A stretch of DNA of 64,000 bases from Planctomycetota bacterium. GTDB lineage: Bacteria; Planctomycetota; Planctomycetia; Pirellulales; PNKZ01. This document shows, in pieces, positions 1-64,000 of this stretch. A program made the position numbers and the translations under genes. How positions within the stretch are numbered: position 1 is the stretch's first letter; the number at the start of each line of letters is the position of its first letter. Below the pieces are notes generated by a model that saw nothing but the letters and a program-made list of their open reading frames with translations, did not search any database and had not been told where the DNA came from. The stretch lies in assembly GCA_018242585.1 (NCBI GenBank), contig JAFEBQ010000030.1:1-64000 (forward strand), in the 5' to 3' direction.

Positions 1-1240
1 CCACGATGGCGTCGTCCACCACGACCCCGATCGCCAGCACCAAGGCGAAGAGCGTGATCAGATTGATCGACAGCCCCAACACTTGCATGAAAAAGAAGGC
101 GCCAATCAACGAGACGGGCACCGCCAGCGTCGGAATCAGCGTGGAGCGGACATCCCCGAGGAACATGTATACCACGAGGGAGACCAGCAAGAAGGCTTCC
201 AGCAGGGTGTGCAGCACCTGCTCGATCGAAGCGTCCAAGAACGTCGAGACATCGTAGCTGATCGCGAAGTCCATGCCCGGCGGGAACGCTTCCTTCTTGA
301 TCTCCTCGAGCTTCTCTTTGACGTTCTCGATGACGGTGGCGGCATTCGTACCGGGGATTTGTTTCAGCACGATGGCCGCCGAGGGGTGGCCGTCCATGTC
401 CGAATAGACGTTGTAGTACGAAGGGCCGATTTCGATTTGGGCCACATCCTTGAGCCGCAAAATCTGGCCGTCGGGGTTGGCCTTGAGGATGATGTTTTCG
501 TACTGCTCGGGCTTGTTGTAGCGGCCGACCCAGGTAAGCACGTACTCCACGGTTTGCGAAGTCCTACCGGTCGCCTGGCCCAGGCGGCCGGGCGAACCGA
601 TCATACTTTGTTCTCTTACCGCCTGCATGACGTCGTCGGACGAGACTCGATAAGCGCGCATGCGCTCCAGATTGAGCCAGACGCGCATGGCCATCGCGCG
701 GCTGCCCAGGATATTGGCGCTGCCGATGCCGCGAACCCGCTTGACCTCGGGCACCACGTTGACGAACGCATAGTTGTACAAGAAATCCTGGTTGTGCCCC
801 GGATCGGTGCTGTAGATGTTGACGTACATCAACATGCTCGTCATCTGCTGGAGCACGACGATGCCTTCCAGTTCGACGATCGGCGGCAAACGCTGTTTGA
901 CGGTTTGAATGCGGTTTTGCACATTCAAGACCGCGATGTTCGGGTCGCTGCCGGGCTCGAAGATGATCAGGATCGTCGCCTCGCCGGCGCTGGTCCCGGC
1001 CGAGACCATGTAGCGCATGTCCTGCACGCCGTTGATCGCCTGCTCGAGAATGACCAGCACCGAGTCGACCAACACGTTGGCGCTGGCGCCCGGAAAGGCG
1101 AGGGTCACGACCACGCTGGGGGGCGCGACGTTGGGGAATTGCGAGATCGGCAGGGTTTTGATCGACAACCCGCCCAGGAACAGAATGATGATCGAAATGA
1201 CGATCGCCAGGGCTGGGCGGCGGAGGAATTGCGAGAACAT
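1..1240 (-). CDS. RND efflux permease, AcrB-like (3' part lies outside the window)
   Basis: Inner-membrane proton-driven efflux pump subunit of the HAE1/AcrB kind. Translating the minus strand from the ATG at 1238-1240 gives 413 uninterrupted codons that run off base 1. The start is the typical RND N-terminus (MFSQFLRRPALAIVISI, first TM helix). The porter region carries IxQFPNVAPP-like and PGASA motifs. TM2-TM4 include GDVRSTLIPTLAVPVSL and end at the TM4 sequence LAIGVVVDDAIV, whose paired Asp (residues 409-410) match the AcrB proton-relay pair. Family members are about 1,030-1,060 aa, so roughly 60% is missing beyond the edge. It follows the adaptor gene by 53 bp in the same direction and forms an operon with it. 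The ribosome binding site is weak. Substrate cannot be told from sequence. Confidence 0.95.
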   Translation of the reverse strand, partial: MFSQFLRRPALAIVISIIILFLGGLSIKTLPISQFPNVAPPSVVVTLAFPGASANVLVDSVLVILEQAINGVQDMRYMVSAGTSAGEATILIIFEPGSDPNIAVLNVQNRIQTVKQRLPPIVELEGIVVLQQMTSMLMYVNIYSTDPGHNQDFLYNYAFVNVVPEVKRVRGIGSANILGSRAMAMRVWLNLERMRAYRVSSDDVMQAVREQSMIGSPGRLGQATGRTSQTVEYVLTWVGRYNKPEQYENIILKANPDGQILRLKDVAQIEIGPSYYNVYSDMDGHPSAAIVLKQIPGTNAATVIENVKEKLEEIKKEAFPPGMDFAISYDVSTFLDASIEQVLHTLLEAFLLVSLVVYMFLGDVRSTLIPTLAVPVSLIGAFFFMQVLGLSINLITLFALVLAIGVVVDDAIV

Positions 1241-1293
1241 TGGGGTGGGGACAATCCGTTTTGCTTCAGGTGCTGGCTGCCGTTAAGCGGCGG

Positions 1294-2388
1294 TTACTCC
1301 GCGTGGTATTTCAGGTTGGAAACCACTTGCTCGATTTCACGATCTTCGTATTTCACCTTGTCGCCGTCGCGCACCTGGCGAATGCCTTCGAGCACGATCT
1401 TGTCGCCGGTGCCGACGCCCTGTTTGAGCACGAAGAGATCATCCAATTCGTTCTGGACTTCGATCTCTTGCTGGTGCGCGATGTTGTCCTCGTCGATGAC
1501 GTACACGTACCGCTTTTGCAGCACCTCGAACGTGGCTCGTTGCGGAATGAGGATCGCGTCGTTTTGCACGCGGCTGATCAAGATGGTGCCCGTCTGGCCG
1601 TGACGCAGCAAACGATCCGGATTCGGAAAATCGGCGCGGAACGGGATATTGCCGTTCTCGTTGTTGAAGTCGGCTTCGATGGCGCCGATCTTGCCGATCT
1701 GGTCGAACTTCTTGCCGTTGGCCAGGACGAGCTCAACTTTCAATTCATGCTTGTGCTGGTTCATTTCAGCCATGTATTCGAGATAGCGGGCTTCGGGGAC
1801 ATTGAAGTACACCCACATCAGGCTATTGTCGGACAAGGTCGTGAGGATTTCGCCTTCTTGCACCAGGCTTCCCTGTTGATGCTGGAGACGATCGACGATG
1901 CCTTCGAAGGGCGCCTTGACCGTGGCGAAATTCAACTCGGCCTTGGCCAGGTCGGCCTTGGCCTCGGCCTTGGCCAGTTTGGCCCCAATCAGGTTCACTT
2001 CGTTCTCCGACACGACCTTCTTTTCAAACAGGCTCTTGGTGTAGTTGTATTCCAAGCGAGCCAGGTTGGCCTCGGCCACCTCGGCATCCGCCTTCTTCTG
2101 GTAGAGGATGGGGATCACGCGGAACAGCAAATCACCAGCATTCACTTGCTGGCCTTCCTTGATGGTGATCGCCTCGAGGTACCCCATCTCCAAGGCGCGG
2201 ACCTTGATGTGCCGCTGCGAATGAATCTGGCAGACGTACTGCTGGATCAGCGTGATCGCCTTTGACTGCGGGTTGGTGGCCGTGATCTTGTGGGCTTCCT
2301 CGTGGTGTTCCTCGTGATGCGAGTTGCACGCCGACAGACAGAGGGAAACCAGCGCCAAGTTAACGGCGAGAAGGGACGAGACTTTCAT
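1294..2388 (-). CDS. RND periplasmic adaptor (membrane fusion) lipoprotein
   Basis: Adaptor that links the adjacent inner-membrane RND permease to an outer-membrane channel. The 364-aa product begins with a lipoprotein signal peptide ending LSAC (acylated Cys21). An unusual His/Glu-rich stretch follows at once (HHEEHHEEAHK), which could bind metal. Next come a barrel-sandwich (biotinyl-lipoyl-like) half around residues 60-90, an alpha-helical hairpin rich in A, E, K and L (about 95-155), the second lipoyl half (KAPFEGIVDR), then beta-barrel and membrane-proximal domains. Length matches AcrA/MexA relatives. It is the first gene of the permease operon. The promoter must lie in the AT-rich region 2389-2747 shared with a divergent LysR gene. 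Confidence 0.93.
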   Translation of the reverse strand: MKVSSLLAVNLALVSLCLSACNSHHEEHHEEAHKITATNPQSKAITLIQQYVCQIHSQRHIKVRALEMGYLEAITIKEGQQVNAGDLLFRVIPILYQKKADAEVAEANLARLEYNYTKSLFEKKVVSENEVNLIGAKLAKAEAKADLAKAELNFATVKAPFEGIVDRLQHQQGSLVQEGEILTTLSDNSLMWVYFNVPEARYLEYMAEMNQHKHELKVELVLANGKKFDQIGKIGAIEADFNNENGNIPFRADFPNPDRLLRHGQTGTILISRVQNDAILIPQRATFEVLQKRYVYVIDEDNIAHQQEIEVQNELDDLFVLKQGVGTGDKIVLEGIRQVRDGDKVKYEDREIEQVVSNLKYHAE

Positions 2389-2747
2389 GGGGCTTTCGCT
2401 CGTGGTTTAGTCGTTCAGGTCGCGATCCGGATGGTGTCGCGTGGCGAGTTCACAACTGAGGTATAGGACACCCGCCCAATAACGCAAGTATTACTTTTAT
2501 TCGGCCGTTGAACCAATACAAAAAAAGGTGTGAAAATATATTGAAAAAGACTATATGTTCATAGTTATCACCCAATCGGCATCAATAGATTAAATAAGCG
2601 TAATAAAAGGCCGTGTTGCCGGCCGATGCAACGCGCCAGAGTGAAGATCGGTAGTACGCTTGGGATGGAAAAGCGGGCGATGAAATGACGCGGTTGGCTG
2701 GCCTCGTAAACCTTCGTCGTGGTTCCCTCAATGACGCGAGCGCGTCC
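2389..2747. promoter_or_regulatory. AT-rich divergent intergenic region between RND operon and LysR regulator
   Basis: The stretch from about 2465 to 2625 is far more AT-rich than the surrounding genes. It separates two divergent starts, the usual layout for a LysR-type regulator and its target. An inverted repeat ACTAT-N6-ATAGT lies at 2550-2565 and could be an operator. On the minus strand a weak TTGCGT / TATACC pair with 16-bp spacing could serve the RND operon. The binding role is inferred from position and symmetry only. Confidence 0.4.
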
Positions 2748-3659
2748 ATGCCTGCCAACGACTGGTTGAATTACCACCATCTGTTGTACTTCTGGACGAT
2801 TGCGCGCGAGGGAAGCGTCGTTCGCGCGGCAAGCCAGTTGCACCTCTCCCAGCCGACCGTCAGCACGCAATTGCACGCGCTCGAACGATCGCTGGGGCAC
2901 AAGCTGTTCGTGCGTCGGGGCCGAAGTCTCGCCTTGACCGAGATCGGCGAAATCGTGTTTCGCTACGCGGAGGAGATTTTCGAGAAGGGGCGGGAATTGT
3001 CGCAGGCCGTGCATGGCGTGGGCGCCGAGCGACCGCAGCGTTTCGCGGTGGGGATGGCCACCACGCTTCCCAAGCTGACGGCGCATCGCTTGCTCGACCC
3101 CGCGTTACGCCTGTCCCCCGCGGTGCGGCTCGAATTGCACATGGGTCGGCCTGATCAATTGCTGGCGGAGCTTTCGGTCCACGCCTTGGACATGGTGCTT
3201 AGCGACGCGCCGATCCCGCCGACGGCGCGTGTGCGGGCGTTCAATCACTTGCTCGGTGAATGCCCCGCCACGCTCTTCGCCACCAAGCCGCTGTGGCAGC
3301 GATATGGCAAGGGCTTTCCCAAATCGCTGCACGACGCGCCAATGCTGCTGCCGACGCCGAATAGCGCCATGCGCAAGTCGCTCGACGCCTGGTTCAGCGC
3401 GAAGGGGGTCGCGCCCGAAGTAGTCGCCGAGATTGAGGATCTGGCGGTGCTGCAGTCCTTGGGTCAGAAAGGGTTGGGCGTGTTCGCCGCGCCCACGGTG
3501 GTCGAGCGCGACATCACGCGGGTCTACGGGGTTCGCGCCGTGGGGCGCGTGGGGGTGATGACCAATCGCTTCTATGCGATCTCGGTCGAGCGCAAGCTAA
3601 AGCATCCGGCGGTTATCGCCATCTGCGAGTCAGCCCGCGAGCGACTGTTCGCCGAATAA
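2748..3659 (+). CDS. LysR-family transcriptional regulator, NhaR-like
   Basis: DNA-binding regulator. The N-terminus (LNYHHLLYFWTIAREGSVVR, then ASQLHLSQPTVSTQLHALE) closely resembles E. coli NhaR: winged helix-turn-helix at residues 5-65, followed by a type-2 periplasmic-binding-like effector domain to residue 303. The frame is open from 2685, but the ATG at 2748 gives the usual short N-terminus before the HTH, so it is preferred. It is divergent from the RND operon and probably controls it. NhaR proteins respond to sodium or pH, but the ligand here is unknown. Assignment to LysR is firm; the NhaR subgroup is by motif likeness. Confidence 0.9.
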   Translation: MPANDWLNYHHLLYFWTIAREGSVVRAASQLHLSQPTVSTQLHALERSLGHKLFVRRGRSLALTEIGEIVFRYAEEIFEKGRELSQAVHGVGAERPQRFAVGMATTLPKLTAHRLLDPALRLSPAVRLELHMGRPDQLLAELSVHALDMVLSDAPIPPTARVRAFNHLLGECPATLFATKPLWQRYGKGFPKSLHDAPMLLPTPNSAMRKSLDAWFSAKGVAPEVVAEIEDLAVLQSLGQKGLGVFAAPTVVERDITRVYGVRAVGRVGVMTNRFYAISVERKLKHPAVIAICESARERLFAE

Positions 3660-3864
3660 CGGACGCGCCTTCGCCCCCATCGCGTGTGGCGGCGCCAAGA
3701 AGCGATGTCGGCATGTGCCTGTTCCGACGACTGGTTTTTGGCAACGCGATAAACCGCGCAATTCTCCGCTCGGTCGGCGGCGCCACCGAGCGCGGCACGC
3801 TATATCGTTCTCGCGGGCAACCAATTAGAATGGACGAGCCCGCCCTCCGCTCCCCGCTGGCTAG

Positions 3865-6800
3865 ATGATGAAGCCTTCCCGACTGCTCACCCTCGCTGCT
3901 GGTTTGCTCTGTGTCTGGCTATGCGGCGCAACGGTTCGCGCGGCCGACAAAGGGGCGGCGCCGTCGCTGCCCGCTAAACACAAAGCCTTGCTCGACACGT
4001 TTTGCTTGAACTGTCACGGCCCCCATGAGCAGAACGGCAGGTTTCGCGTCGATGAGCTGTCATTCTCGATTGACAATCTCGAGACTGCCGAGCGGTGGCA
4101 AAAAGTTCTCAATGCCATGAACTCGGGGGACATGCCCCCCGAGGACCAGCAGCAGCCCCCCAACGCCGCGAAGGCCGATTTGCTCGACGATCTGGCCAAC
4201 TTGATGGTCGCGGCGCGGAAGCGCCTTGCCGATCAGCGCGGCGTGATTACGATGCGACGCCTGAACCGGCGCGAGTACAAGAACACGCTGCGCGAGCTGC
4301 TGGGCGTCGAGATCAATGTCAGCGAACTGCCCAGCGACACCGGCACTGGCGGGTTCGATACGGCGGGCCAGAACCTGTTCATGTCCGCCAACCAGATCGA
4401 ACAGTACCAATCACTGGGGCGCGAGGCGTTGGAAGAGGCGTTTGCCTGGCAAGCCGCGGCCGGCGAAGAACGCAAACTGCGCTACGAAGCCGAGGAATCG
4501 CTCAAAACCATCATCAAGAAGTATCAAGATCAACTCGACGCGCTCGAACGAGCCAAGCAGTGGGCCCAAGCCGTCGAAGCAGCTGCCGCGCGCTCGGAAA
4601 ACGCCGCCATCGTCGCCGAACTGCGCAAGGAAGCGAAGACCGACGCGGTGTTTCGCCGTTCGTGGGCGAAGATTCAGGGGGCGCCGGCCCCTGAAGCATT
4701 TGGGTTTCGGACTGTCGAGAATAACGCCGACAAGGCCAATGGCGCGCTCACCTTCGAGACCAAGCAGGCCAGCGGTTATCTGCGGCCCTATACCGAGAAC
4801 TATCTCAAGCAACCGCACCTCGATACTGGCGCGTACTTGACGATCATGGCCGGTAACGATCTGGGGAACGATTATGTTGGCGTCACGGTGCCGCCAAACT
4901 GGCCCGTGGGCTCGTATACCGTGCGCGTGCGAATTGCGGCGCTGGAACATTCAGCGCCCGAGCGACGTTTTATCGAGTTTGGCTTGCACCCGCGCAACGG
5001 TCGGCCGCTGAGCACTCACGAAGTTAGCGGCACGATGTCGGCGCCGCAGGTGATCGAGATTCCGGTGACGCTTACCAAGGAGCAGATGACGCGAGAGAGT
5101 CGCACGTTTTTTATTCGCGAAAAAGGGAGCAACGATCACTTCACCCAAACCCGGATCATTTTCAACGCTGGCAAGGCCAAGAACGGCATCGGGCCGGAAC
5201 TAGCGTTGTGGGTCGATTGGCTGGAAATCGAACGCAACACGGGCGCCGCGCCGGCGACGCCACCGAAGCCGCCCCGGTTCAATATCGGCGACAACCGGCA
5301 GGTCGGCTCGGTCTCGGCGGCGGGGCTGCGCCAGGTGCGGTTTGAATGTGAAACGGCGAACGAAAAGGTGAAGAACTACGTCGCCGCGCAAATCGACGCT
5401 CGCGAGCGGGCCCAAAGTTGGGTACAAGCCATCAATGCCGCGGCCGCGCTGCCCGAGAACAAAGATGTAGTCGCCGAGTTGCGCGGGCAATCGAAGAACG
5501 ACGCGGTGTTTCGCCGCTCATGGGCCAAGCTCCAAGGCGCGCCGTCGCCCGAATCATTCGGCTTTCGCACCGCTGAAAACAACGCCGACAAGGCAAACGC
5601 GGCGCTGGGTGAGAATTGGCAGAAGTACCACGAATACTACCTGTCACGTCCCGGGCTCGAGCGCGGCGCGTATCTGGGCACGCCGACCATGCACCCGGCG
5701 GTGATGGCGCTCGGCTTTTTGCAATTGCCGGTGCCGGGTGAATGGAGCAGTGGCGATTACGTGTTGCGAGTGCGACTGGCGGCCGCGCCCGAAGCGCGGC
5801 CTGAACAGCGCTTTCTTGAGATCGGCATGCATCCGCGCAATGGGATGGTCCGCGCCACCTATGAGATTACTGGCACGATGGAGCAGCCGCAGATTGTCGA
5901 AATGCGGTTCTCGCTGACGCGCTCGCAAACCGACGCCGGCGACCGTACGCTCTTCATTCGCGAAAAGGGAGCGTGGGACAACAATGACGAAGGAGGTCGC
6001 AAACGCAGCGCGGCCGTGAAGCGCAACGGCATCGGGCCCGAGGCGGTGCTGTGGATCGACTACCTGGAAATCGAGCGGCTGAGCGACGCGGCCAAGTCGC
6101 AGCCGCCGGGACTCGCCGCGATTGACTTGACGATCGATGGCAAATCGCAGGCTCCTCCCACCGCCGAGGTTGAAGCGGCAATCTCGCGGTTTGCCAAAGT
6201 TGCGTTTCGCGGTGTCGAGCCGTCCGAGAGCTATTTGCGGCGACTCGCGAAGATTTACGAGACGCATCTCAAATCGGGGCGCCGACCAGCGGCGGCCTTG
6301 AAAGACACGCTCTCGATCGTGCTCGCCTCTCCCATGTTCTTGTACCTGGCGGAGCCGGTCGAAGGAGACAAGCATCGCCCGCTGAGCGGTCCCGAGTTGG
6401 CGACCCGGCTCTCTTACTTTTTGTGGAGCGCGCCGCCCGACGAAGCGTTGTTGCAGGTTGCCGGTAATGGTGAGCTGCTCAAGTCCGATGTATTGGTTAG
6501 CCAAACGACGCGCCTTTTGGACGACCCTCGTGCCAACGAATTCGTTCGCGGCTTTGTCTTTCAGTGGCTCGGCATGGACCGACTCGACTTCTTTGAGGTC
6601 AACCGGCCGAAGTTTCCTCGCTTCGACGACAGCACGCGATTGGCGGCGAAGAACGAAGTCTATGAAACATTTGCCTTCGTCCTGCGGCAGAATGCGCCGC
6701 TGAGCGATCTGCTGAAGGCCGATTACGTGGTCATCAACCATCTACTCGGCGACTTCTATGGGCTTCCTGGCGTGCAGGGAGACGCATATCAAAAGGTGAG

Positions 6801-7431
6801 CGTGCCGACCAACTCGCCGCGTGGTGGTTTGTTGGGCATGGCGGCGATCAACGTGATGGGTGGCAACGGCGATCGCACCAGCCCCGTCGAGCGAGGCGCC
6901 TGGGTGCTGCGCAAGTTGCTCAACGACCCGCCGCCGCCGGCCCCGGCCAACGTGCCGCAAATCACGCGCCTGGCGGGAAAAGTGTTGACGACTCGTGAGC
7001 GGCTCTTCGCACATCAAGAGGACGCCCAGTGCGCCAGTTGCCATCGCAAGATCGACCCCGTCGGCTTTGGCCTGGAGAACTTCGACGCCGTGGGTCAGTG
7101 GCGTACCGAAGATAGTTATCAGGTCATGGACGAAAACGGCAAGCCGGTCAAAGGGGCCAGCAAAACCTGGACGATTGATCCGACGGCAACCCTCCATCAA
7201 GGCCCGACGTTTAGCAGCTATTTCGAGCTGCGCGAGATCATTGCGTCGAAACGCGAGGACTTCGCGCGAGGATTCAGTGCCGCGCTCATTGAATACGCGC
7301 TCGGCCGTCCGATCGGCTTCCGTGACGAGCCATTGCTGGATGATTTCGTGGCCACGGCCAAGCAGAAGGATTTCGGCATGCGTGAGTTCATCCACGCCTT
7401 GGTTTCCAGCAAGGAATTCCACACCAAATGA
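3865..7431 (+). CDS. Planctomycete cytochrome PSCyt1/DUF1587-DUF1592-DUF1588-DUF1585 protein with duplicated module
   Basis: Exported c-type cytochrome protein of the planctomycete family. A signal peptide (about residues 1-26) precedes a heme motif CLNCH (47-51). DUF1587 follows (MRRLNRREYKNTLRELLG near 130-150), DUF1592 near 775-900, DUF1588 near 985-1075 containing a second heme-type motif CASCH (1056-1060), and DUF1585 at the C-terminus (YALGRPIGFRD near 1144). Between DUF1587 and DUF1592 lie two homologous modules (about 224-458 and 507-740). Each has an AVFRRSWAK helical segment, then a beta-rich carbohydrate-binding-like segment ending WxDxLEIER. The protein is probably periplasmic. 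Family members are proposed to oxidise polysaccharide-derived substrates, but their chemistry is unproven. A DUF1552 partner follows 62 bp downstream, the standard pairing. Confidence 0.93.
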   Translation: MMKPSRLLTLAAGLLCVWLCGATVRAADKGAAPSLPAKHKALLDTFCLNCHGPHEQNGRFRVDELSFSIDNLETAERWQKVLNAMNSGDMPPEDQQQPPNAAKADLLDDLANLMVAARKRLADQRGVITMRRLNRREYKNTLRELLGVEINVSELPSDTGTGGFDTAGQNLFMSANQIEQYQSLGREALEEAFAWQAAAGEERKLRYEAEESLKTIIKKYQDQLDALERAKQWAQAVEAAAARSENAAIVAELRKEAKTDAVFRRSWAKIQGAPAPEAFGFRTVENNADKANGALTFETKQASGYLRPYTENYLKQPHLDTGAYLTIMAGNDLGNDYVGVTVPPNWPVGSYTVRVRIAALEHSAPERRFIEFGLHPRNGRPLSTHEVSGTMSAPQVIEIPVTLTKEQMTRESRTFFIREKGSNDHFTQTRIIFNAGKAKNGIGPELALWVDWLEIERNTGAAPATPPKPPRFNIGDNRQVGSVSAAGLRQVRFECETANEKVKNYVAAQIDARERAQSWVQAINAAAALPENKDVVAELRGQSKNDAVFRRSWAKLQGAPSPESFGFRTAENNADKANAALGENWQKYHEYYLSRPGLERGAYLGTPTMHPAVMALGFLQLPVPGEWSSGDYVLRVRLAAAPEARPEQRFLEIGMHPRNGMVRATYEITGTMEQPQIVEMRFSLTRSQTDAGDRTLFIREKGAWDNNDEGGRKRSAAVKRNGIGPEAVLWIDYLEIERLSDAAKSQPPGLAAIDLTIDGKSQAPPTAEVEAAISRFAKVAFRGVEPSESYLRRLAKIYETHLKSGRRPAAALKDTLSIVLASPMFLYLAEPVEGDKHRPLSGPELATRLSYFLWSAPPDEALLQVAGNGELLKSDVLVSQTTRLLDDPRANEFVRGFVFQWLGMDRLDFFEVNRPKFPRFDDSTRLAAKNEVYETFAFVLRQNAPLSDLLKADYVVINHLLGDFYGLPGVQGDAYQKVSVPTNSPRGGLLGMAAINVMGGNGDRTSPVERGAWVLRKLLNDPPPPAPANVPQITRLAGKVLTTRERLFAHQEDAQCASCHRKIDPVGFGLENFDAVGQWRTEDSYQVMDENGKPVKGASKTWTIDPTATLHQGPTFSSYFELREIIASKREDFARGFSAALIEYALGRPIGFRDEPLLDDFVATAKQKDFGMREFIHALVSSKEFHTK

Positions 7432-7493
7432 GCGGTTGCAATATACTGACTGCATCCCGACAAGCCTGACCATTTAATCAGCGATTGAAATCA

Positions 7494-8780
7494 ATGAAAA
7501 ACCGCCGCCACTTCTTGCACTCGGCTACGGCCATCATCGCCTTGCCCGTGCTTGAATCATTGGGCTTTCGTCGATTCGCGGCCGCCGCTGAACCATCCCA
7601 GCCACCCAAGCGGTTGATCTTCTTGGGCTTCGGTTGGGGCATCACCGAAAGCACCTGGTATCCAGACATTAGGCAACCGGGACCGAACTACGAATTGCCG
7701 CCAGGACTGAAACCTCTGGCGCGTCACAAGGCTGATTTCAGCGTGGTGCAAGGTCTGTTGAACAAATATTCCAACGAGGGGCATTGGGGCAGCACCATGT
7801 GGCTGACGGGCGCCAATCGGTATGCCCAGCCGGGCCAAAGCTTTCATAACAGCATCAGCGCCGACCAGGTTGCCGCCGCCCAGCTTGGATTGCAAACGCG
7901 TTTCTCGTCGCTGCAATTCAATGGCAGCCAGTCTGGCGACCTGAGTGGACATGGCCCCGGTTTGTCGATGGCTTGGGACGTCAGCGGCAAGCCGATCGGT
8001 GGTCAGAACGGCCCCGTCGCCGCGTTTCATCGGTTGTTCGCCCAGGACACGACGCCGATCGAGCAACAGCGGGCCATGCTCGCGCAGAAGCGAAGCGTGC
8101 TCGATACCGTAATCGACAATGCCAACTCGTTGCGGCGAGGTCTGTCGCGTTACGATGACGCCAAGCTCGAGGAATACTTCCAGGGAATTCGCGACATCGA
8201 GACGCGATTGGCCAAAGAGGAGCAATGGCTGGGCGTGCCCCAGCCACAAGCGCCGCTGGCCGAGCCCAAGCCCGGCGTGGATGGCCGCGAGGAAATCAAG
8301 CTCATGTACGACATCATGGTGGCGGCCATGCAGACCGACAGCGCGCGCGTCATGACCTACCGTCAGCCGGTGAACACGCTGTTGACGGCGATGGACATCA
8401 AGGTCCATCCGCACGATATGAGCCACTACCATACGACGCTCGGCGAAAAGCTCGACGCTTCGCAGCGTCGCGACGTGGCGCAGAGCGAACTGTTGGCGGG
8501 CTTCATCGATAAATTGAAAGCGACCAAGGAAGCCGATGGCAGCCGGCTGTTCGACAACGTCGCGGTCGCCTACGGCAGCAACATTCGCACCGGGCACGAG
8601 TTGACGAACTGCCCGACGATTCTGACCGGCGGCGGCGCAGGGGTGAAACTCGGCCAAAACATTGTTGTTCCGAAAGACACGCCGCTGTGCAACGCCTGGC
8701 TCGCGCTGTTGCAAGGCGTGGGTGTGGAAGTCGAGCGCCACGGAGATAGCACCGGGGTGCTCAAGGAGATCATCGCGTAA
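7494..8780 (+). CDS. DUF1552 exported protein
   Basis: The N-terminus MKNRRHFLHSATAIIALPVLES is the signature of DUF1552 proteins, which are secreted and nearly always follow a DUF1587/DUF1592 cytochrome. The body (428 aa) has the family motifs LIFLGFGWGITESTWYP, GHWGSTMWLTGA and a C-terminal TGGGAGVKLGQN-like stretch. A TTG nine bases upstream is in frame, but the ATG at 7494 begins exactly at the signal peptide. The gene lies 62 bp after the cytochrome, so the two are likely co-transcribed and act as partners in the periplasm. The fold resembles sulfatase/DUF1501-type alkaline-phosphatase-superfamily proteins, but no biochemical role has been shown. Confidence 0.93.
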   Translation: MKNRRHFLHSATAIIALPVLESLGFRRFAAAAEPSQPPKRLIFLGFGWGITESTWYPDIRQPGPNYELPPGLKPLARHKADFSVVQGLLNKYSNEGHWGSTMWLTGANRYAQPGQSFHNSISADQVAAAQLGLQTRFSSLQFNGSQSGDLSGHGPGLSMAWDVSGKPIGGQNGPVAAFHRLFAQDTTPIEQQRAMLAQKRSVLDTVIDNANSLRRGLSRYDDAKLEEYFQGIRDIETRLAKEEQWLGVPQPQAPLAEPKPGVDGREEIKLMYDIMVAAMQTDSARVMTYRQPVNTLLTAMDIKVHPHDMSHYHTTLGEKLDASQRRDVAQSELLAGFIDKLKATKEADGSRLFDNVAVAYGSNIRTGHELTNCPTILTGGGAGVKLGQNIVVPKDTPLCNAWLALLQGVGVEVERHGDSTGVLKEIIA

Positions 8781-8825
8781 GCGCGCCCCTCGGCGGCGGC
8801 GCGGATGCCGCTGGCGGTGGCCAAC

Positions 8826-9416
8826 TCATTCCTGGTCGGCGTCCCAATTCAACTCGACCGCCGCGCGATCGACCACTCGGCTCCAGCGCATCCGCAGGGC
8901 GTCGGCCGTGGTTCCTAGCTCGACCGCCAACTCGCCCCACGAACGGCCCGCCGAGCGAGTGTCGAACAAGTAGCGCTCTTCGTCGGTGAGCATGGCGCGG
9001 AATCGATCGAGCAGTTCACGCCCCGCGACGATACGGCTGGGAGTCGCCAAATTTCCTGGCAGCGTCTGCTCGTCAATTGACGCCAGGTGCCCGTTTGGCC
9101 CTCCGCGCTTGATCGCCTGCTCGCGGCGGACTTTCTCGTTCAGCTTGTTCGAGGCAATGGTCGCCAGCAGCTTGATGAGCTGATCGGGAGATTCGAGGTC
9201 GAACTGTCCCACGGCCAACCGGGCAAAGAATCCCCCCATGACCGACTGACAAATGTCCATCGTGTCGAGGGTCCGCCTCAGCTGCTGATCGGTCAGCCGG
9301 GCGCGAATGAAGCGGCGGATCGCCGGCTCGTAACGCCGCACCAACTCACCTGCCGCGGCCTGATCCCCGGCGCGCACTTTTGCCAGGAGTTCGGCGAAGG
9401 AGTGCTGCTCGCTCAT
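8826..9416 (-). CDS. ECF-type RNA polymerase sigma factor (planctomycete type)
   Basis: A 196-aa sigma-70 family factor lacking regions 1 and 3. Region 2 covers about residues 15-95 (AAAGELVRRYEPAIRRFIRA, then the QSVMGGFFARL helix). Region 4 spans about 130-190 and has the HTH SWGELAVELGTTADALRMRW. These factors redirect RNA polymerase to a small regulon. No anti-sigma gene is adjacent. The gene is convergent with the DUF1552 gene, ending 45 bp away. The start ATG at 9416 is followed by a normal acidic N-terminus. Regulon and signal are unknown. Confidence 0.9.
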   Translation of the reverse strand: MSEQHSFAELLAKVRAGDQAAAGELVRRYEPAIRRFIRARLTDQQLRRTLDTMDICQSVMGGFFARLAVGQFDLESPDQLIKLLATIASNKLNEKVRREQAIKRGGPNGHLASIDEQTLPGNLATPSRIVAGRELLDRFRAMLTDEERYLFDTRSAGRSWGELAVELGTTADALRMRWSRVVDRAAVELNWDADQE

Positions 9417-9689
9417 GATTGCCGCCGAAAAAGGCGAACAGAATCGGGTCGCCTCATGTTAGTCACCACGCAAATCGGCGGCAACTCGCCCCAGCCGCGG
9501 AAGTTGGGAGCTTCGGGCTGAAGCGACGCGAGCAGCAGCCCCCATTTCATCGGCTCGGGCGCCTTTCTTCGGAAAACGAAGCGCGATTGTGTTCGTTCCG
9601 GCCAGGAACGGCATTCCTTGGTAATGACCAGTCCCCGCCGGGCCAGCGCCACCGAGTCCGGGCACTTGGATCTGAAAAGGTTCAAAACC
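9417..9689. other. Non-coding stretch upstream of the sigma-factor gene
   Basis: No convincing gene, repeat or hairpin was found. Open frames on both strands have no family features. It probably holds the sigma-factor promoter. Confidence 0.4.
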
Positions 9690-9896
9690 ATGAATCTGAC
9701 TGACCCGCATTTGAACGCATCGTCCGAGCCGAGCGATTTGCGCGAAGCTACGGCGGTTCTGCGAGCCGTGATCGCGGAAAAGTTGCGCGGCGCCAACCCG
9801 TCGCTGGGCCAGGGAGCAGGTGGCCCCGCGGCGCCCGATCGGGTCGCTGACGACGAGCCAGAAAGATCGATGCCCAACGATGGGATGAAAGACTAA
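9690..9896 (+). CDS. Possible small acidic protein (68 aa)
   Basis: The ATG at 9690 is preceded by AAAAGG at a usable distance and opens a 68-codon frame. The product is hydrophilic with no membrane segment or recognised domain (begins MNLTDPHLNASSEPSDLRE). The frame fills part of an otherwise empty 625-bp gap. There is no homology evidence, and the first part of the sequence could equally be non-coding. Confidence 0.3.
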   Translation: MNLTDPHLNASSEPSDLREATAVLRAVIAEKLRGANPSLGQGAGGPAAPDRVADDEPERSMPNDGMKD

Positions 9897-10041
9897 TCGC
9901 CAGGGGGGATTGCTGTGCGATGTTATGCCGAGACATCGCTCCGCCTGCGGTGAAACTTGGGCGGCACCGGCTGGGTAGAACCTACCGACTCAGTCTGTAT
10001 TCCAGCTCCAACCGTCTTCGTCGCGCCCGAAAGGAACTGCC

Positions 10042-11736
10042 ATGCGCCGATTCGTCGTTCCCGTCTTGCTTTTCATGTTGACCGGGAATTGTTGGCGGCA
10101 CGGCTGGGCCGCCGAGTCGCCGTCGGCCCGCGTCGCCGAAACCAAATATCTGGTCTTTCAGGTTTGGCCCCGCATGCCGGGATATCCGGGCCTTCCGTCC
10201 ACGTCGGCGCGCTTCACGTTGGGCAAGGCGGAAATGGAGGGCTTCGTTCGCGACGTGTCCCAGGCGATCGGCATCACCGGTGACGCGCGGCACAAGCTCG
10301 GCTTTGCCGTCGGACCCTTTTCGTTCGATGTCGCGGACGACGATGCGCGCCAGTGGATACGCGACGCATTCGCCGTCGCGCGGGAAAACGACGTCGCCGT
10401 GGCCATTCACCTTGACGATTCGATGAGTTGGGGCGAGCGTAAAGATTTGCTGGCTAATCCCGACAATATCGAAGCCGCCGATTGGAAGCTCCAGCCCAGC
10501 ACCGGTCGGCGGCTGGACTGGGGACCGAGCCCGACGAAGTTTCCTCCGCAAATGTGCTACAACGCGCCGGCCGTTGTTTCCGCGGCGAAAGCCCGGGCGG
10601 GGTTGCTTGGCGCCGAGATCAAGCGCGAGTTGGAAACGCTCAAGGCGCAGGAAAAAGAATACCTGTTCGCGGGCGTGATCGCCGGGTCCGAAACGCAGAT
10701 TAGCCGTGATTACGACACGAGTCGCGCGCTGGGCTTTCGAGCGCTGGCCCATCGCGGCTTCAGCGAAGCGAATCCGCCAAAGGATATTGACGCTGAACGG
10801 GTGAGCGTGGTGAAAGAATGGATGAAGCTGTGGGCCGACGGGCTGCACGCCGCCGGAACGCCGCGCGAAAAAATCTTCTGTCACATCGCTTTCACCGATC
10901 AGGGGCTGCGGAAGCCAACCGAGACCGAGACATACGCCGAACGGGTCGCCTTCGCGGTGCCCGAGGTGGCCTTCAGCTCGGCCTACCGCCCAGGATTCTC
11001 CACTTACCCGGAAGGACGCACGTTTAAGGAGGTCTACTCGGTGCTTGAGAAGCACGGCTCCCCGGGCTGGATTTCGGCCGAAGGGACGAACGTGTCTCCC
11101 ACCAGCATGCCCGGCGAGCCGACGATGGAAACCTACCTGGGACGAATGTTCAACCACGGCGCGGTGCTGACGAATGTGTTTTCTTGGGGCATCGGCGGCG
11201 AGGCGCTGCGCGAAAGTTTTTTCCGCCAGGCCACGGAGAACCCCGAGTGCCTGGCCGCCTATGCCAAGTTTCTCCGCGGCGAACCGCTGGTCGAATCCGC
11301 AGCGACCGGTTTCTCGAGCGAGGCGTTCCAAGCCAAGATGCGCCGCATTCAAGCCGAGCTTCCTCCGTGGGTCCAGAAAACGGGAAAGCAGGCCCAGGCG
11401 ATGCCGCTGATCCAGAAGGTCCAATCGCTGATCAAGGAAAAGCAATGGCAAGCGGCCGACCAGGCCGCCGACCAGGTGTTGGCGTTGATGAAGGGAGAAA
11501 GCCCCGAGACGCCACGGCCCAAGGTCACGACCGTCGCGATGGACCTACCAGCCAAGATTCAAAAGATTCAGCAGTCGCTTCCCGGCTGGATCGATGGCGA
11601 CCGAAGTCGAGAGCGGCAGGCCATCGCACTGATGCGTGAGTTGGAAAAGAATCTGCAAGGCCAGGACCTCGCGGCAGCCGAGAAAACGGCCGATGCCGTC
11701 TTGAAGCTGTTGGGCGCGAGCGGCGAAGGCCGTTGA
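10042..11736 (+). CDS. Secreted TIM-barrel-like hypothetical protein with duplicated C-terminal helical module
   Basis: A 564-aa product with a signal peptide (residues 1-24, cleavage near GWAAES). Residues about 30-420 contain alternating hydrophobic beta-strands and acidic loops (AIHLDDSMSW, GVIAGSE, VAFSSAYRPGF, GWISAEGTN) that look like a glycoside-hydrolase-type TIM barrel. No specific family could be assigned, and the catalytic pair is not certain. The C-terminus has two related helical modules (about 428-490 and 500-560), each with an ELPPW/SLPGW motif followed by an amphipathic hairpin ending LALMKGE or LKLLGAS. It is probably a monocistronic periplasmic or surface protein with a carbohydrate-related role, which is inference. 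Confidence 0.75.
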   Translation: MRRFVVPVLLFMLTGNCWRHGWAAESPSARVAETKYLVFQVWPRMPGYPGLPSTSARFTLGKAEMEGFVRDVSQAIGITGDARHKLGFAVGPFSFDVADDDARQWIRDAFAVARENDVAVAIHLDDSMSWGERKDLLANPDNIEAADWKLQPSTGRRLDWGPSPTKFPPQMCYNAPAVVSAAKARAGLLGAEIKRELETLKAQEKEYLFAGVIAGSETQISRDYDTSRALGFRALAHRGFSEANPPKDIDAERVSVVKEWMKLWADGLHAAGTPREKIFCHIAFTDQGLRKPTETETYAERVAFAVPEVAFSSAYRPGFSTYPEGRTFKEVYSVLEKHGSPGWISAEGTNVSPTSMPGEPTMETYLGRMFNHGAVLTNVFSWGIGGEALRESFFRQATENPECLAAYAKFLRGEPLVESAATGFSSEAFQAKMRRIQAELPPWVQKTGKQAQAMPLIQKVQSLIKEKQWQAADQAADQVLALMKGESPETPRPKVTTVAMDLPAKIQKIQQSLPGWIDGDRSRERQAIALMRELEKNLQGQDLAAAEKTADAVLKLLGASGEGR

Positions 11737-11864
11737 TCGGAATCATCTCAGCGCCAAGTTGCTGATGACGTTTTCCTTTCGATAAGCTCGGATTTGGCTT
11801 GCGCGGCCCCGTCGGCTAGGATCAGGGCCACCGCTTCAAGCCGAGCCTCGATCAGGAGATCATC

Positions 11865-12875
11865 ATGCGCACACGTCGCCTTGTTTCACGACTCATGCTG
11901 GTGCTGAGTGTGGCCGCCTTGGTTGCGGCCGAGACATTCGCCCAGAACCCGGCGCCCAAGCGGGCCACGCCGCCCCAGGGCTTCGTCGCCGAGTACGACG
12001 TGCTTTATGTACCCGACGGCGATCCGGCCCAGACGCTCGACATTTACTATCCCGAGAGTCCGGCCGAGAAGCCATTGCCGCTGCTAGTCTGGATTCACGG
12101 CGGCGGCTGGAGCGGCGGCAGCAAGACCCAACTTCCCTACCTGGAACAACTGCGGCGCGGCTACGTCGCCGCCAGCATCGAATATCGCTTCAGTCAGAAG
12201 GCCACGTTCCCCGCTCAGATTCAAGACTGCCAGGCCGCCATTCGCTGGCTGCGCGCCAACGCCAAGAAGTACAACATCGACCCTGCGCGGATCGGCGTCG
12301 GCGGCGCCTCGGCCGGAGGACACCTGGCCGCGCTCGTCGGCACCAGTGGTGGCAAGCGAGCGTTTCCGATGATCGGCGGCAACGAAGATCAGTCCGATCG
12401 GGTGCAGGCCGTGTGCGACATTTTTGGCCCCGCCGATTTCTGGAAGGTCGTGGCTCACGCCGAAGCCGACACGGCGGTCAAGTACGTCTTCAAGTGGAAC
12501 AACGGCGATCCCTATTCGCGGCTCATCGATGCCAAGCTGGGCGAAGACAAGGAAAAGTGCGACGCCGTCAGCCCGGTGCATTATGTCAGTAAGGACAACC
12601 CGCCGTTTCTGATTCTGCACGGCGACCGTGACTCGCTGGTCCCGTATGCTCAAAGCGTCGAGTTGAGCGAGCTATTAGCCAAGGCGGGCGTCGAGGTCAC
12701 GCTGCAAAAGCTGCCGGGTGCCGGCCACGGCGGGCCGGCTTTCTTGTTGCCCGCGGTCGGCAAGCTGGTCAACTCGTTTTTTGATAAGCACCTGAAAGGG
12801 GTCGATGCCCAGATCGAGCCCTTGCCCGAGAGCGAAGTGACGGTCCAGCCGCCCTTGGCGCCGGCGGCCAAGTAA
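11865..12875 (+). CDS. Alpha/beta hydrolase, secreted esterase (BD-FAE/acetyl-xylan-esterase-like)
   Basis: Ester hydrolase with an N-terminal signal peptide (residues 1-27, ending TFAQ). The oxyanion-hole motif HGGG lies at 78-81. The nucleophile elbow GGASAGG has Ser149. The acid is in HGDRDSLVP (Asp256 most likely), and the catalytic His is in GAGHGG (His288). This arrangement is typical of carbohydrate esterases and feruloyl-esterase-like BD-FAE proteins, which remove acyl groups from plant or algal polysaccharides. Length (336 aa) is usual. A Pro/Ala-rich tail ends the protein. It probably acts in the periplasm. The exact substrate cannot be read from sequence. Confidence 0.9.
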   Translation: MRTRRLVSRLMLVLSVAALVAAETFAQNPAPKRATPPQGFVAEYDVLYVPDGDPAQTLDIYYPESPAEKPLPLLVWIHGGGWSGGSKTQLPYLEQLRRGYVAASIEYRFSQKATFPAQIQDCQAAIRWLRANAKKYNIDPARIGVGGASAGGHLAALVGTSGGKRAFPMIGGNEDQSDRVQAVCDIFGPADFWKVVAHAEADTAVKYVFKWNNGDPYSRLIDAKLGEDKEKCDAVSPVHYVSKDNPPFLILHGDRDSLVPYAQSVELSELLAKAGVEVTLQKLPGAGHGGPAFLLPAVGKLVNSFFDKHLKGVDAQIEPLPESEVTVQPPLAPAAK

Positions 12876-12917
12876 CGTCGTCGACGAAGTGCATTTCGGC
12901 CTCAGGCGAGACACGCG

Positions 12918-13097
12918 ATGACAGACGAAACCGGGGCGGGAGCGTCGCCCGTCGAGTCGCGCGCCTTTGCCGAGCTACGGCGAGGCGCTGAATTCGTTGC
13001 TTACCAGGCCGATGAAGTCGTCTTGGAGTTCGACGCCGAACGGAAGTTCACGTACTTTGGGCCAGAGAATCTGAGTAACGCTACGTCGATTAGCTGA
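12918..13097 (+). CDS. Small ORF (59 aa), convergent with the helicase gene
   Basis: Open frame from ATG 12918 to TGA 13095-13097, starting 42 bp after the esterase stop. The product is acidic (begins MTDETGAGASPVESRAF, ends NLSNATSIS) and has no recognised domain. Its last 8 bases overlap the 3' end of the helicase gene on the other strand. A weak AGGCGAG lies upstream. It could be a small accessory protein or a chance frame. Confidence 0.4.
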   Translation: MTDETGAGASPVESRAFAELRRGAEFVAYQADEVVLEFDAERKFTYFGPENLSNATSIS

Positions 13098-16000
13098 GCA
13101 GCAACTTCAGGTCATCCGCGGTCAGTTGGCTGATCGGACTGCCGTCGGCCGAGATGATGGCGTCGGCTAGTTCCCGCTTTTGAGCTTGCAGTTCGAGAAT
13201 CTTCTCCTCGACGGTATTGCTGGCGATCAAGCGGTAAGCAAAGGTCGGCTTGGTCTGGCCGATCCGGTGGGCGCGATCGATGGCTTGGGCCTCGACGGCC
13301 GGATTCCACCACGGGTCGAGAATGAACACATAGTCCGCCGCGGTCAGATTCAGGCCCGTTCCGCCCGCCTTGAGGCTGATCAGAAACAGGCGACACGTGT
13401 CGTCGTTCTGGAATCGTTCGACAACTTTCTGGCGGGCGTTGGTCTTGCCGTCGAGATAGGTGTAACTGATCCGTTCGGCGTCCAGGCGCTTGCGCACGAT
13501 CGCCAGCAGGCTGGTGAATTGCGAGAACACTAGCGCCTTGTGCCCGGCGTCGAGTACCTCGCTGAGTTGCGCGAATAAGGTGTCGAGCTTGGCACTCGAT
13601 TCGCCAGTCTGTTTCTTGTCGAGCAGGCCGGGGTGACAAGCCGCCTGCCGCAAACGGAGCAGCGCTTCCAGCACCTGGATCTTCGATTTCTTCAGCCCTT
13701 GCCGGGCAATTCGCTCATCCAGTGATTGCCGATAATGATCGCGCAGCTCGTCGTAGAGCTTGCGTTGCGTCGCGTCGAGTTCACAGAACAAGGTCTGTTC
13801 GGTCTTGGGTGGCAACTCGGACAGCACTTGCTCCTTGGTCCGGCGCAATAGAAACGGGCGCAGCGCCTGGGCCAGTTGTGGCAAGGCGTCCGTCGCGACC
13901 TTCTTGCCGTTGGTGGACAACGCCTGGAACCTGGTCGTGCGACCCAGCATGCCAGGGTTCAGGAACTCGAACATCGACCAGAGTTCCCCCAGGTGGTTTT
14001 CGATGGGGGTGCCCGTCATGGTCAATCGAAAGTCCGCTTTCAACAACCGGCAGGCCTTGGCTGTTTGCGAGTCGGAGTTTTTGGCCGCCTGGGCCTCGTC
14101 GAGAATCGCGTAATCGAAGCCAATGTCCTTGAGCTTGAGAATATCGATTCGCAGGGTGGCATAAGTCGTGACAATCAAGTCAACCCCCGACAGTTCGCCG
14201 AGCTTTCCGTTGCGCTCCAAGCCGGTGTAGTTCAATACGCGGAGCTTCGGGGTAAACCGAGCGGCCTCTTCGACCCAGTTGTGTACCAGGCTCTTCGGCG
14301 CCACGACCAGCGAGGGTTGGCGCGGCTGTCCCGGTTTGGCGCGGCGCGTGCGCCGCTCTTCCAACAGCGCCAGCACCTGAACGGTCTTGCCCAACCCCAT
14401 GTCGTCGGCCAGACAGCCGCCAAACCCGAACTCCTGCAAAAATCGCAGCCAGCCCAATCCCAATTGCTGGTATTCACGCAACTGCCCCGCGAACCCCCCG
14501 GGTTGTTGTCGAGGGCTGACGCCGGTGAAGTCGCGCAGCTTGACGCGCAGTCGGTTGAAGGGGGCGTCGACCTTGGCCTCGGGCTGGGCGGCCAACAGCG
14601 CGTCGAGGAACAACGCTTGCGAGCGGCGAAACCGCATCACGCTTCCTTCGACCTCGCCCAATTCAGCGAGGGGCGCGAATTTCGCCAGCCATTGTTCGGG
14701 CAGCATGCCTTGCGAGCCGTCGTCCAGGGCGACGTATTGCGAACCGCGGCGCAATGCCTCGAGCAGCTTCGGCAAGCCGACGCTGACCCCTTCAAAGTCG
14801 CACCGCGCGTCCAAGTCGAACCAATCGATGCCTGAAGCGACGCTCAGCTTGAACTCGCCAGCCTGGCGGACCAGCTTGCCATCGGCCTCGACCTGCCAGC
14901 CGGCGCTGGTCAATGCCGGCACGACGCGCGGCAGATTCCTTTCATTCAATTGCCAGTCAGCGCGGTTGCGGCTGTAATAATCGGCGTCTTTGAACCCCAG
15001 GTCGCGGGCATGCGCAAGCAGTTCCTGTTCGCGAGCGAAATCGCGACGGGTCACCCGCCGCGCCGCGCGGTCGATGAAGCTTGGAGCGGGATCACTCAAT
15101 CGCACGGCATGGTCTTCGTACTCAAACGTGACCTTCGCTTCGAGGTCGGTGCGCCGCCAGGCATCCGGCCCTTTCTTGAGCACGATCTTGGGGCGCGGCG
15201 CCACGGTGGCATGTTCCCAGCGGAGTTCCGCGGGCATGTCGACCTCGGGAATGCTGGTGGCTTGCCAGAACTGCTCGAGGAAGTCGTCTGCCTGGCCGCG
15301 CGGTATGACCAGCGGCCCGGTCTGGCGGAGCCCACTGGCCCACGCGGCGCCGCCTCCCCAATCGACGCGCGCCAAGCGATCGTCGAGCAGCATGAAACCG
15401 GCGGGCAGAACCAGGTGCGGGCGCGAAACATCGGCCGCTTCGTCGCCACGATGCAATCGCCCGGTGACGCACCAGTTCTTTTTCTTATCATCGAGATCAA
15501 AGTGCAGCCGGAACTGCCACGGCGGCCCCTCGTCCCAAGCAACCGGCCGGCCCTGGTCGTCGGTCCAAGGGCCGCGAGAGTCGTTTCGCTCGGTCCACAA
15601 CATCCGGCCTCGGGCGCATAGCCGGGGCAGGACAATCTGGCCCAGCGTCGGCGACAGCTCGATTTGTGAAAACACCTGGTGGTCCAACCAGCGGTATCCG
15701 CCGTAGTCCGAACCGTAGCCGTAATTCTGGCAAGGCAGCAGGCCCAACAGCAGGTCCAGCGTATCGCGATCGTCAGCGTCCTCAAAACACGAGAGTTCTT
15801 TCCGCGCCAAGCTCATCACCTTGAGCTTGCCGAATTCGCCGTTCCGTTTCCGCTCGCGACAACAGAGTTGCACCACCAGTCCGCCCGCGGCCAGGCAGTT
15901 GTTCAGGTTCAGCAAGAACCACGCTTGGCGCGGCGCGCCCGTGCGCTGGCCAGAGAGATCGACAAGTGCATCGACTCGGGCCAGCGCATTCTTCACGGCC

Positions 16001-16506
16001 GCCAACCGCTTCTTCCAAGAGTCGGGCTCGGCTTTCCGCCGGCCAGATTTCCGCGAGGAAGCCTTTTGTGCGGCCCCTGATGTGACGCGCTTCGTGGGCG
16101 AGTTGCGCCGCGGAGGTGGCGAGTACTCATCGTCGTCGGCGTAGTAGCCGTCGTCGAGGCCGTCCGATTCGCCCAACTCCTCGACGATGAAATTGCCCGA
16201 GGTGCGTCGCGGCCCGACTTCTTGCTCGTCGGCCGCCAGGATCGTGGCAAAGACATGCTTGCACAAGCCGGTGTCCGCGAAGCGCGGGCAACTGCACGCG
16301 ACTTTCAAGACGCACTCATCGGCTTCGGACCAATCGAGCGTCACGTCGTAGGGCGAATAGTCCGAGCCCGCGACCTCGGCGTTCAGCCGGTCGTCGTTGA
16401 CCTCGAGATTGTTGACGGCCCCGGTGGCGAAATACTCGGCGCCGCGCTTGATGTCCCGGGAAGAAAACTGGTTCCGGCAAATGTTGGCCAGCGACATCCA
16501 CGGCAT
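13090..16506 (-). CDS. SNF2-family DNA helicase with N-terminal SWIM zinc finger
   Basis: ATP-dependent DNA translocase. From the ATG at 16506 the product is 1,138 aa. The SWIM finger CSC...CKH (C71, C73, C82, H84) is followed by an acidic, Lys/Arg-rich linker and a long middle region. The SNF2 motor comes last: motif I ADDMGLGKT (near 680), DEAQ motif II (LDEAQAAKN), TMTGTPIENHLGELW, and the helicase C-terminal domain with VFSQFTSLL, AGGTGLNLT and DRAHRIGQTK. SWIM-SNF2 proteins remodel protein-DNA complexes or aid repair and transcription, but the bacterial ones are little studied. The frame is open to an ATG at 16596 (30 aa more), and an ATG at 16497 is also possible. The start at 16506 gives the usual N-terminus. 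Confidence 0.93.
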   Translation of the reverse strand: MPWMSLANICRNQFSSRDIKRGAEYFATGAVNNLEVNDDRLNAEVAGSDYSPYDVTLDWSEADECVLKVACSCPRFADTGLCKHVFATILAADEQEVGPRRTSGNFIVEELGESDGLDDGYYADDDEYSPPPRRNSPTKRVTSGAAQKASSRKSGRRKAEPDSWKKRLAAVKNALARVDALVDLSGQRTGAPRQAWFLLNLNNCLAAGGLVVQLCCRERKRNGEFGKLKVMSLARKELSCFEDADDRDTLDLLLGLLPCQNYGYGSDYGGYRWLDHQVFSQIELSPTLGQIVLPRLCARGRMLWTERNDSRGPWTDDQGRPVAWDEGPPWQFRLHFDLDDKKKNWCVTGRLHRGDEAADVSRPHLVLPAGFMLLDDRLARVDWGGGAAWASGLRQTGPLVIPRGQADDFLEQFWQATSIPEVDMPAELRWEHATVAPRPKIVLKKGPDAWRRTDLEAKVTFEYEDHAVRLSDPAPSFIDRAARRVTRRDFAREQELLAHARDLGFKDADYYSRNRADWQLNERNLPRVVPALTSAGWQVEADGKLVRQAGEFKLSVASGIDWFDLDARCDFEGVSVGLPKLLEALRRGSQYVALDDGSQGMLPEQWLAKFAPLAELGEVEGSVMRFRRSQALFLDALLAAQPEAKVDAPFNRLRVKLRDFTGVSPRQQPGGFAGQLREYQQLGLGWLRFLQEFGFGGCLADDMGLGKTVQVLALLEERRTRRAKPGQPRQPSLVVAPKSLVHNWVEEAARFTPKLRVLNYTGLERNGKLGELSGVDLIVTTYATLRIDILKLKDIGFDYAILDEAQAAKNSDSQTAKACRLLKADFRLTMTGTPIENHLGELWSMFEFLNPGMLGRTTRFQALSTNGKKVATDALPQLAQALRPFLLRRTKEQVLSELPPKTEQTLFCELDATQRKLYDELRDHYRQSLDERIARQGLKKSKIQVLEALLRLRQAACHPGLLDKKQTGESSAKLDTLFAQLSEVLDAGHKALVFSQFTSLLAIVRKRLDAERISYTYLDGKTNARQKVVERFQNDDTCRLFLISLKAGGTGLNLTAADYVFILDPWWNPAVEAQAIDRAHRIGQTKPTFAYRLIASNTVEEKILELQAQKRELADAIISADGSPISQLTADDLKLLLS

Positions 16507-16799
16507 CCTTGCGGAGAATGAAAGAAAATCGAGCTTGCCGCTCGACGTGAAACATCCGGCGCGCTGTTGCGCATCTTCCGGTGCATTCGTAAGCACGAAA
16601 CGGTTAGTTAAGCGCTTGATCGTAGCAGGCTGGCCTTCGAGATACTAGCAAATAGGCGCCCCGCAACCTGGCGTTCATGGCTGTCATCGATCCGCCACTT
16701 ATCCGCCACGTCGAATGATTCGCCCCCAAAATGACTCTTGCCGCGACAGAGTCGATTGCAGGACCAGCGGGTGATATGCTGGTACGCAGGAGCAAGGCG

Positions 16800-17252
16800 A
16801 TGACCTCATCAACATTCAACGCCGTCTTTGGGCATTTCCAGAATCTGAATCTGCTCTTCCTGTTGCAGGACTTGCGCGACGGTCGCACCACGCGCCAATC
16901 TTGGCTCAGCGGCTCGTTGCTTTGTCCGGTCGCTCATGGCCTGTCGCACGGAGCCGAAGTCCGCGAGCTGCGGGCGTTGGGCCAGGTCGAAGATCTGGCT
17001 GTCGGCTGCGACTACGCGGCTCGCGACCTGGGAGCTGATCCCGACTCGGTGCTGCGCTTCGTGCGCTTGTGGGACGCGCAATTCTTGAGCGACGAGGGGC
17101 TGATCCGCGAGCTCGATGCGATCTGGCAAGAGCGCCTGACCGACGCCGAAGCGGCCCAAGAGTTTTTGCAGTCCGGTCGTCCGCAAGAAGCAAGAGCATT
17201 TGCAGTCGATCCTTTGAGAGATCAACCTTGCGAGCAGGCGATCTCGGCCTGA
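16800..17252 (+). CDS. Conserved-looking hypothetical protein (150 aa)
   Basis: The function is not recognised. The ATG at 16800 follows GGAGCAAGG at good spacing and gives a soluble, Leu-rich, mostly helical product. It has the segments NLNLLFLLQDLRDGRTTRQSW, GLSHGAEVRELRALG and EGLIRELDAIWQERLTDAE. There is no signal peptide, TM segment or metal-binding motif. The frame remains open upstream to 16731, but without a ribosome binding site. It stands alone, divergent from the helicase gene about 290 bp away, and in the same direction as the methyltransferase that follows. Confidence 0.65.
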   Translation: MTSSTFNAVFGHFQNLNLLFLLQDLRDGRTTRQSWLSGSLLCPVAHGLSHGAEVRELRALGQVEDLAVGCDYAARDLGADPDSVLRFVRLWDAQFLSDEGLIRELDAIWQERLTDAEAAQEFLQSGRPQEARAFAVDPLRDQPCEQAISA

Positions 17253-17439
17253 TCGCGGCTGCTGCCATCTTTTGGCGAGTAATCGAGCGCGGATGGCACG
17301 AGCTTTGCTAAGTTGTCATTCATCCAGCGCGCGGTAAGTTGCACACTGGTCAACAAGCCGCATCGAAGCGGCCGGAGCATTTCGCGGCGCGATGCGCCCA
17401 GGCTGGAAGCCCCTCCCTCGTTTGGCAACGGAGGTTTCC

Positions 17440-18477
17440 ATGTCGACCGCTTTCGAGACCCTTCCTTCACGATCCGAACTCCGCCCGACCGTTCCGCGCT
17501 CGCTGGCCGATTTGCCACCACCGCACCCGCGCGTCAAGCCAATCGAATTGGTCCAGCTTTGCTACACGCTGGTCCATGCCGCCCAGGCGGCCGGCATTCA
17601 CGACCTGGCCGACGGTGAATACCGTCCCGGCGACCCAACGCTCGAAGTCGGCATCGAGCGACAGCTCAACTATCTGCTCGACCAGGTCGGTTGCAACCGG
17701 CCGGGCTTCCGGTTGCTCGAGATCGGCTGCGGCTATGGACATCTGCTGCGTTTGGCCGCGGCGCGCGGCGCGCAGGCCGTCGGCGTGAATGTTTCGCGCG
17801 AGCAGGTCGAACACTGTCGCCGCAATGGCCAGCAGGTTTACTGTTGCAGCTACCGCGATTTGCTCGAGCTGGATGAATGGCACGGTCGGTTCGACGGCGT
17901 GATCGCCAACGGCTCGCTCGAACATTGGGTCCAGCCCGAGGACGTGCTCGCCGGTCGAATGAACTCGATCTATCGCGAATCGTTCCAGATCGCGCACCGC
18001 ATGCTCGACCCGGCACTTCCCGACGCTCGTTACGTGACGACGGCCATTCACGTGAAGCGCGAGGTGCGTCCCGAATGGCTCCTGGCACCGTGGCAGTCGT
18101 GGCCGCGCGGCTCGGACCAGCGGCATTTCAGCCTGTTGCATCACTGGATGGGGGGCTACTACCCGGTCGACGGGCAGTTAGAGGCGTGCGCCCGCCCGTA
18201 CTTCACGTGCGAGGCCGAGGTGGACGGGACCGAAGGGTACAGAATCGCCAACGATTTCCGGATGGCGACGATGATGTGGGCCTTGTACACCAATCCCCGG
18301 GTCGTGTGGCGCATCGCCCGGGCGTTGTTCCGTCACCCGCGGGTGACGTCGACGATGATCGAAAGCTTTTTTATCGAAAAGTCGTGGGACTGGCAGTTCT
18401 GGGGAGCCGACCCGCCGATGAAACTGCTCCGCCACACGTGGCGGCGAAACACCGAGCCACGTTCAGCGTGCCAGTGA
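17440..18477 (+). CDS. SAM-dependent methyltransferase, cyclopropane-fatty-acid-synthase-like
   Basis: Class I methyltransferase (345 aa). Motif I is LLEIGCGYG (92-100), and a CMAS-like post-motif region follows (VNVSREQVEHCRRNG; IANGSLEHWVQPED). CMAS relatives methylate or cyclopropanate unsaturated lipids, but many of this shape act on other substrates. The start at 17440 is chosen because CGGAGG lies 7 bases before it; an in-frame ATG at 17392 lacks one. The C-terminal third (about 230-345) has amphipathic and aromatic-rich stretches typical of membrane-associated CMAS proteins. A strong hairpin follows the stop by 25 bp. Confidence 0.85.
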   Translation: MSTAFETLPSRSELRPTVPRSLADLPPPHPRVKPIELVQLCYTLVHAAQAAGIHDLADGEYRPGDPTLEVGIERQLNYLLDQVGCNRPGFRLLEIGCGYGHLLRLAAARGAQAVGVNVSREQVEHCRRNGQQVYCCSYRDLLELDEWHGRFDGVIANGSLEHWVQPEDVLAGRMNSIYRESFQIAHRMLDPALPDARYVTTAIHVKREVRPEWLLAPWQSWPRGSDQRHFSLLHHWMGGYYPVDGQLEACARPYFTCEAEVDGTEGYRIANDFRMATMMWALYTNPRVVWRIARALFRHPRVTSTMIESFFIEKSWDWQFWGADPPMKLLRHTWRRNTEPRSACQ

Positions 18478-18502
18478 GCACAACTCGGAAGCAAGCACCA
18501 TT

Positions 18503-18528
18503 AGCCCCGGTCAATGACCGGGGGCTTT
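18503..18528 (+). terminator. Probable rho-independent-type terminator
   Basis: A GC-rich stem AGCCCCGGTC / GACCGGGGGCT with a 3-base loop AAT and one bulged G is followed by TTT. It begins 25 bp after the methyltransferase stop, where a terminator is expected. Confidence 0.65.
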
Positions 18529-18559
18529 GTGTTGGCAAGGTTCGTCGAGTGTCAGTTCG

Positions 18560-18659
18560 GTAGGTCAGGCCTTGGCCTGACATTGTTGTGGCTTCCATTT
18601 GCGGCAGCGGCTCCGGTCGCTTGGTTCGCACAATATCGCCAGGCCAAGGCGCGACCTAC
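18560..18659. repeat. Interspersed inverted-repeat element (GTAGGTC family)
   Basis: Two 23-bp arms, 18560-18582 and 18637-18659, are inverted copies with four mismatches and share GTAGGTC..GCCTTGGCCTG. They flank 54 bp of unrelated sequence. The left arm is itself a near-palindrome (TCAGGCCTTGGCCTGA). It lies between two convergent genes and contains no gene. Confidence 0.6.
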
Positions 18660-18701
18660 AGACTGGCGAGCCGACCAAGGACGCCCAGTGAAGTGTTAGG
18701 A

Positions 18702-20429
18702 TTACGAAGCCTTGGCCGGCGGGTCGATGGCGGCCGGCATGGCGGGCCAGCCGATAGCGCGATAGAGGGCGAACTGGGCCAGATTGTAGTCGATCATCGC
18801 GCGCAGGTATTCGCGGCGCGCGCCGGTCAACGCCTGGTTTGATTGCAACACTTCGATCGGCAACCCTTGCACGTCGCGGATGCGCGCCACGTTCCGCTCG
18901 TGCGAGGCCTTGGCCGCTTCGACCCCCAGTCGGGCTGTTTCAATCTGGGCAAGGCGCGCAGCCACCTGGGTATGGGCCTCGACCACCTCGCGGGCCACCA
19001 AGTCCATCGTGGCCAGTTGCTGCTCGTTGGCCTGCCGGACCACCGAGCGCGTCTGGGATCGGGCCGCCGCGTCGCCGAAGCCCAAGTTGCGCAGCTCCCA
19101 CCAAGCGACTGCGTCGGCATCGAAACGGCCACCGAACCCAGAGACCGACGCATTTTGCCCACCACCAAACGTGCCGTAGCTGGCACCGACGAGCACGCTG
19201 GGGACGAGGGGGGCGTATTGTTCGCGGCGCATCCTTGCGACCGCCGCCGCGACCAGGTGCCGGTTCTGGCCAATCTCGGGTCGCAGTGTCAACCCTTGCG
19301 CCACCAACTCGTGCAGCGATGCCTCCGCTGGAACCAGATTCAACGGCACGATCGTGTCGTCCAGTGGGGCAAGCTGCACGGTCGGGTCGAGTCGCAGCAA
19401 CTGGGCCAGCCGCGCCGAGGTAACGCGCAGGTTTTCTTGTGCCCTCAACAGGTCGTTTTTGCGCAGCGACAGCTCGGCTTCGGCCCGATCGGCGTCGGCG
19501 CGCAGGCCTTGCCCCGACTGGGCATAGGTCGAGGTTAGGTCGAACAGGTATTGGGCGTTTTGCTGGGCCTCGTCGGCAATGGCGATATCTTCGGCCGCGC
19601 GCAACAGTTCGAGATAGCCCTGCGAAACGCGCAGCAGCATATCGTTGGTCGTGGCCGCCGCGGCATGGCGTTGGGCCAGAGCCGTTTGTCGCGTGGCCAA
19701 CGGTTGAAAGATCGCGTCGGCGAGATCGAAGTTAGCGTACAGCCCAGGGAGAATCGGCGAGCCGGCCCCCGCCGCGCCGGCGCCCAAGCCCGAATAGAAC
19801 AAGCTCCGACTCACCGGCAAGATCGTACCGTTGATGTTCTGAATCGGCCCATCATGCCGGTTATAGTTCAACCCGCCGCGCAACGATGGCAGCCACAACA
19901 CTCGGGACCCTTGGTATTGTGCCCAGGCCTGGCGAATCTGCTCGCGAGCCACGGCCACTTGCAGATTGCTGCCGTCGGCCAGTCGCAACGTCGTGACCAG
20001 GTCGATCGGGTACTCACGCGGCGACGACTCGGCCGGCGGCGCGGGGACCGGTTCAGGCGGGGGCGTTGGCGCCACCAGGGCGATGCCCGATGGAGATTGC
20101 GGCTGGGGCGCCGCGACAATCAGCGACGTCTGGGCGACGGTGGACGCGGGCTGTGGCGTCGAGGGGGCCGGCGCTTGGGCGAGCGCCACGGTCACGCGCT
20201 GTTCCAGGGGCGCGACATTCGCGGTGGCCGCCGGTGGCAGCGCCAACTCGGGGCGTTCGATCACCGGCGGCGAGACTGCGGCAACGCGAGGGGGACGATT
20301 GGCCGACGAGCCGGCGCAGCCGACGACGAGGCACGCGCCGGCCATCCAACAGGCTCGAATTAGCCAACGATGCTGCCGCACAACCGTCTCCGCCAGTCCT
20401 GCGCGCATTGTTCGCGCCATGCGCATCAA
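18702..20429 (-). CDS. TolC-family outer-membrane efflux lipoprotein of an RND pump
   Basis: Outer-membrane channel component. The 575-aa product has a basic N-terminus and a lipobox VVGC (near Cys39). A Pro/Ala-rich, low-complexity linker covers about 45-145 and is longer than usual. Two TolC repeats of the OEP family follow, with helices such as IRQAWAQYQGSR, QGYLELLRAAEDI, RLAQLLRLDP and the terminal ALTGARREYLRAMIDYNLAQFALYRAIG, the classic OEP C-terminal helix. It is the last gene of the permease-adaptor-channel set, 100 bp after the adaptor gene. The long linker may help it reach across the periplasm. Confidence 0.92.
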   Translation of the reverse strand: MMRMARTMRAGLAETVVRQHRWLIRACWMAGACLVVGCAGSSANRPPRVAAVSPPVIERPELALPPAATANVAPLEQRVTVALAQAPAPSTPQPASTVAQTSLIVAAPQPQSPSGIALVAPTPPPEPVPAPPAESSPREYPIDLVTTLRLADGSNLQVAVAREQIRQAWAQYQGSRVLWLPSLRGGLNYNRHDGPIQNINGTILPVSRSLFYSGLGAGAAGAGSPILPGLYANFDLADAIFQPLATRQTALAQRHAAAATTNDMLLRVSQGYLELLRAAEDIAIADEAQQNAQYLFDLTSTYAQSGQGLRADADRAEAELSLRKNDLLRAQENLRVTSARLAQLLRLDPTVQLAPLDDTIVPLNLVPAEASLHELVAQGLTLRPEIGQNRHLVAAAVARMRREQYAPLVPSVLVGASYGTFGGGQNASVSGFGGRFDADAVAWWELRNLGFGDAAARSQTRSVVRQANEQQLATMDLVAREVVEAHTQVAARLAQIETARLGVEAAKASHERNVARIRDVQGLPIEVLQSNQALTGARREYLRAMIDYNLAQFALYRAIGWPAMPAAIDPPAKAS

Positions 20430-20529
20430 TCGCGACCATCGTTACTATCGGAGTGCGCGGCAGCCGACGCGGGCCGGAAATGGAGCGGCCGAGCAAGAAA
20501 GCGCGTCAGAATGACGGGTAAAGATCGGC

Positions 20530-21891
20530 TTAGGGCGCTGGTATCGGTTGTGCGGGCTGGCCGTCGGCAAGGTTTGCGCCATTGGCAGCCACGACCACGG
20601 CATCGTCCTTGAGCCCGCCGGTGATCTCGACTTCGGTCCCGGCCCGCACGCCCAGGGTCACCGGCCGCCGGCGAATCACGCCGTCTTCGATGGTGGCACA
20701 ATAACTCTGTGACTTATCAGCAAAGATCGCAGCCGTTGGCAGGACGAGCGCGCCCGCGCGCTGGGCCGACGTGATGCTAGCATAGACGTACATGCCAGCA
20801 TGAAACTGCCCGCGCGGATTCGGCAGATCGACTTCGGCCCGCAAGGTGCGTGTGGCACGGTCGAGCGCCCACGACGTGCGGATGACTTTGGCTTCGACTT
20901 GCAAGCCGCCGAGCGCCGGGAAGCGGAGTGTGACGGGGCTGTTGGCTGCGACCTGATCGGCGTCAGCCTCGGGCACATCGATCAGCACGCGGACTCGATC
21001 GGTCCGCGCTACGATCAGCGCCGGTTCGCTGCCGGTTGAGCCTTGCACCAGGTGGCCAGTGTGAATGTTGCGACGCGTGACCACACCGTCGTACGGCGCG
21101 ACCAGCACGCGGTAGCCCCACATCGTGCGTGTCTGCTCGACGTTGGCTTCGGCCACGCGTTGCCGCGCTTCGGCGGCGGCGACGTCGGCCGCGGCCTTTT
21201 CCAGCAATGCCTGGCTTTGCTGGATTGCCGCTTTGACGGCGGTGATCTTGGCCTGGGCCGCGCGGACGTTTGAAGCGGCTGCGTCGCGCGAGGCGGTGGT
21301 CTCGTCGACCAGTTTGCTCGGCACGGCGTCCCGCTCTTTGAGGGCCACAAACCGCTTCAGCTCGGATTCATAGCGCGTCGCCATTGCCTCGGCTCCCGCG
21401 ACGGCCGCTTCGGCGGCGGCCATGTCGGCCTTGGCGACGGTGATCCCTTCCTGAGCCACTCGCACGGCCGCCTTGGCTTGCACGACTTCCGATTTGGCCT
21501 GCGTGACCAACGACTCTTTCTGGCGCAGCTCGGCTTCGAGTTCAGGGACTGACAATTCGGCCAATGGCTCGCCGGCCTTGGCCTTGCCGGCGGGTTTGCC
21601 TTGCGATTCGGGAGGTGTCGGCTGCGGCCCGTGAATCGCGTCGCCGATGTCGACGCGAACTCCTTTCACATAGCCCGGCACGCGGAAGTAGAGGGGCGTG
21701 ATTTCATACGGTTCGATCGTGGCCGGCTGCTCGATGACACGGCGCAGGGCTTTGCGGGCCGGCTTGATCGTGGCGACACGCACGGTGTTGGCCGGCAGTG
21801 CGGCCGGTTCAGCACCCAACGAAATGCCGGCCACGGACGACACCAGGAGAGCGACCGCAACCAGACGAAACAACGAGTGAATAGTAGGCAT
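20530..21891 (-). CDS. RND periplasmic adaptor subunit
   Basis: Membrane-fusion protein of 453 aa with a signal peptide (residues 1-26, ending LGAEP). The first lipoyl half (EPYEITPLYFRVPGYVKGV, near 55-75) leads into a long Ala/Glu/Lys-rich helical hairpin (about 105-255). The second half follows (YRVLVAPYDGVVTRRNIHTG), then the beta-barrel and membrane-proximal domains (RVLIDVPEADADQVAANSP). The hairpin is longer than in AcrA, as in adaptors that dock directly on long channels. It starts 12 bp after the permease gene ends, so the genes are co-transcribed. Confidence 0.93.
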   Translation of the reverse strand: MPTIHSLFRLVAVALLVSSVAGISLGAEPAALPANTVRVATIKPARKALRRVIEQPATIEPYEITPLYFRVPGYVKGVRVDIGDAIHGPQPTPPESQGKPAGKAKAGEPLAELSVPELEAELRQKESLVTQAKSEVVQAKAAVRVAQEGITVAKADMAAAEAAVAGAEAMATRYESELKRFVALKERDAVPSKLVDETTASRDAAASNVRAAQAKITAVKAAIQQSQALLEKAAADVAAAEARQRVAEANVEQTRTMWGYRVLVAPYDGVVTRRNIHTGHLVQGSTGSEPALIVARTDRVRVLIDVPEADADQVAANSPVTLRFPALGGLQVEAKVIRTSWALDRATRTLRAEVDLPNPRGQFHAGMYVYASITSAQRAGALVLPTAAIFADKSQSYCATIEDGVIRRRPVTLGVRAGTEVEITGGLKDDAVVVAANGANLADGQPAQPIPAP

Positions 21892-21903
21892 ATTACGTCT
21901 TCT

Positions 21904-24900
21904 TCAGTGAGCGGCCACTTGGTGATAGATGCTTTGCGGGTCGTCAGGGTCGAGCGAGGCGCTGCGATTCGGAGCGTTGCGCTGGGCAATAGCAAACACC
22001 GAAGGCAAAACAAGCAGCGTAGCCGTCGTCGCCCCCAGCAGGCCGCCGATCACACTGCGACCTAGCGGGGCGAACTGCTCGCCACCCTCGCCCAGGCCCA
22101 ATGCCATCGGCAACATCCCGGCCAACATGGCACAGGTGGTCATCAAGATCGGACGCAAGCGCGAGGCGGCCCCTTGGGCCGCGGCGTCGCGTGCCGTCGC
22201 GCCGTCGCGGCGAATGTGTTCGGCAAAGCTGACCAGCAAAATGGCGTTGGCCATCGAAACGCCCAGCGCCATGATCGCGCCGATGAACGATTGCAGGTTC
22301 AGCGTGGTGTGGGTCAACCACAGCATGGCCACCGCGCCAGCAATCGCCGCCGGGGCGGTCGATACGGTTGCCAACGCCAATCGCCACGACTGGTAGTTAG
22401 CGGCCAACAGCAGCAGCACGACCAGCACCGCGACACCAAGTCCTACGCCCAGACCCGTGAGCAGTTGTTCCATCGGTGGGATTTGACCGCGGATGTCAAG
22501 GACGGCGCCATCAGGTATCTTTCCCGCGTCGGCAATCGCATCGCGCAACTGGCGCGAGACGTGGTACAGGTCGGACCCGCGAATGTTGGCGGTCAGGCCG
22601 ATCTCGCGCTTGTTGTTGTACCGGTCGAACTGTCCTGGCATGGTGCCACGCGCAACGCTCGCCACGTCGCGCAGCAACACCTGGCCCGCCGGCGTGTCCT
22701 TGACCGGAATCGCTTCCAGGTCCGAGGCCACGGTCACCACGCGCTGCGGCACCTGAACTTGCACCTGGTAACCGACGCCCGTTTTGGGATCGGGCCAGTA
22801 GTTCGGCATGGTGAACCGCGAACTTGACGTGGCCGGGATCAGCGACCGCGCCACGTCGGCGGCCGTGACGTTGCTCAGGCCCCCTTTGCGCCGATCGAAG
22901 TCGACCGTCACGGTCGGGTATTCGAGCGACTGGGCATATTGCAGGTCGCAGATCGCGTCGATCTTGGTCATGTTCGTCCGAATGCGCTCCACGTAGGCTC
23001 GCACATCGGCGGCGTTCTTGCCACCGATGACGGCTACTTCGATGGGCGTCGGCGAGCCGAAGCTCATCACCTCATTGATGATGTCCCCGGGTTCGAACGA
23101 GGCCCGCACGTCGGGCATCTTTTCTGACAGGCGTTCGCGCAACTGTTGCTTGAGCTTCTCGACGCGCACGCCGCTCTTGGGGCGCAAGGCCACGCGCAAC
23201 AGCGACTCTTCCGGACCGCGCGACCATTGATAGACTGCGTTGATCGGATAGCTCGACGGAATCGAGCCAACATATCCGAGCGTCAATTCGACGTTGTCAG
23301 GACCAGCCAATTGCTTCACTTCGTTGATTGCCGCCAGCGCCACCTGCTCGGTTCGATCAAAGTGGGTGCCGTCGGGCGCCCGCAGGCGCAAGCGGAACTG
23401 TCCCGTGTCGACCGTGGGAAAGATTTCCATGCCGAGCTGCGTGCCGAGGAAATAAACGACGGCAATGCTGGCCGTGAGATAGGCCGGCACCAGCAGCCCG
23501 CGAATCCCAATCAATCGCGATTCCCAGCGCTCGAAACGGGCCCGTTGCCGATCGAACCAGCTTTGCTGGCTCGGGTCGTCTTCATGGTGCGCCACGTGAC
23601 ACAATAGCCAGGTCGACACCACGGGCACGAACGTGCTCGACAGGATGTACGACGCGATCATGGCAAACGCCACCGCCATGGCCAGCGGCATGAACAGCCC
23701 GCGGGCTGCCCCTTCCATGAATACCGCCGGCAGAAACACGGCCAGAATGCACAACATCGAGAGTAACCGCGGAATGGCGGTCTGGGCGTTGCCGCGCCGC
23801 ACGGCGTGGGCAATGGTCGGCGAGTGAGCGAACTGGGTGTGAATGTTTTCGATTTCGACCGTGGCTTCGTCGACCAGAATGCCAATGGCCAGCGTCAGCC
23901 CGCCAAGGGTCATCAGGTTGATCGTCTGCCCCGTGATCCACAGTCCGAGCACCGCGGCCATCAGCGCCAGTGGAATATTCAACACCACGACCAGGGCGCT
24001 TCGCCAGTCGCGCAAGAAGATCAGCACCATCAACCCGGTCAGCAGCGCGCCCAGCCCCCCTTCGGTCAACAGCCCCTGAATTGAGCGTGTGACGTAAGGG
24101 GATTGATCGAACTCGAAGCTGACGTTGATTCCCTCGGGTAGGGCGGTCTGCATGCGCGGCAACGCCTTGCGCACCTCGCTGACCACACTCAAGGTCGATG
24201 CGTCGGCGCGCTTGGTGACCAGAATGTAAACCGCGCGGCGGCCGTTGATCAGGGCATAGCCCGTTGGCAGATCGGTCGAATCCTCGATCGAGAAGGCCAC
24301 GTCGCCGACATAGACCGGTGGGCCGGCACCCTTGCGCAGGGGAATGTTGCGCATATCCTGTGGATCGCGCAGGATCGAGTTCAATGGCACGATCGGGTAC
24401 CGGTCGTCAAGGTGAATGTTCCCCGACGGCGCAATGGTATTACCATCGGCCAGGGCGGCCACGACATTCTCGGGCGAGAGTTGATACGCCCGCAGCCGAT
24501 CGGGGTCGAGGTTGATGACAATGGCCCGGGCGCTGCCGCCGAACGGAGGTGGCGCACTCACGCCCGGTAGTGCGGCGAACATCGGCCGCACGGTGAACAG
24601 GCCTTTGTCCTGAATCTCGGCAATCGGCACCGTGTCGCTCGACAAGACCAGGTAACCGACCGGCACGCTGCCGGTGTCGAACCGCATGACGAACGGTGGC
24701 ACCGTGCCCGGCGGCATGAACGCGCGCGAGCGATTGACGTAGCCGATGGTCTCGGCCATGGCCTGGGCCATGTTCGTGCCGGGATGGAAGACCAGCTTCA
24801 TCAGGGCCATCCCTTGCACGTTCCGGCTTTCGACGTGGTGGATGCCGTTGATATAGAGGAAGTGGTACTCGTAGTAGTTGGTGAGCAGCCCTTCCATCTG

Positions 24901-25071
24901 GGCCGGGTCCATGCCGCCATAGGGCTGACAGACGTAAACCACCGGCAGGTTCAAGGCCGGAAAGATGTCGACCGCCATCCGCCGTACCGCCAGCACGCTG
25001 GTCAACGCCAGGCCGATCAGGACGACCATCACGGTGATCGGGCGGCGCAGGGCAAACGCGATCAAATTCAT
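21904..25071 (-). CDS. RND efflux permease with non-classical relay residues
   Basis: Full-length RND pump (1,055 aa) with 12 predicted TM helices and two large periplasmic loops. The N-terminus is MNLIAFALRRPITVMVVLIG, and the porter domain begins IFPALNLPVVYV. TM4 reads LAIGILVDEATVEIEN, so the second Asp of the AcrB pair is Glu. TM10 reads GVSMANAILLV, where AcrB has Lys940 (GLSAKNAIL) and this protein has Ala. The protein is therefore not a textbook HAE1 drug pump and may use a different proton path; the substrate is unknown. It is the first gene of a three-gene set with the adaptor and channel. Confidence 0.95.
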   Translation of the reverse strand: MNLIAFALRRPITVMVVLIGLALTSVLAVRRMAVDIFPALNLPVVYVCQPYGGMDPAQMEGLLTNYYEYHFLYINGIHHVESRNVQGMALMKLVFHPGTNMAQAMAETIGYVNRSRAFMPPGTVPPFVMRFDTGSVPVGYLVLSSDTVPIAEIQDKGLFTVRPMFAALPGVSAPPPFGGSARAIVINLDPDRLRAYQLSPENVVAALADGNTIAPSGNIHLDDRYPIVPLNSILRDPQDMRNIPLRKGAGPPVYVGDVAFSIEDSTDLPTGYALINGRRAVYILVTKRADASTLSVVSEVRKALPRMQTALPEGINVSFEFDQSPYVTRSIQGLLTEGGLGALLTGLMVLIFLRDWRSALVVVLNIPLALMAAVLGLWITGQTINLMTLGGLTLAIGILVDEATVEIENIHTQFAHSPTIAHAVRRGNAQTAIPRLLSMLCILAVFLPAVFMEGAARGLFMPLAMAVAFAMIASYILSSTFVPVVSTWLLCHVAHHEDDPSQQSWFDRQRARFERWESRLIGIRGLLVPAYLTASIAVVYFLGTQLGMEIFPTVDTGQFRLRLRAPDGTHFDRTEQVALAAINEVKQLAGPDNVELTLGYVGSIPSSYPINAVYQWSRGPEESLLRVALRPKSGVRVEKLKQQLRERLSEKMPDVRASFEPGDIINEVMSFGSPTPIEVAVIGGKNAADVRAYVERIRTNMTKIDAICDLQYAQSLEYPTVTVDFDRRKGGLSNVTAADVARSLIPATSSSRFTMPNYWPDPKTGVGYQVQVQVPQRVVTVASDLEAIPVKDTPAGQVLLRDVASVARGTMPGQFDRYNNKREIGLTANIRGSDLYHVSRQLRDAIADAGKIPDGAVLDIRGQIPPMEQLLTGLGVGLGVAVLVVLLLLAANYQSWRLALATVSTAPAAIAGAVAMLWLTHTTLNLQSFIGAIMALGVSMANAILLVSFAEHIRRDGATARDAAAQGAASRLRPILMTTCAMLAGMLPMALGLGEGGEQFAPLGRSVIGGLLGATTATLLVLPSVFAIAQRNAPNRSASLDPDDPQSIYHQVAAH

Positions 25072-25331
25072 AGCGGGGGCTTTGCGATGGCGGGCAAAAG
25101 GCGGGACGATTCCTCGATACTACGCTCGACTGCGGGCGGTAGCAATCAGCAGTAAGTGCTTGGCCGGTAGGCGATTGCTCATTTTCGCCAAGTTTTTGCC
25201 GGCGGATGTCCAATCCCAGCCTCCGACCTGCGAATAACTGGGGCGAAGGGGTCAATCCGGCTCGTTCGATTCAGGTCGTGGCCCACGGCGACGACGGGCC
25301 CGGTGTACGTCCCTCGAAGGAGGTTCTCGCC

Positions 25332-26144
25332 ATGATTCGCAAGTTGCTCATCACCGGAGGAAGCGTCGTTGTGCTCGGGCTGCTCTGCTTTGGACGCGAC
25401 GCGGCCAGCTACGTCTCGACCACCTACGGCCAGTTGAAACAAACGGTCCGTGACAGCGTGCCAATGGAATTTGAAATCCAACGCGCGCGGGACTTGCTCA
25501 AGAACATCGTCCCAGAGATTCGCACCAACATGCACCTGATCGCCAAGGAAGAAGTCGAGGCGGTTCGCTTGCAAAAGCAAATCGGCGAGCAGGAGACCCG
25601 GCTCGAAAAGGATCGGGGCGAGCTGATGAAGCTGAAGGCCGACTTGTCGACCGGTAAGGCGACGTTTCAATATGCCAGCCGCCGCTACACGGCCGAGCAG
25701 GTGAAGTGCGACCTGGCCAACCGGTTCGAGCGGTACAAGACCAACGAAGCCACGCTGGGCAGCTTGCGCCAAATGCACGAAGCCCGGGCGCGCAGCCTGG
25801 AAGCCGCGCGGCAGAAGCTGGAGAACACGCTGGCGGTCAAGCGGCAATTGGAAGTCGATTGCGAGCACCTCGAAGCGCGCCTTAAAATGGTCGAAGCGTC
25901 GCAAGCGGCCAGCACCTATCACTTTGACGACAGCCAACTGAGCCGCGCCAAGGAACTGGTTGCTGATTTGCGCACTCGATTGGATGTGACCGAGCGGCTG
26001 TTGGGGGCCGAGACCAAGTTTCAGGACCAGATTCCGGTCGACTCGGTCTCGCACGAGAACATCGTCGACGAAGTGACCGAGTATTTTGCCGCCGGCAGCA
26101 CGCAAGTCGCCGCCAGCGAACCGGCAGCCAAAGCCGAGGAGTAA
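25332..26144 (+). CDS. Membrane-anchored coiled-coil protein, function unknown
   Basis: A 270-aa product. The ATG at 25332 follows GGAGG, giving an N-terminal hydrophobic segment (residues 5-22, LLITGGSVVVLGLLCF) that could be an uncleaved signal anchor. The rest is almost wholly alpha-helical with heptad-like A/E/K/L/R patterns (about 50-130 and 150-235), interrupted by the YASRRYTAEQVK segment. It ends in an Ala/Glu-rich tail. PspA/IM30-like proteins have similar composition, but no diagnostic motif is present. It stands alone, divergent from the RND permease gene. Confidence 0.75.
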   Translation: MIRKLLITGGSVVVLGLLCFGRDAASYVSTTYGQLKQTVRDSVPMEFEIQRARDLLKNIVPEIRTNMHLIAKEEVEAVRLQKQIGEQETRLEKDRGELMKLKADLSTGKATFQYASRRYTAEQVKCDLANRFERYKTNEATLGSLRQMHEARARSLEAARQKLENTLAVKRQLEVDCEHLEARLKMVEASQAASTYHFDDSQLSRAKELVADLRTRLDVTERLLGAETKFQDQIPVDSVSHENIVDEVTEYFAAGSTQVAASEPAAKAEE

Positions 26145-26180
26145 TCGGGAGTTGCGCTGCCGCGAGAACGTGTCTGTTAT

Positions 26181-26327
26181 GAACCTGGGTAGTGGGTCAG
26201 TTTGAATCTAGGACGTTGGGTGGCGGGGTCAGAGCGCAGCGATGGCCCCGTGGTTACGGTTCGGGGCCATCACTTCGTTCTGACCCCGCCACCCTGCTTC
26301 ATCAAACTGACTAACTCCCGGAACCTG
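26181..26327. repeat. Large imperfect palindrome flanked by 7-bp direct repeats
   Basis: Arms of roughly 60 bp (26191-26250 and 26261-26316) are inverted copies. They share GTCAGTTTGA at the outer ends and GGGTGGCGGGGTCAGA...GATGGCCCCG at the inner ends, around a 10-base centre. GAACCTG occurs directly outside both ends (26181-26187 and 26321-26327). This is the form of a miniature inverted-repeat element with a target-site duplication. It lies just before the FHA gene and after the coiled-coil gene. Confidence 0.75.
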
Positions 26328-26361
26328 AAGCGACGGGCAATTGTCAGCTAATCGTGATACG

Positions 26362-27036
26362 ATGTCGTTATTGCACGATTTCAACCGTTGGTTCGCCTGG
26401 AACACGTCTCGCGACGCGCGACTGATGAACGCCGCCAGTGGTACGACGCCGACGCGGCTCCGCTGCTGGTTGTGGATTGATGGCGTGGGAGGCTACCTGG
26501 TCTGCTTGGGTGACGAGTTGTCGATCGGCCAGCCGGTGGCCGGCGCGCCGGTCGACATTCCGTTGCTCGGCGATCTGTCGCGTCGCCACGCCACGCTGGT
26601 CCGCGACGGCGACGGTTACTTGCTGCGGCCGATTCGCGCGGCTCGGGTGATGGAACGCGATGGAGCAGGGGAGTCGATCCTGGCCGATGGCCAGACGATC
26701 GAGCTGAGCGGGCAAGTGCGCCTGCGCTTCCGCCGTCCCCACCCGCTGAGCCATTCGGCCCGGCTTGAGTTTCAGAGCGGCCACGGCACGCAACCGCGCA
26801 GCGATGCGGTGCTGCTGTGGGCCGACACGCTGGTGCTGGGGCCGACGGCTAGCGCGCACGTGGTCTGTCCCGGATGGCCGCGCGAGGTGGTGCTGTATCG
26901 ACAGGGCGAACAACTGATGTGTCACGCGCCGGGCGAGTTCACGGTTGACGGCCAGGCCTGCCGCGATCGCGCGGCACTTGGCGCGACGTCACGGGTCAGC
27001 GGTCCAGGGTTCTCGTTTGCGTTCGAGGCAGCTTAG
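26362..27036 (+). CDS. FHA-domain protein
   Basis: Phosphothreonine-binding signalling protein of 224 aa. After a 45-residue N-terminus the FHA core begins: LSIGQP (54-59, strand 3 with the conserved Gly), DLSRRHATL (71-79, the Ser-Arg-Arg-His of the phosphopeptide loop), GDGYLLRP, and the LADGQTIEL turn. A second FHA-like or beta-sandwich region may follow (about 140-222). There is no TM segment. It is 54 bp upstream of a Ser/Thr kinase gene, so it probably binds that kinase or its substrates. The ATG at 26362 is chosen over a TTG at 26341; neither has a clear ribosome binding site. Confidence 0.85.
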   Translation: MSLLHDFNRWFAWNTSRDARLMNAASGTTPTRLRCWLWIDGVGGYLVCLGDELSIGQPVAGAPVDIPLLGDLSRRHATLVRDGDGYLLRPIRAARVMERDGAGESILADGQTIELSGQVRLRFRRPHPLSHSARLEFQSGHGTQPRSDAVLLWADTLVLGPTASAHVVCPGWPREVVLYRQGEQLMCHAPGEFTVDGQACRDRAALGATSRVSGPGFSFAFEAA

Positions 27037-27090
27037 GTCGGCACAGGGGTCGTGCGGCGGAAAGGTCCGCCGTGGGGGAGCATACGAGCG

Positions 27091-29076
27091 ATGAGCAACA
27101 TGGCCGAAACATCAGCGCTGCCCGACGCGCCGGCCAAGCCGCCGGGGGCCAATCGCTTTGCCTATGCCAGCGGCGCCAAGCCGTTGGCTGGCTACACGAT
27201 CAAGCGCGGCGTCGGACACGGTGGCTTTGGCGAGGTGTACTACGCGGTCAGCGACGCGGGCAAAGAGGTTGCGCTCAAGCTGATTCGCCGCAACCTCGAC
27301 ATCGAGCAGCGCGGCGTGCGGCAGTGCTTGAACCTGAAGCATCCCAATCTGATCTCGTTGTTCGATCTGAAAGAAGACGAGCAAGGTCAGACCTGGGTCA
27401 TCATGGAGTACGTGGCCGGGCCCAGCCTGGAAGAGACGCTGGCCGCGCACCCGCAGGGGTTGCCAACCGACGAGGCGCTCGACTGGTTTCGGGGCGTGGC
27501 GGCGGCTGTGGCGCACCTGCACGATCAAGGCCTGGTCCATCGCGACCTGAAACCGGCGAACATCTTTCGCGACCTGACGTCGTCCGACGCCCAGGGGCAT
27601 CGGCTGATCAAGTTGGGCGATTACGGGCTGTCGAAGTTCATCTCGGTCAGTCGCCGCAGCGGCCAGACCGAAAGCGTCGGCACGGTCCATTACATGGCCC
27701 CCGAGATCGCCAACGGGCGGTACGGCAAATCGATCGATATCTACGCGCTGGGGATCATGCTGTACGAACTGTTGACCGGCCACGTGCCGTTCGAGGGAGA
27801 AAGCGTCGGCGAGGTGCTGATGAAGCACATGACCGCCGAGCCCGACCTGTCGCGGCTAGCGCCGAACTATCGGCGCGTGGTACAGGCGTGCCTGGCCAAG
27901 GATCCGGCCGTGCGTCCTCAGTCGGTGCCTGAGCTATTGGCCATGTTACCGGCTGCGGATGGAACACCGGCGGTCATGCCAGCGGCTGCGGCGAAGGCGA
28001 CATCTGCAAGTGACAGCGATCCAACTGACAGTACACAGAATGATTGGGTGGCGTCGGTGAACGAGTCGTTCGAGAACGTGCGGCGCTGGTGGCACCGGGC
28101 CAGCGTGCCGACGCGAGTTGCGGGAGTCATCGCGTTGATCCTGGTCGCGCGAATTACACTGCCGCTGGCGTCGAGCAGCCTGGGCTTGATCGCGGCGGGA
28201 GGTTCTTTGATGGAAGTCTTGATCATGCTGGCCGTGGGGTTTGCGGTGGTGAAGTATGTAAAGACCCACTCGCCGCGACGTGCCGCCGCCGGTATGCCGC
28301 CGCCGAATGCTGCGCCGCGACCGCCGGTGACGCCGGCCCCAAGGCCAACTCCCCAGCCTGCGGCCGCGTCGCGCGACGTGCCACCGCCGCTGCCGACCAC
28401 CGCGTATGGCCATCGTTGGGGCCGCCGGGCCGTCGAAGCGCTGACGGTGAAAAGCCGCGGGCTGAAAGCGCGCGAGCTGACCGGCGCTTGGCTGGTATCG
28501 GCCTTGGTCGTGTTGATCACCACGCCGAACCTGATCGTCGTGCTCGGCGCGATGCCGCGCATCGAGCAGTTGGTCTGGCTGTTGTTGACGAGTCTGTCGG
28601 GCGCGTGGCTGGTATTGGCCGTGGCCAAGCCGTGGGAAGGGACGCATGGCGAGCCGTTGTTGCGTCGGTTGGTGCTGATGTCGACCGGGCTGTTGTGGGG
28701 GCTCGTCGCGTGGGGCTTGGCTCAGTATCTGTCGGTCGAATTGCCCTTCAAGTATGACAAGCTCAGGTCGTTCGCGTTGTTCGACCACTCGCAGTTTTAC
28801 CTGGCCAATGGCCAGCCAGAACTGCTTTGCTATCTGGCTTACTTTGGGTTCCTGGCGGCCGCGGTTCGCTGGTGGCAGCAGGTCACGCCGCTGCGGCGCT
28901 CGCGCGTCAGCCTGATGGCGCTCGCTGGCGCGGTGTTCGCGGCCTGGGCCTTGAACCTGGTGTGCAACTTCCCACAACCCTGGGGCTTGCTTGTCGCCGG
29001 CGCGGTTTCGCTGGCCGTGCAGATCGCGGCCCCGTGGCAGATACCGCTTGGCGAACGCTCGCGCCGAGGAGATTGA
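27091..29076 (+). CDS. Transmembrane Ser/Thr protein kinase with polytopic C-terminus
   Basis: Eukaryotic-like kinase (661 aa). Gly-rich loop GVGHGGFGEV (40-49), ATP-binding Lys63, catalytic loop HRDLKPAN (150-157), metal-binding DYG (177-179) instead of DFG, and APE (203-205) are all present, so it should be active. The kinase domain ends near 287. The C-terminal half has two hydrophobic segments (about 345-390), a Pro/Ala-rich linker and about six more TM helices (about 475-655), an uncommon architecture. ATG 27091 follows GGGGGAG. It sits between the FHA gene and a small membrane-protein gene 1 bp downstream, indicating one operon. The polytopic part may sense a membrane or envelope state. 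Confidence 0.93.
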   Translation: MSNMAETSALPDAPAKPPGANRFAYASGAKPLAGYTIKRGVGHGGFGEVYYAVSDAGKEVALKLIRRNLDIEQRGVRQCLNLKHPNLISLFDLKEDEQGQTWVIMEYVAGPSLEETLAAHPQGLPTDEALDWFRGVAAAVAHLHDQGLVHRDLKPANIFRDLTSSDAQGHRLIKLGDYGLSKFISVSRRSGQTESVGTVHYMAPEIANGRYGKSIDIYALGIMLYELLTGHVPFEGESVGEVLMKHMTAEPDLSRLAPNYRRVVQACLAKDPAVRPQSVPELLAMLPAADGTPAVMPAAAAKATSASDSDPTDSTQNDWVASVNESFENVRRWWHRASVPTRVAGVIALILVARITLPLASSSLGLIAAGGSLMEVLIMLAVGFAVVKYVKTHSPRRAAAGMPPPNAAPRPPVTPAPRPTPQPAAASRDVPPPLPTTAYGHRWGRRAVEALTVKSRGLKARELTGAWLVSALVVLITTPNLIVVLGAMPRIEQLVWLLLTSLSGAWLVLAVAKPWEGTHGEPLLRRLVLMSTGLLWGLVAWGLAQYLSVELPFKYDKLRSFALFDHSQFYLANGQPELLCYLAYFGFLAAAVRWWQQVTPLRRSRVSLMALAGAVFAAWALNLVCNFPQPWGLLVAGAVSLAVQIAAPWQIPLGERSRRGD

Positions 29077-29077
29077 G

Positions 29078-29983
29078 ATGAACACGGTTCCCGTCGAAGC
29101 TGCTCCTCAGATCACGTGGGGGGGACTTTCATTGTTGATGATTGTTGTGTTGACCCTGGCCGCGATCGCGGCGGGGGTCTCGGGCATCCGCTGGCCAAGA
29201 GGGAGCGCGCTGGCCTGGCTGGGTGGGGGCATGCTTGTGTTGTCGGCCGTAGTGTTGGCCGCGAAGGTGGGCATATTTTACATTCGCGCAAGCGCCGACT
29301 TCGGTGGGATGCCAGCGTTCGAAGTATTGCGCGACGACGCGAACGATCCAACACGCCACGACCTGATTGTTTTAGATAGCTCGATCGAAGCCGAGCCGGC
29401 GCCGTCGTCGACCGAAGCCACGAAGCCGTCGGACTCGCAGGAGGCCGACGCGAAGTCGCCCGAGACGAAGCCCGCCGCCAAGCCATCACCCGCCGCGAAG
29501 CCCTCGCCCACGCGAGCTCAGGCCGCTGGCGGTCCCACGACGACGGCCAAGCCAAAACCCGACTGGGTCGACCACCCGACCGAGGACGGGCCAAACCGCA
29601 AGGTGCTCGTCGTCGGGCCTTACCTGACGGTCGCCGAGTGCGACGAGCACTTGGACGAAGCGCTGGCCGGAAGCGTGACCGAGTTTCTTCGCGCGACGCA
29701 CGGTTCGACGGACCTGGCCCAGGTGCAGCTGAGCTCCGACTATCTGCGGCACAAGGTAAAGCGGGATCAATGGATCGAACCGGTGAAAACCTCGGTCGGC
29801 AACATGGTGCAGGTCCATTTGCTGGTCGATTTTGATCCGGCGGTGCGTGCCGCGCTCGACGCGATCGTCCAGCAATATCACCAACGGCAACGAATGGTGT
29901 ATCTTGGCTCGGGTGTGGCTGGGGTGTTGTTCGTTATCGGCGTGGTCCATCTTGGGCTGCGCCGTTTCGTGCCGGCCACCTAA
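29078..29983 (+). CDS. Hypothetical membrane protein of the kinase operon
   Basis: The 301-aa product starts 1 bp after the kinase stop, with GAGGAG upstream of the ATG. Two TM helices lie at about residues 17-37 and 46-64. A Ser/Ala/Pro/Lys-rich linker covers about 105-165, and a mixed alpha/beta domain about 175-270 (VGPYLTVAECDEHLDEALA and YLRHKVKRDQWIEPVKTS). A final TM helix (about 277-293) leads to a short tail. No family was recognised. Its tight linkage to the kinase suggests it is a substrate, partner or sensor module, which is inference. Confidence 0.75.
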   Translation: MNTVPVEAAPQITWGGLSLLMIVVLTLAAIAAGVSGIRWPRGSALAWLGGGMLVLSAVVLAAKVGIFYIRASADFGGMPAFEVLRDDANDPTRHDLIVLDSSIEAEPAPSSTEATKPSDSQEADAKSPETKPAAKPSPAAKPSPTRAQAAGGPTTTAKPKPDWVDHPTEDGPNRKVLVVGPYLTVAECDEHLDEALAGSVTEFLRATHGSTDLAQVQLSSDYLRHKVKRDQWIEPVKTSVGNMVQVHLLVDFDPAVRAALDAIVQQYHQRQRMVYLGSGVAGVLFVIGVVHLGLRRFVPAT

Positions 29984-30000
29984 GCGAATGTGGGCCTTTG

Positions 30001-30639
30001 ATGCCACGCGCCAGTGACGCACTCCTGGTCGAACGAATCCGCGCCGGCCAGGCCGACGCCTGGGCCGACCTGATCAACTTGTACGAAGGACGGTTGCTGG
30101 CGTTCGTCGCGACCCGGCTCAATGACAAGACGGCCAGCGAAGACGTCGTGCAAGAGTCGTTCCTCGGCTTTCTCAACAGCCTGCCGAACTACGACGTGGC
30201 CCAGTCGTTGGAGAACTATTTGTTCTCGATCGCGGCTCACAAGTTGACCGACCATCTGCGGCGCAATGGGCGGCGACCGGCCGTGGGGTTGCCAGGTGGC
30301 AGCTCGGCCGGCTTTGACAAGCTGCCCGGCTCGGCGCGCCCGGCCAGCAGCCTGGCCCGCGGTGGTGAACAGCGCCACCGCGAGGAGCAGGCGCTCTCGG
30401 CCGCGCTGGCCGAAGTGCTCGAAGGCTGGCGGGCCGGCGGCCAGTGGCAGCGCGTGGCCGTGGCCGAACTGCTCTTTCTGCGTGGTCAATCCAATCCCGA
30501 GGCCGCACGGCACACGGGTCTTTCCGAACAGCAAGTCGCCAACCAGCGGTTCGAGTTCGTGGCCCGTTTGCGTTCTTCGCTGCGCCGGCAAGGATTGCCC
30601 GAGGAGTTGTTTCCCGACGAGCCGGGGAAGCCGCGATGA
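30001..30639 (+). CDS. ECF-type RNA polymerase sigma factor
   Basis: A 212-aa sigma-70 family protein. Region 2 (about 8-85) has ADAWADLINLYEGRLLAF, the SEDVVQESFLGFL core-binding helix and LFSIAAHKLTDHLRR. Region 4 (about 150-200) has the HTH NPEAARHTGLSEQQVANQRFE. The Gly/Ser/Arg linker is longer than usual. It starts 17 bp after the membrane-protein stop, and its TGA overlaps the next ATG (ATGA), so it is translationally coupled to an anti-sigma-like gene. Together with the kinase and FHA genes it forms a probable signalling operon. Confidence 0.9.
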   Translation: MPRASDALLVERIRAGQADAWADLINLYEGRLLAFVATRLNDKTASEDVVQESFLGFLNSLPNYDVAQSLENYLFSIAAHKLTDHLRRNGRRPAVGLPGGSSAGFDKLPGSARPASSLARGGEQRHREEQALSAALAEVLEGWRAGGQWQRVAVAELLFLRGQSNPEAARHTGLSEQQVANQRFEFVARLRSSLRRQGLPEELFPDEPGKPR

Positions 30640-31034
30640 ACGACGCCGATCTGCTGGCGTATCTCGACGAACAATTGCCGGCTGGCGAGATGGCGCGGCT
30701 GGAACAAGCGCTGCGCGGTGACGAGGCGTTGCGCGCGCGGCTGGCGCGATTGTTGCGCGAGCGCGACGCCGGGCTTCATTCGCTGGCCGCGATCTGGCGG
30801 CGCGGGCGGATAAGTTGCGCGACGCGGTCGCAACTGGGAAGCTACCTGCTGGGCGTGTTGCCGACGGCCGAGGCGGAGTTCTTGCGGCTGCACTTGGAGG
30901 TGACCGGCTGTCGCTATTGCCTGGCCAATCTTGATGATCTGCAAAGCCAGCGTTCCGCGGCGGCCACGCCAGCGACCGAATCGCGCCGTCGTCGATACTT
31001 TCAATCGAGCGTCGGGCGGTTGAAGGCCACTTAG
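30636..31034 (+). CDS. Anti-sigma-like small protein, partner of the ECF sigma factor
   Basis: A 132-aa product coupled to the sigma gene by a 4-base ATGA overlap. The N-terminus (MNDADLLAYLDEQLPAGEMA) resembles anti-sigma proteins that begin with a short acidic helix. A HLEVTGCRYC segment (His-x5-Cys-x2-Cys) near residues 89-98 resembles, but is not identical to, the zinc-binding His-x3-Cys-x2-Cys of ZAS-type anti-sigma factors. There is no TM helix. Holding the sigma factor inactive is the natural proposal, resting on position and this motif. Confidence 0.75.
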   Translation: MNDADLLAYLDEQLPAGEMARLEQALRGDEALRARLARLLRERDAGLHSLAAIWRRGRISCATRSQLGSYLLGVLPTAEAEFLRLHLEVTGCRYCLANLDDLQSQRSAAATPATESRRRRYFQSSVGRLKAT

Positions 31035-31143
31035 AGCGCCATTCGCGGCGCGGCCTTTCTAAAGTTTGCTTGACGCGGCAACTTGGCTTGGGTTAGGAAA
31101 GGGAAAACTCGTACGGGGCAATCCCAGTCAAAAAGGTCCGCGC

Positions 31144-31557
31144 ATGCCGCTGCAACCCTATCTGTTCTTTGACGGCCGTTGTGAAGAGGCGATCGACTTC
31201 TATAAGGCCAAGCTCGGCGCCGAAGTGAAAATGCTGATGCGGTTCAGCGAGAGTCCTGAACCGCACCCGCCCGGCAGGCTGCCGCCGGGGGCCGAGAACA
31301 AAGTGATGCACGCCGAACTGAGCATCGCCGGCAACACGGTGTTATGCTCCGACGGTCACTGCCAGGGAAAGCCGTCGTTCCAGGGATTCGCGCTGACGAT
31401 CATCGTTCCCAGCGCCGCTGACGCCGATCGGGTCTTTGCCGGGCTCAATGACGGCGGCGAGGTGCGGATGCCGCTGGCCAAGACCTTCTTCTCGGCGCGG
31501 TTCGGCATGGTTCAAGACCGCTTCGGCGTGTCGTGGATGGTCTACGTGGCGAAATAG
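31144..31557 (+). CDS. PhnB-like VOC-fold protein
   Basis: A 137-aa protein with the start QPYLFFDGRCEEAIDFYKAKLGAEVK and end ARFGMVQDRFGVSWMV, both typical of the PhnB/3-demethylubiquinone-methyltransferase-like branch of the glyoxalase/VOC superfamily. Proteins of this group have a single VOC module and often lack a defined reaction; PhnB itself has no proven role. The ATG at 31144 begins right at the first beta-strand. It lies 109 bp after the sigma/anti-sigma genes and is probably independent. Confidence 0.88.
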   Translation: MPLQPYLFFDGRCEEAIDFYKAKLGAEVKMLMRFSESPEPHPPGRLPPGAENKVMHAELSIAGNTVLCSDGHCQGKPSFQGFALTIIVPSAADADRVFAGLNDGGEVRMPLAKTFFSARFGMVQDRFGVSWMVYVAK

Positions 31558-31589
31558 CCTGGCTGGTTCGTTTGCTGAGGGGCGGTATT

Positions 31590-32486
31590 GTGTTTCGTCG
31601 AGTGTTGCTCGCAGCGCTGTGCGGAGCTGGCTTCGTCATTCAATCGGCCGCGAGCGTCTGGGCTCAGGCCGGTACCCAGCCGACCAAGGCGGCTCGTTCG
31701 GTCCACTTGGGCTACCTGGCCCCTGACGCCACGTTGTTCTATCTCGAAGCCACCGTCGAGCAATCGGTGCCGGGCAGCTACTTCATGGCGGCCGGCTTTA
31801 ACCACGGCTATTTCGGCATCCAGGAGCAGAAGCCCGGCGAAGGGCGAGTGCTGTTTTCGGTCTGGGATCCGCATCAAGGCGACAACCCAAACGCCGTGCC
31901 CGACGAACAGCGCGTGGAGCTTCTGGGGCAATCTCCCGACGTAACGGTCAAACGATTCGGCGGTGAAGGGACCGGAGCGCAGAGCTTCTTTTCCTACGGC
32001 TGGCGCGTTGGTGTACCTTACAAGTTCCTGATCGAAGCCACGGTCCAAGGGGACAAAACGGCGTACGCCGGCTACTTTTTTGTTCCCGAGGCCCAGGCCT
32101 GGAAGCATCTGGCGACGTTTCGCATTACCACCGGCGGCGAGCACTTGAAGGGGCTTTATTCATTCGTCGAAGACTTCCGCCGCGATGGGGCCAGTGCCGC
32201 GCAGGCCCGCGGCGCGCGATTTGGCAACGGCTGGGTGCGTGATGTCGCCGGCCAGTGGCAGCCAGTGCTCAAAGCGAGGTTCACCGCGTCGAACGCCGCG
32301 TGGGAAGCCAAGGATACGATCGACGCCGGCGTGAACCGTGGGCAGTTCTACTTGAGGACCGGCGGCAACACGCGGACCAGCGTGGCGCTGCAAGCGGTCA
32401 TCGAACGTCCGCTGGGGAACGACAAGCCCCCCAAGGTGTTGCCCGGGGCAATCCGCAAGCCCGCGGGCAAAACCGCCACGCCCTAG
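31590..32486 (+). CDS. Secreted DUF3472-family protein
   Basis: GTG at 31590 is preceded by GAGGGGCGG. The 298-aa product has a signal peptide (about 1-26, ending VWAQA). The body contains the DUF3472 pattern: HPQGD-like and WRVGVPYKFL segments, YAGYFFVPEAQAWKHLATFRI and LYSFVEDFRRDG. DUF3472 proteins are exported, often with a DUF5077 domain in front (the first half here, YLEATVEQSVPGSYFMAAGF), and are seen in polysaccharide-degrading bacteria. The activity is unknown. It ends 18 bp before the convergent SecA-like gene. Confidence 0.85.
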   Translation: MFRRVLLAALCGAGFVIQSAASVWAQAGTQPTKAARSVHLGYLAPDATLFYLEATVEQSVPGSYFMAAGFNHGYFGIQEQKPGEGRVLFSVWDPHQGDNPNAVPDEQRVELLGQSPDVTVKRFGGEGTGAQSFFSYGWRVGVPYKFLIEATVQGDKTAYAGYFFVPEAQAWKHLATFRITTGGEHLKGLYSFVEDFRRDGASAAQARGARFGNGWVRDVAGQWQPVLKARFTASNAAWEAKDTIDAGVNRGQFYLRTGGNTRTSVALQAVIERPLGNDKPPKVLPGAIRKPAGKTATP

Positions 32487-32504
32487 GCACTCACACGCCT
32501 GGCG

Positions 32505-34487
32505 TCATTCTGAAACGTCCAGGTGCGGGTCAAACCCCATTCGTTGGCGAGCTTTCGACGTTTCACGCTCTTGCCACAACAGCCGGCGGCGGATCAACAG
32601 ATTGCGCCGCTCGATCATTCGCTGGGCGCGCTGGCAGCGGCCGATCAGCGACCTGGCTCGCGATGGCTTGTAATCGGCTTTCAATTGTTTGACCACCGTC
32701 GTGCCGAACGCCCGCTCCAGGACATCATCGTCCAACGACAAGTACTGGCGATAGGTGCCAGGGTCTCCTTGCCGGGCACAGCGGCCGATCAATTGCAGGT
32801 CGATCCGCTCGGCGTCGTTCAGCTCGGAACAGATCACGTGCAGCCCGCCGCGCTCGCGCACCTCGTCGGCCAGCACAATATCGGTGCCGCGGCCGGCCAT
32901 GTTCGTGGCCACGGTAATCCGCCCCGGCTGGCCAGCCTGGGCCACGATCTCCGCCTCGCGGGCGATCTGCTTGGCATTGAGCACCACGTGCGGCAAGCCC
33001 GCCGAGGTCAACAGCTCGGAAAGATGTTCCGACTTTTCAATCGAGCGCGTGCCAATCAACACCGCGCGTCCCGATTGCGAAAGTTCAGCGGCCTCGCCCA
33101 CGATGGCGTTCCATTTCTCTTCGGCCGTGCCTAGCAGTTGCGCCTCGCAACGCTGTCTCAGGCAGGGCAAGTGGGTCGGAATGGCCACTGCCCGCGTGCT
33201 GAAAATGCGGCGGAACTCGGCACTTGACGTCATCACGGTGCCGCTCATGCCGGCCAGGTGCGTGTAGCCGAGGGCCAGGTCTTGCAGCGTGATGCGGGCC
33301 GCCTGATCGGTCGGCGCCGTGATGGGAACATGTTCCTTGGCCTCGATCGCCTGGTGCAAGGCGCGACGCCATTTGCGTCCTTCGGCAATGCGGCCGGTCG
33401 AGGCGTCGACGATCTCGACCTTGTCATCGCGGACCACGTAGTCGCGCCCGCGCAGGTAAAGCTGCTGGGCCGTCAGCGCGCGTTCCATGTCGTCGTACAG
33501 GGACGTCCAGCTCAGGCTGTTCAGCAACTCGGGACGCGGCAACGACCGCAGCCGCTGGCGGCCGCGCGGGGTCAGTTCGACCAGGTGCCGGTGACGATCG
33601 ATCTCAAAATCGTTGTCGACTTCAAACTGGCCGACCGCCGCGGCGCAAAACTTGTACTGAGCCGCTTCGACCGTGGCCAACTCGGACGAGGCCGAGATGA
33701 TCAACGGCGTGCAGGCGTCGTCGATCAGCAAGTTGTCCGCCTCGTCAACCAGCAAGAAGTGCCGCTCGCGCTGCACCGGGCGGACCATCCGTCGCTCTTC
33801 CGTGTCGAAGGCAAAGAATCCTTGTCGCCGGTTTTCACGCAGGTGGCGCTGCCAAAGCCGATCGCGCAGCGCGTCGAAACCGAACTCCTTGAGCGTCCCG
33901 TAGGTGATGTCCGCATCGTACGCGCGCTGGCGCACATCGCGAGCGGTGACGGTCCCCTCGACCACGCCGGCCGACAGCCCCAGGAACCGATAGACCGGCC
34001 CCATCTGCTCGGCGTCGCGGCGAGCCAGGTAGTCATTGGCCGTGGCCAGATGCACCCCCTTGCCGGCGAGCGCGTGCAGGTACAATGGCATGGTGGCCGT
34101 CAGCGTCTTCCCTTCGCCGGTTTGCATTTCGACGATCGAACGCTGGCTGAGGGCCAACGCCCCCAGGATTTGCTCGGGAAAATGGCGCAGGCCGATCGTC
34201 CGCCGCGCCGCCTCGCGCACCAGGGCATAGGCCTCGACGGTCAGTTGCGACAACGGCTCGCCGGTCTTGGCCCGATAGCGCAGCGCCAAACTACGGCGGT
34301 GCAGTTCGCCGTCACTTTCCCCTTCCAGCGTCGGCTCCAAGGCTTCGATCTGGGCGACGATGTCGCGCGGTTGGCCACGCCACAGTTGCGTACAGCGATC
34401 GTACGCCCGGTGCAGATCGCGCCCCACGGCCGCGACCAGCGATCCGCCGGCATCGAGCGCGCGCTGTTCCAGTTCGCGAATGCTCAT
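32505..34487 (-). CDS. SecA-like preprotein-translocase ATPase, short (SecA2-type)
   Basis: A DEAD-type ATPase of 660 aa, short of housekeeping SecA (840 aa or more) because the C-terminal helical-scaffold/wing end and the SEC-C zinc tail are missing. Motif I is MQTGEGKTLTATMP (near 122-128). Motif II is LLVDEADNLLIDDACTPLIIS (SecA normally has DEARTPLIIS). AGMSGTVMTSS, ATNMAGRGTDIVL and the final IGRCARQGDPGTYRQYLSL are all SecA signatures. The protein is thus a second SecA-like motor, not the essential one. It follows the PqqD-M50-HlyD gene in the same direction with a 183-bp gap that holds a repeat element. Its substrate is probably tied to that cassette. Confidence 0.9.
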   Translation of the reverse strand: MSIRELEQRALDAGGSLVAAVGRDLHRAYDRCTQLWRGQPRDIVAQIEALEPTLEGESDGELHRRSLALRYRAKTGEPLSQLTVEAYALVREAARRTIGLRHFPEQILGALALSQRSIVEMQTGEGKTLTATMPLYLHALAGKGVHLATANDYLARRDAEQMGPVYRFLGLSAGVVEGTVTARDVRQRAYDADITYGTLKEFGFDALRDRLWQRHLRENRRQGFFAFDTEERRMVRPVQRERHFLLVDEADNLLIDDACTPLIISASSELATVEAAQYKFCAAAVGQFEVDNDFEIDRHRHLVELTPRGRQRLRSLPRPELLNSLSWTSLYDDMERALTAQQLYLRGRDYVVRDDKVEIVDASTGRIAEGRKWRRALHQAIEAKEHVPITAPTDQAARITLQDLALGYTHLAGMSGTVMTSSAEFRRIFSTRAVAIPTHLPCLRQRCEAQLLGTAEEKWNAIVGEAAELSQSGRAVLIGTRSIEKSEHLSELLTSAGLPHVVLNAKQIAREAEIVAQAGQPGRITVATNMAGRGTDIVLADEVRERGGLHVICSELNDAERIDLQLIGRCARQGDPGTYRQYLSLDDDVLERAFGTTVVKQLKADYKPSRARSLIGRCQRAQRMIERRNLLIRRRLLWQERETSKARQRMGFDPHLDVSE

Positions 34488-34512
34488 TGCTCGATTTGCC
34501 TGAATAGCATTC

Positions 34513-34640
34513 TGAAAACGATTGAACCGCAAAGACGCAAAGTGAAGAGATAACCAGGAAGTCCCTTTTTCATCATTCACCACTCAGCATTCATCAATTC
34601 CTTCTTGGCGTCCTTTGCGTCTTTGCGGTTCAAATGCTCC
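34513..34640. repeat. Interspersed inverted-repeat element (AACCGCAAAGACGCAAAG family), copy 1
   Basis: The arm TTGAACCGCAAAGACGCAAA+G at 34522-34542 is perfectly repeated in inverse form at 34613-34633. The 70-bp centre contains short words (CATTCACCACTCAGCATTCATC). A second copy of the element occurs near 63.6 kb. It fills the gap between the M50-HlyD and SecA-like genes and contains no gene. Confidence 0.8.
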
Positions 34641-34670
34641 TGCTGTTCTACAATTACAGCGGCCTTCCAT

Positions 34671-36905
34671 TTAGAGCCGGAAGTGGAAGGTCTGGGAGAA
34701 CCAGCGCCACCCTTGTTGAGCGGCTGACTCCCAGGGAAGAATAATCTTGGCCCGGCCGCGGAAGCCAGTCCGCAGCTCGCCCGGGGTGACGTGAATCGGC
34801 ACGCGTGCCTGATACGAGACCGAAAGAGGGCGCTCGGCGCCGGTTTCATCGGTTCGAGTCGCCAACTCACCGCCAACCTTGTTCGACAACGTGCGCGGAC
34901 TGATCTTCAAATCGGAATGAGCAATCTCGGTCAACGTCCCCCAGAGGGTCTTCGTCGGTGACTCGTCGAGCTTAATCGCCACCTGTTGCCCTTCGATCAC
35001 GTACGACACATCCGCCTGATCGAGCACAATCTGGGCTTCGTAGCTGCCGGTGTCACCCACCTGGCACAGCAGGGTTCCTTGCTCCAGGTAGCAGTCGCGG
35101 TTGCGAGGCTCGAACAAACTGCCTGACCAAGTGGCTAACTCGCCCGGCGGCAACGGTCGGCGCGCTTGCAGCGGCGCCGGCAGCACCGTGCCGGCGCGCG
35201 TGGCCCGCAGCGCCAGTCGCTCGAAGTGCTGCTGCTTTTGCTCCAACTGCTCGGTCACGGCCGCCAAGGTCGATTCGAGCTCGGGGATTTGCCGACTGAT
35301 TTCGCGCTCTTGCGAGCGACGGTGGACCAGCCCGTCGAGTTGGGCCTGTAATAAGCCGCGGCGAGCTTTCAGCCGGGCGATCTCGAATTCCAGGTCCAGG
35401 TTGCGCAGTTGCGCCAGCAGCGTCCCCGGCTCGACACGCTGGCCGGGGGCGACTTTCATCTCGATCAGCTCGCCGGGGACTTCGACGTAGACGTTCTGCG
35501 GGGCCAGCGGCTTGAGTTCAAGCGTCCCCCAGGCGCGATGCGGCAACGGCACGACTGCCAACAACAGCGCCACGAGTCCCAATCCCACGAAGGTCGCACG
35601 AGCTCGGCGGCGGTCCATCTCTTCGCCGCGGCCGGGAACCCGCAGGTAGCGCGCCAGGCGATAGAGCGGAAAGCCGACCATTCCCGTCAACGAGGCCAGG
35701 CCCAACAACTGGGCGATGATCGTCAGGTGGTAAGGCTCGAAGAACCGGTACAAGAACCAGATCACCGTGACATAGACGAACATTCGATACCCGAACGCCG
35801 CCAGGGCGAACGCCACATAGAGGACGCGCCGCCGGATCGACATGTACGCTTGCTGTGGCGGCTCGATTCCCAATAGCAACGAGGCCAACGAGCGTTGCAC
35901 GTATTGATTTGCCTTCTGGTCCAGGTTGGGCACTTCGATTAGGTCGATCAGAATGTAATAGCCGTCGAACCGCATCAACGGGTTGGCGTTGAAAAAGATC
36001 GTCGTCACCGAGCAGACGAACATCACGTTCAGGGCAATGTGGTGCAGCAGCCCATCGGTCGTGAACCACCAGATGAACGTGGCAATCGCCGACAGGACCA
36101 GCTCGACGTATATCCCGGCGGCGGCGATGGCCGCGCGATGCCACTTGTTGGGCAACATCCACGAGTCGGAAACTTTGCAATATAGGCACGGCGTAAACAC
36201 CAACAGCATCATGCCCAACTCGGTGCACTCGCCCCCGAAATGCCGACAGGTGAGCCCGTGCCCCAGCTCGTGCAACACCTTGACCGCCCCCAAGGTGATG
36301 AACAGCAGGATCGCCGTCTCGAACGTGAAGTACTGATGAAACGTCGGTAACTGGGCGAGGAAGTCATCGAACTTGGCCAAGATCAGCACCAGCGCCGCCA
36401 GAATCAACGCCAGGCTCAGCCCCAGCGCCTGTGGCGAATACAACCAGCCGAACCAGGCATAGAGTCCGTCCAAGAACCGTCGCGGGTTCACCCCCTTGAA
36501 CCGCATGGACAAGGGGTTCATCAGCCACGACAGGCCCCGGTTGCGGTTGTGCTCGGCGCGGCGGCGGCCGAGTTCTTCACCCTGGCCGGGTGCTTCGGAA
36601 TAGACCAGCCCCGACTGGTGGAACAGGGCGAACATCTGGGCCAGCTCTTCCAGCCGGATTTCGTCCGGGGCAAAGCGGGCGTCGAAGGCCGCCTTGATTT
36701 CGCGCGTCGAAGTCTTGCCGTCGAGCAGCTCGAGCACGGCATACTCGGGATCGTCGAGCCGGACGTAGTTCATGCCGATCGGATCTTTCAGCACCCAGCA
36801 GTCGCGCCCTTCGAAGTGCTGGCGCGCCACGACCAGGTCGGGACAGCGGCGCAGCCGCACCGGGCGCGAGGCGGTGGCGATCACGCTGTCGTTGAAGCTG
36901 GTCAT
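34671..36905 (-). CDS. PqqD-like / M50 site-2 metalloprotease / HlyD fusion membrane protein
   Basis: A 744-aa polytopic protein. Residues about 18-105 resemble a PqqD/winged-helix peptide-binding domain (ARQHFEGRDCWVLKDPIG, VLELLDGKTSTREIK). The M50 membrane protease core has the zinc motif HELGH (212-216) and the distal NANPLMRFDGYY motif (about 306-317, third ligand Asp), among eight or so TM segments (about 150-440). A lipoyl/HlyD adaptor follows (about 460-740: VEVPGELIEMKVAPGQRVEPG, RRGLLQAQLDGLVHRRS). This arrangement resembles peptide-export maturation proteases but with an adaptor fused on. It lies 30 bp after the GAF-HlyD gene and upstream of the SecA-like gene. Confidence 0.9.
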   Translation of the reverse strand: MTSFNDSVIATASRPVRLRRCPDLVVARQHFEGRDCWVLKDPIGMNYVRLDDPEYAVLELLDGKTSTREIKAAFDARFAPDEIRLEELAQMFALFHQSGLVYSEAPGQGEELGRRRAEHNRNRGLSWLMNPLSMRFKGVNPRRFLDGLYAWFGWLYSPQALGLSLALILAALVLILAKFDDFLAQLPTFHQYFTFETAILLFITLGAVKVLHELGHGLTCRHFGGECTELGMMLLVFTPCLYCKVSDSWMLPNKWHRAAIAAAGIYVELVLSAIATFIWWFTTDGLLHHIALNVMFVCSVTTIFFNANPLMRFDGYYILIDLIEVPNLDQKANQYVQRSLASLLLGIEPPQQAYMSIRRRVLYVAFALAAFGYRMFVYVTVIWFLYRFFEPYHLTIIAQLLGLASLTGMVGFPLYRLARYLRVPGRGEEMDRRRARATFVGLGLVALLLAVVPLPHRAWGTLELKPLAPQNVYVEVPGELIEMKVAPGQRVEPGTLLAQLRNLDLEFEIARLKARRGLLQAQLDGLVHRRSQEREISRQIPELESTLAAVTEQLEQKQQHFERLALRATRAGTVLPAPLQARRPLPPGELATWSGSLFEPRNRDCYLEQGTLLCQVGDTGSYEAQIVLDQADVSYVIEGQQVAIKLDESPTKTLWGTLTEIAHSDLKISPRTLSNKVGGELATRTDETGAERPLSVSYQARVPIHVTPGELRTGFRGRAKIILPWESAAQQGWRWFSQTFHFRL

Positions 36906-36935
36906 GCAAACCGTCGCGCGCCTGCGCGCCCCAGG

Positions 36936-38942
36936 TTAAAACCGGAACAACACCCGCGAGTCGAAAAACACCCAGGCGTCGTACAACAGCACATAGCCCA
37001 GCGAGTGCTCGCCGCAACGAATCTTGGCGCGGCAATCGGCACCGGGGCGCAAGTTGTCGAGCGCCGCGCGATCGATCTTCACGCGGACTTGCACCGTGTT
37101 GCCCGCGTCGCCATGAATCTCGGCGGCCAGCTCGACCTCTTGGATGGTCCCGGCGTGATCGTGTCCTGGATCGGTCGCCAATCGATAGACCACCGGCAGC
37201 GCTTCGCCTTGCCGGCGCTGAGCCTCCGTCAGGTGTCCCAATCGGTTCTCGGGCACTTGCAGTTCCAGCTCCCAATCGCCGGTCGTGTCGGCCACGGTCA
37301 AAAGGATTTGGCCGCGATGGACGGGGCGCTGGTCGAGCAGTTCATGCACATCCCAGGTGACAACCTTGCCGGCCAGCGGGCTGACGATCGACAACTGCTC
37401 GCGCTTCTGTTCCAGCAGCGTGAGCTGCGAGCGTTGGCTGTCGAGTTGTTCGAGCAGCTCGTTGCGCTGGCCCGAGAGTCGCATCCGCTGTTCGCTTTCG
37501 AGCCGTTTGCCTTCGGACGACAGGGTCCGCTCGACGGCCGCCAGTTGCGCCAACGTGGCGGCTTGCTGCCCATTGAGGTCGGTGATCGCCACTTCCAGAT
37601 CGGTGTTCCGCAGCGCGGCGAGGAGTTGTCCCTGCTCGACCTGCTGGCCGTGTTTGACCAGCACGCGATCGACCGTCCCGTCGGCGGTGGCAAAGACATC
37701 GTGGCGGCGCTTGGGCTGCAGCGTGCCGTTGGCGTGAATCTCGAACCGCCAGGGGATGACGGTCAGCGCCAGGATCGCCAGCCCAACACAGGCGGCGACG
37801 AGCTTGGTGCGCGGCCAATTCTTGGCCGAGACCAAGAGCTTGCTCTGCGTGATCTTGTTCCACAACGGGAACAGGAACAGCCCTTCGTGCCGAAGCGCGT
37901 TGGCCAGGGCGAGTTCCGCCTCGCTTTGAGCCATGCGGGCCGTTTCTTGCAGTTGCTCGATCGGCCGGCTGCTCAGGCATTCGACGAGCAGGGCACCGAT
38001 CAACGATCGCTCTTCGTCCGATTCTTGCTTGCCGGGCAAGGCCAGCGGCAATACGCCGACAATCTTGGCGTGCGACTCGTCCAGGTATTCGTTCAGCGGC
38101 GCTTCGATTTGCGGCGGAGTGTGTTCCGAAAAGCCGGTGTACCAGTAGGCTTCTTTCTGGCTAATGACGGCGGTGGCCAGCTCGGTCAGGTGCTCCATCA
38201 CCGGCGAGCGATGATCGATGCTCTGCTTGCCGCTGACGGCGGCGATGCGTAGCTTGCCGCGACGCTGGATCGCGACGCTAACCCGGTCGCAGTCCAGCAG
38301 CAACCGTCCTTCGTTGGCAATCGCGGCGCTGACTTTCTGCGAGCGTAGACTGCCGTGGATCGATTGATGCAAGTCGGCCCACTGGTTCCACAGAGCCAGC
38401 TTGGCTTCCAACGCGCGAACCCGCGCGGCCAGCAAGAAGACCGCGGCAAACTCGCAAAACCGCCGGGCACAGGCCAGATAACCCGCCTGGGTCTGCGCGT
38501 CGGGATGGAACCGCTGGTAAATCTCGAGCACGCCCGCCACGCGCTCCTGAACGCGAATCGGCACCAGCATCAACAGGTGATGCGTGTTGTTCTTGAGCGT
38601 GGTTCCCGGCAGTCCGCCGCCGGGCCCGATCATTTGTGGATGCGGCGCGGCGAGTTGCTGTTGAATCAGCCGCTCGTTCTCGGCCGTGCTGAATAGCGCG
38701 GCCACGTCGGCGCCGGGGCGCTCGAACTGCGCAACCAGTCTTGCCGCGCCGCGCCCATCGGCCAGCCAGACGCCGGCGGCCAAAGCCCCCAGGGTCGTGG
38801 CGGCCCGTTCAGTGAACAGGGTGAAGAAGCGGGTGGCGTCGATTTCCTGCTCGGCCAGCCGGGCGACTTCGTCCAACAGGGCGATCAGTTGTTGCTGCGC
38901 CTGCTCGACTCCGTGTTGTTCGATATCGTGCATGACTGACAT
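36936..38942 (-). CDS. GAF-domain HlyD-family membrane fusion protein
   Basis: A 668-aa product. The N-terminal half is cytosolic and looks like two GAF-type sensor modules (about 25-185 with LMLVPIRVQERVAGVLEIY, and about 195-340 with RLLLDCDRVSVAIQRRGKL and VGVLPLALPG). A single TM helix follows (about 380-398, LVAACVGLAILALTVIPW), then a HlyD/adaptor part (about 400-668: lipoyl NGTLQPKRRHDVFATADG, hairpin RTLSSEGKRLESEQ, lipoyl AGKVVTWDVHELL). The start of the gene has ATGs at 38942 and 38933. It is the first gene of the cassette with the M50-HlyD and SecA-like genes. The GAF part suggests the machine is controlled by a small ligand. Confidence 0.9.
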   Translation of the reverse strand: MSVMHDIEQHGVEQAQQQLIALLDEVARLAEQEIDATRFFTLFTERAATTLGALAAGVWLADGRGAARLVAQFERPGADVAALFSTAENERLIQQQLAAPHPQMIGPGGGLPGTTLKNNTHHLLMLVPIRVQERVAGVLEIYQRFHPDAQTQAGYLACARRFCEFAAVFLLAARVRALEAKLALWNQWADLHQSIHGSLRSQKVSAAIANEGRLLLDCDRVSVAIQRRGKLRIAAVSGKQSIDHRSPVMEHLTELATAVISQKEAYWYTGFSEHTPPQIEAPLNEYLDESHAKIVGVLPLALPGKQESDEERSLIGALLVECLSSRPIEQLQETARMAQSEAELALANALRHEGLFLFPLWNKITQSKLLVSAKNWPRTKLVAACVGLAILALTVIPWRFEIHANGTLQPKRRHDVFATADGTVDRVLVKHGQQVEQGQLLAALRNTDLEVAITDLNGQQAATLAQLAAVERTLSSEGKRLESEQRMRLSGQRNELLEQLDSQRSQLTLLEQKREQLSIVSPLAGKVVTWDVHELLDQRPVHRGQILLTVADTTGDWELELQVPENRLGHLTEAQRRQGEALPVVYRLATDPGHDHAGTIQEVELAAEIHGDAGNTVQVRVKIDRAALDNLRPGADCRAKIRCGEHSLGYVLLYDAWVFFDSRVLFRF

Positions 38943-39233
38943 CGAGTTGCCTGTGCCCCGAGCAAATCGCTTGATCGTGGACCGCTGGCGTTACCAAGCC
39001 GGCGGCTTTGCCGCCCTGGTTTTGGTGCCGAGCTATCCACGTCGTGCTGCCATTAGTCGGAAACCTTTCGGTAGGATGTCCGAAAGTGCCAGCGACAAGA
39101 CTCCATCTTAGGCAGGAAGTCCAAACACGGCAATGAATTAAAGACACGCCACGGGAGGTGAATGTCACCAACGATTCAGAGCCCGGGACGTATCGTCCCA
39201 GCTTAGCGGTGGTATCTGCTTCGCGACGGGGGG
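38943..39233. other. Non-coding region between GAF-HlyD gene and pectate lyase gene
   Basis: No gene could be supported. A hairpin-forming run GGCGGC-TTT-GCCGCC lies near 39000-39015. The remainder is unremarkable. It probably holds the promoter of the minus-strand cassette. Confidence 0.4.
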
Positions 39234-40214
39234 CTAACGTCCCTGACTCTCGCTGGCGCTGACTTTCCCCACGCCGGCGTTGGCCGGGATCAGCTCTGGC
39301 AACTGCTGGGCGTCGTCGAGTTTGTACTGATAGGGGACCGCCGGCACTTCGCCGGCCGATTGTAGTGGGCCGCTTTCGACCGTCACGTTCTGCCGCTCGA
39401 CCAGTCGCCCCGGCTCGGGCGAGTCGCCATAGCTGGTCAGCGTCGGCAACTTGCAGCGCAGGAAATAGTTCCCTTCGACCAGCACGCCGGCATTGGCCGT
39501 CGACGCCACGCCGTACTGATTGTTCTGATAAAAGTTGTTGAAGACGTGGATCGGCTCGCCGACGCGGGCGCGCGGATGCCGCGACAGACTCCCATCGAAA
39601 AAGTTGTGATGGTACGTCACCCGCAGCCTGCCCCGGTCCTCGGCGGCGGCCGAAGCCTTGTCGCTGTGCCCCAGCAGGCAGGTCTTGTTGTGATCGTGAA
39701 AGCGGCACCACGAGACGGTCGCCAGATCGCTGCCATGCTTGATGTCGACCAGCCCGTCGTGGCAGTTGGCGAAGTCGCAGTGATCGATCCAGACGTGCCG
39801 CGTGCCCCCCTCGACGTTCACGGCGTCATCGGCCGAGTCGTGAATCGACAAGTTGCGGATGATGACATTCTCGACTTTGTTCAGGTGCAAGCCAAAGCCA
39901 GTCAGCTCGGCCCCCGCGTCGCCGAGGATCGTTTTGTTTGAACCGACGCGAACTTTCTTGGACAGCGTGATCTTGCCGCGGACAATCACCGTGGCCGGCC
40001 CATAGCCAGCAACCGCCAGGCGGAGCGCCTCTTCGTCGGCGACCGACACCGTTGCGCCCCCTTTACCACCGGTGGTGCCGCCGTCGACGCTGGCCCAACC
40101 GATCGGCTCGTTCTCCGTCGCCCGCGGCGATTCGGCCGCCAAACCGAGCGCAGGCAACAGGGAAAGAGACAGCGCAAGAGCGACGCTCAAGCGGACGAAT
40201 CGAATGGCGCGCAT
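39234..40214 (-). CDS. Secreted pectate lyase (PL1-like)
   Basis: A 326-aa protein with a signal peptide (about residues 1-27, ending LGLAAES). The parallel beta-helix pectate-lyase signature WIDHCDFANCHDGLVDIK is present, as are VSWCRFHDHNKT and the RHPRAR segment that carries the catalytic Arg, together with the NFYQNN and NYFLRC turns. It cleaves pectin-like or related polyuronates by beta-elimination, probably outside the cell or in the periplasm, with calcium. The ATG at 40214 is chosen because it starts the signal peptide; the frame continues further upstream. Confidence 0.9.
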   Translation of the reverse strand: MRAIRFVRLSVALALSLSLLPALGLAAESPRATENEPIGWASVDGGTTGGKGGATVSVADEEALRLAVAGYGPATVIVRGKITLSKKVRVGSNKTILGDAGAELTGFGLHLNKVENVIIRNLSIHDSADDAVNVEGGTRHVWIDHCDFANCHDGLVDIKHGSDLATVSWCRFHDHNKTCLLGHSDKASAAAEDRGRLRVTYHHNFFDGSLSRHPRARVGEPIHVFNNFYQNNQYGVASTANAGVLVEGNYFLRCKLPTLTSYGDSPEPGRLVERQNVTVESGPLQSAGEVPAVPYQYKLDDAQQLPELIPANAGVGKVSASESQGR

Positions 40215-40404
40215 CGTGATACCTTGCCGGGGGACGCGAGTTGGTGGAGTTCCGGTCTCGCTCAGGATACCTAAGGTCGCCCCCGCCGGGCGAACTTTTT
40301 CGGCTACAGCGCGGATCGAGCGAACGAATGAAAACTCGCCGACCAATCGGCTCATCACGATCGAATCCAACGCCAGGTGTGAATCACAAGCCACCTCGCC
40401 CCGG

Positions 40405-40432
40405 ACCCCTCTCCCACGGCGGGGAGAGGGGA
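40405..40432 (-). terminator. Possible hairpin between EF-hand and pectate lyase genes
   Basis: A perfect 10-bp stem CCCCTCTCCC / GGGAGAGGGG with a 6-base loop lies 20 bp after the EF-hand gene stop on the minus strand. No T-run follows, so it may instead be one of the dispersed GC-rich repeats seen in this genome. Confidence 0.4.
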
Positions 40433-40450
40433 GTGATTGTCACTTCTCCA

Positions 40451-42706
40451 CTAACCTCGTGGGGGCAACGGCTCGACGCTGATCAACAGCGTCGGCACGC
40501 CGTCGAGATCGTTGTTCTCCAGTTGCAAGTGTACCGTCTTGAAGTCCTTGCCAGCGCCGGCCACCTTGCCCAGGAAGGCCAGGTAGCGAATGCTCGGCGG
40601 ATCGGGCAGCTTGGGAATCGTGGCCCCGTTGGCCAAGAGCGTGTCCGGCCCCAAGTGGCCGTACTCGATTTCATTCAAGCTGTCGGTAATCAGCTTTTGA
40701 TCGTCGGCCGTCAGGGCGGCCCGCAACGTGCTCTTGGCTAGGTCGCGGGCAAATCGTCCCAGGTTTGCGTCGTCGATGAACGATCGCGACAGGTACAGCC
40801 CCACGGCCGTCACGCGCTGCGCGCCGCTCACGCCGATGCGCAGCGTGACATAGTCACGAAACCGCGGGCCGCTCGGTTTGAAGCTGATGACCTTCGTGCC
40901 CTCGAACGGGCCGGCGCTGCTGCCGGCTTCTTGCAGCTTGAAGAACGTGAACAGGTCGGTCTGTTTGGCGTCGTCGAGCGACATGCCGATCAGCGAGCCA
41001 TCGCCGCTGGCCGGGGTTCCAGGCGCGCCCGGCGGGGCAGGGGCCAGCGGAGCCACGGGTGTTGCCGGCGCATAGCGGCCACCTCCTGGCGGCGTCAGGA
41101 TAATGCGCCCCGGCGACGGAGTCGGGTCGCTGGGCGTGGGATCGTCGGGCGATGGCACGGGGCTGCCGGGCGTTGCGCCGCCGCCGATGGTCAGCGAGTT
41201 GAAGAACTTCTTGATGTTCGCCGGGCCGGTTTGCGAGTTCGGCGTGCGAGCGAAGATCAATTCGATGATCCGCCCGCCGGCAATGATCGCGTGGATGCGA
41301 ATGTCGGTCTCGTTTTCCCCTTCGATGACCAGCGAGAAGTCGCGACCTTTGTACCCTTGGAGTTCGGTGGCCTTGTCGTTGATCAACCGCCCCTTGGTTT
41401 GCTTGACTTCCATGTCGCGCAGCTCTTCGAGCTTGCTGGCCGCCAGACTGCTCAGGTCTTGCTGCGCCTGGGCGACCGAGACCTTGTAAACCGTCGCCCC
41501 ATTGTCGACCAGCAAAATGTAATTGCCGTTGGCGTCGGCCTGGGGCTTGCCGGGGGTGGCGAACGAGATGTTGGCGCCGTCGATCGACGTGACCGTCCAG
41601 CCGGGCGGCACTTCACCCTGCACCGTCGGCCCAGAGGGCTGCGCCGCGATGACCGGCGCGTTGGGCTGGGGCGAGGCCTGCAGGATCGTCAGCGAGTCGA
41701 AGAACCGGTTCACGCTGGCCGGCGAGGTTTGCGACTCGGCACCGCGAATCACGACCATCTGGCACAGGCGGTCGCCGGCGATGATCACCCGGTATCGGTA
41801 CTCAATGTCCTGGTCGGTCACAAACGTGAACGAGGCCGCCGGGTGGCCGCCGACGTTCAGCCGCTTTTCGCCGACCGGCCGCCCCTTGGTCAGCTTCTGG
41901 GCCGCTTCCATCACCAAGCGCAGGCGCTCGTCGGCGTCTCCTTCGAGCTGCTCCTTCCCTTGCAGGATGGTGACCATGTAGACGGTGTTGTTGCTGTCGG
42001 TGGCGAGCATGTACGAGCCATTTTCGTCCAGGTTCGGCTGGCCCGGCATGTCGAACGTAAAGCCCTTGGCCGTGGCGTCGATCGTTTGCCAGCCGTCCGC
42101 CGCGGCGCGCGACTTGGCACCGACCACTGGTGGGGTGACGGCCGGGTCTTCGGCGGCGGGAGTCGGCTCGTTGCGCGGCACCTGGCGCGGACGCGGCGTT
42201 TGGGGCGTGTCGGTTTGCGACGGCGCGATCGGCCTAGGGGCGGGCTCGTGCTGCTCGGCGGCGCGGCCGGCGATGAACTCGGCCTTGGTCACACGACCGT
42301 CGTTGTTCCGGTCATAGATGTGCCACTTGCCATCGAGTTCCGTACCCGACAGCCAGCCATCGTGGTTCCAATCCAACAGCGCGAACGCCTTCTCGCCGTC
42401 GGGGTCGGTGGCCGCCTGTTCCTTGTCGGCGCGGCGGCCACGGAGGAACTCCTCGCGCGAGACCATGCCGTCGCCGTTCACGTCGTAGCGCGTCCAGTCA
42501 TAGGGACCGATTTCCTGCGCGGTCAGTTGCCCGTCACGATCGATGTCGAAGCGCGAGAACATTTCGGCGCTGTTCTCGATCGGCGAACCGTCGGCCCGCG
42601 CGGCGGTCGGCGCTAGCCAGGCCAGCGCGCCCAGCATGCCGATGCCAACGAGTCGCGTGAAGCGGTGGCGAACGATCGCCCCTGCGGAATTGCCAAGACA
42701 GAACAT
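40451..42706 (-). CDS. Exported EF-hand protein with two repeated C-terminal domains
   Basis: A 751-aa product with a signal peptide (about 1-38). Four canonical 12-residue EF-hand loops follow: DIDRDGQLTAQE (54-65), DVNGDGMVSREE (75-86), DWNHDGWLSGTE (112-123) and DRNNDGRVTKAE (132-143), so it should bind about four calcium ions. A Pro-rich linker leads to two homologous domains (about 205-340 and 360-500), each ending FFxSLTI. A Pro-rich stretch precedes a different C-terminal domain (about 575-745). It probably sits in the periplasm or cell surface. Overall function is not known. Confidence 0.85.
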   Translation of the reverse strand: MFCLGNSAGAIVRHRFTRLVGIGMLGALAWLAPTAARADGSPIENSAEMFSRFDIDRDGQLTAQEIGPYDWTRYDVNGDGMVSREEFLRGRRADKEQAATDPDGEKAFALLDWNHDGWLSGTELDGKWHIYDRNNDGRVTKAEFIAGRAAEQHEPAPRPIAPSQTDTPQTPRPRQVPRNEPTPAAEDPAVTPPVVGAKSRAAADGWQTIDATAKGFTFDMPGQPNLDENGSYMLATDSNNTVYMVTILQGKEQLEGDADERLRLVMEAAQKLTKGRPVGEKRLNVGGHPAASFTFVTDQDIEYRYRVIIAGDRLCQMVVIRGAESQTSPASVNRFFDSLTILQASPQPNAPVIAAQPSGPTVQGEVPPGWTVTSIDGANISFATPGKPQADANGNYILLVDNGATVYKVSVAQAQQDLSSLAASKLEELRDMEVKQTKGRLINDKATELQGYKGRDFSLVIEGENETDIRIHAIIAGGRIIELIFARTPNSQTGPANIKKFFNSLTIGGGATPGSPVPSPDDPTPSDPTPSPGRIILTPPGGGRYAPATPVAPLAPAPPGAPGTPASGDGSLIGMSLDDAKQTDLFTFFKLQEAGSSAGPFEGTKVISFKPSGPRFRDYVTLRIGVSGAQRVTAVGLYLSRSFIDDANLGRFARDLAKSTLRAALTADDQKLITDSLNEIEYGHLGPDTLLANGATIPKLPDPPSIRYLAFLGKVAGAGKDFKTVHLQLENNDLDGVPTLLISVEPLPPRG

Positions 42707-43158
42707 GGCTTGTCCCCCTGCGAGATCGGTCGGTGAGGCGGTGACCAGATAAGATGCTGCCCTCAGCCAGCAGTAGAACCGATGACGCGGCCGGAAGCCA
42801 CTAGGCAGACAAGTTTTTTGCGCGGGCGGGCGGTGGACAGTATGACGTGGGCGCCGAGCAAGTCGCCGTCGTTGCGCATCTGGCTTTACGTCAGTTGAGA
42901 ATCGATCCTTCCAGGCCCGTTACGTTTCCATCATCACAGGCAGCGCGCAAACCCTTCTCCCTCCGGGAGAAGGTGGCCGAAGGCCGGATGAGGGTCAACG
43001 TCGCCCCGTTGGAACGCATCGCCTCGGGCCACGTGGACCCTCATCCGTCGGCTAGCGCCGCCACCTTCTCCCGGAGGGAGAAGGGTCAGCGCGACGTCGC
43101 GCGCGACCGGGGCGCTGGCAAGGCGGCACAACTTCTCCGCAGTTGATGATGGTCAAAA
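42707..43158. other. Gene-free region with an interspersed inverted repeat
   Basis: Contains the 42952-43085 repeat described separately and no supported gene. The bases next to the EF-hand start probably hold its promoter. Confidence 0.5.
42952..43085. repeat. Interspersed inverted-repeat element (CTTCTCCC..GGATGAGGGTC family)
   Basis: The arm 42952-42996 (CCCTTCTCCCTCCGGGAGAA...GGATGAGGGTC) is repeated inversely at 43036-43085, with a few differences in the middle. Each arm contains its own small hairpin (CTCCCTCCGGGAG). Repeats of this wording occur in many high-GC bacterial genomes, so it is a dispersed element rather than a unique site. Confidence 0.75.
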
Positions 43159-44175
43159 CTATCTTCGAATCCCCTCGATCACGCTGATCTCCGTGGCCGT
43201 GCGAACAATCCGGTTCAGCTCGAACCCGGCTTGCTCGTACAGCGTCCGGTACTCCGCTTCGGTTCGTTCCTTGCCGCCGGGGATCAGCATCATCGTCAGG
43301 TCCAGCAGCTTGGTGTGAAACGGCGTGTTCCCCGCCGGGATCACCGCTTCGACCAGCAGCAGCTTGTGCCCCGGCTGCATCACCCGGTGGCAATTGCGCA
43401 GGATGGTCAGCGACTTGGCGTCGTCCCAGTCGTGGATGATGTGTCGCATCAGGTACGCGTCGGCCCCAGTTGGCACCGCCTCGAAGAAGCTGCCCGCGAC
43501 CAACTGGCAGCGTCCGCCGACGCCGGCGGCTTCGACCCGCGGTTTGGCGCGTTCGAGCACGTGCGCCAGGTCGAACAAGATGCCGCGCAGGGGCTCGTGG
43601 CGCTGCAAGATCGCCGTCAGCTTCGAGCCGTTGCCGCCGCCGATGTCGGCCAGCACGGAGATGCCGCTGAAGTCGTAGGCGTCGAGCACGGCGGCCGTCT
43701 CGCGACCATGAATGCCGGTCATCGCGTCGTCAAAGATGCTGGCCTGCTCGGGATGCTCGCTGAGAAAGTCGAAGACCGGCTTGCGATACACGCGCTCGAA
43801 AGCGTTCTCGCCCGTGTGCAGCACGTGGTAAAGCTGGCCATAGACCGCGTAGTGTTCCTCGCCCATCATGATCGCCAGCGAGCGCTGCGAGCCAGGCACG
43901 CCCGAGCGCAACAGTTCGGCCATCGGCGTGAGGCGGAAGACTTGCGACTCCGACTCGGCAAAGACACCCACGCTGGCCAACGCCCGCAGCAGTCGGAACA
44001 GAAAGTCAGGCTTGGTGTTCGTGGCGGTGGCCAGTTGCGCGACGTTGCGCGGCCTGTCGGCCAGCAAGTCGGCCAGGCCGAGCTTGGCGGCGGCATAGAC
44101 CGACTGGGAAAGCCAATAGCCCGAGATCAGGGGCAGCAAGCTGTCGGCCGGAGCAGGAGCGGTCATGGTCGGCAC
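43159..44175 (-). CDS. SAM-dependent O-methyltransferase (hydroxyneurobactin/acetylserotonin-OMT-like)
   Basis: A 338-aa methyltransferase of the plant-OMT/AOMT shape. An N-terminal winged-helix dimerisation domain (about 12-100: YAAAKLGLADLLADRPRNVA, RLLRALASVGVF) is followed by the Rossmann domain with motif I VLADIGGGNGS (174-184). The probable catalytic His is in MRHIIHDWDDAKSLTIL. Relatives methylate hydroxyl groups of small aromatic or polyketide-like molecules. ATGs at 44175 and 44166 are both possible. It is single, with no biosynthetic genes beside it, so the substrate is open. Confidence 0.88.
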   Translation of the reverse strand: MPTMTAPAPADSLLPLISGYWLSQSVYAAAKLGLADLLADRPRNVAQLATATNTKPDFLFRLLRALASVGVFAESESQVFRLTPMAELLRSGVPGSQRSLAIMMGEEHYAVYGQLYHVLHTGENAFERVYRKPVFDFLSEHPEQASIFDDAMTGIHGRETAAVLDAYDFSGISVLADIGGGNGSKLTAILQRHEPLRGILFDLAHVLERAKPRVEAAGVGGRCQLVAGSFFEAVPTGADAYLMRHIIHDWDDAKSLTILRNCHRVMQPGHKLLLVEAVIPAGNTPFHTKLLDLTMMLIPGGKERTEAEYRTLYEQAGFELNRIVRTATEISVIEGIRR

Positions 44176-44274
44176 CCGAGTTGAGAGCGCGAGAAGAGGG
44201 ACGAAGTCCGCGCCGCTCAGCTTAACGCACCGCGCGCTCTGAGTGAACTAGGTATCACGATCACCCAAAGGCAT

Positions 44275-44362
44275 CGGGTGCCATGCTCAAGTCAGCAGAC
44301 TTGAGCATGTGAAGCGGGAACAAGGCATGCTCAAGCCTGGGGGGGCTTGAGCATGGCACCCG
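44275..44362. repeat. Nested inverted repeat of four CATGCTCAAG units
   Basis: Outer 17-bp arms CGGGTGCCATGCTCAAG (44275-44291) and CTTGAGCATGGCACCCG (44346-44362) are perfect inverse copies. Two more inner units of the same word, in alternating orientation, lie at about 44300 and 44325. The array could fold as two small hairpins or one long one. It lies between the methyltransferase start and the glycan operon end. Confidence 0.8.
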
Positions 44363-44413
44363 CGCGGATGGATGCGCGCGAGATATCAGTCGGCGGTTAG
44401 CGCCAGATGAGAC

Positions 44414-44560
44414 TTATCGCGACGAAGTGGCCGGTGCGGCGGCGCTGGTGGCGTCGCCGGTCAGCGTGGGGGTCGCGAAGGGAACGACGTAATACGTCCG
44501 TAGGCGACGGCCGAACAGAGCGACCGATTCTTCGTGCAACGCCTGGGGATGCGCGTTCAT
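44414..44560 (-). CDS. Small protein (48 aa), translationally coupled to the membrane protein gene
   Basis: The ATG at 44558-44560 overlaps the upstream stop codon as ATGA, the hallmark of coupled translation. The 48-aa product (MNAHPQALHEESVALFGRRL, then TYYVVPFATPTLTGD) is soluble and has no known domain. It is the last frame of the glycan operon. The tight overlap is the main reason to believe it. Confidence 0.55.
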   Translation of the reverse strand: MNAHPQALHEESVALFGRRLRTYYVVPFATPTLTGDATSAAAPATSSR

Positions 44561-46107
44561 GGGGTGGCTGGCGCTCGGCGTGGTGAATAAAAGGAACTGG
44601 CCAGCATGACCGCGCCGGCCAAAGCGAACAGCCAGGCGTGGCCAAGCGTCCACTCGGCCGCAGTCGCCAGCGGGCCGGGAGATTGCGTCAAAGTCGACGA
44701 ATCGAGTGCCGTGGGCAGAATGGGTCGTAGCGTGGGATGGCGGAGCAAGGTGGCCAGCCGCGCGGCGTCGGGATAGGGCAGGGTCGCGTCGGCCGGGAAG
44801 TGGGACTGATCGCCGGCGAAGAATGCGACACAAGCTTGACGACCCGCCTCGAGTCGCGCTGACATGCGGTCAAGATGCTCGGGCACATGGCGCGTCGCGT
44901 GCAGTGTTCCGGCAATCGCGGCCAGCGTCCACACGAGCGTCAATACTTGCAGCGGCGAGCGACGGTCGACACGCGCCCACAGCCGGAACCGTGGCGTCAA
45001 TGCCGCTAGCGCCAGCAAATTGGCGATCGGGCCGACAACCAGCAAATCGAGATACCGACTGGCCAGACCGCCAGACCCGCGGGCCCAAGCGATTCCCGCC
45101 GCCTGGGCGACAGTCCACACCCCGAGGCCAAGCGCAAATGTCTCGAGCGGCGACAGCCGCCGCGGTCGACGAACCAGGCTCATCAACAGCGTGGCCAGCG
45201 GCGCGTACATCAGCGGCGCGAGCCAGGGTCGTTTGCAGGGCCACGCCAAGGCCCGGCCGAACATATAGATGAAATCGCTGACGCCCAGCGAAGGACCATC
45301 GACAGGCGCCGGCAACGAAGTGTGCCCGAGCGCGCCGGCGATCACGATTCCCGTGGCTAGGGCCAAGGTTGGCAGGTGCGTGCGCCGTGCCGTGCGATCG
45401 GACCAAACGGAATAACCTTCGACCACCACGACTGCCGCCGCCGCCATTAGTCCCGAGCCCAGCGAGAGAATCGCCGCCACGGCCGCCAAGGCGCCGACAA
45501 TCCAGCCGGCGCTCAACGGCGGCCGCTGGGTCAGGCCGGCGATGGCGACTAGGGAGAACAAGACCAGAAAGTAAAACTGACATTGAAACCCACACAGCAG
45601 ATTCTCGTGTCCATAGGGAACGCCGAACAGCATGGCGATTCCAATCGCCAGCGCCATGAAGACGCGACGGTCAACCAGACGGCCACAGCACCAGGTGATG
45701 AACAACGCGGTCAGCGCTGACAAGAACGCCCCAACGGTCGTCTGCAATCGCGGCTCCCAGCGTCCGTTGAGCTTGAGCAAAGCCAGATCGAGCAATCGCG
45801 TGCTGGTGATGCGATGCTCGTTATGGGGTGCGAACAGCGCCGAAGCGGTCAGCCGGCCTTCGAGCGCCGGGACATACAATTGCATCGCCTCGGCATCCCA
45901 CTGGTCCCAGAATGGCACACTGACCGAGTAGATATCGAGGCACCAGCAGCGGCTGGCAAAAACCAGCAAGGCCACGGCGAACGCGGCAAGTGTCACCTGA
46001 CGTCGAGTGGGCTCGCCCGCAGTGGCGGTCCCCAGCCAAGCCGTGGCGCGAGGCGCCGGTTGCAGGGCCTGCCTGATCGTTGGATTCTCGTGGGTGACAC
46101 TGGCCAT
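44557..46107 (-). CDS. Polytopic membrane protein of the glycan operon (GT-C-like)
   Basis: A 516-aa product with about ten to twelve TM helices. The first loop has acidic and aromatic residues typical of GT-C glycosyltransferases or polymerases (VPFWDQWDAEAMQLYVPALE, with LFAPHNEHRI). No exact family could be set. A cytoplasmic N-terminus of about 35 residues precedes TM1. The ATG at 46107 is chosen because it follows the GT2 stop by 10 bp. It probably adds or moves lipid-linked sugars made by its neighbours, an inference from topology and context. Confidence 0.75.
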   Translation of the reverse strand: MASVTHENPTIRQALQPAPRATAWLGTATAGEPTRRQVTLAAFAVALLVFASRCWCLDIYSVSVPFWDQWDAEAMQLYVPALEGRLTASALFAPHNEHRITSTRLLDLALLKLNGRWEPRLQTTVGAFLSALTALFITWCCGRLVDRRVFMALAIGIAMLFGVPYGHENLLCGFQCQFYFLVLFSLVAIAGLTQRPPLSAGWIVGALAAVAAILSLGSGLMAAAAVVVVEGYSVWSDRTARRTHLPTLALATGIVIAGALGHTSLPAPVDGPSLGVSDFIYMFGRALAWPCKRPWLAPLMYAPLATLLMSLVRRPRRLSPLETFALGLGVWTVAQAAGIAWARGSGGLASRYLDLLVVGPIANLLALAALTPRFRLWARVDRRSPLQVLTLVWTLAAIAGTLHATRHVPEHLDRMSARLEAGRQACVAFFAGDQSHFPADATLPYPDAARLATLLRHPTLRPILPTALDSSTLTQSPGPLATAAEWTLGHAWLFALAGAVMLASSFYSPRRAPATP

Positions 46108-46117
46108 CGCGACATCC

Positions 46118-46993
46118 TTAAGCGGCACGCCGCGCGGCGATCGATTCGGCGCCGCGCTCGGGCCGTTCGAGCTGTTCCACCCGTTCGGCCAGGGCCAGGC
46201 ACTGGGCCTCGACACGCGTCAGCCGGTCGTCGTGGCCCGCGTGCAACGCCAACCGGTCGGCCAGCAGATCGTCCGAGATCAGCAGCTTTTCGGCGTACAC
46301 GCGTAACAACGTGGCCAGATAGCGACGACCCATTTCGCGCAGCCGTAGATTCGACGACCCCCAAGTGCGGCCGGTCCACGAGATGGGAATCTGGGCGATG
46401 TTGTATTGCCGCACCAGCGCCGACAGGGCCAGCTCGATGGTGATGTTGAAGTGGCAACTGCGGAACGGCCCGCTCTCGCGGATCACGTGGGTGCGATAGG
46501 CCTTGAAGGCGTTGGTCAGGTCATTGAATGGGCAGCGGAACATCCACTGCATGCACTTGTTCACGATCCGGTTCACGATCAGCTTCACGCGCGGATACTC
46601 GACGACCTTGCTCCCCTTGACGAACCGCGAGCCGAACACGCAGTCGTAGCCTTCGCAAATCTTGCGATAGTAGGCGATCACGTCGACCGGGTGGTCCGAG
46701 GAATCAGCCATGCAGATCACCACCACGTCGCCCGTGACGGCGTCGAGACCGGCGCGAATCGCCCGGCCAAAGCCACCCGGCGCGGTGCGATTGACGGTGC
46801 GAATGCGTGAGTCCTGGCGCATCAATTCGGCGATCACCGCGGCGGTGCCGTCCCGGCTGTTGTCGTTGACGATGATCATCTCGTACGGGACATGCTCGGC
46901 GCGCAGCGCCTGTTGCAGGTCGGCCACGGTCGGTGGCAGATTCTGTTCTTCATTGTATGCCGGGATGACGATCGACAGCTCGAGCGGCTTCAT
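46118..46993 (-). CDS. Family 2 glycosyltransferase (dolichol-phosphate-mannose-synthase-like)
   Basis: A 291-aa GT-A enzyme. It begins LSIVIPAYNEEQNLPPTV. The nucleotide-binding NDNSRDGTAA motif follows, then the DxD-like MADSSDHP, GSRFVKGS and the acceptor-region SWTGRTWGSSN. DPM1/GtrB-like enzymes transfer a sugar from a nucleotide donor to a polyprenyl phosphate. There are no C-terminal TM helices; instead the last 40 residues form a charged coiled coil. It lies between the epimerase gene (18 bp away) and the membrane protein gene (10 bp away). Confidence 0.9.
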   Translation of the reverse strand: MKPLELSIVIPAYNEEQNLPPTVADLQQALRAEHVPYEMIIVNDNSRDGTAAVIAELMRQDSRIRTVNRTAPGGFGRAIRAGLDAVTGDVVVICMADSSDHPVDVIAYYRKICEGYDCVFGSRFVKGSKVVEYPRVKLIVNRIVNKCMQWMFRCPFNDLTNAFKAYRTHVIRESGPFRSCHFNITIELALSALVRQYNIAQIPISWTGRTWGSSNLRLREMGRRYLATLLRVYAEKLLISDDLLADRLALHAGHDDRLTRVEAQCLALAERVEQLERPERGAESIAARRAA

Positions 46994-47011
46994 AAGGTTC
47001 TCGCTACCGGC

Positions 47012-48082
47012 CTAGGCGATGATCGGGCGGAGTTCGGCTTCGTGGCGCGTGACCCAGCCGGCAATGTCGCCGACAATGGCGGCCACGTTGCGCTCGGGGC
47101 GCCAGTTGAAATCGCGGGTGACTTTGCGGTTATCGGTCTGGTAAATCCGCAGGTCGACCGACGAGGTCTCGGCCTGGGCATCGATCGTGACGCGCCGGCC
47201 GAGGACTTGCTGGCACACGTCGGTCAACTCGCACAGCGAAGCCGACACCCCGGGGCCGCCTCCCACGTTGTAAACCTGGCCACGCCAGCGCGCCGGTTCG
47301 GCCATCTGGCGAACCAGCAACTGGAACAAGTCGTCGACATGGAGCATGTCGCGGACTTGCTTGCCGCGGCCGCCAAAGCCCGTGTAGCGCAGCCCGCGGC
47401 CAAACAAGTGCCGTGCGACCCACAGGGTGACGACCCCTTGATCGACTTTGCCCATCTGCCACGGGCCGGTCAGGATGCCACAGCGGTTGATCAGCGCGGG
47501 CAGCCCGCGACTGTAGGCGTACTCTTGAATCAACAGTTCGCTGGCCAGCTTGGACGCGCCGTACAGCGAGCGCGCGCCGGGCAGGGGGAACTCTTCGGCC
47601 ACGCCAGCCGTGGAAAACCCCGGTACCGTGTCAGCCGCCGTCCAAGCGAAGCGCGTCGATTGTTCTTGCCAATCGAGCGCGTTGAGCGGTTCGATCGGAT
47701 AGACCCGACTGGTGCTCAAGAAGAGCAGGGCGGCGTTGCGCCGGCGGACTGCTTCCAGGCAATTGATCGTGCCGACCAGATTGTTCTGCAACAGTGGTGC
47801 GGGCGAATCGACGAGCCCGGCCTGGACCGACGGTTCGGCCGAGCAGTCGATCAGCAGCTCGAATTCAGGCCAGGCGTCGACATCCTCGGGACAGCGTATA
47901 TCGCCGTGCAGGAACTCGACGCCGTGTTCGCGCAGCCGGGGCAGGTTCAGCTCGCTGCCGCGGCGCTTCAGATTGTCGACCGCCACGACCCGGGTATCGG
48001 CGAACGCCCGCTTGAACAGCACGGCCAGGTTGGCGCCCACAAAGCCTGCGCCGCCGGTGATCAGGATTCGCTGGAAGTTCAC
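47012..48082 (-). CDS. NAD-dependent sugar epimerase/dehydratase (extended SDR, CDP-paratose-2-epimerase-like)
   Basis: A 356-aa extended short-chain dehydrogenase. The Rossmann motif ITGGAGFVGANL (residues 8-19) and catalytic YGASK are present. GKQVRDMLHVDDL is the epimerase-type substrate motif shared with CDP-tyvelose/CDP-paratose 2-epimerases. Enzymes of this group change the configuration of a nucleotide-linked sugar using bound NAD. It starts 27 bp after the first epimerase gene. A pair of such enzymes, followed by a GT2 and a membrane protein, suggests synthesis of a dideoxy- or epimerised surface sugar. Confidence 0.9.
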   Translation of the reverse strand: MNFQRILITGGAGFVGANLAVLFKRAFADTRVVAVDNLKRRGSELNLPRLREHGVEFLHGDIRCPEDVDAWPEFELLIDCSAEPSVQAGLVDSPAPLLQNNLVGTINCLEAVRRRNAALLFLSTSRVYPIEPLNALDWQEQSTRFAWTAADTVPGFSTAGVAEEFPLPGARSLYGASKLASELLIQEYAYSRGLPALINRCGILTGPWQMGKVDQGVVTLWVARHLFGRGLRYTGFGGRGKQVRDMLHVDDLFQLLVRQMAEPARWRGQVYNVGGGPGVSASLCELTDVCQQVLGRRVTIDAQAETSSVDLRIYQTDNRKVTRDFNWRPERNVAAIVGDIAGWVTRHEAELRPIIA

Positions 48083-48109
48083 GCGCGGTTCTCGCTTGGC
48101 AACAAGGGA

Positions 48110-49189
48110 TTAAGCGGCGGCACGGCGCGGGTGACGCAGCGACCAACTGCGATGAATCTCGGACAGGATGTCGCGCAGGTCGTAGCGGTAGGACCACGTG
48201 GGGAAGTGGGCGCGGAACTTGCTGACATCGCTGACGTACCAGATGTGGTCGCCGCTGCGATTCTGCTCTTGGTATTGCCACGTGAGCCTGTTGCCCGAGA
48301 TTTTCTCGCACAGGGCGATGGCTTCGCGCATCGAGCAGTGACTGTGACGGCTGCCGCCGGCGTTGTAGACCTCGCCCGGGCGCGGGGCCTGGCTGAAATG
48401 CCAGAACATGTTCACCAGATCATAAGCGTGGATGTTGTCGCGGACTTGCTTCCCCTGGTAGCCATAGATCGTGTAGGGACGCCCCTCGACGCAGCACCGC
48501 ATCAGATAGGAAAGGAAGCCGTGCAGTTCGGTTCCCGAGTGCCCGCCGCCGGTCAGGCACCCGCCGCGGAAGACGCCCGTATTCAGGCCGAAGTAGCGGC
48601 CGTATTCTTGGACCAGGACGTCGGCCGCCACTTTCGAGGAGCCGAATAGCGAGTGTTTGCTCTGGTCAATCGACATCGACTCGTCGATGCCGCGTTCGAA
48701 GAACGGATGCGCCGCGTCGATCTCCCAGCGCGAGTCGGTCTCGACCAGCGGCAGCCGATTGGGCGTGTCGCCGTAGACCTTGTTGGTCGAAGTGAAGATG
48801 AACGTCGATTCCGGCGCAAAGTTGCGAGTCGCTTCCAGTAGTACCAAGGTGCCTTGCGCATTGACCGAGAAATCGGTAAATGGCTCGCGCGCCGCCCAAT
48901 CGTGCGAAGGCTGCGCCGCGGTGTGAATCACCACGCGAATGTCGGAGCCATATTGGCGAAAGATCTGGTCAATGGCCGGCTGGTCGCGGATGTCGACCGA
49001 GTAGTGCTGGTAACCGGGGACCAGGTTTTGGAGTTGCCGGCGGCTCCAATCGGTCGAGGCCTCGGCGCCAAAGAAGTACTGGCGCATATCGTTGTCGATG
49101 CCGACGACTTCGAAGCCTTCGTCGCTAAAGCGGCGCACCGATTCGGCGCCGATCAAGCCGGCGGCCCCGGTGACAATCGCGACGCTCAT
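48110..49189 (-). CDS. NAD-dependent epimerase, CDP-paratose-2-epimerase-like
   Basis: A 359-aa extended SDR, first gene of the glycan operon. The Rossmann motif [16 protein letters not shown] starts at residue 6, and [12 protein letters not shown] and [13 protein letters not shown] are typical of CDP-tyvelose 2-epimerases. The active-site segment is SLFGSSK, so the position normally occupied by catalytic Tyr (YxxxK) holds Phe. This may be a feature of its subfamily or a loss of oxidoreductase activity. The ATG at 49189 follows AGGGAG; an upstream open extension of 38 codons is not needed. Confidence 0.9.
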
Positions 49190-49475
49190 GTTGGCAACTC
49201 CCTTTGCACTGGCGGCGGGCGCATCGTGCGCCCGGTGGTGGACTGCTGCAAGTGTGCGGTTCGGTGGACAAGACACCCTGGGCGAGCGGGCAATAGCCCA
49301 CACGTCCGTGGCTCAGCGCTGAAAACGCCCGGCTCAAAGAACTGACGGAAGTGCGCATTCCTTGCGCGAAACCGAGCGCTCTATCCCTCGAGCGCCGGCG
49401 AATCGTACCCCCCCGGTGGCGCTCGGGACAAGAGCAGTGCCGCTGGCTGAGCTTGCAGGCGCGGCCTGCTAGCAA

Positions 49476-49508
49476 CAAGGCCCGGGCAATTGACTTGCCC
49501 GGGCCTTG
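49476..49508 (-). terminator. Strong hairpin, probable terminator of the CBS-protein gene
   Basis: A perfect 14-bp stem CAAGGCCCGGGCAA / TTGCCCGGGCCTTG surrounds a 5-base loop TTGAC. It lies about 100 bp beyond the stop of the minus-strand CBS gene and before the glycan operon start. Confidence 0.6.
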
Positions 49509-49540
49509 CTTGGCGGTTGGTGCGACGTGATAGCGGGGCG

Positions 49541-49593
49541 AGACACGGCCTGCCTGGGTAGACACGGCCAGCCTGGGTAGACACGGCCAGCCT
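49541..49593. repeat. Tandem repeat, 19-bp unit, about 2.8 copies
   Basis: AGACACGGCCTGCCTGGGT is followed by AGACACGGCCAGCCTGGGT and a partial third copy AGACACGGCCAGCCT, with a single T-to-A difference between the first two. It lies just after the CBS gene stop. Confidence 0.85.
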
Positions 49594-49609
49594 AATAAAC
49601 CCCGCTCGC

Positions 49610-50047
49610 TTAGCCGTGGATGTACGTCTTGAGATAATGATTCTCGATCACGGTCTGGTTGAGTTGCGCCTTGACCAGGTCGCCGATCGAGATCATGCCC
49701 ACCAGATTGTCCCCGTCGAGGACCGGCAGGTGGCGAATTCGGTGATCGGTCATCACGCCCATGATGTATTCGACCGAGTTCTCAGGGGTGCCGGTCACCA
49801 GATCGGTCGACATGTAATCCGAGACGAGCAGCCGATTGATCGAACCTTCATTCTCGGCGCACGCGCGGAGCAGATCGCGCTCGGAAACGATGCCCACCAT
49901 GCCGCGGCAACGCGCCGGATCGGCGCACACCAGCAGGGCGCCGCAACGATGGATCACCAACGAGTGAATCACTTCACCCAACGTGGCGGTCGGTGCGATG
50001 GTGTAAACGGTCGAACCCTTGGTGCGCAGGATGTCGTTCAAGGTCAT
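49610..50047 (-). CDS. Two-CBS-domain protein
   Basis: A 145-aa protein made of one Bateman module: CBS1 about residues 8-66 (TLGEVIHSLVIHRCGALLV, then GIVSERDLLRA) and CBS2 about 75-130 (YMSTDLVTGTPENSV, DHRIRHLPVLDGDNLVGMISIGDLV). Such modules bind adenosine nucleotides and regulate partners. No partner domain is fused, and the neighbours are not obvious targets, so its role is unknown. The ATG at 50047 is close to CBS1, as usual. Confidence 0.9.
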   Translation of the reverse strand: MTLNDILRTKGSTVYTIAPTATLGEVIHSLVIHRCGALLVCADPARCRGMVGIVSERDLLRACAENEGSINRLLVSDYMSTDLVTGTPENSVEYIMGVMTDHRIRHLPVLDGDNLVGMISIGDLVKAQLNQTVIENHYLKTYIHG

Positions 50048-50523
50048 GTTCTAGCTCCGCGAGAACAGCGTGACGATGGAATGAAACGAGGTGTCGGCGT
50101 GCCTGCCGAGCGTTGTGTCGGAACTCACCCGGGCACCGCGGAATTGCGGCGATGCGAACTCACCAGATGTGATCCGGCCACGGCCTCATGCGCCGCCAAC
50201 AATGCAACTACCGCAGCATAATGCCCGGGGCTGAGCGGAGTCAAAACTTTTTGGCGCGTAAATCTAAGAGCCGGGCCATGTTACATTTTTCACAAAGCCG
50301 ATATTCGTGACGGCGATTCACGACAGATGCGCTCACGCGGCACTCGGTAGGGTGCCTTGTGGGCGGCAAAGTATCGCAATGCGAAAGGAAAGAAAGGAAT
50401 CGCGATTCGGTCGTCACCACCGGCAGGGTGAAACCATTCATCGCGTCGTTGCCGCAGATAAGGTGCCCACAGGGCACCCTGCAAAGCGCGCGGCCAATAG
50501 GCGATTGATGGCGTCGACGTCCA
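50048..50523. other. Gene-free region with an inverted repeat
   Basis: No gene was supported. GTAGGGTGCCTTGTGGGC at 50347-50364 and GCCCACAGGGCACCCTGC at 50465-50482 are inverted near-copies flanking about 100 bp. The left part probably holds the CBS gene promoter. Confidence 0.5.
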
Positions 50524-51708
50524 TTACCGTGTCGGCAGTTCGGCCGCTTGCAGTTTGCGGAACGACAGATCAGTCGTTGGGTCGTGCCCCTGCAACTGCA
50601 AGGTGCCCGCCTCGACGCGCAGCCCTTGCCGCGGATTGGCGTTGGCAGGGCGAGTGTCAGTCCAGTCGCTCACCTGCACGCCGTTGACCCAGGTTGCCAT
50701 GTGATCTCCCGAGGCGATCAGCGTCATGGGGAACCAGGTGAAGTCGTCCGCTATTACGCGCCGCGCATTCTGCCGTCGATAGAACCCGCCGGTGCCGCAA
50801 TCAATCGGTTGCGACCGGTCGCCGTCCTTAAAGCCGTTTTGAATCTGGCACTCGTAGCCGTTCGTGTTCTCGCCGGGGATGCAGCGAAAGAAGACGCCTG
50901 AGTTCAGGTGTTTGCCGTTCGAAAAAACTTCCATCTGATAAACAAAGTCGGCGAACCGCGGCGCGCTTTCCAGTTGCCCGCGGCCATCCTTCACGTTCAG
51001 TTCGCCGGCCGAGGTGACGCTGAACTTGCTCTTCATGTCCGGGAACGTCTTCCAGCCGGTCAAATCCTTGCCGTTGAACAGACTGTTGAGCCCCAGCGGC
51101 TTGAGCTTGATATTGCGAAACGAAACCGCTCCGGTGCGGAACTGCAGCGCGACGCGGCCCCGCCCCAACGGCGCGGGGTCGGTGTAGTCGAGCACCGTGC
51201 GGCCGTCGAGCTGCACGACGAAGTGGCCGCCTTGGGCGGTCACCTGGAACGATTGCCAATCAGTGCTGGCTCGGTAATCGCTGCCCTTCTGGCGCTGGAC
51301 AAAGCTGCCGGTGGGGAAGGGGCTGAGCTGCGGGTCGGCGATGTTCAGTTCGTAGCAATCCTTCGTCGGATCGGTCGGCACGGCCGGCGTGCGCAGGAAC
51401 ACGCCGCTGTTGGTGTCGAGCCCGGCGCGGAAGTCGACCCGCAGCACGTAGTCGCCAAAATCGCTGGTCGTGGTCAGAAAGCCGCCTTCCCCTTCGGAAA
51501 CTGACATCGCGCCATCAGCGACGCGCCAGTTGGCCTTGCTGGTCGCTGTCCAACCGTAATCGGACTCGCCGTCGAACAGCAGAATCCAACCATCGGCTAG
51601 TTCAGCCGCCGAGAGCTTGTTTGGTTCGTCGGCAGCCTGGGCAATAGTGCCAACCAGGGCGACACTGAGACAGGCGACAACGAAACAAGGCAGGAAATGC
51701 GTGCGCAT
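50524..51708 (-). CDS. Exported protein with two DUF1080 (3-keto-disaccharide hydrolase-like) domains
   Basis: A 394-aa product with a signal peptide (about residues 1-25, ending AQAAD). Two concanavalin-like DUF1080 domains follow: about 30-205 (DGWILLFDGESDYGWTA, GFLTTTSDFGDYVLRVDFR, NSGVFLRT) and about 208-392 (LFNGKDLTGWKTF, FVYQMEVFSNGKHLNSGVFF). DUF1080 proteins bind or hydrolyse sugars and are very numerous in planctomycetes; some are reported to act on 3-keto-glycosides. The ATG at 51708 begins the signal peptide. It is single, in the same direction as the large TolC-like gene. Confidence 0.9.
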   Translation of the reverse strand: MRTHFLPCFVVACLSVALVGTIAQAADEPNKLSAAELADGWILLFDGESDYGWTATSKANWRVADGAMSVSEGEGGFLTTTSDFGDYVLRVDFRAGLDTNSGVFLRTPAVPTDPTKDCYELNIADPQLSPFPTGSFVQRQKGSDYRASTDWQSFQVTAQGGHFVVQLDGRTVLDYTDPAPLGRGRVALQFRTGAVSFRNIKLKPLGLNSLFNGKDLTGWKTFPDMKSKFSVTSAGELNVKDGRGQLESAPRFADFVYQMEVFSNGKHLNSGVFFRCIPGENTNGYECQIQNGFKDGDRSQPIDCGTGGFYRRQNARRVIADDFTWFPMTLIASGDHMATWVNGVQVSDWTDTRPANANPRQGLRVEAGTLQLQGHDPTTDLSFRKLQAAELPTR

Positions 51709-51812
51709 CGAACATCCTTTGGGGCGAAGGGGCAGGGGAGCGAGCACGCCTCAGCCTACTTGTCGCCCGGGCCGATGCAAGAGCCGAGCGGCTTGATAAG
51801 AGAGCTGCCGCG

Positions 51813-54800
51813 CTATTTCGCCGCGGCTGGACGCCGAGCCAAGCGGATCACGTTCTTGCCGTCGGTGGCCGATTCGTCCGGTTGCTGACTGACCGACTTT
51901 GACTCGGCGCTCGGCTTTGAATCAGCGGCCGGCTTCGATTCCGTCGCTGGCGGCTCGATCGGCTTCAAGCGGCGGATCGTCTTATCCGTTTCGTCGGTCA
52001 AGTCGGGCAATCGCCGCGGCGCCGATGGCGCCAATCGCACGGCCGATGACATACTGTAATCGTAAATCGCATTCGCGCCAGACTTGCTCGCGCCATTCGG
52101 GTTGGCATCGCCATGTTGGCCCGCCTCTTCGGTTCCCTGTACCAGCAGGATCTCCTGCTCGCGTGCCGGCCGAGGCTCGGCCGGTCGGAACATCTTGAAC
52201 CAGTGCTTGAAGTGCAGCCGATCCGCGCTGTTCGACGAGCCCTGCGTCGGCGTCAGCTTGGGCGCTGGCGGCGGCGGGACCGGCTTTTTGGGCAGTTCTT
52301 CCATCGCTCCCTTGGTTTTGGGCATGGGCAACGGCTCGGCCTGGGCCTCGGGGGGCTTGTGCGGATCGATGCCCGCGTCGCGCAGCCATTCATCGGGCAC
52401 CGGCGGCGGCAGAGGTTCGACTTCGACGGGCACCAGGCTGGCGATCAATTCGTCGAACGGGCGATCGATCCAGATGCCGCGCTCGTCCAACTGCATGATC
52501 CCCAGGTCTTGCTCCAACTCCATCCGTTCCGAGTAATAGTTGAGCCAGACGCCCATGAAGTTATTCTGGGCGTTGCGCAAGTCGGAGATCGCGGTCAGCA
52601 AGTTCAGCGCGGCCGTCGGCCCAAGTTGGGGCGCATCCTGCTGACCAGGCTGAACCGCTGGCGGTGGTTGGTTCAAGTCTTCAAGCGTCTTGTCCACGCG
52701 GCGGACGGCAATTGCCACGGCGCGGCGTTGAATCTCGAGATTGACCAGAAACTGTTTCACCGAGCGAATGTCCTGACGCAGCGTCTGGTTCACGCCGTCT
52801 TCGAATTGAATCAGCGTGCGGCGGTCTTGCTGATAGCTGATCAGCGACTGACGATAGTTGTTGCGTTCGAGCAACCGCGTGATCGGCGGGTCCAGGCGAA
52901 TGCTCGCCGTCAAGCTGCCGTTCGACGGGTCGAACGAGACCATGTTGTTGCGGATGGTGCCGTAGTTGCCCGAGAACTGCACCGAAAAGTTCGATCGCAG
53001 CGCGTTGGCGTTGTACGTGATCAAGCGCCAGGTGTTGACGACCGTGAGCCGGTTGTTCATCCAATCCAGGCGATTCTGCCGGGCGATTTCGAGCGCCTGG
53101 GTCGATTCGAGCGAAATCGGATCGACGACAATGCTTTCGAGTCGAGCGCGGACTTGCACCAGCGACAATTCTTGAATGCCGCGGAGCAATTGCATGGCCA
53201 GGGCCACCAGCGTGTCGGCTGACTTGCCCCGGTTGTCCTCGTTGACGGTGCCGCGATAGTTCTTCATCGTGCCGACGCTGCCCTCGAAACGGGCCACTAG
53301 CGTGTTGTATGCGTCGCGGAGCTTGGTCTTTTCTTCTTCGAGCCGCGGCGCTTCCTCGGGCTGCATCAGCTTCAGCCGGCCCGGCGTCGCCAAGTCGAGC
53401 TTGCGCAGATCGTCATCGACTTCGGCCAGGCACTTCTCCACGCGTTCGCGCATGGCGGCGAGCCGATCGGACCCCTCGAGCAATTGCTGGACCGTCGGAT
53501 CCTTGTCGTCATCCGTGCCGATCTGCTCGATGAAGTCGCTCAGATCGTTTTCCAGCGAGCGCGTGTCCCGGTCGATGAACAGGAACTGCTCGATCATCGA
53601 CTCGTCGATCTCGACCGGTAAATGGGGCGGCAGGCCGAGAATCTGCCGCTTGAAGGTGTCGAGCGTGTTCTGGTAGTTGATTTGCGCGTTGAGCAGGTTG
53701 GCCCGCTCGGTCTCGATGTTCTGGCGGAAGATGTCGACCTGGGTGATGTCGATCACGCCGGCCGCCAGGTTCGCTTCCAGCAGCTTGAGCGTCCGCAACT
53801 GCAGATTCAGACTGTCCTCGGTATTGCGCAATTGCTGGCGTTGTTGCAGCAGGCCGATAAAGCCGCCGACTTGCCCCACGCCGCCGCCGGCGAAACCAGC
53901 GCCGGCCGCCGCGCCGCCGCCACCGGCCGTGGCCGCGCCAAAGCCCGCGCGGCCAAAGTTCGTGGCGCCGCCGACGCCGCCCAAGCCGCCGGCCCCTTGG
54001 CCCGAGAAGCCCGTCAAGCCCGTGCCGCCTTGGAAACCACCTTGACGTTGTGGGCCGTTGACCACGAAATAGCCGACGGCCACGTTGGTGAAAAAGCCTT
54101 GGCGGTAGCGCTGGATCGAACGGAGGTTCCCCAGCAAGTTCCGCTCGACAATCGTCAACTGTTCAAGCGCCACGGCTCGGCCGCCGGCGCGCAACAGCGG
54201 TTGAATGATGTTGAAGTTGATCAGCGACGACGTGGTGTTCTGCTCGCCGCCGGTGAACTGCCAAACAAACGAGTTGGCGAACGTCACGACGGCCTGGCCA
54301 CCGGTGGCAAAGTTGCGCTGGAAGGTGAGTCGCGTCGGGTCGTTACCGGTGTTCACGCCGGCAATGCCAAACCCGCTCAGCGCGCCGGCCCCGGTGCCCG
54401 CGGTCAGCAGCGTCGAGTCGTTGCCGGAGCTACTGGCCACCGCGCCGGCCGCCGTGTACGAAGCGCCAAGGCCGCCGTAAAACTGGGTCATGAAGCGGAA
54501 TCGTTCGGTACTGACGTCGAGTGCCGACAGGTACAGCGTTTCGAGCTGCGTGCGGTAGTCGGGCGAATGGATGTAGCCCAACTGCACCGCCCCTTCGAGA
54601 TCGAGCTTGATCTTGCCGTCGGGCGTGACCGGCGTGTACTGGCCGATCATCGCGTACCACTCGGGATTCTCCAGCCGGGCCTGATCGCCCCAACGGTGCC
54701 AAAGCTTGTAGCCTTTTTTACCGGCCACGTTGTGCATGTAGACGTGCGCGGCCGGGTCGTCCGGCGGCATCGGCGTCCGGTCAGGATCGTTCGGATCGTA

Positions 54801-55091
54801 GTAGCGGCTGCGCGGATCGATCTGCAAGTTGAAGCCGGCTGGGATGGCCCAGCGCTGATCGTTCGATTTTTCTTGCACCAGGCCCGTCACGTCTCGATCG
54901 GCCTGCAGGCGGTAACGCGTTCGCGCGCAGCCAACCATCGTCAGCACGGCCACCAGCACGATCAACAGCGGCCAGGCCCGGGGCCAACCGCACGGAGCAT
55001 CCTCGCTGTGATGCGCGAGCGCATGTGGCGCGTGCCCGGTTGCCCGAGGGGCGCTGCTGATTGAGTGGGAAAGGAGTGGTCCGCTCACCAC
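51813..55091 (-). CDS. Very large TolC-family outer-membrane lipoprotein
   Basis: A 1,092-aa product, more than twice the length of TolC. The lipobox MVGC is near residue 54, after an N-terminus started by GTG. A planctomycete-type extension (about 60-180) includes the segment YYDPNDPDRTPMPPDDP. The OEP-type helical repeats follow, containing a Gly/Ala-rich insertion (about 345-405). Long helical pairs include NTEDSLNLQLRTLKLLEANL and RTLIQFEDGVNQTLRQDI. The last 200 residues are Pro/Ser/Lys-rich, with no known domain. It should form an outer-membrane channel, but no adaptor or pump gene is beside it. Confidence 0.88.
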   Translation of the reverse strand: MVSGPLLSHSISSAPRATGHAPHALAHHSEDAPCGWPRAWPLLIVLVAVLTMVGCARTRYRLQADRDVTGLVQEKSNDQRWAIPAGFNLQIDPRSRYYDPNDPDRTPMPPDDPAAHVYMHNVAGKKGYKLWHRWGDQARLENPEWYAMIGQYTPVTPDGKIKLDLEGAVQLGYIHSPDYRTQLETLYLSALDVSTERFRFMTQFYGGLGASYTAAGAVASSSGNDSTLLTAGTGAGALSGFGIAGVNTGNDPTRLTFQRNFATGGQAVVTFANSFVWQFTGGEQNTTSSLINFNIIQPLLRAGGRAVALEQLTIVERNLLGNLRSIQRYRQGFFTNVAVGYFVVNGPQRQGGFQGGTGLTGFSGQGAGGLGGVGGATNFGRAGFGAATAGGGGAAAGAGFAGGGVGQVGGFIGLLQQRQQLRNTEDSLNLQLRTLKLLEANLAAGVIDITQVDIFRQNIETERANLLNAQINYQNTLDTFKRQILGLPPHLPVEIDESMIEQFLFIDRDTRSLENDLSDFIEQIGTDDDKDPTVQQLLEGSDRLAAMRERVEKCLAEVDDDLRKLDLATPGRLKLMQPEEAPRLEEEKTKLRDAYNTLVARFEGSVGTMKNYRGTVNEDNRGKSADTLVALAMQLLRGIQELSLVQVRARLESIVVDPISLESTQALEIARQNRLDWMNNRLTVVNTWRLITYNANALRSNFSVQFSGNYGTIRNNMVSFDPSNGSLTASIRLDPPITRLLERNNYRQSLISYQQDRRTLIQFEDGVNQTLRQDIRSVKQFLVNLEIQRRAVAIAVRRVDKTLEDLNQPPPAVQPGQQDAPQLGPTAALNLLTAISDLRNAQNNFMGVWLNYYSERMELEQDLGIMQLDERGIWIDRPFDELIASLVPVEVEPLPPPVPDEWLRDAGIDPHKPPEAQAEPLPMPKTKGAMEELPKKPVPPPPAPKLTPTQGSSNSADRLHFKHWFKMFRPAEPRPAREQEILLVQGTEEAGQHGDANPNGASKSGANAIYDYSMSSAVRLAPSAPRRLPDLTDETDKTIRRLKPIEPPATESKPAADSKPSAESKSVSQQPDESATDGKNVIRLARRPAAAK

Positions 55092-55278
55092 CGTCTCCGT
55101 GCCTAACGACCTGCTGATCGAGTCAGTGCCGCCGGCGCAGAGTCCGGTTCGGCTCGCGGTTTATCGGCCGTTAAGCTGCGCAAACTTTAACGGTTCTAAC
55201 GGCGCAAGCTGGACGTGCTGGCACAGAAAGGTGCTTAATGATTGCCCGTTTCGCCAAAGTTCCGCTGCTTGCAGCGAA

Positions 55279-55330
55279 GTCCGTTGTCAGTTGCTGATGG
55301 GCACCTATCAGAGTGCAACTGACTACGGAC
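55279..55330. repeat. Small inverted repeat (GTCAGTTGC type)
   Basis: GTCCGTTGTCAGTTGC at 55279-55294 and GCAACTGACTACGGAC at 55315-55330 are inverse copies with one mismatch. They are followed by CAACTGACCACTGACAAAC, which repeats the same words. It lies between two minus-strand genes and contains no gene. Confidence 0.6.
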
Positions 55331-55352
55331 AACTGACCACTGACAAACAGTG

Positions 55353-56951
55353 CTAGCGGCCCACCACTGGCTGCAACCGCGGATCGGCTAAATCCACTCG
55401 ATACATGATCTGGTTGTAATCGTACCGAGGTGTCGCGTCGGGGTTGCCTGAGAAGCTGTTCGTGTAGGTTCCCTCGAAGTAGATCACGCGGCCGCCGTCG
55501 GCGTCGAACTCGGGATGATGCGCCGGGTTGTAAAACGTGTACTTGTCGTGGGTCAAAATCTTGACCGCCGTGCGCCACGGGCCGGTCGGCGCATCGGCCG
55601 TCACCAGCCAAATCTCCCCCAAGAGCGACGTCCCGCCGTATTGCTCGCCGATCACCAGCCAGCGCTTCAAGTAGGCGTTCCAGTGGACCGACGCGGCATG
55701 GATCACGATCGTGCGCCCCTCGGCGTCGCGGGGCAGAAACCGCGCTTCGTCAGTCGTCATCTTCTTGGCGGCGATCAAGTCGCGTTCTTGTTTCGGATCG
55801 ATCGGCACGACGTTGTGCCCCCAACGCCATCGCAATTGCCCCTCGGCGTCGCGCGGGAGCTTGTCGGGAAACTTGGCCGGAGGTGACACCGCTTCGGCTT
55901 CCCACAGCCCAAACGCTTCGTACGCGGCCGGGTTCGTTGCGTCTTCCCAGGTGGCGCGGACGCGGACATTCGGCACGGGCGAAGCGAACGCCAGATAGTC
56001 GACCTCGCCGTCGCGCCAACGCAACGTCTGGCCGTCGGGATGCCGCCAGGCATCGGCCTCGGTCAACTCGCGCAGCACGACAAACTTGTCTTGATCGTCG
56101 TCATAGCGCATCAGGCCGTGGTCGAGTTCCTGTTCCAAATCCTTGCGCCGCGAATAGAAGCACAACAGCCGCTCCGCATGCGCGCTGTCGCGCACGGAAC
56201 ATAAGCCTGCAATCCAGATCACGCCGTCTTTGCTGGGATGCCCGCACATCGGCCGGCTGAAGCCGTTGTCGTTGGTGAAGTATTGCAGGTCGACGCCAAC
56301 CGACGGATCGAGCCCGCCCTGCTCGGGCAGCTTTGAAATCGCGCCGCTGGTCCGAAATTGCCCTAGTGGATAGTCCGGTCGCAACGTGTCGCCCCAGAAC
56401 CAGCGGAACCGGTCCCGATAGAACACGGTCATCACGGTGTCTTGCCCGAGAACCTGTCCATTCAATAGCGGCTCGGCCAGCGGCGGCTTGATACCGAGCA
56501 GCACGCTGTCGCGATAGATCCCGCCACCGGTGATCCGGTACAGTCGTTCGGCAATATTCACACGCCGCAGCTTGAGCGTGGCGCGCTCACCGGCGCGCGG
56601 CGTAAATTGCTTGCCACGAACGCCAAAGCCATCGGCCGGCATCTCGTAGCCGTGACTGCGGACGTGGAAGAACGTCGGCCGGTTCATCAACTCGGGCTCG
56701 TTTAGGGCGACCCAGCCAGCACTGTCGGTGACGAAGCGCACGTGGTGGACCGTTTCGAGTTCCACCAGCGGCACGCCCCGGTCGGTGTCGGCGTCGACGA
56801 CTTGAATGCCAAACCAGTCGTTCGGGTCGGCCTGGACCGAGGCGGCGGGCACATTGACGAGAACCGCCACCAACAGCAGGAAAAGCGGCGTCACACCAAG
56901 CCGGCAGCGCACGCCGGGCGACCTATGTTCTAGTGAGGAGTTGTTTCGCAT
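55353..56951 (-). CDS. Secreted DUF4185-like (beta-propeller) protein
   Basis: A 532-aa product from the ATG at 56951, with a hydrophobic signal segment (about residues 20-41, ending ASVQAD). Motifs YRDRFRWFWGDTLRPDYPLG, GVIWIAGLCSVRD and YFEGTYTNSF resemble the DUF4185/glycoside-hydrolase-43-like five-bladed propeller group. The first hundred residues after the signal form a carboxypeptidase-regulatory-like beta-domain. It probably binds or cleaves sugar polymers in the periplasm. The start overlaps that of the divergent gene by 2 bases (CATG); a GTG 39 bases downstream (codon 14) would also make a good signal peptide. Confidence 0.8.
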   Translation of the reverse strand: MRNNSSLEHRSPGVRCRLGVTPLFLLLVAVLVNVPAASVQADPNDWFGIQVVDADTDRGVPLVELETVHHVRFVTDSAGWVALNEPELMNRPTFFHVRSHGYEMPADGFGVRGKQFTPRAGERATLKLRRVNIAERLYRITGGGIYRDSVLLGIKPPLAEPLLNGQVLGQDTVMTVFYRDRFRWFWGDTLRPDYPLGQFRTSGAISKLPEQGGLDPSVGVDLQYFTNDNGFSRPMCGHPSKDGVIWIAGLCSVRDSAHAERLLCFYSRRKDLEQELDHGLMRYDDDQDKFVVLRELTEADAWRHPDGQTLRWRDGEVDYLAFASPVPNVRVRATWEDATNPAAYEAFGLWEAEAVSPPAKFPDKLPRDAEGQLRWRWGHNVVPIDPKQERDLIAAKKMTTDEARFLPRDAEGRTIVIHAASVHWNAYLKRWLVIGEQYGGTSLLGEIWLVTADAPTGPWRTAVKILTHDKYTFYNPAHHPEFDADGGRVIYFEGTYTNSFSGNPDATPRYDYNQIMYRVDLADPRLQPVVGR

Positions 56952-58470
56952 GGCGACAGTAAATCCGACAGAACCGACACGACTGGACCGGGCGGCGCTC
57001 GCGGCGGCGCTGGCGGCCCTGGTGGGGATGTTCCTGGTCAATCTGGGGCAGCTCACGTTCGTCGATCCTGACTTGTGGCACGAGATGGCTTTGGCGCGCG
57101 AGACGCTTCAACTCGGGCGCTTGCCATTGGAGGATCGCTTCTCGTACACCCCCACAGTTTACCCGGTGGTGCATCACGAGTGGGGGGCCGGGTTCCTGTT
57201 TTATGGCGTGGCTCAGTTGTTGGGTGCGCCGGGGATCATGGCGCTGAAATACGCTCTTTCGCTCGGCGTAGGGGCCTGCTGCTTTCTGGTGGCGCGGCGT
57301 CGCGGAGCGTCGCAGGCGGTGATCATCACCCTGGCGCCGGCGATTTTGCTGGCGGGCTGTTACGGGTTCACGACGATTCGCGCCCAGTTGCTGACGATGT
57401 TCTGCCTGGGGCTGTTGCTCTGGTGCTTGGAACTCGATCGAACTGGACGACGCTGGTGGATGATCGCCTGGCTGCCTGTGCAACTGGTCTGGCTGAATGT
57501 TCATGCCGGCTTTGTCGTCGGACTGGGATTGTTTGCGCTTTACACGGTCGAGCAAGCGGTGCGGCGGCAGCCGTTCCGGCATCTGGTGCTGTTGGGCGCG
57601 GCCCTGGGGGCGTTGGTGTTGGTCAATCCTTATGGCGCGGACTACGTGCCGTACTTGCTGCACGCGCTATCGATGCCGCGGCCGATGATCATCGAGTGGC
57701 GGCCGTTGTGGCAGAACGATCCTGGCACGTTCAGTGTTTATCTGTTGAGCGTGCTGATGGTGGCCTACGCCTGGACGCAACTCGGCCTGCGGCGGATGCA
57801 AGGGCTGCTGGTGTGGGCCGCGACGGCCTATGCGGCGCTGAGCCACACGCGGCACCTGTCATTGTATTTTGTCGTCTGGTTGTGTTTCGTGCCGGCCTGG
57901 TTGCAGCAAACACGCCTCGGCGACCTGGTCGTCAATCTCTGGCAGCGGCGGCGGACGGCGATCGTGGCCTTTTCAAGTGCCATCGCGGTGCTGTGCCTGA
58001 TGCGAATCGTGCCGGCCGCGCCGTGGCAGATGAAAATGCCGAACACCCCGGCCGAAGAGTTGACCGGCCGACCCATGTACCCAACCGGCGCGGTCGATTA
58101 CCTCGGCGAGGTGAAGTTTTCGGGGAACCTGATGGTCCCATTCGTGCCCGGCGGGTACGTGATGTGGAAGCTCCACCCGGCGGTGAAGGTCAGCCTGGAC
58201 GGACGCTACGAAGTGGCGTACCAGCACGGACTGTTGGAACAGATCGAGGCGTTGTACCAGGCCGAGCCGGGCTGGCAGGAGACGCTGGCCCGCTACCCGA
58301 GCGATGCGATCCTGGTGCCGCGCGCGTGCCCGTTGGCCGGCGAACTGGCCAAGGTGGAAACCTGGCGACGTTGCTACCGAGACGGGGCGTATGACATCTA
58401 CACGCGGGCTGATCTAACGCTGCCCGAACTCGACCGTGGCGAAGCAACGACAGCAGGACAGTTTCCGTAA
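56950..58470 (+). CDS. Polytopic membrane protein (GT-C/oligosaccharide-transferase-like)
   Basis: A 506-aa product with about ten TM helices. The first periplasmic loop has FVDPDLWHEMALARE, and VVHHEWGAGFLFYG is a His/Glu-rich loop. Both are typical of GT-C glycosyltransferases that use lipid-linked sugars (acidic loop after TM1). The ATG at 56950 has GAGGAG ten bases upstream. The final 110 residues form a soluble domain. It is divergent from the DUF4185-like gene, sharing the CATG start. The substrate is unknown. Confidence 0.8.
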   Translation: MATVNPTEPTRLDRAALAAALAALVGMFLVNLGQLTFVDPDLWHEMALARETLQLGRLPLEDRFSYTPTVYPVVHHEWGAGFLFYGVAQLLGAPGIMALKYALSLGVGACCFLVARRRGASQAVIITLAPAILLAGCYGFTTIRAQLLTMFCLGLLLWCLELDRTGRRWWMIAWLPVQLVWLNVHAGFVVGLGLFALYTVEQAVRRQPFRHLVLLGAALGALVLVNPYGADYVPYLLHALSMPRPMIIEWRPLWQNDPGTFSVYLLSVLMVAYAWTQLGLRRMQGLLVWAATAYAALSHTRHLSLYFVVWLCFVPAWLQQTRLGDLVVNLWQRRRTAIVAFSSAIAVLCLMRIVPAAPWQMKMPNTPAEELTGRPMYPTGAVDYLGEVKFSGNLMVPFVPGGYVMWKLHPAVKVSLDGRYEVAYQHGLLEQIEALYQAEPGWQETLARYPSDAILVPRACPLAGELAKVETWRRCYRDGAYDIYTRADLTLPELDRGEATTAGQFP

Positions 58471-58537
58471 GCTCGGTTACGATGAGCGTGATCCTTCGAG
58501 AAGCTGTAATGCTGGCCCGGTCGAGTGCTGTGCTTTG

Positions 58538-59269
58538 TCAGGCGGAATGCTTGGCCGTCTTCTGTCTTGTGAATGCCGCGCGAATGGCCTCGGCCAGCTT
58601 GTCTGACGCAATTCGGAATAATTCGAGCTTGCCTATGTTCTCGTTTGTCACGTGAAATTGCCCTTCGCCCACATTGCCGCGATGTTGAGTTTTGGAATAG
58701 TCGGGGTGCGTTTCGACTTCGTGTGATGAAAGCACCCAATACCGTATTTGGTCGCGCCAAACGGCAATCCAAACAATTACGTCGCAGCAAGCTGGTTTGA
58801 TCTGCTGGAAGTTCATCCAGAATGGCTTGGTAGAAACGGATGATAACGCCTTCACGTAAAGAGGCGCATCTACCCCAGCGTCCACTGCACGGGATGCTTT
58901 TACTTCGATCCGAACTCTACCGTCAAGCAGAAAGTCATATTGGCCTGAGTAATTTGAATCCAACTTCTTCGTGGACTTGGCGAGTTCGGGGACAAGCTCT
59001 TTCAAATGTCCCTGCGCCCATGCCTCGCCGAAAGTTCGCGGTGCGCTGATTTCAAAGATATACAGGTACATGTTCCGGGCAATGTAGTTGTCGCGCATCT
59101 CAAGATACTGTTCGAGCGACAAGACATTTTTGGCGAGCAGGTGCGAAATGACGAATTCGTATTCATTAAACGGGTAGACCGAGACGAGGGTATCCAGTCG
59201 CTCGCGGATTTGTTCCGCAGCGGGCAGCTTTGCCAACAACTCATCGATCTCGTTGTGCAGGGCTTCCAT
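58538..59269 (-). CDS. Type II restriction endonuclease, PD-(D/E)xK fold
   Basis: A 243-aa protein placed 3 bp after a DNA methyltransferase gene. An active-site pattern is visible: Asp112 (QYDFLL) and Glu122-Val-Lys124 (IEVKAS), spaced as in PD-(D/E)xK nucleases. The flanking beta strands and the mostly helical N-terminus fit a restriction enzyme. The recognition site is unknown. GC content is visibly lower than that of the neighbours, suggesting horizontal transfer. Confidence 0.8.
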   Translation of the reverse strand: MEALHNEIDELLAKLPAAEQIRERLDTLVSVYPFNEYEFVISHLLAKNVLSLEQYLEMRDNYIARNMYLYIFEISAPRTFGEAWAQGHLKELVPELAKSTKKLDSNYSGQYDFLLDGRVRIEVKASRAVDAGVDAPLYVKALSSVSTKPFWMNFQQIKPACCDVIVWIAVWRDQIRYWVLSSHEVETHPDYSKTQHRGNVGEGQFHVTNENIGKLELFRIASDKLAEAIRAAFTRQKTAKHSA

Positions 59270-59272
59270 GTT

Positions 59273-60277
59273 TTATTCGAAAAGCATTGGCAGCGGCGCG
59301 GTCCTGTTGGGTGCGGCCAGCAGTTCGGATTGATCAGCATCAATGGCGTCAGGGAATTCTTTTTCAAATGGGTGGCCATTCTGCCAACCAAGTCGGCCCG
59401 TCTGCCGGTAGCGTTCTAGGCGGCGTATGCTGATTTCACAGTAGATCGGGTCGATGTCCGTCGTGATGCACCGTCGATCAAGCATCTCCGCCGCGAGTAG
59501 CGTGGAACCTGAGTGCGCAAAAAAATCGAGGATCACGTCACCCTTTTGGGAACTAGCACGGATGATCCGCTCGATGCACTTCAGTGGCTTTTGTGCGTAG
59601 CAGCCGGAAACATTTTCTTCCATCCGATAAAACACTTGCTGTATGTCAACCCATACGTTTCCCGCGCGAATCGTGTCGGATTTGCTCCGTTCAAGGTTTT
59701 CGGTCACGCAACCATTTACTTCCTTGTAGTATCCACGCAGAATCTTCGGAATATCCGTGTACTCCGCTTCGACATTGAAAGCGGGCGAGCCTTTCACGTA
59801 GTACAGGAGTTCCTGGCGTACCGCCATCCAGTTCTTTTGCGTACCATAACCGCGCTGATTCCTCATCGTGATAAAACTGCGGGCTGCAAAAGGTTCTTCG
59901 CGCATCATCACTATGAAATCAGCGAGCGGCTGGAATCCGTCACGTTGATCCGCCCCCAACCAGACATAGAGGGAGCCCTCGTGAGCGAGGACATCGTGGG
60001 TAATCCGAACCCAGCGCCTGGACCACTCGGTGTATTCCCCAATACTGCGACGCTCGAACGCGACCAGGTTGTAGGGCGGATCATGGATAGCCAGGGTTGG
60101 TGATACATCGCCGACCAGGGACTTTACGGACTTCAAGTCGGTCGCATCCAAGCAGCCCACGACGTGCTTTCCAGCGGGATCGCGCCACACGCCCCCTGCC
60201 TTCAGTCGGCAATGAGGCAGAAGCCGATCTCGCCATTCGGAAGAGGTATCCAGTCTTGGCAAGGGGTTGTTTTTCAT
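59273..60277 (-). CDS. Site-specific DNA adenine methyltransferase (beta class)
   Basis: A 334-aa amino-methyltransferase. The catalytic motif IV is DPPYN (66-70), typical of N6-adenine enzymes. The SAM-binding motif I is DFFAHSGSTLL (251-261), located after the target-recognition part, so the order IV-TRD-I marks the beta class. Its partner nuclease gene starts 3 bp downstream, so they form a type II restriction-modification operon in which the methylase is made first. Base composition is lower in GC than the rest of the window. Confidence 0.92.
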   Translation of the reverse strand: MKNNPLPRLDTSSEWRDRLLPHCRLKAGGVWRDPAGKHVVGCLDATDLKSVKSLVGDVSPTLAIHDPPYNLVAFERRSIGEYTEWSRRWVRITHDVLAHEGSLYVWLGADQRDGFQPLADFIVMMREEPFAARSFITMRNQRGYGTQKNWMAVRQELLYYVKGSPAFNVEAEYTDIPKILRGYYKEVNGCVTENLERSKSDTIRAGNVWVDIQQVFYRMEENVSGCYAQKPLKCIERIIRASSQKGDVILDFFAHSGSTLLAAEMLDRRCITTDIDPIYCEISIRRLERYRQTGRLGWQNGHPFEKEFPDAIDADQSELLAAPNRTAPLPMLFE

Positions 60278-60665
60278 AGGCGGAGTCTACGAGCCTCGCG
60301 AGTCCGATGCCACCCAAGTGGCGAGATTGTTAATCGCTAGCCAAATTGTGCTAAATTACGACCGGCTGCGATAGGCTACTCCCATTGATCTTCCAGGGGA
60401 CGCGAGAAGGCCACGCGAGCCCGCGTTGACGCGATTCACGTCTTCTCTTCTTTCCTCGCAATTCGCGCCGATACTGGTCCGACGCTATCAGAGTTGGACT
60501 GCGGCGACGGAACTACGGCGAGCTAATTCCCTAAAGCCCGATTACTGCGATCGCGAGCAACGCCGCGCGCTTGACTTGGGTGGCCTAGCGATTCAGAATC
60601 GACTTTTTAGGCTGTTCCACAGCCCCCAACTCGTCAGCTCGTCACCTTTGCGATCGAGTCTTCTT
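60278..60665. other. Intergenic region between R-M operon and lipoprotein gene
   Basis: No gene is supported here. The part next to the methyltransferase (about 60325-60375) is AT-rich and contains TAAATT words that could serve a promoter. An upstream open frame of the lipoprotein gene runs through this DNA but has no signal-like start before the ATG at 60666. Confidence 0.5.
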
Positions 60666-61676
60666 ATGCTTCTGGGATGGTTTCGGCGTCGCGCGGCTGG
60701 GCCGCTGGGCGGGCGGTTGGCGCTGGTTGGCGGTTGTCTGGTCGCGCTCGTGGTCGCCGGTTGTGGCCAGGCCGAGTTCGAAGCCCGGCTGAACCAGCAG
60801 GTCGAGATAGTTAACCATGCCGACAAGTTCCGCGGTCTGTACCCGCAGTACCGGCGGCTGATGGCGGCCGACGGATCGCTGCCGATCTGGTTCCGGATTC
60901 CGGCCAAGTTCAACTCGGCCTGGGAAAACACGCCGGCCACGCCGGACCCCGACACCAACGCGCCGCCGATTCGGAACGAGACGGTGCAGCCCGATTTCGT
61001 CTGGCTGCCTGATGTGCGGTTGTACTGTCAGGGGACGGCCAAGGACGGGCGCGGTATCGAAGTGCCGTTCTTTTTGCACATCGCGGCGAAGAACATCGGC
61101 GGCTCGACCGACCCAAACGCGCCGCAGCCCGATCCCAACGCACCGCCAGCGCAAGACCCGAACGCCCAGGCGGTGAATCCGACCGCGCCGACGCTGCCGA
61201 ATACGGCGCCCAGCGATCCAAACGCAGTGCCGCCCGACCCCAATGCTCCGCCCGACCCGGCGGCGGTCGAAGCGGCAGCGCGGGCGGCCAAGGCCAAGGA
61301 GTTGAGCCTGGACCCGAACGTGCCGTTGCGCGAGGCGTTGTTGGCACGGTTGAACAAGGCCTTCCCCGAGTTGAAGGCCGAGAAGTTCGACGAAGCGGTC
61401 CTCGAAGCGCCGGCCAAGGGGAACTCGGTCCAGTGGCAGACATTGAAGATCAACGCCGAATCGTTCTATCGGAAGATGGGACTGCACGAGAGTTCCGGCT
61501 TCAAATTGCCCGGGACCATCTGGGTGAATTACTTTGAAGGGCAAGGTTGGCGGATTGTGGCCATCATGCGGATTCCCGAATCGATCCAGCGTCAAGCCGA
61601 TATGAAAGGCTGCGAGGACTGGATGAAGCGGATGTGCGGCACGCTGACCATTGGCGAGCGCGCGCCGCAACAGTAG
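60666..61676 (+). CDS. Exported lipoprotein with DPNAPP-type low-complexity repeat
   Basis: A 336-aa product with an Arg-rich start and lipobox VAGC (near Cys33). Residues about 145-205 are a low-complexity run of DPNAP/DPNAQ/DPNAV units separated by Pro. The flanking parts (about 40-140 and 225-330) are mixed alpha/beta, ending VNYFEGQGWRIVAIMRIPES. No family was recognised. The Pro/Asn/Asp repeat may be a flexible or calcium-binding spacer. The ATG at 60666 begins the signal peptide. It stands alone before the histidine kinase gene. Confidence 0.7.
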   Translation: MLLGWFRRRAAGPLGGRLALVGGCLVALVVAGCGQAEFEARLNQQVEIVNHADKFRGLYPQYRRLMAADGSLPIWFRIPAKFNSAWENTPATPDPDTNAPPIRNETVQPDFVWLPDVRLYCQGTAKDGRGIEVPFFLHIAAKNIGGSTDPNAPQPDPNAPPAQDPNAQAVNPTAPTLPNTAPSDPNAVPPDPNAPPDPAAVEAAARAAKAKELSLDPNVPLREALLARLNKAFPELKAEKFDEAVLEAPAKGNSVQWQTLKINAESFYRKMGLHESSGFKLPGTIWVNYFEGQGWRIVAIMRIPESIQRQADMKGCEDWMKRMCGTLTIGERAPQQ

Positions 61677-61822
61677 CCCAAGTCGCGCCAGCCGTTTGAC
61701 GATTGGCGTTAGCATGACCATGTGCGCCGCGGGGCGCGGCTAGCTCGTTGGCGGAGCCAGCAGCGGCGACCCGCGTTGGTATTCATACAGTCGACGACCC
61801 GCACATTAGGAGAACGTGGCGA

Positions 61823-63550
61823 GTGTCGGATTCAGCAGCGCAAGTCTCTGAACTGCGGGCCAAGATCGCCGCGCTCGAACAGGAAGTCGCCCGGCTGCGC
61901 CAGATCGACGGCGAACACGCGCGCGCCGAGGCCGAACTGCGTGCCGGGAACGAGTTCCTGAACACGATCGCGGCCACCTTGCCGGCCGCGGTGATCATGT
62001 TCGAGGCCAAGGCGGGCAAGTACACGTTTGTCAGCGACGCCTTCGAGAAAATCTTCGGCTATCCGCGCCAGCGGCTTGTTGAAGGCGGCTTCGAGTTCGC
62101 CCTCGGGCTGTACCATCCCGACGATCGCGACCGCGTGCTAGGCCAGCACATGGCCGCGGTCCAGGCCTTCGAGTCGGGCCAGTTAAAGTTGGCCGAACCG
62201 GTGTTGTTCGAGTCGCGGATGCGCCATGCCGACGGCAGCTACCGCTGGATTCACACCTATGGGACGGTGTTTGACACCGCGCCGGACGGTTCGATTCACC
62301 GCATCTTGAATATCAATGTTGACGTGACCGAGCAGAAGGAAGCCGAGTTTCAGTTGCGCAAGATGCGCGACGAGCTCGAGCAACGCGTCGCGCATCGAAC
62401 CGAAAACCTGAATCGCGCCAACGAAGTGCTGCGCGACGAGGCGTCGCGCCGGCAAGCCACCGAGGCGGCGCTGCACGAAAACGTCGAACGCTTCAACCAG
62501 ATGATCCACGGCGCCAAGATGGGGCTGTGGGATACTCGGGTGAACAGCGAAGACCCGCTGAACTGGGACAACCCCATCTATTACTCGCCGCATCTGAAGA
62601 AGATGTTCGGGCACGAGCCGCACGAGTTTCCCGACACCCTGGGGGCGTTCTTCAGCCGAGTCCATCCCGAGGACTTGCCGGGCGTCTACGCGGCGCTAGA
62701 TCGTCACCTGAGGGACCGCGTGCCATACCAGGACATTGAGTACCGGGTCTTCCGCCGCGATGGCGAGATGCGCTGGTTCTTGTCGCGCGGACAGGCACTG
62801 TGGGACGAGCAGGGGCGTCCGGTGCGAATGTCGGGGGCCGTGGCCGACATCACGGCGCGTAAAGTCGAGGAAGCCGAAAAGATTCAAGAACAAGAATTTC
62901 TGCAGAGTGTGCTCAAGTCGCACGAAAGCGACAGGCAGCTGATGGCCTATGAATTGCACGATGGGCTGCTGCAAGATTTGACGGGTGGCGTCTGGGAGTT
63001 GGAGGGGCTGCGCGGCACGCTCGCGCGGTTTTCGCCCGACGAGCTGGCGCGCGTCGACAAGGTGTTGGCGCTGCTGCGGCAATCGCTGGACGAGGGGCGG
63101 CGGCTGCTCAGCGGGCTGCGGCCGCCGATCCTGGACGAGCAGGGGATCGTGGCGGCGCTCGATTATCTGGTGGCCGAGCACCGGTTGGCCCACCCGATCG
63201 ACGTGACGCTGTCGACCAATGTGCAGTTCAAGCGGTTGGAATCGCTGCTGGAAGTGACGATTTTCCGCATTGCCCAGCAGGCCCTGGCCAACATCGTGCA
63301 GCACAGCCGCAGCGACCGAGCCGAAATCCGGCTGACCCAATTGACCGAGTCGCTCCATCTAGCCGTGCGCGATTGGGGCGTGGGCTTTGAAGTCGACAAG
63401 GTGGCCAAGGACCGCTTTGGATTGTTAGGCATCAACCGGCGCGCTAAGCTAGCCGGCGGTGAAGCCCAGGTGGTCAGCCAGCCCAATCGAGGGACGCTGA
63501 TCTTTGTCCGTTTGCCGCTAGTTCGTGGTCCAGTGTCGGCAAGCTTATGA
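61823..63550 (+). CDS. PAS-PAS sensor histidine kinase (NarL-type, HisKA_3)
   Basis: A 575-aa cytosolic sensor kinase. A short coiled coil (1-40) is followed by PAS 1 (about 45-165; YTFVSDAFEKIFGYPRQRL) and a helical linker. PAS 2 spans about 200-340 (MFGHEPHEFPD, FSRVHPEDLPGVY). The HisKA_3 helix YELHDGLLQDL has the phospho-acceptor His379. The HATPase domain has AQQALANIVQHS (N box), RDWGVGF and FGLLGINRR (G boxes). There is no TM helix. GTG at 61823 follows AGGAG. Its response regulator is not in the window. The PAS ligand or redox cofactor is unknown. Confidence 0.92.
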   Translation: MSDSAAQVSELRAKIAALEQEVARLRQIDGEHARAEAELRAGNEFLNTIAATLPAAVIMFEAKAGKYTFVSDAFEKIFGYPRQRLVEGGFEFALGLYHPDDRDRVLGQHMAAVQAFESGQLKLAEPVLFESRMRHADGSYRWIHTYGTVFDTAPDGSIHRILNINVDVTEQKEAEFQLRKMRDELEQRVAHRTENLNRANEVLRDEASRRQATEAALHENVERFNQMIHGAKMGLWDTRVNSEDPLNWDNPIYYSPHLKKMFGHEPHEFPDTLGAFFSRVHPEDLPGVYAALDRHLRDRVPYQDIEYRVFRRDGEMRWFLSRGQALWDEQGRPVRMSGAVADITARKVEEAEKIQEQEFLQSVLKSHESDRQLMAYELHDGLLQDLTGGVWELEGLRGTLARFSPDELARVDKVLALLRQSLDEGRRLLSGLRPPILDEQGIVAALDYLVAEHRLAHPIDVTLSTNVQFKRLESLLEVTIFRIAQQALANIVQHSRSDRAEIRLTQLTESLHLAVRDWGVGFEVDKVAKDRFGLLGINRRAKLAGGEAQVVSQPNRGTLIFVRLPLVRGPVSASL

Positions 63551-63565
63551 AGCCGGAAGGTTAAG

Positions 63566-63752
63566 AACCGCAAAGACGCAAAGGACGCAAAGAAGACCGC
63601 AGAGGGGCAGGGGAGAGGGGGAGCAGGGGGGGAGAAGACGAGAAGTACGATTCGCGGTTTAGCCGCCGGGCCAAAGGCCCGCGCGTCGGCCGTCATCAAT
63701 CGCGACTCCATGGACATCTCTTCTCTTTGCGATCTTTGCGTCTTTGCGGTTC
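63566..63752. repeat. Interspersed inverted-repeat element (AACCGCAAAGACGCAAAG family), copy 2
   Basis: The left arm 63566-63595 (AACCGCAAAGACGCAAAGGA, then CGCAAAGAAG) is inverted at 63719-63752. It belongs to the same family as the element at 34.5 kb. The centre of about 120 bp differs. It lies between the histidine kinase and oxidoreductase genes. Confidence 0.8.
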
Positions 63753-63806
63753 AAATTTGCATCATTATTAGGTCAACGCTTTTCATTAGAAAAGAGACGT
63801 TACGCC

Positions 63807-64000
63807 ATGAAAGCTGCTTTTATTCGTCAACCTGGTCCGCCCGAGAACATCGAGTACGGTGACCTGCCCGATCCACAACCGACCGCGCGCCAGGCGCTGG
63901 TCCGCGTGAAGGCCGTGGCCGTCAACCCGATCGACACGTATTTGCGGAGCGGCATGGTCAAAATGGAATTGCCGCTGCCGTTCGTCATTGGTTGCGACAT
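63807..64000 (+). CDS. Zinc-independent quinone/alcohol oxidoreductase, MDR family (partial)
   Basis: Only the first 64 codons are inside the window. The start MKAAFIRQPGPPENIEYGDL and VKAVAVNPIDTYLRSG are typical of NADPH:quinone reductases of the medium-chain dehydrogenase superfamily (GroES-like domain). It runs off base 64000. The ATG at 63807 is the only good start. Confidence 0.85.
   Translation, partial: MKAAFIRQPGPPENIEYGDLPDPQPTARQALVRVKAVAVNPIDTYLRSGMVKMELPLPFVIGCD

Follow-up and report, generated by a model that had tools for sequence, protein, structure and literature searches.

A conserved six-gene locus of planctomycetes groups a Ser/Thr kinase and an FHA-fold protein with an ECF sigma factor and a zinc anti-sigma-like protein

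Planctomycetes, a phylum with unusual membranes, possess many Ser/Thr kinases and many ECF sigma factors. The kinase-linked ECF groups of planctomycetes are described in reviews as uncharacterised. Among described systems, group ECF43 (EcfP/PknT; EcfK/PknS) resembles the locus presented here in that an ECF gene adjoins a Ser/Thr kinase gene, and ECF59, ECF61, ECF62 and ECF217 resemble it as kinase-linked ECF groups with planctomycete hosts (PMC8999054). ECF43, the group proven to be directly phosphorylated, lacks the acidic region-2.2 motif (PMC8999054); it is defined by replacement of the region-2.2 DAED with uncharged residues, including the phosphorylated Thr, by an adjoining kinase and by the lack of a co-encoded anti-sigma factor. 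In mycobacteria, PknB phosphorylates the zinc anti-sigma factors RshA and RseA, which leads to release, and our locus likewise combines a Ser/Thr kinase with a soluble protein of the zinc anti-sigma type and its ECF factor (PMC8999054). With Psp/Lia systems, the locus shares a membrane-associated coiled-coil protein, and its candidate targets include Toastrack and SPFH-type proteins (PMC11237479, PMC8581546).

We analysed a 64,000-nucleotide stretch of DNA (the window) from a planctomycete. Five plus-strand genes at 26362–31034 encode, in order, FHA, KIN, TM4, SIG and ASG, with gaps of 54, 1, 17 and −4 bp, and these coordinates confirm the spacing, from a 4-base overlap to 54 bp, given in an earlier note on this DNA. 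The genes, families and spacing of the five-gene run described there stand, but the run was incomplete, since a gene for a membrane-anchored coiled-coil protein (coil, 25332–26144, plus strand) just upstream of FHA is a sixth conserved member. We compared the window with 40 relatives, which span about 20 families, for a total of 41 loci. The module genes identified had one order and one strand in 41/41 loci; coil was present in 40 of the 41 with the order unchanged, and all six genes were present in 22. The set is also kept at class- and phylum-level loci beyond the window’s order, reaching other classes of planctomycetes, some of which have sigma and anti-sigma fused, and at loci L131–L134 coil lies at the opposite end of the cluster, still within the set. 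Conservation of gene order, a check named in the earlier note, was thus strongly borne out. Because order and strand are constant across all 41 loci, the co-arrangement of these genes is more than chance, and the six genes are a real signalling unit common to much of the planctomycete phylum. The conserved order also lends good support to a functional link of the kinase with the sigma/anti-sigma pair. Intergenic gaps in relatives are often 70–350 bp, so what is conserved is order and direction, not a tight single operon. Across 97 genomes, FHA and ASG were both present in 71, both absent from 18 and mixed in 8. In several genomes (e.g., G003, G022, G038, G047), SIG and ASG are encoded apart from the kinase cluster. 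The unit is also carried by a culturable relative, Lacipirellula limnantheis. In the papers searched, we found no previous account of these six genes as a unit, an absence that is weak evidence.

The module differs from the kinase-linked ECF groups, as these are described, in having a zinc anti-sigma protein together with an intact region-2.2 acidic motif and in including the FHA, coil and TM4 genes. PknB acts as a general cell-wall kinase and its gene lies elsewhere, whereas in the module the kinase, FHA and sigma/anti-sigma genes are clustered and phosphorylation is predicted. In contrast to Psp/Lia, the module has no two-component or PspF regulator and its coil has no PspA family match; the control we propose is by a kinase-linked ECF factor.

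SIG (30001–30639, plus strand; 212 aa) is, judged by its sequence, an ECF sigma factor (group 4 sigma-70), with matches to Sigma70_r2 (1.8e-13, above the curated cut-off), Sigma70_ECF (1.1e-5) and TIGR02937 (above cut-off). SIG has regions 2 and 4 only, and solved ECF structures match it. It was single-copy in 13/13 genomes, including those in which it is unlinked. The region-2.2 acidic motif (SEDVVQE) is intact, with E47 and D48 in 34/34 orthologues and E52 in 33/34. We rejected ECF43-type activation as not indicated, since this motif is intact; of the features defining ECF43, SIG has only the adjoining kinase, an anti-sigma protein being co-encoded. SIG may be phosphorylated elsewhere: S116 in the sigma2–sigma4 linker is invariant, S117 is 97% conserved, and a T/S stands at position 53 beside the acidic motif. 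Serines are common in the linkers of ECF factors. An earlier suggestion that phosphorylation controls the sigma factor directly therefore keeps the kinase linkage, which the conserved order upholds, but is weakened by the retention of an acidic motif that ECF43 lacks.

ASG (30636–31034, plus strand; 132 aa) overlaps SIG by 4 bases and has no membrane segment by hydropathy. It matches zf-HC2, the family to which zinc anti-sigma factors usually belong, with an E value of 2.1e-7 (31.4 bits against a curated cut-off of 22.2), and 21/29 orthologues match at E ≤ 0.1. Alignments showed C61, H86, C92 and C95 to be invariant. Their spacing, H86-x5-C92-x2-C95, departs from the usual H-x3-C-x2-C of zinc class I anti-sigma factors, and we therefore label the protein anti-sigma-like; profile search found no solved relative. 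In outlying lineages an N-terminal repeat of ASG is missing and the zinc part and tail remain. This tail, RRRKYFQSSAG, is conserved, and its core is kept even in forms of ASG fused to SIG in one reading frame (L130, L135 and L136), a fusion that suggests contact between the two proteins. These single polypeptides, a sigma factor with a Cys/His domain, recall ECF238 (CorE) and ECF41, which carry C-terminal extensions, except that in most relatives the zf-HC2-like extension is separately encoded, with the kinase cluster. ASG quite probably inhibits SIG, and as a soluble zinc protein with a conserved C-terminal tail it is a likelier control point than SIG itself.

KIN (27091–29076, plus strand; 661 aa) appears from its sequence to be a Hanks-type Ser/Thr kinase with all catalytic motifs intact. 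Its Pkinase match (E = 3.8e-48) is above the curated cut-off, and K63, H150-R-D-L-K-P (HRD152), N157, D177-Y-G and A203-P-E are conserved at 98–100% in the 41 loci. There are 37 further matches to KIN elsewhere in the window’s genome. Hydropathy places about six hydrophobic segments at its C-terminus, in place of the eight or so helices proposed earlier; orthologues have 1–10, most often six. The adjacent TM4 (29078–29983, plus strand; 301 aa) has hydrophobic segments at both ends, two N-terminal and one C-terminal, flanking a fast-evolving domain, and profile searches returned neither a family match nor a solved structure.

FHA (26362–27036, plus strand; 224 aa) contains an FHA domain at about residues 43–130 and a second beta domain. 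The window protein falls below the curated cut-off for the FHA profile (E = 0.075), and 36/41 orthologues match (best, 1e-9). In its predicted structure (pLDDT 88) the protein has the FHA beta-sandwich fold: the top Foldseek matches were FHA domains (E = 2e-4), and superposition gave a VIA Z of 7.6 with an rmsd of 2.5 over 81 residues. The position of the phosphothreonine-contacting Arg (Gly56-Gln57 in the window) is Gln in 35, Arg in 4 and His in 2 of 41 sequences, and it is also variable in outlying lineages. The Ser-x-x-His motif is kept (S73 in 35/41, H76 in 38/41). Thus, the fold and this motif agree with the phosphothreonine reader previously proposed, but with the hallmark phosphate-binding Arg mostly replaced by Gln that role is doubtful. 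The best match to FHA among solved structures, by sequence, was the kinesin-3 FHA domain of KIF1B (E = 5e-5), in which Gly-Gln likewise replaces the Gly-Arg of most FHA domains. KIF1B is a eukaryotic motor protein, and this one-domain resemblance implies no common pathway.

In its predicted structure (pLDDT 82), the coil protein (270 aa) begins with a single hydrophobic helix near the N-terminus and forms a long coiled-coil hairpin; hydropathy gives one hydrophobic segment in 33/40 orthologues. We rejected its assignment to the PspA family on profile evidence. The window protein had no PspA_IM30 match at E ≤ 1 in the profile search, nor did PspA_IM30 appear among the 25 families with the most matches across 39 orthologues. 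Vipp1 ranked first in Foldseek, yet with an E value of 0.014, and the VIA Z of about 11 was at the level of many unrelated helical hairpins. Perhaps the coil protein is a membrane-protecting effector.

Upstream of coil, an ECF-type promoter-like element, CCAAGAT-N13-GCGAAT, aligned at fixed spacing, is present in 37/40 loci. A matrix trained on the coil upstream regions placed its best site at the same place in 9/11 class-level loci outside the training set. Enrichment was confined to coil; upstream of FHA, KIN, TM4 and SIG, word enrichment gave nothing clear above shuffles, and a signal upstream of ASG was discounted as reflecting the coding end of SIG. The window carries a weak copy of CCAAKAT-N13-GCGAA at 25210–25234 (plus strand), about 120 nt 5′ of coil, with two mismatches and a matrix score of 14.1, at the position seen in 37/40 relatives. 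Two-mismatch matches numbered 23 in the window against 9 expected from shuffles, and the window match alone is therefore not significant. The exact pattern occurs at four sites in the window’s own genome. Genome-wide pattern matches numbered 154 against about 71 for the spacer control, which makes part of them background. Further candidate targets, most seen once only, are membrane or envelope proteins (Toastrack, AIM24, SPFH-type and small membrane proteins). SIG quite probably reads this element; whether the signal is envelope stress, which rests on few candidate target families, we consider evenly balanced. Genomes free of the SIG system had few pattern matches, but these genomes are smaller and their spacer control was also depleted, and for that reason we do not count this as evidence.

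In the model we favour, SIG would be held at rest by the soluble zinc protein ASG. KIN, with its membrane partner TM4, would sense the state of the envelope and, once activated, would act on the SIG–ASG complex, most likely by phosphorylating ASG, where the best candidate phosphosite is the conserved tail with its basic residues and S124/S125. The FHA-fold protein would be a scaffold, largely phosphorylation-independent. Freed SIG would transcribe from CCAAGAT-N13-GCGAAT promoters, and because the main one lies in front of coil, the module would drive itself and make the membrane-anchored coil protein. We assign this proposal as a whole, release of SIG from ASG by KIN and activity of SIG at the coil promoter, a probability of about 0.5. 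Within it, control of SIG and ASG by KIN is likely, ASG is our tentative preference over SIG or FHA as the kinase target, and the route from kinase to sigma factor is a guess. Supporting release from ASG are the conserved order, FHA/ASG co-occurrence, single-copy SIG, the SIG–ASG fusion, the invariant ASG Cys/His residues and kept tail, the conserved kinase residues, the coil element, the envelope-type candidate targets and the PknB precedent (PMC8999054). Counted against it are the atypical zinc spacing, the unlinking of SIG/ASG from the kinase in some genomes, the wide gaps in relatives, the weak window element and the background among pattern matches.

KIN could instead phosphorylate and switch on SIG itself, as PknT does EcfP and PknS does EcfK, leaving ASG as a secondary brake. 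The adjoining kinase and ECF genes, as in known kinase-linked groups (PMC8999054, PMC13147305), and the conserved S116, S117 and position-53 T/S of SIG agree with this, but the acidic motif is intact, unlike ECF43, and an anti-sigma protein is co-encoded where kinase-linked groups usually lack one (PMC8999054). Given also how ordinary linker serines are, we hold direct activation to be unlikely. It is similarly improbable that a membrane system of kinase, FHA and coil merely neighbours a separate ECF/ASG pair sensing redox or zinc, with no phosphorylation link. The genomes with SIG/ASG apart from the kinase cluster, the often wide gaps in relatives and the frequent role of soluble zinc anti-sigma factors as redox sensors (PMC7406223) would fit such an arrangement; the gene order, constant across about 20 families and also outside the taxonomic order, the joint loss of FHA and ASG, and the position of the promoter-like element at coil, the head of the kinase cluster, argue against it.

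A very unlikely reading makes ASG a zinc-binding cofactor that SIG requires rather than an inhibitor, with the kinase regulating the complex. Loss of the N-terminal repeat in outlying lineages, with zinc part and tail kept, would suit a cofactor, as would the SIG–ASG fusion; however, zf-HC2 is the usual zinc anti-sigma family, and since some ECF factors are regulated by an extension at their own C-terminus (PMC8999054), the fusion is compatible with inhibition.

Returning to release of SIG from ASG, the module offers one single-copy, widely conserved set with a predicted reporter promoter and a short candidate phosphosite peptide. Should this be confirmed, a kinase, an FHA-fold scaffold and a sigma/anti-sigma pair would be united in a single pathway, and planctomycetes would gain a membrane-stress response. 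That it forms a phylum-wide envelope-stress system, in which KIN releases SIG via ASG through a phosphorylation-independent FHA scaffold and SIG–ASG is sometimes one polypeptide, we think somewhat unlikely; if true, this planctomycete unit would occupy the place held elsewhere by Psp/Lia or RpoE systems.

Between coil and FHA, outside the conserved module, lies a 130-bp palindromic repeat (26190–26320, plus strand) with a folding energy of −50 kcal/mol (z −9.7). This repeat is dispersed: the genome holds about 14 copies of nearly full length.

The conserved unit exceeds the five plus-strand genes noted earlier. We confirmed that run in the window, part of a planctomycete genome: the FHA gene (26362-27036), the Ser/Thr kinase gene KIN (27091-29076), the membrane protein gene TM4 (29078-29983), the ECF sigma factor gene SIG (30001-30639) and ASG, encoding a zinc anti-sigma-like protein (30636-31034), with successive gaps of 54, 1, 17 and -4 bp. 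The further member is the coil gene (25332-26144, plus strand), whose 270-aa product has a single N-terminal hydrophobic helix followed by a long coiled-coil hairpin; it lies upstream of FHA in 40 of 41 loci. Its linkage to FHA is masked in the window because a nearly perfect 130-bp palindrome (26190-26320; z -9.7) separates the two genes. About 14 near full-length copies of this palindrome, at 91-96% identity, are scattered through the genome, making it a MITE- or REP-like dispersed repeat.

The loci compared were 40 FHA loci from about 20 families plus the window, and they were picked by FHA alone, so neighbouring genes were unselected. For the genes found, the order coil-FHA-KIN-TM4-SIG-ASG on one strand was conserved in 41/41 loci; all six were present in 22, and at least coil, FHA, KIN, SIG and ASG in 29. 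Intergenic gaps of the module are often wide in relatives. Across 97 genomes of the order Pirellulales, FHA orthologues occur in 74 and ASG in 76 (both 71, neither 18, mixed 8; Fisher p 2e-12, uncorrected for shared ancestry). Genomes without them belong mainly to one family and one genus. SIG or ASG is retained in genomes where it lies outside the cluster, and SIG was single-copy in 13/13 genomes tested. Its named relatives (Lacipirellula, Aeoliella, Blastopirellula, Mariniblastus, Rhodopirellula, Thermogutta) are Pirellulales, and the unit may be partly described already in the planctomycete ECF literature.

A sample of 393 genomes from the phylum also gave strong FHA-profile matches far beyond the Pirellulales. 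In 20 such loci that we read, module gene order was the same in most class-level members. L131-L134 have the order FHA-KIN-SIG-ASG-coil; coil, at the other end, is still in the cluster and therefore travels with the set. In three outlying planctomycetes (L130, L135, L136) a single reading frame encodes both SIG and a zf-HC2-like ASG part as a fusion (the 332-residue L130 protein has its sigma part at residues 43-237 and its zinc part at 253-331). Many FHA orthologues are extended at the N-terminus by a helical region that is missing from the window protein; in L087, L085, L072, L117 and L131-L134 this helical-repeat part spans roughly 280 to 700 residues.

Upstream of coil, short words and one bipartite word were clearly enriched relative to shuffles. 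Their fixed-spacing alignment (39 sites) gave tttCCAA(G/T)AT-N13-GCGAA(t), with five invariant positions. Rewritten as CCAAG-N16-CGAAT, the element has the layout of ECF promoters. Matrix scores exceeded the best of 2,000 shuffled sequences, preserving base composition only, in 37/40 coil loci, the same loci that trained the matrix. The class-level loci are a stronger test, being independent of training: when whole loci (~25 kb, both strands) were searched, the best site lay 98-153 nt upstream of coil in 9 of 11 with coil, and in L119 the second-best site did. The window's own element is weak (score 14.1, two mismatches).

KIN, SIG and ASG pass curated family cut-offs as kinase, ECF sigma and zinc anti-sigma; the zinc spacing of ASG is non-canonical. 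The FHA match of the window protein falls below its cut-off (E 0.075); 36/41 orthologues match, and the best matches to its predicted structure are FHA domains. The earlier note counted eight or so kinase transmembrane helices; hydropathy gives six hydrophobic segments. It also cast FHA as a phosphothreonine reader, a role that fares poorly: the phosphate-binding Arg is Gln in 35/41 orthologues, the position varies in outlying lineages too, and a kinesin-3 FHA domain, the solved structure that matches best in sequence, has the same Gly-Gln.

Direct control of the sigma factor by phosphorylation had been proposed. ECF43, a phosphorylation-activated group, is marked by absence of an acidic motif (PMC8999054), whereas SIG retains it, which speaks against the details of that proposal. 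ASG is soluble, with four invariant Cys/His and a C-terminal RRRKYFQSSAG, the core of which is retained in the SIG-ASG fusions as well, and mycobacterial PknB is a Ser/Thr kinase that acts on zinc anti-sigmas (PMC8999054). Because of the FHA Arg and SIG motif results, these ASG features and the PknB precedent, we tentatively prefer, at a probability of roughly 0.4, a route in which ASG is the specific target: KIN would act on ASG, the putative anti-sigma partner of SIG.

The pattern CCAAKAT-N11-CGGCGAA occurred 154 times in 196 relatives versus ~71 when, as a control, the spacer was lengthened by one base, so a large share of the matches is background. Genes 3' of matches include coil (8 loci), KIN (L177, L195), TM4, two Toastrack DUF4097 genes, AIM24, DUF4870 and DUF1232 genes, and one with a sub-threshold SPFH match. 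In four loci (L159, L179, L189 and L226) the match is followed by related small membrane proteins (~80-100 aa), which share a K..M..RGMS..E-like C-terminal motif and matched no Pfam family. Toastrack is part of Psp-type envelope-stress systems (PMC11237479), and in Bacillus PspA is linked to the membrane by an SPFH protein (PMC8581546). On the basis of these Psp links, our best guess for the signal sensed is membrane stress. In L180 and L238 the pattern precedes further ECF sigma genes, which hints at a sigma cascade. On the minus strand of the window, reading by eye indicated a short SecA-like protein (32505-34583, 692 aa) and, adjoining it, a membrane protein that is partly HlyD-like and partly metallopeptidase-like (34671-36905).
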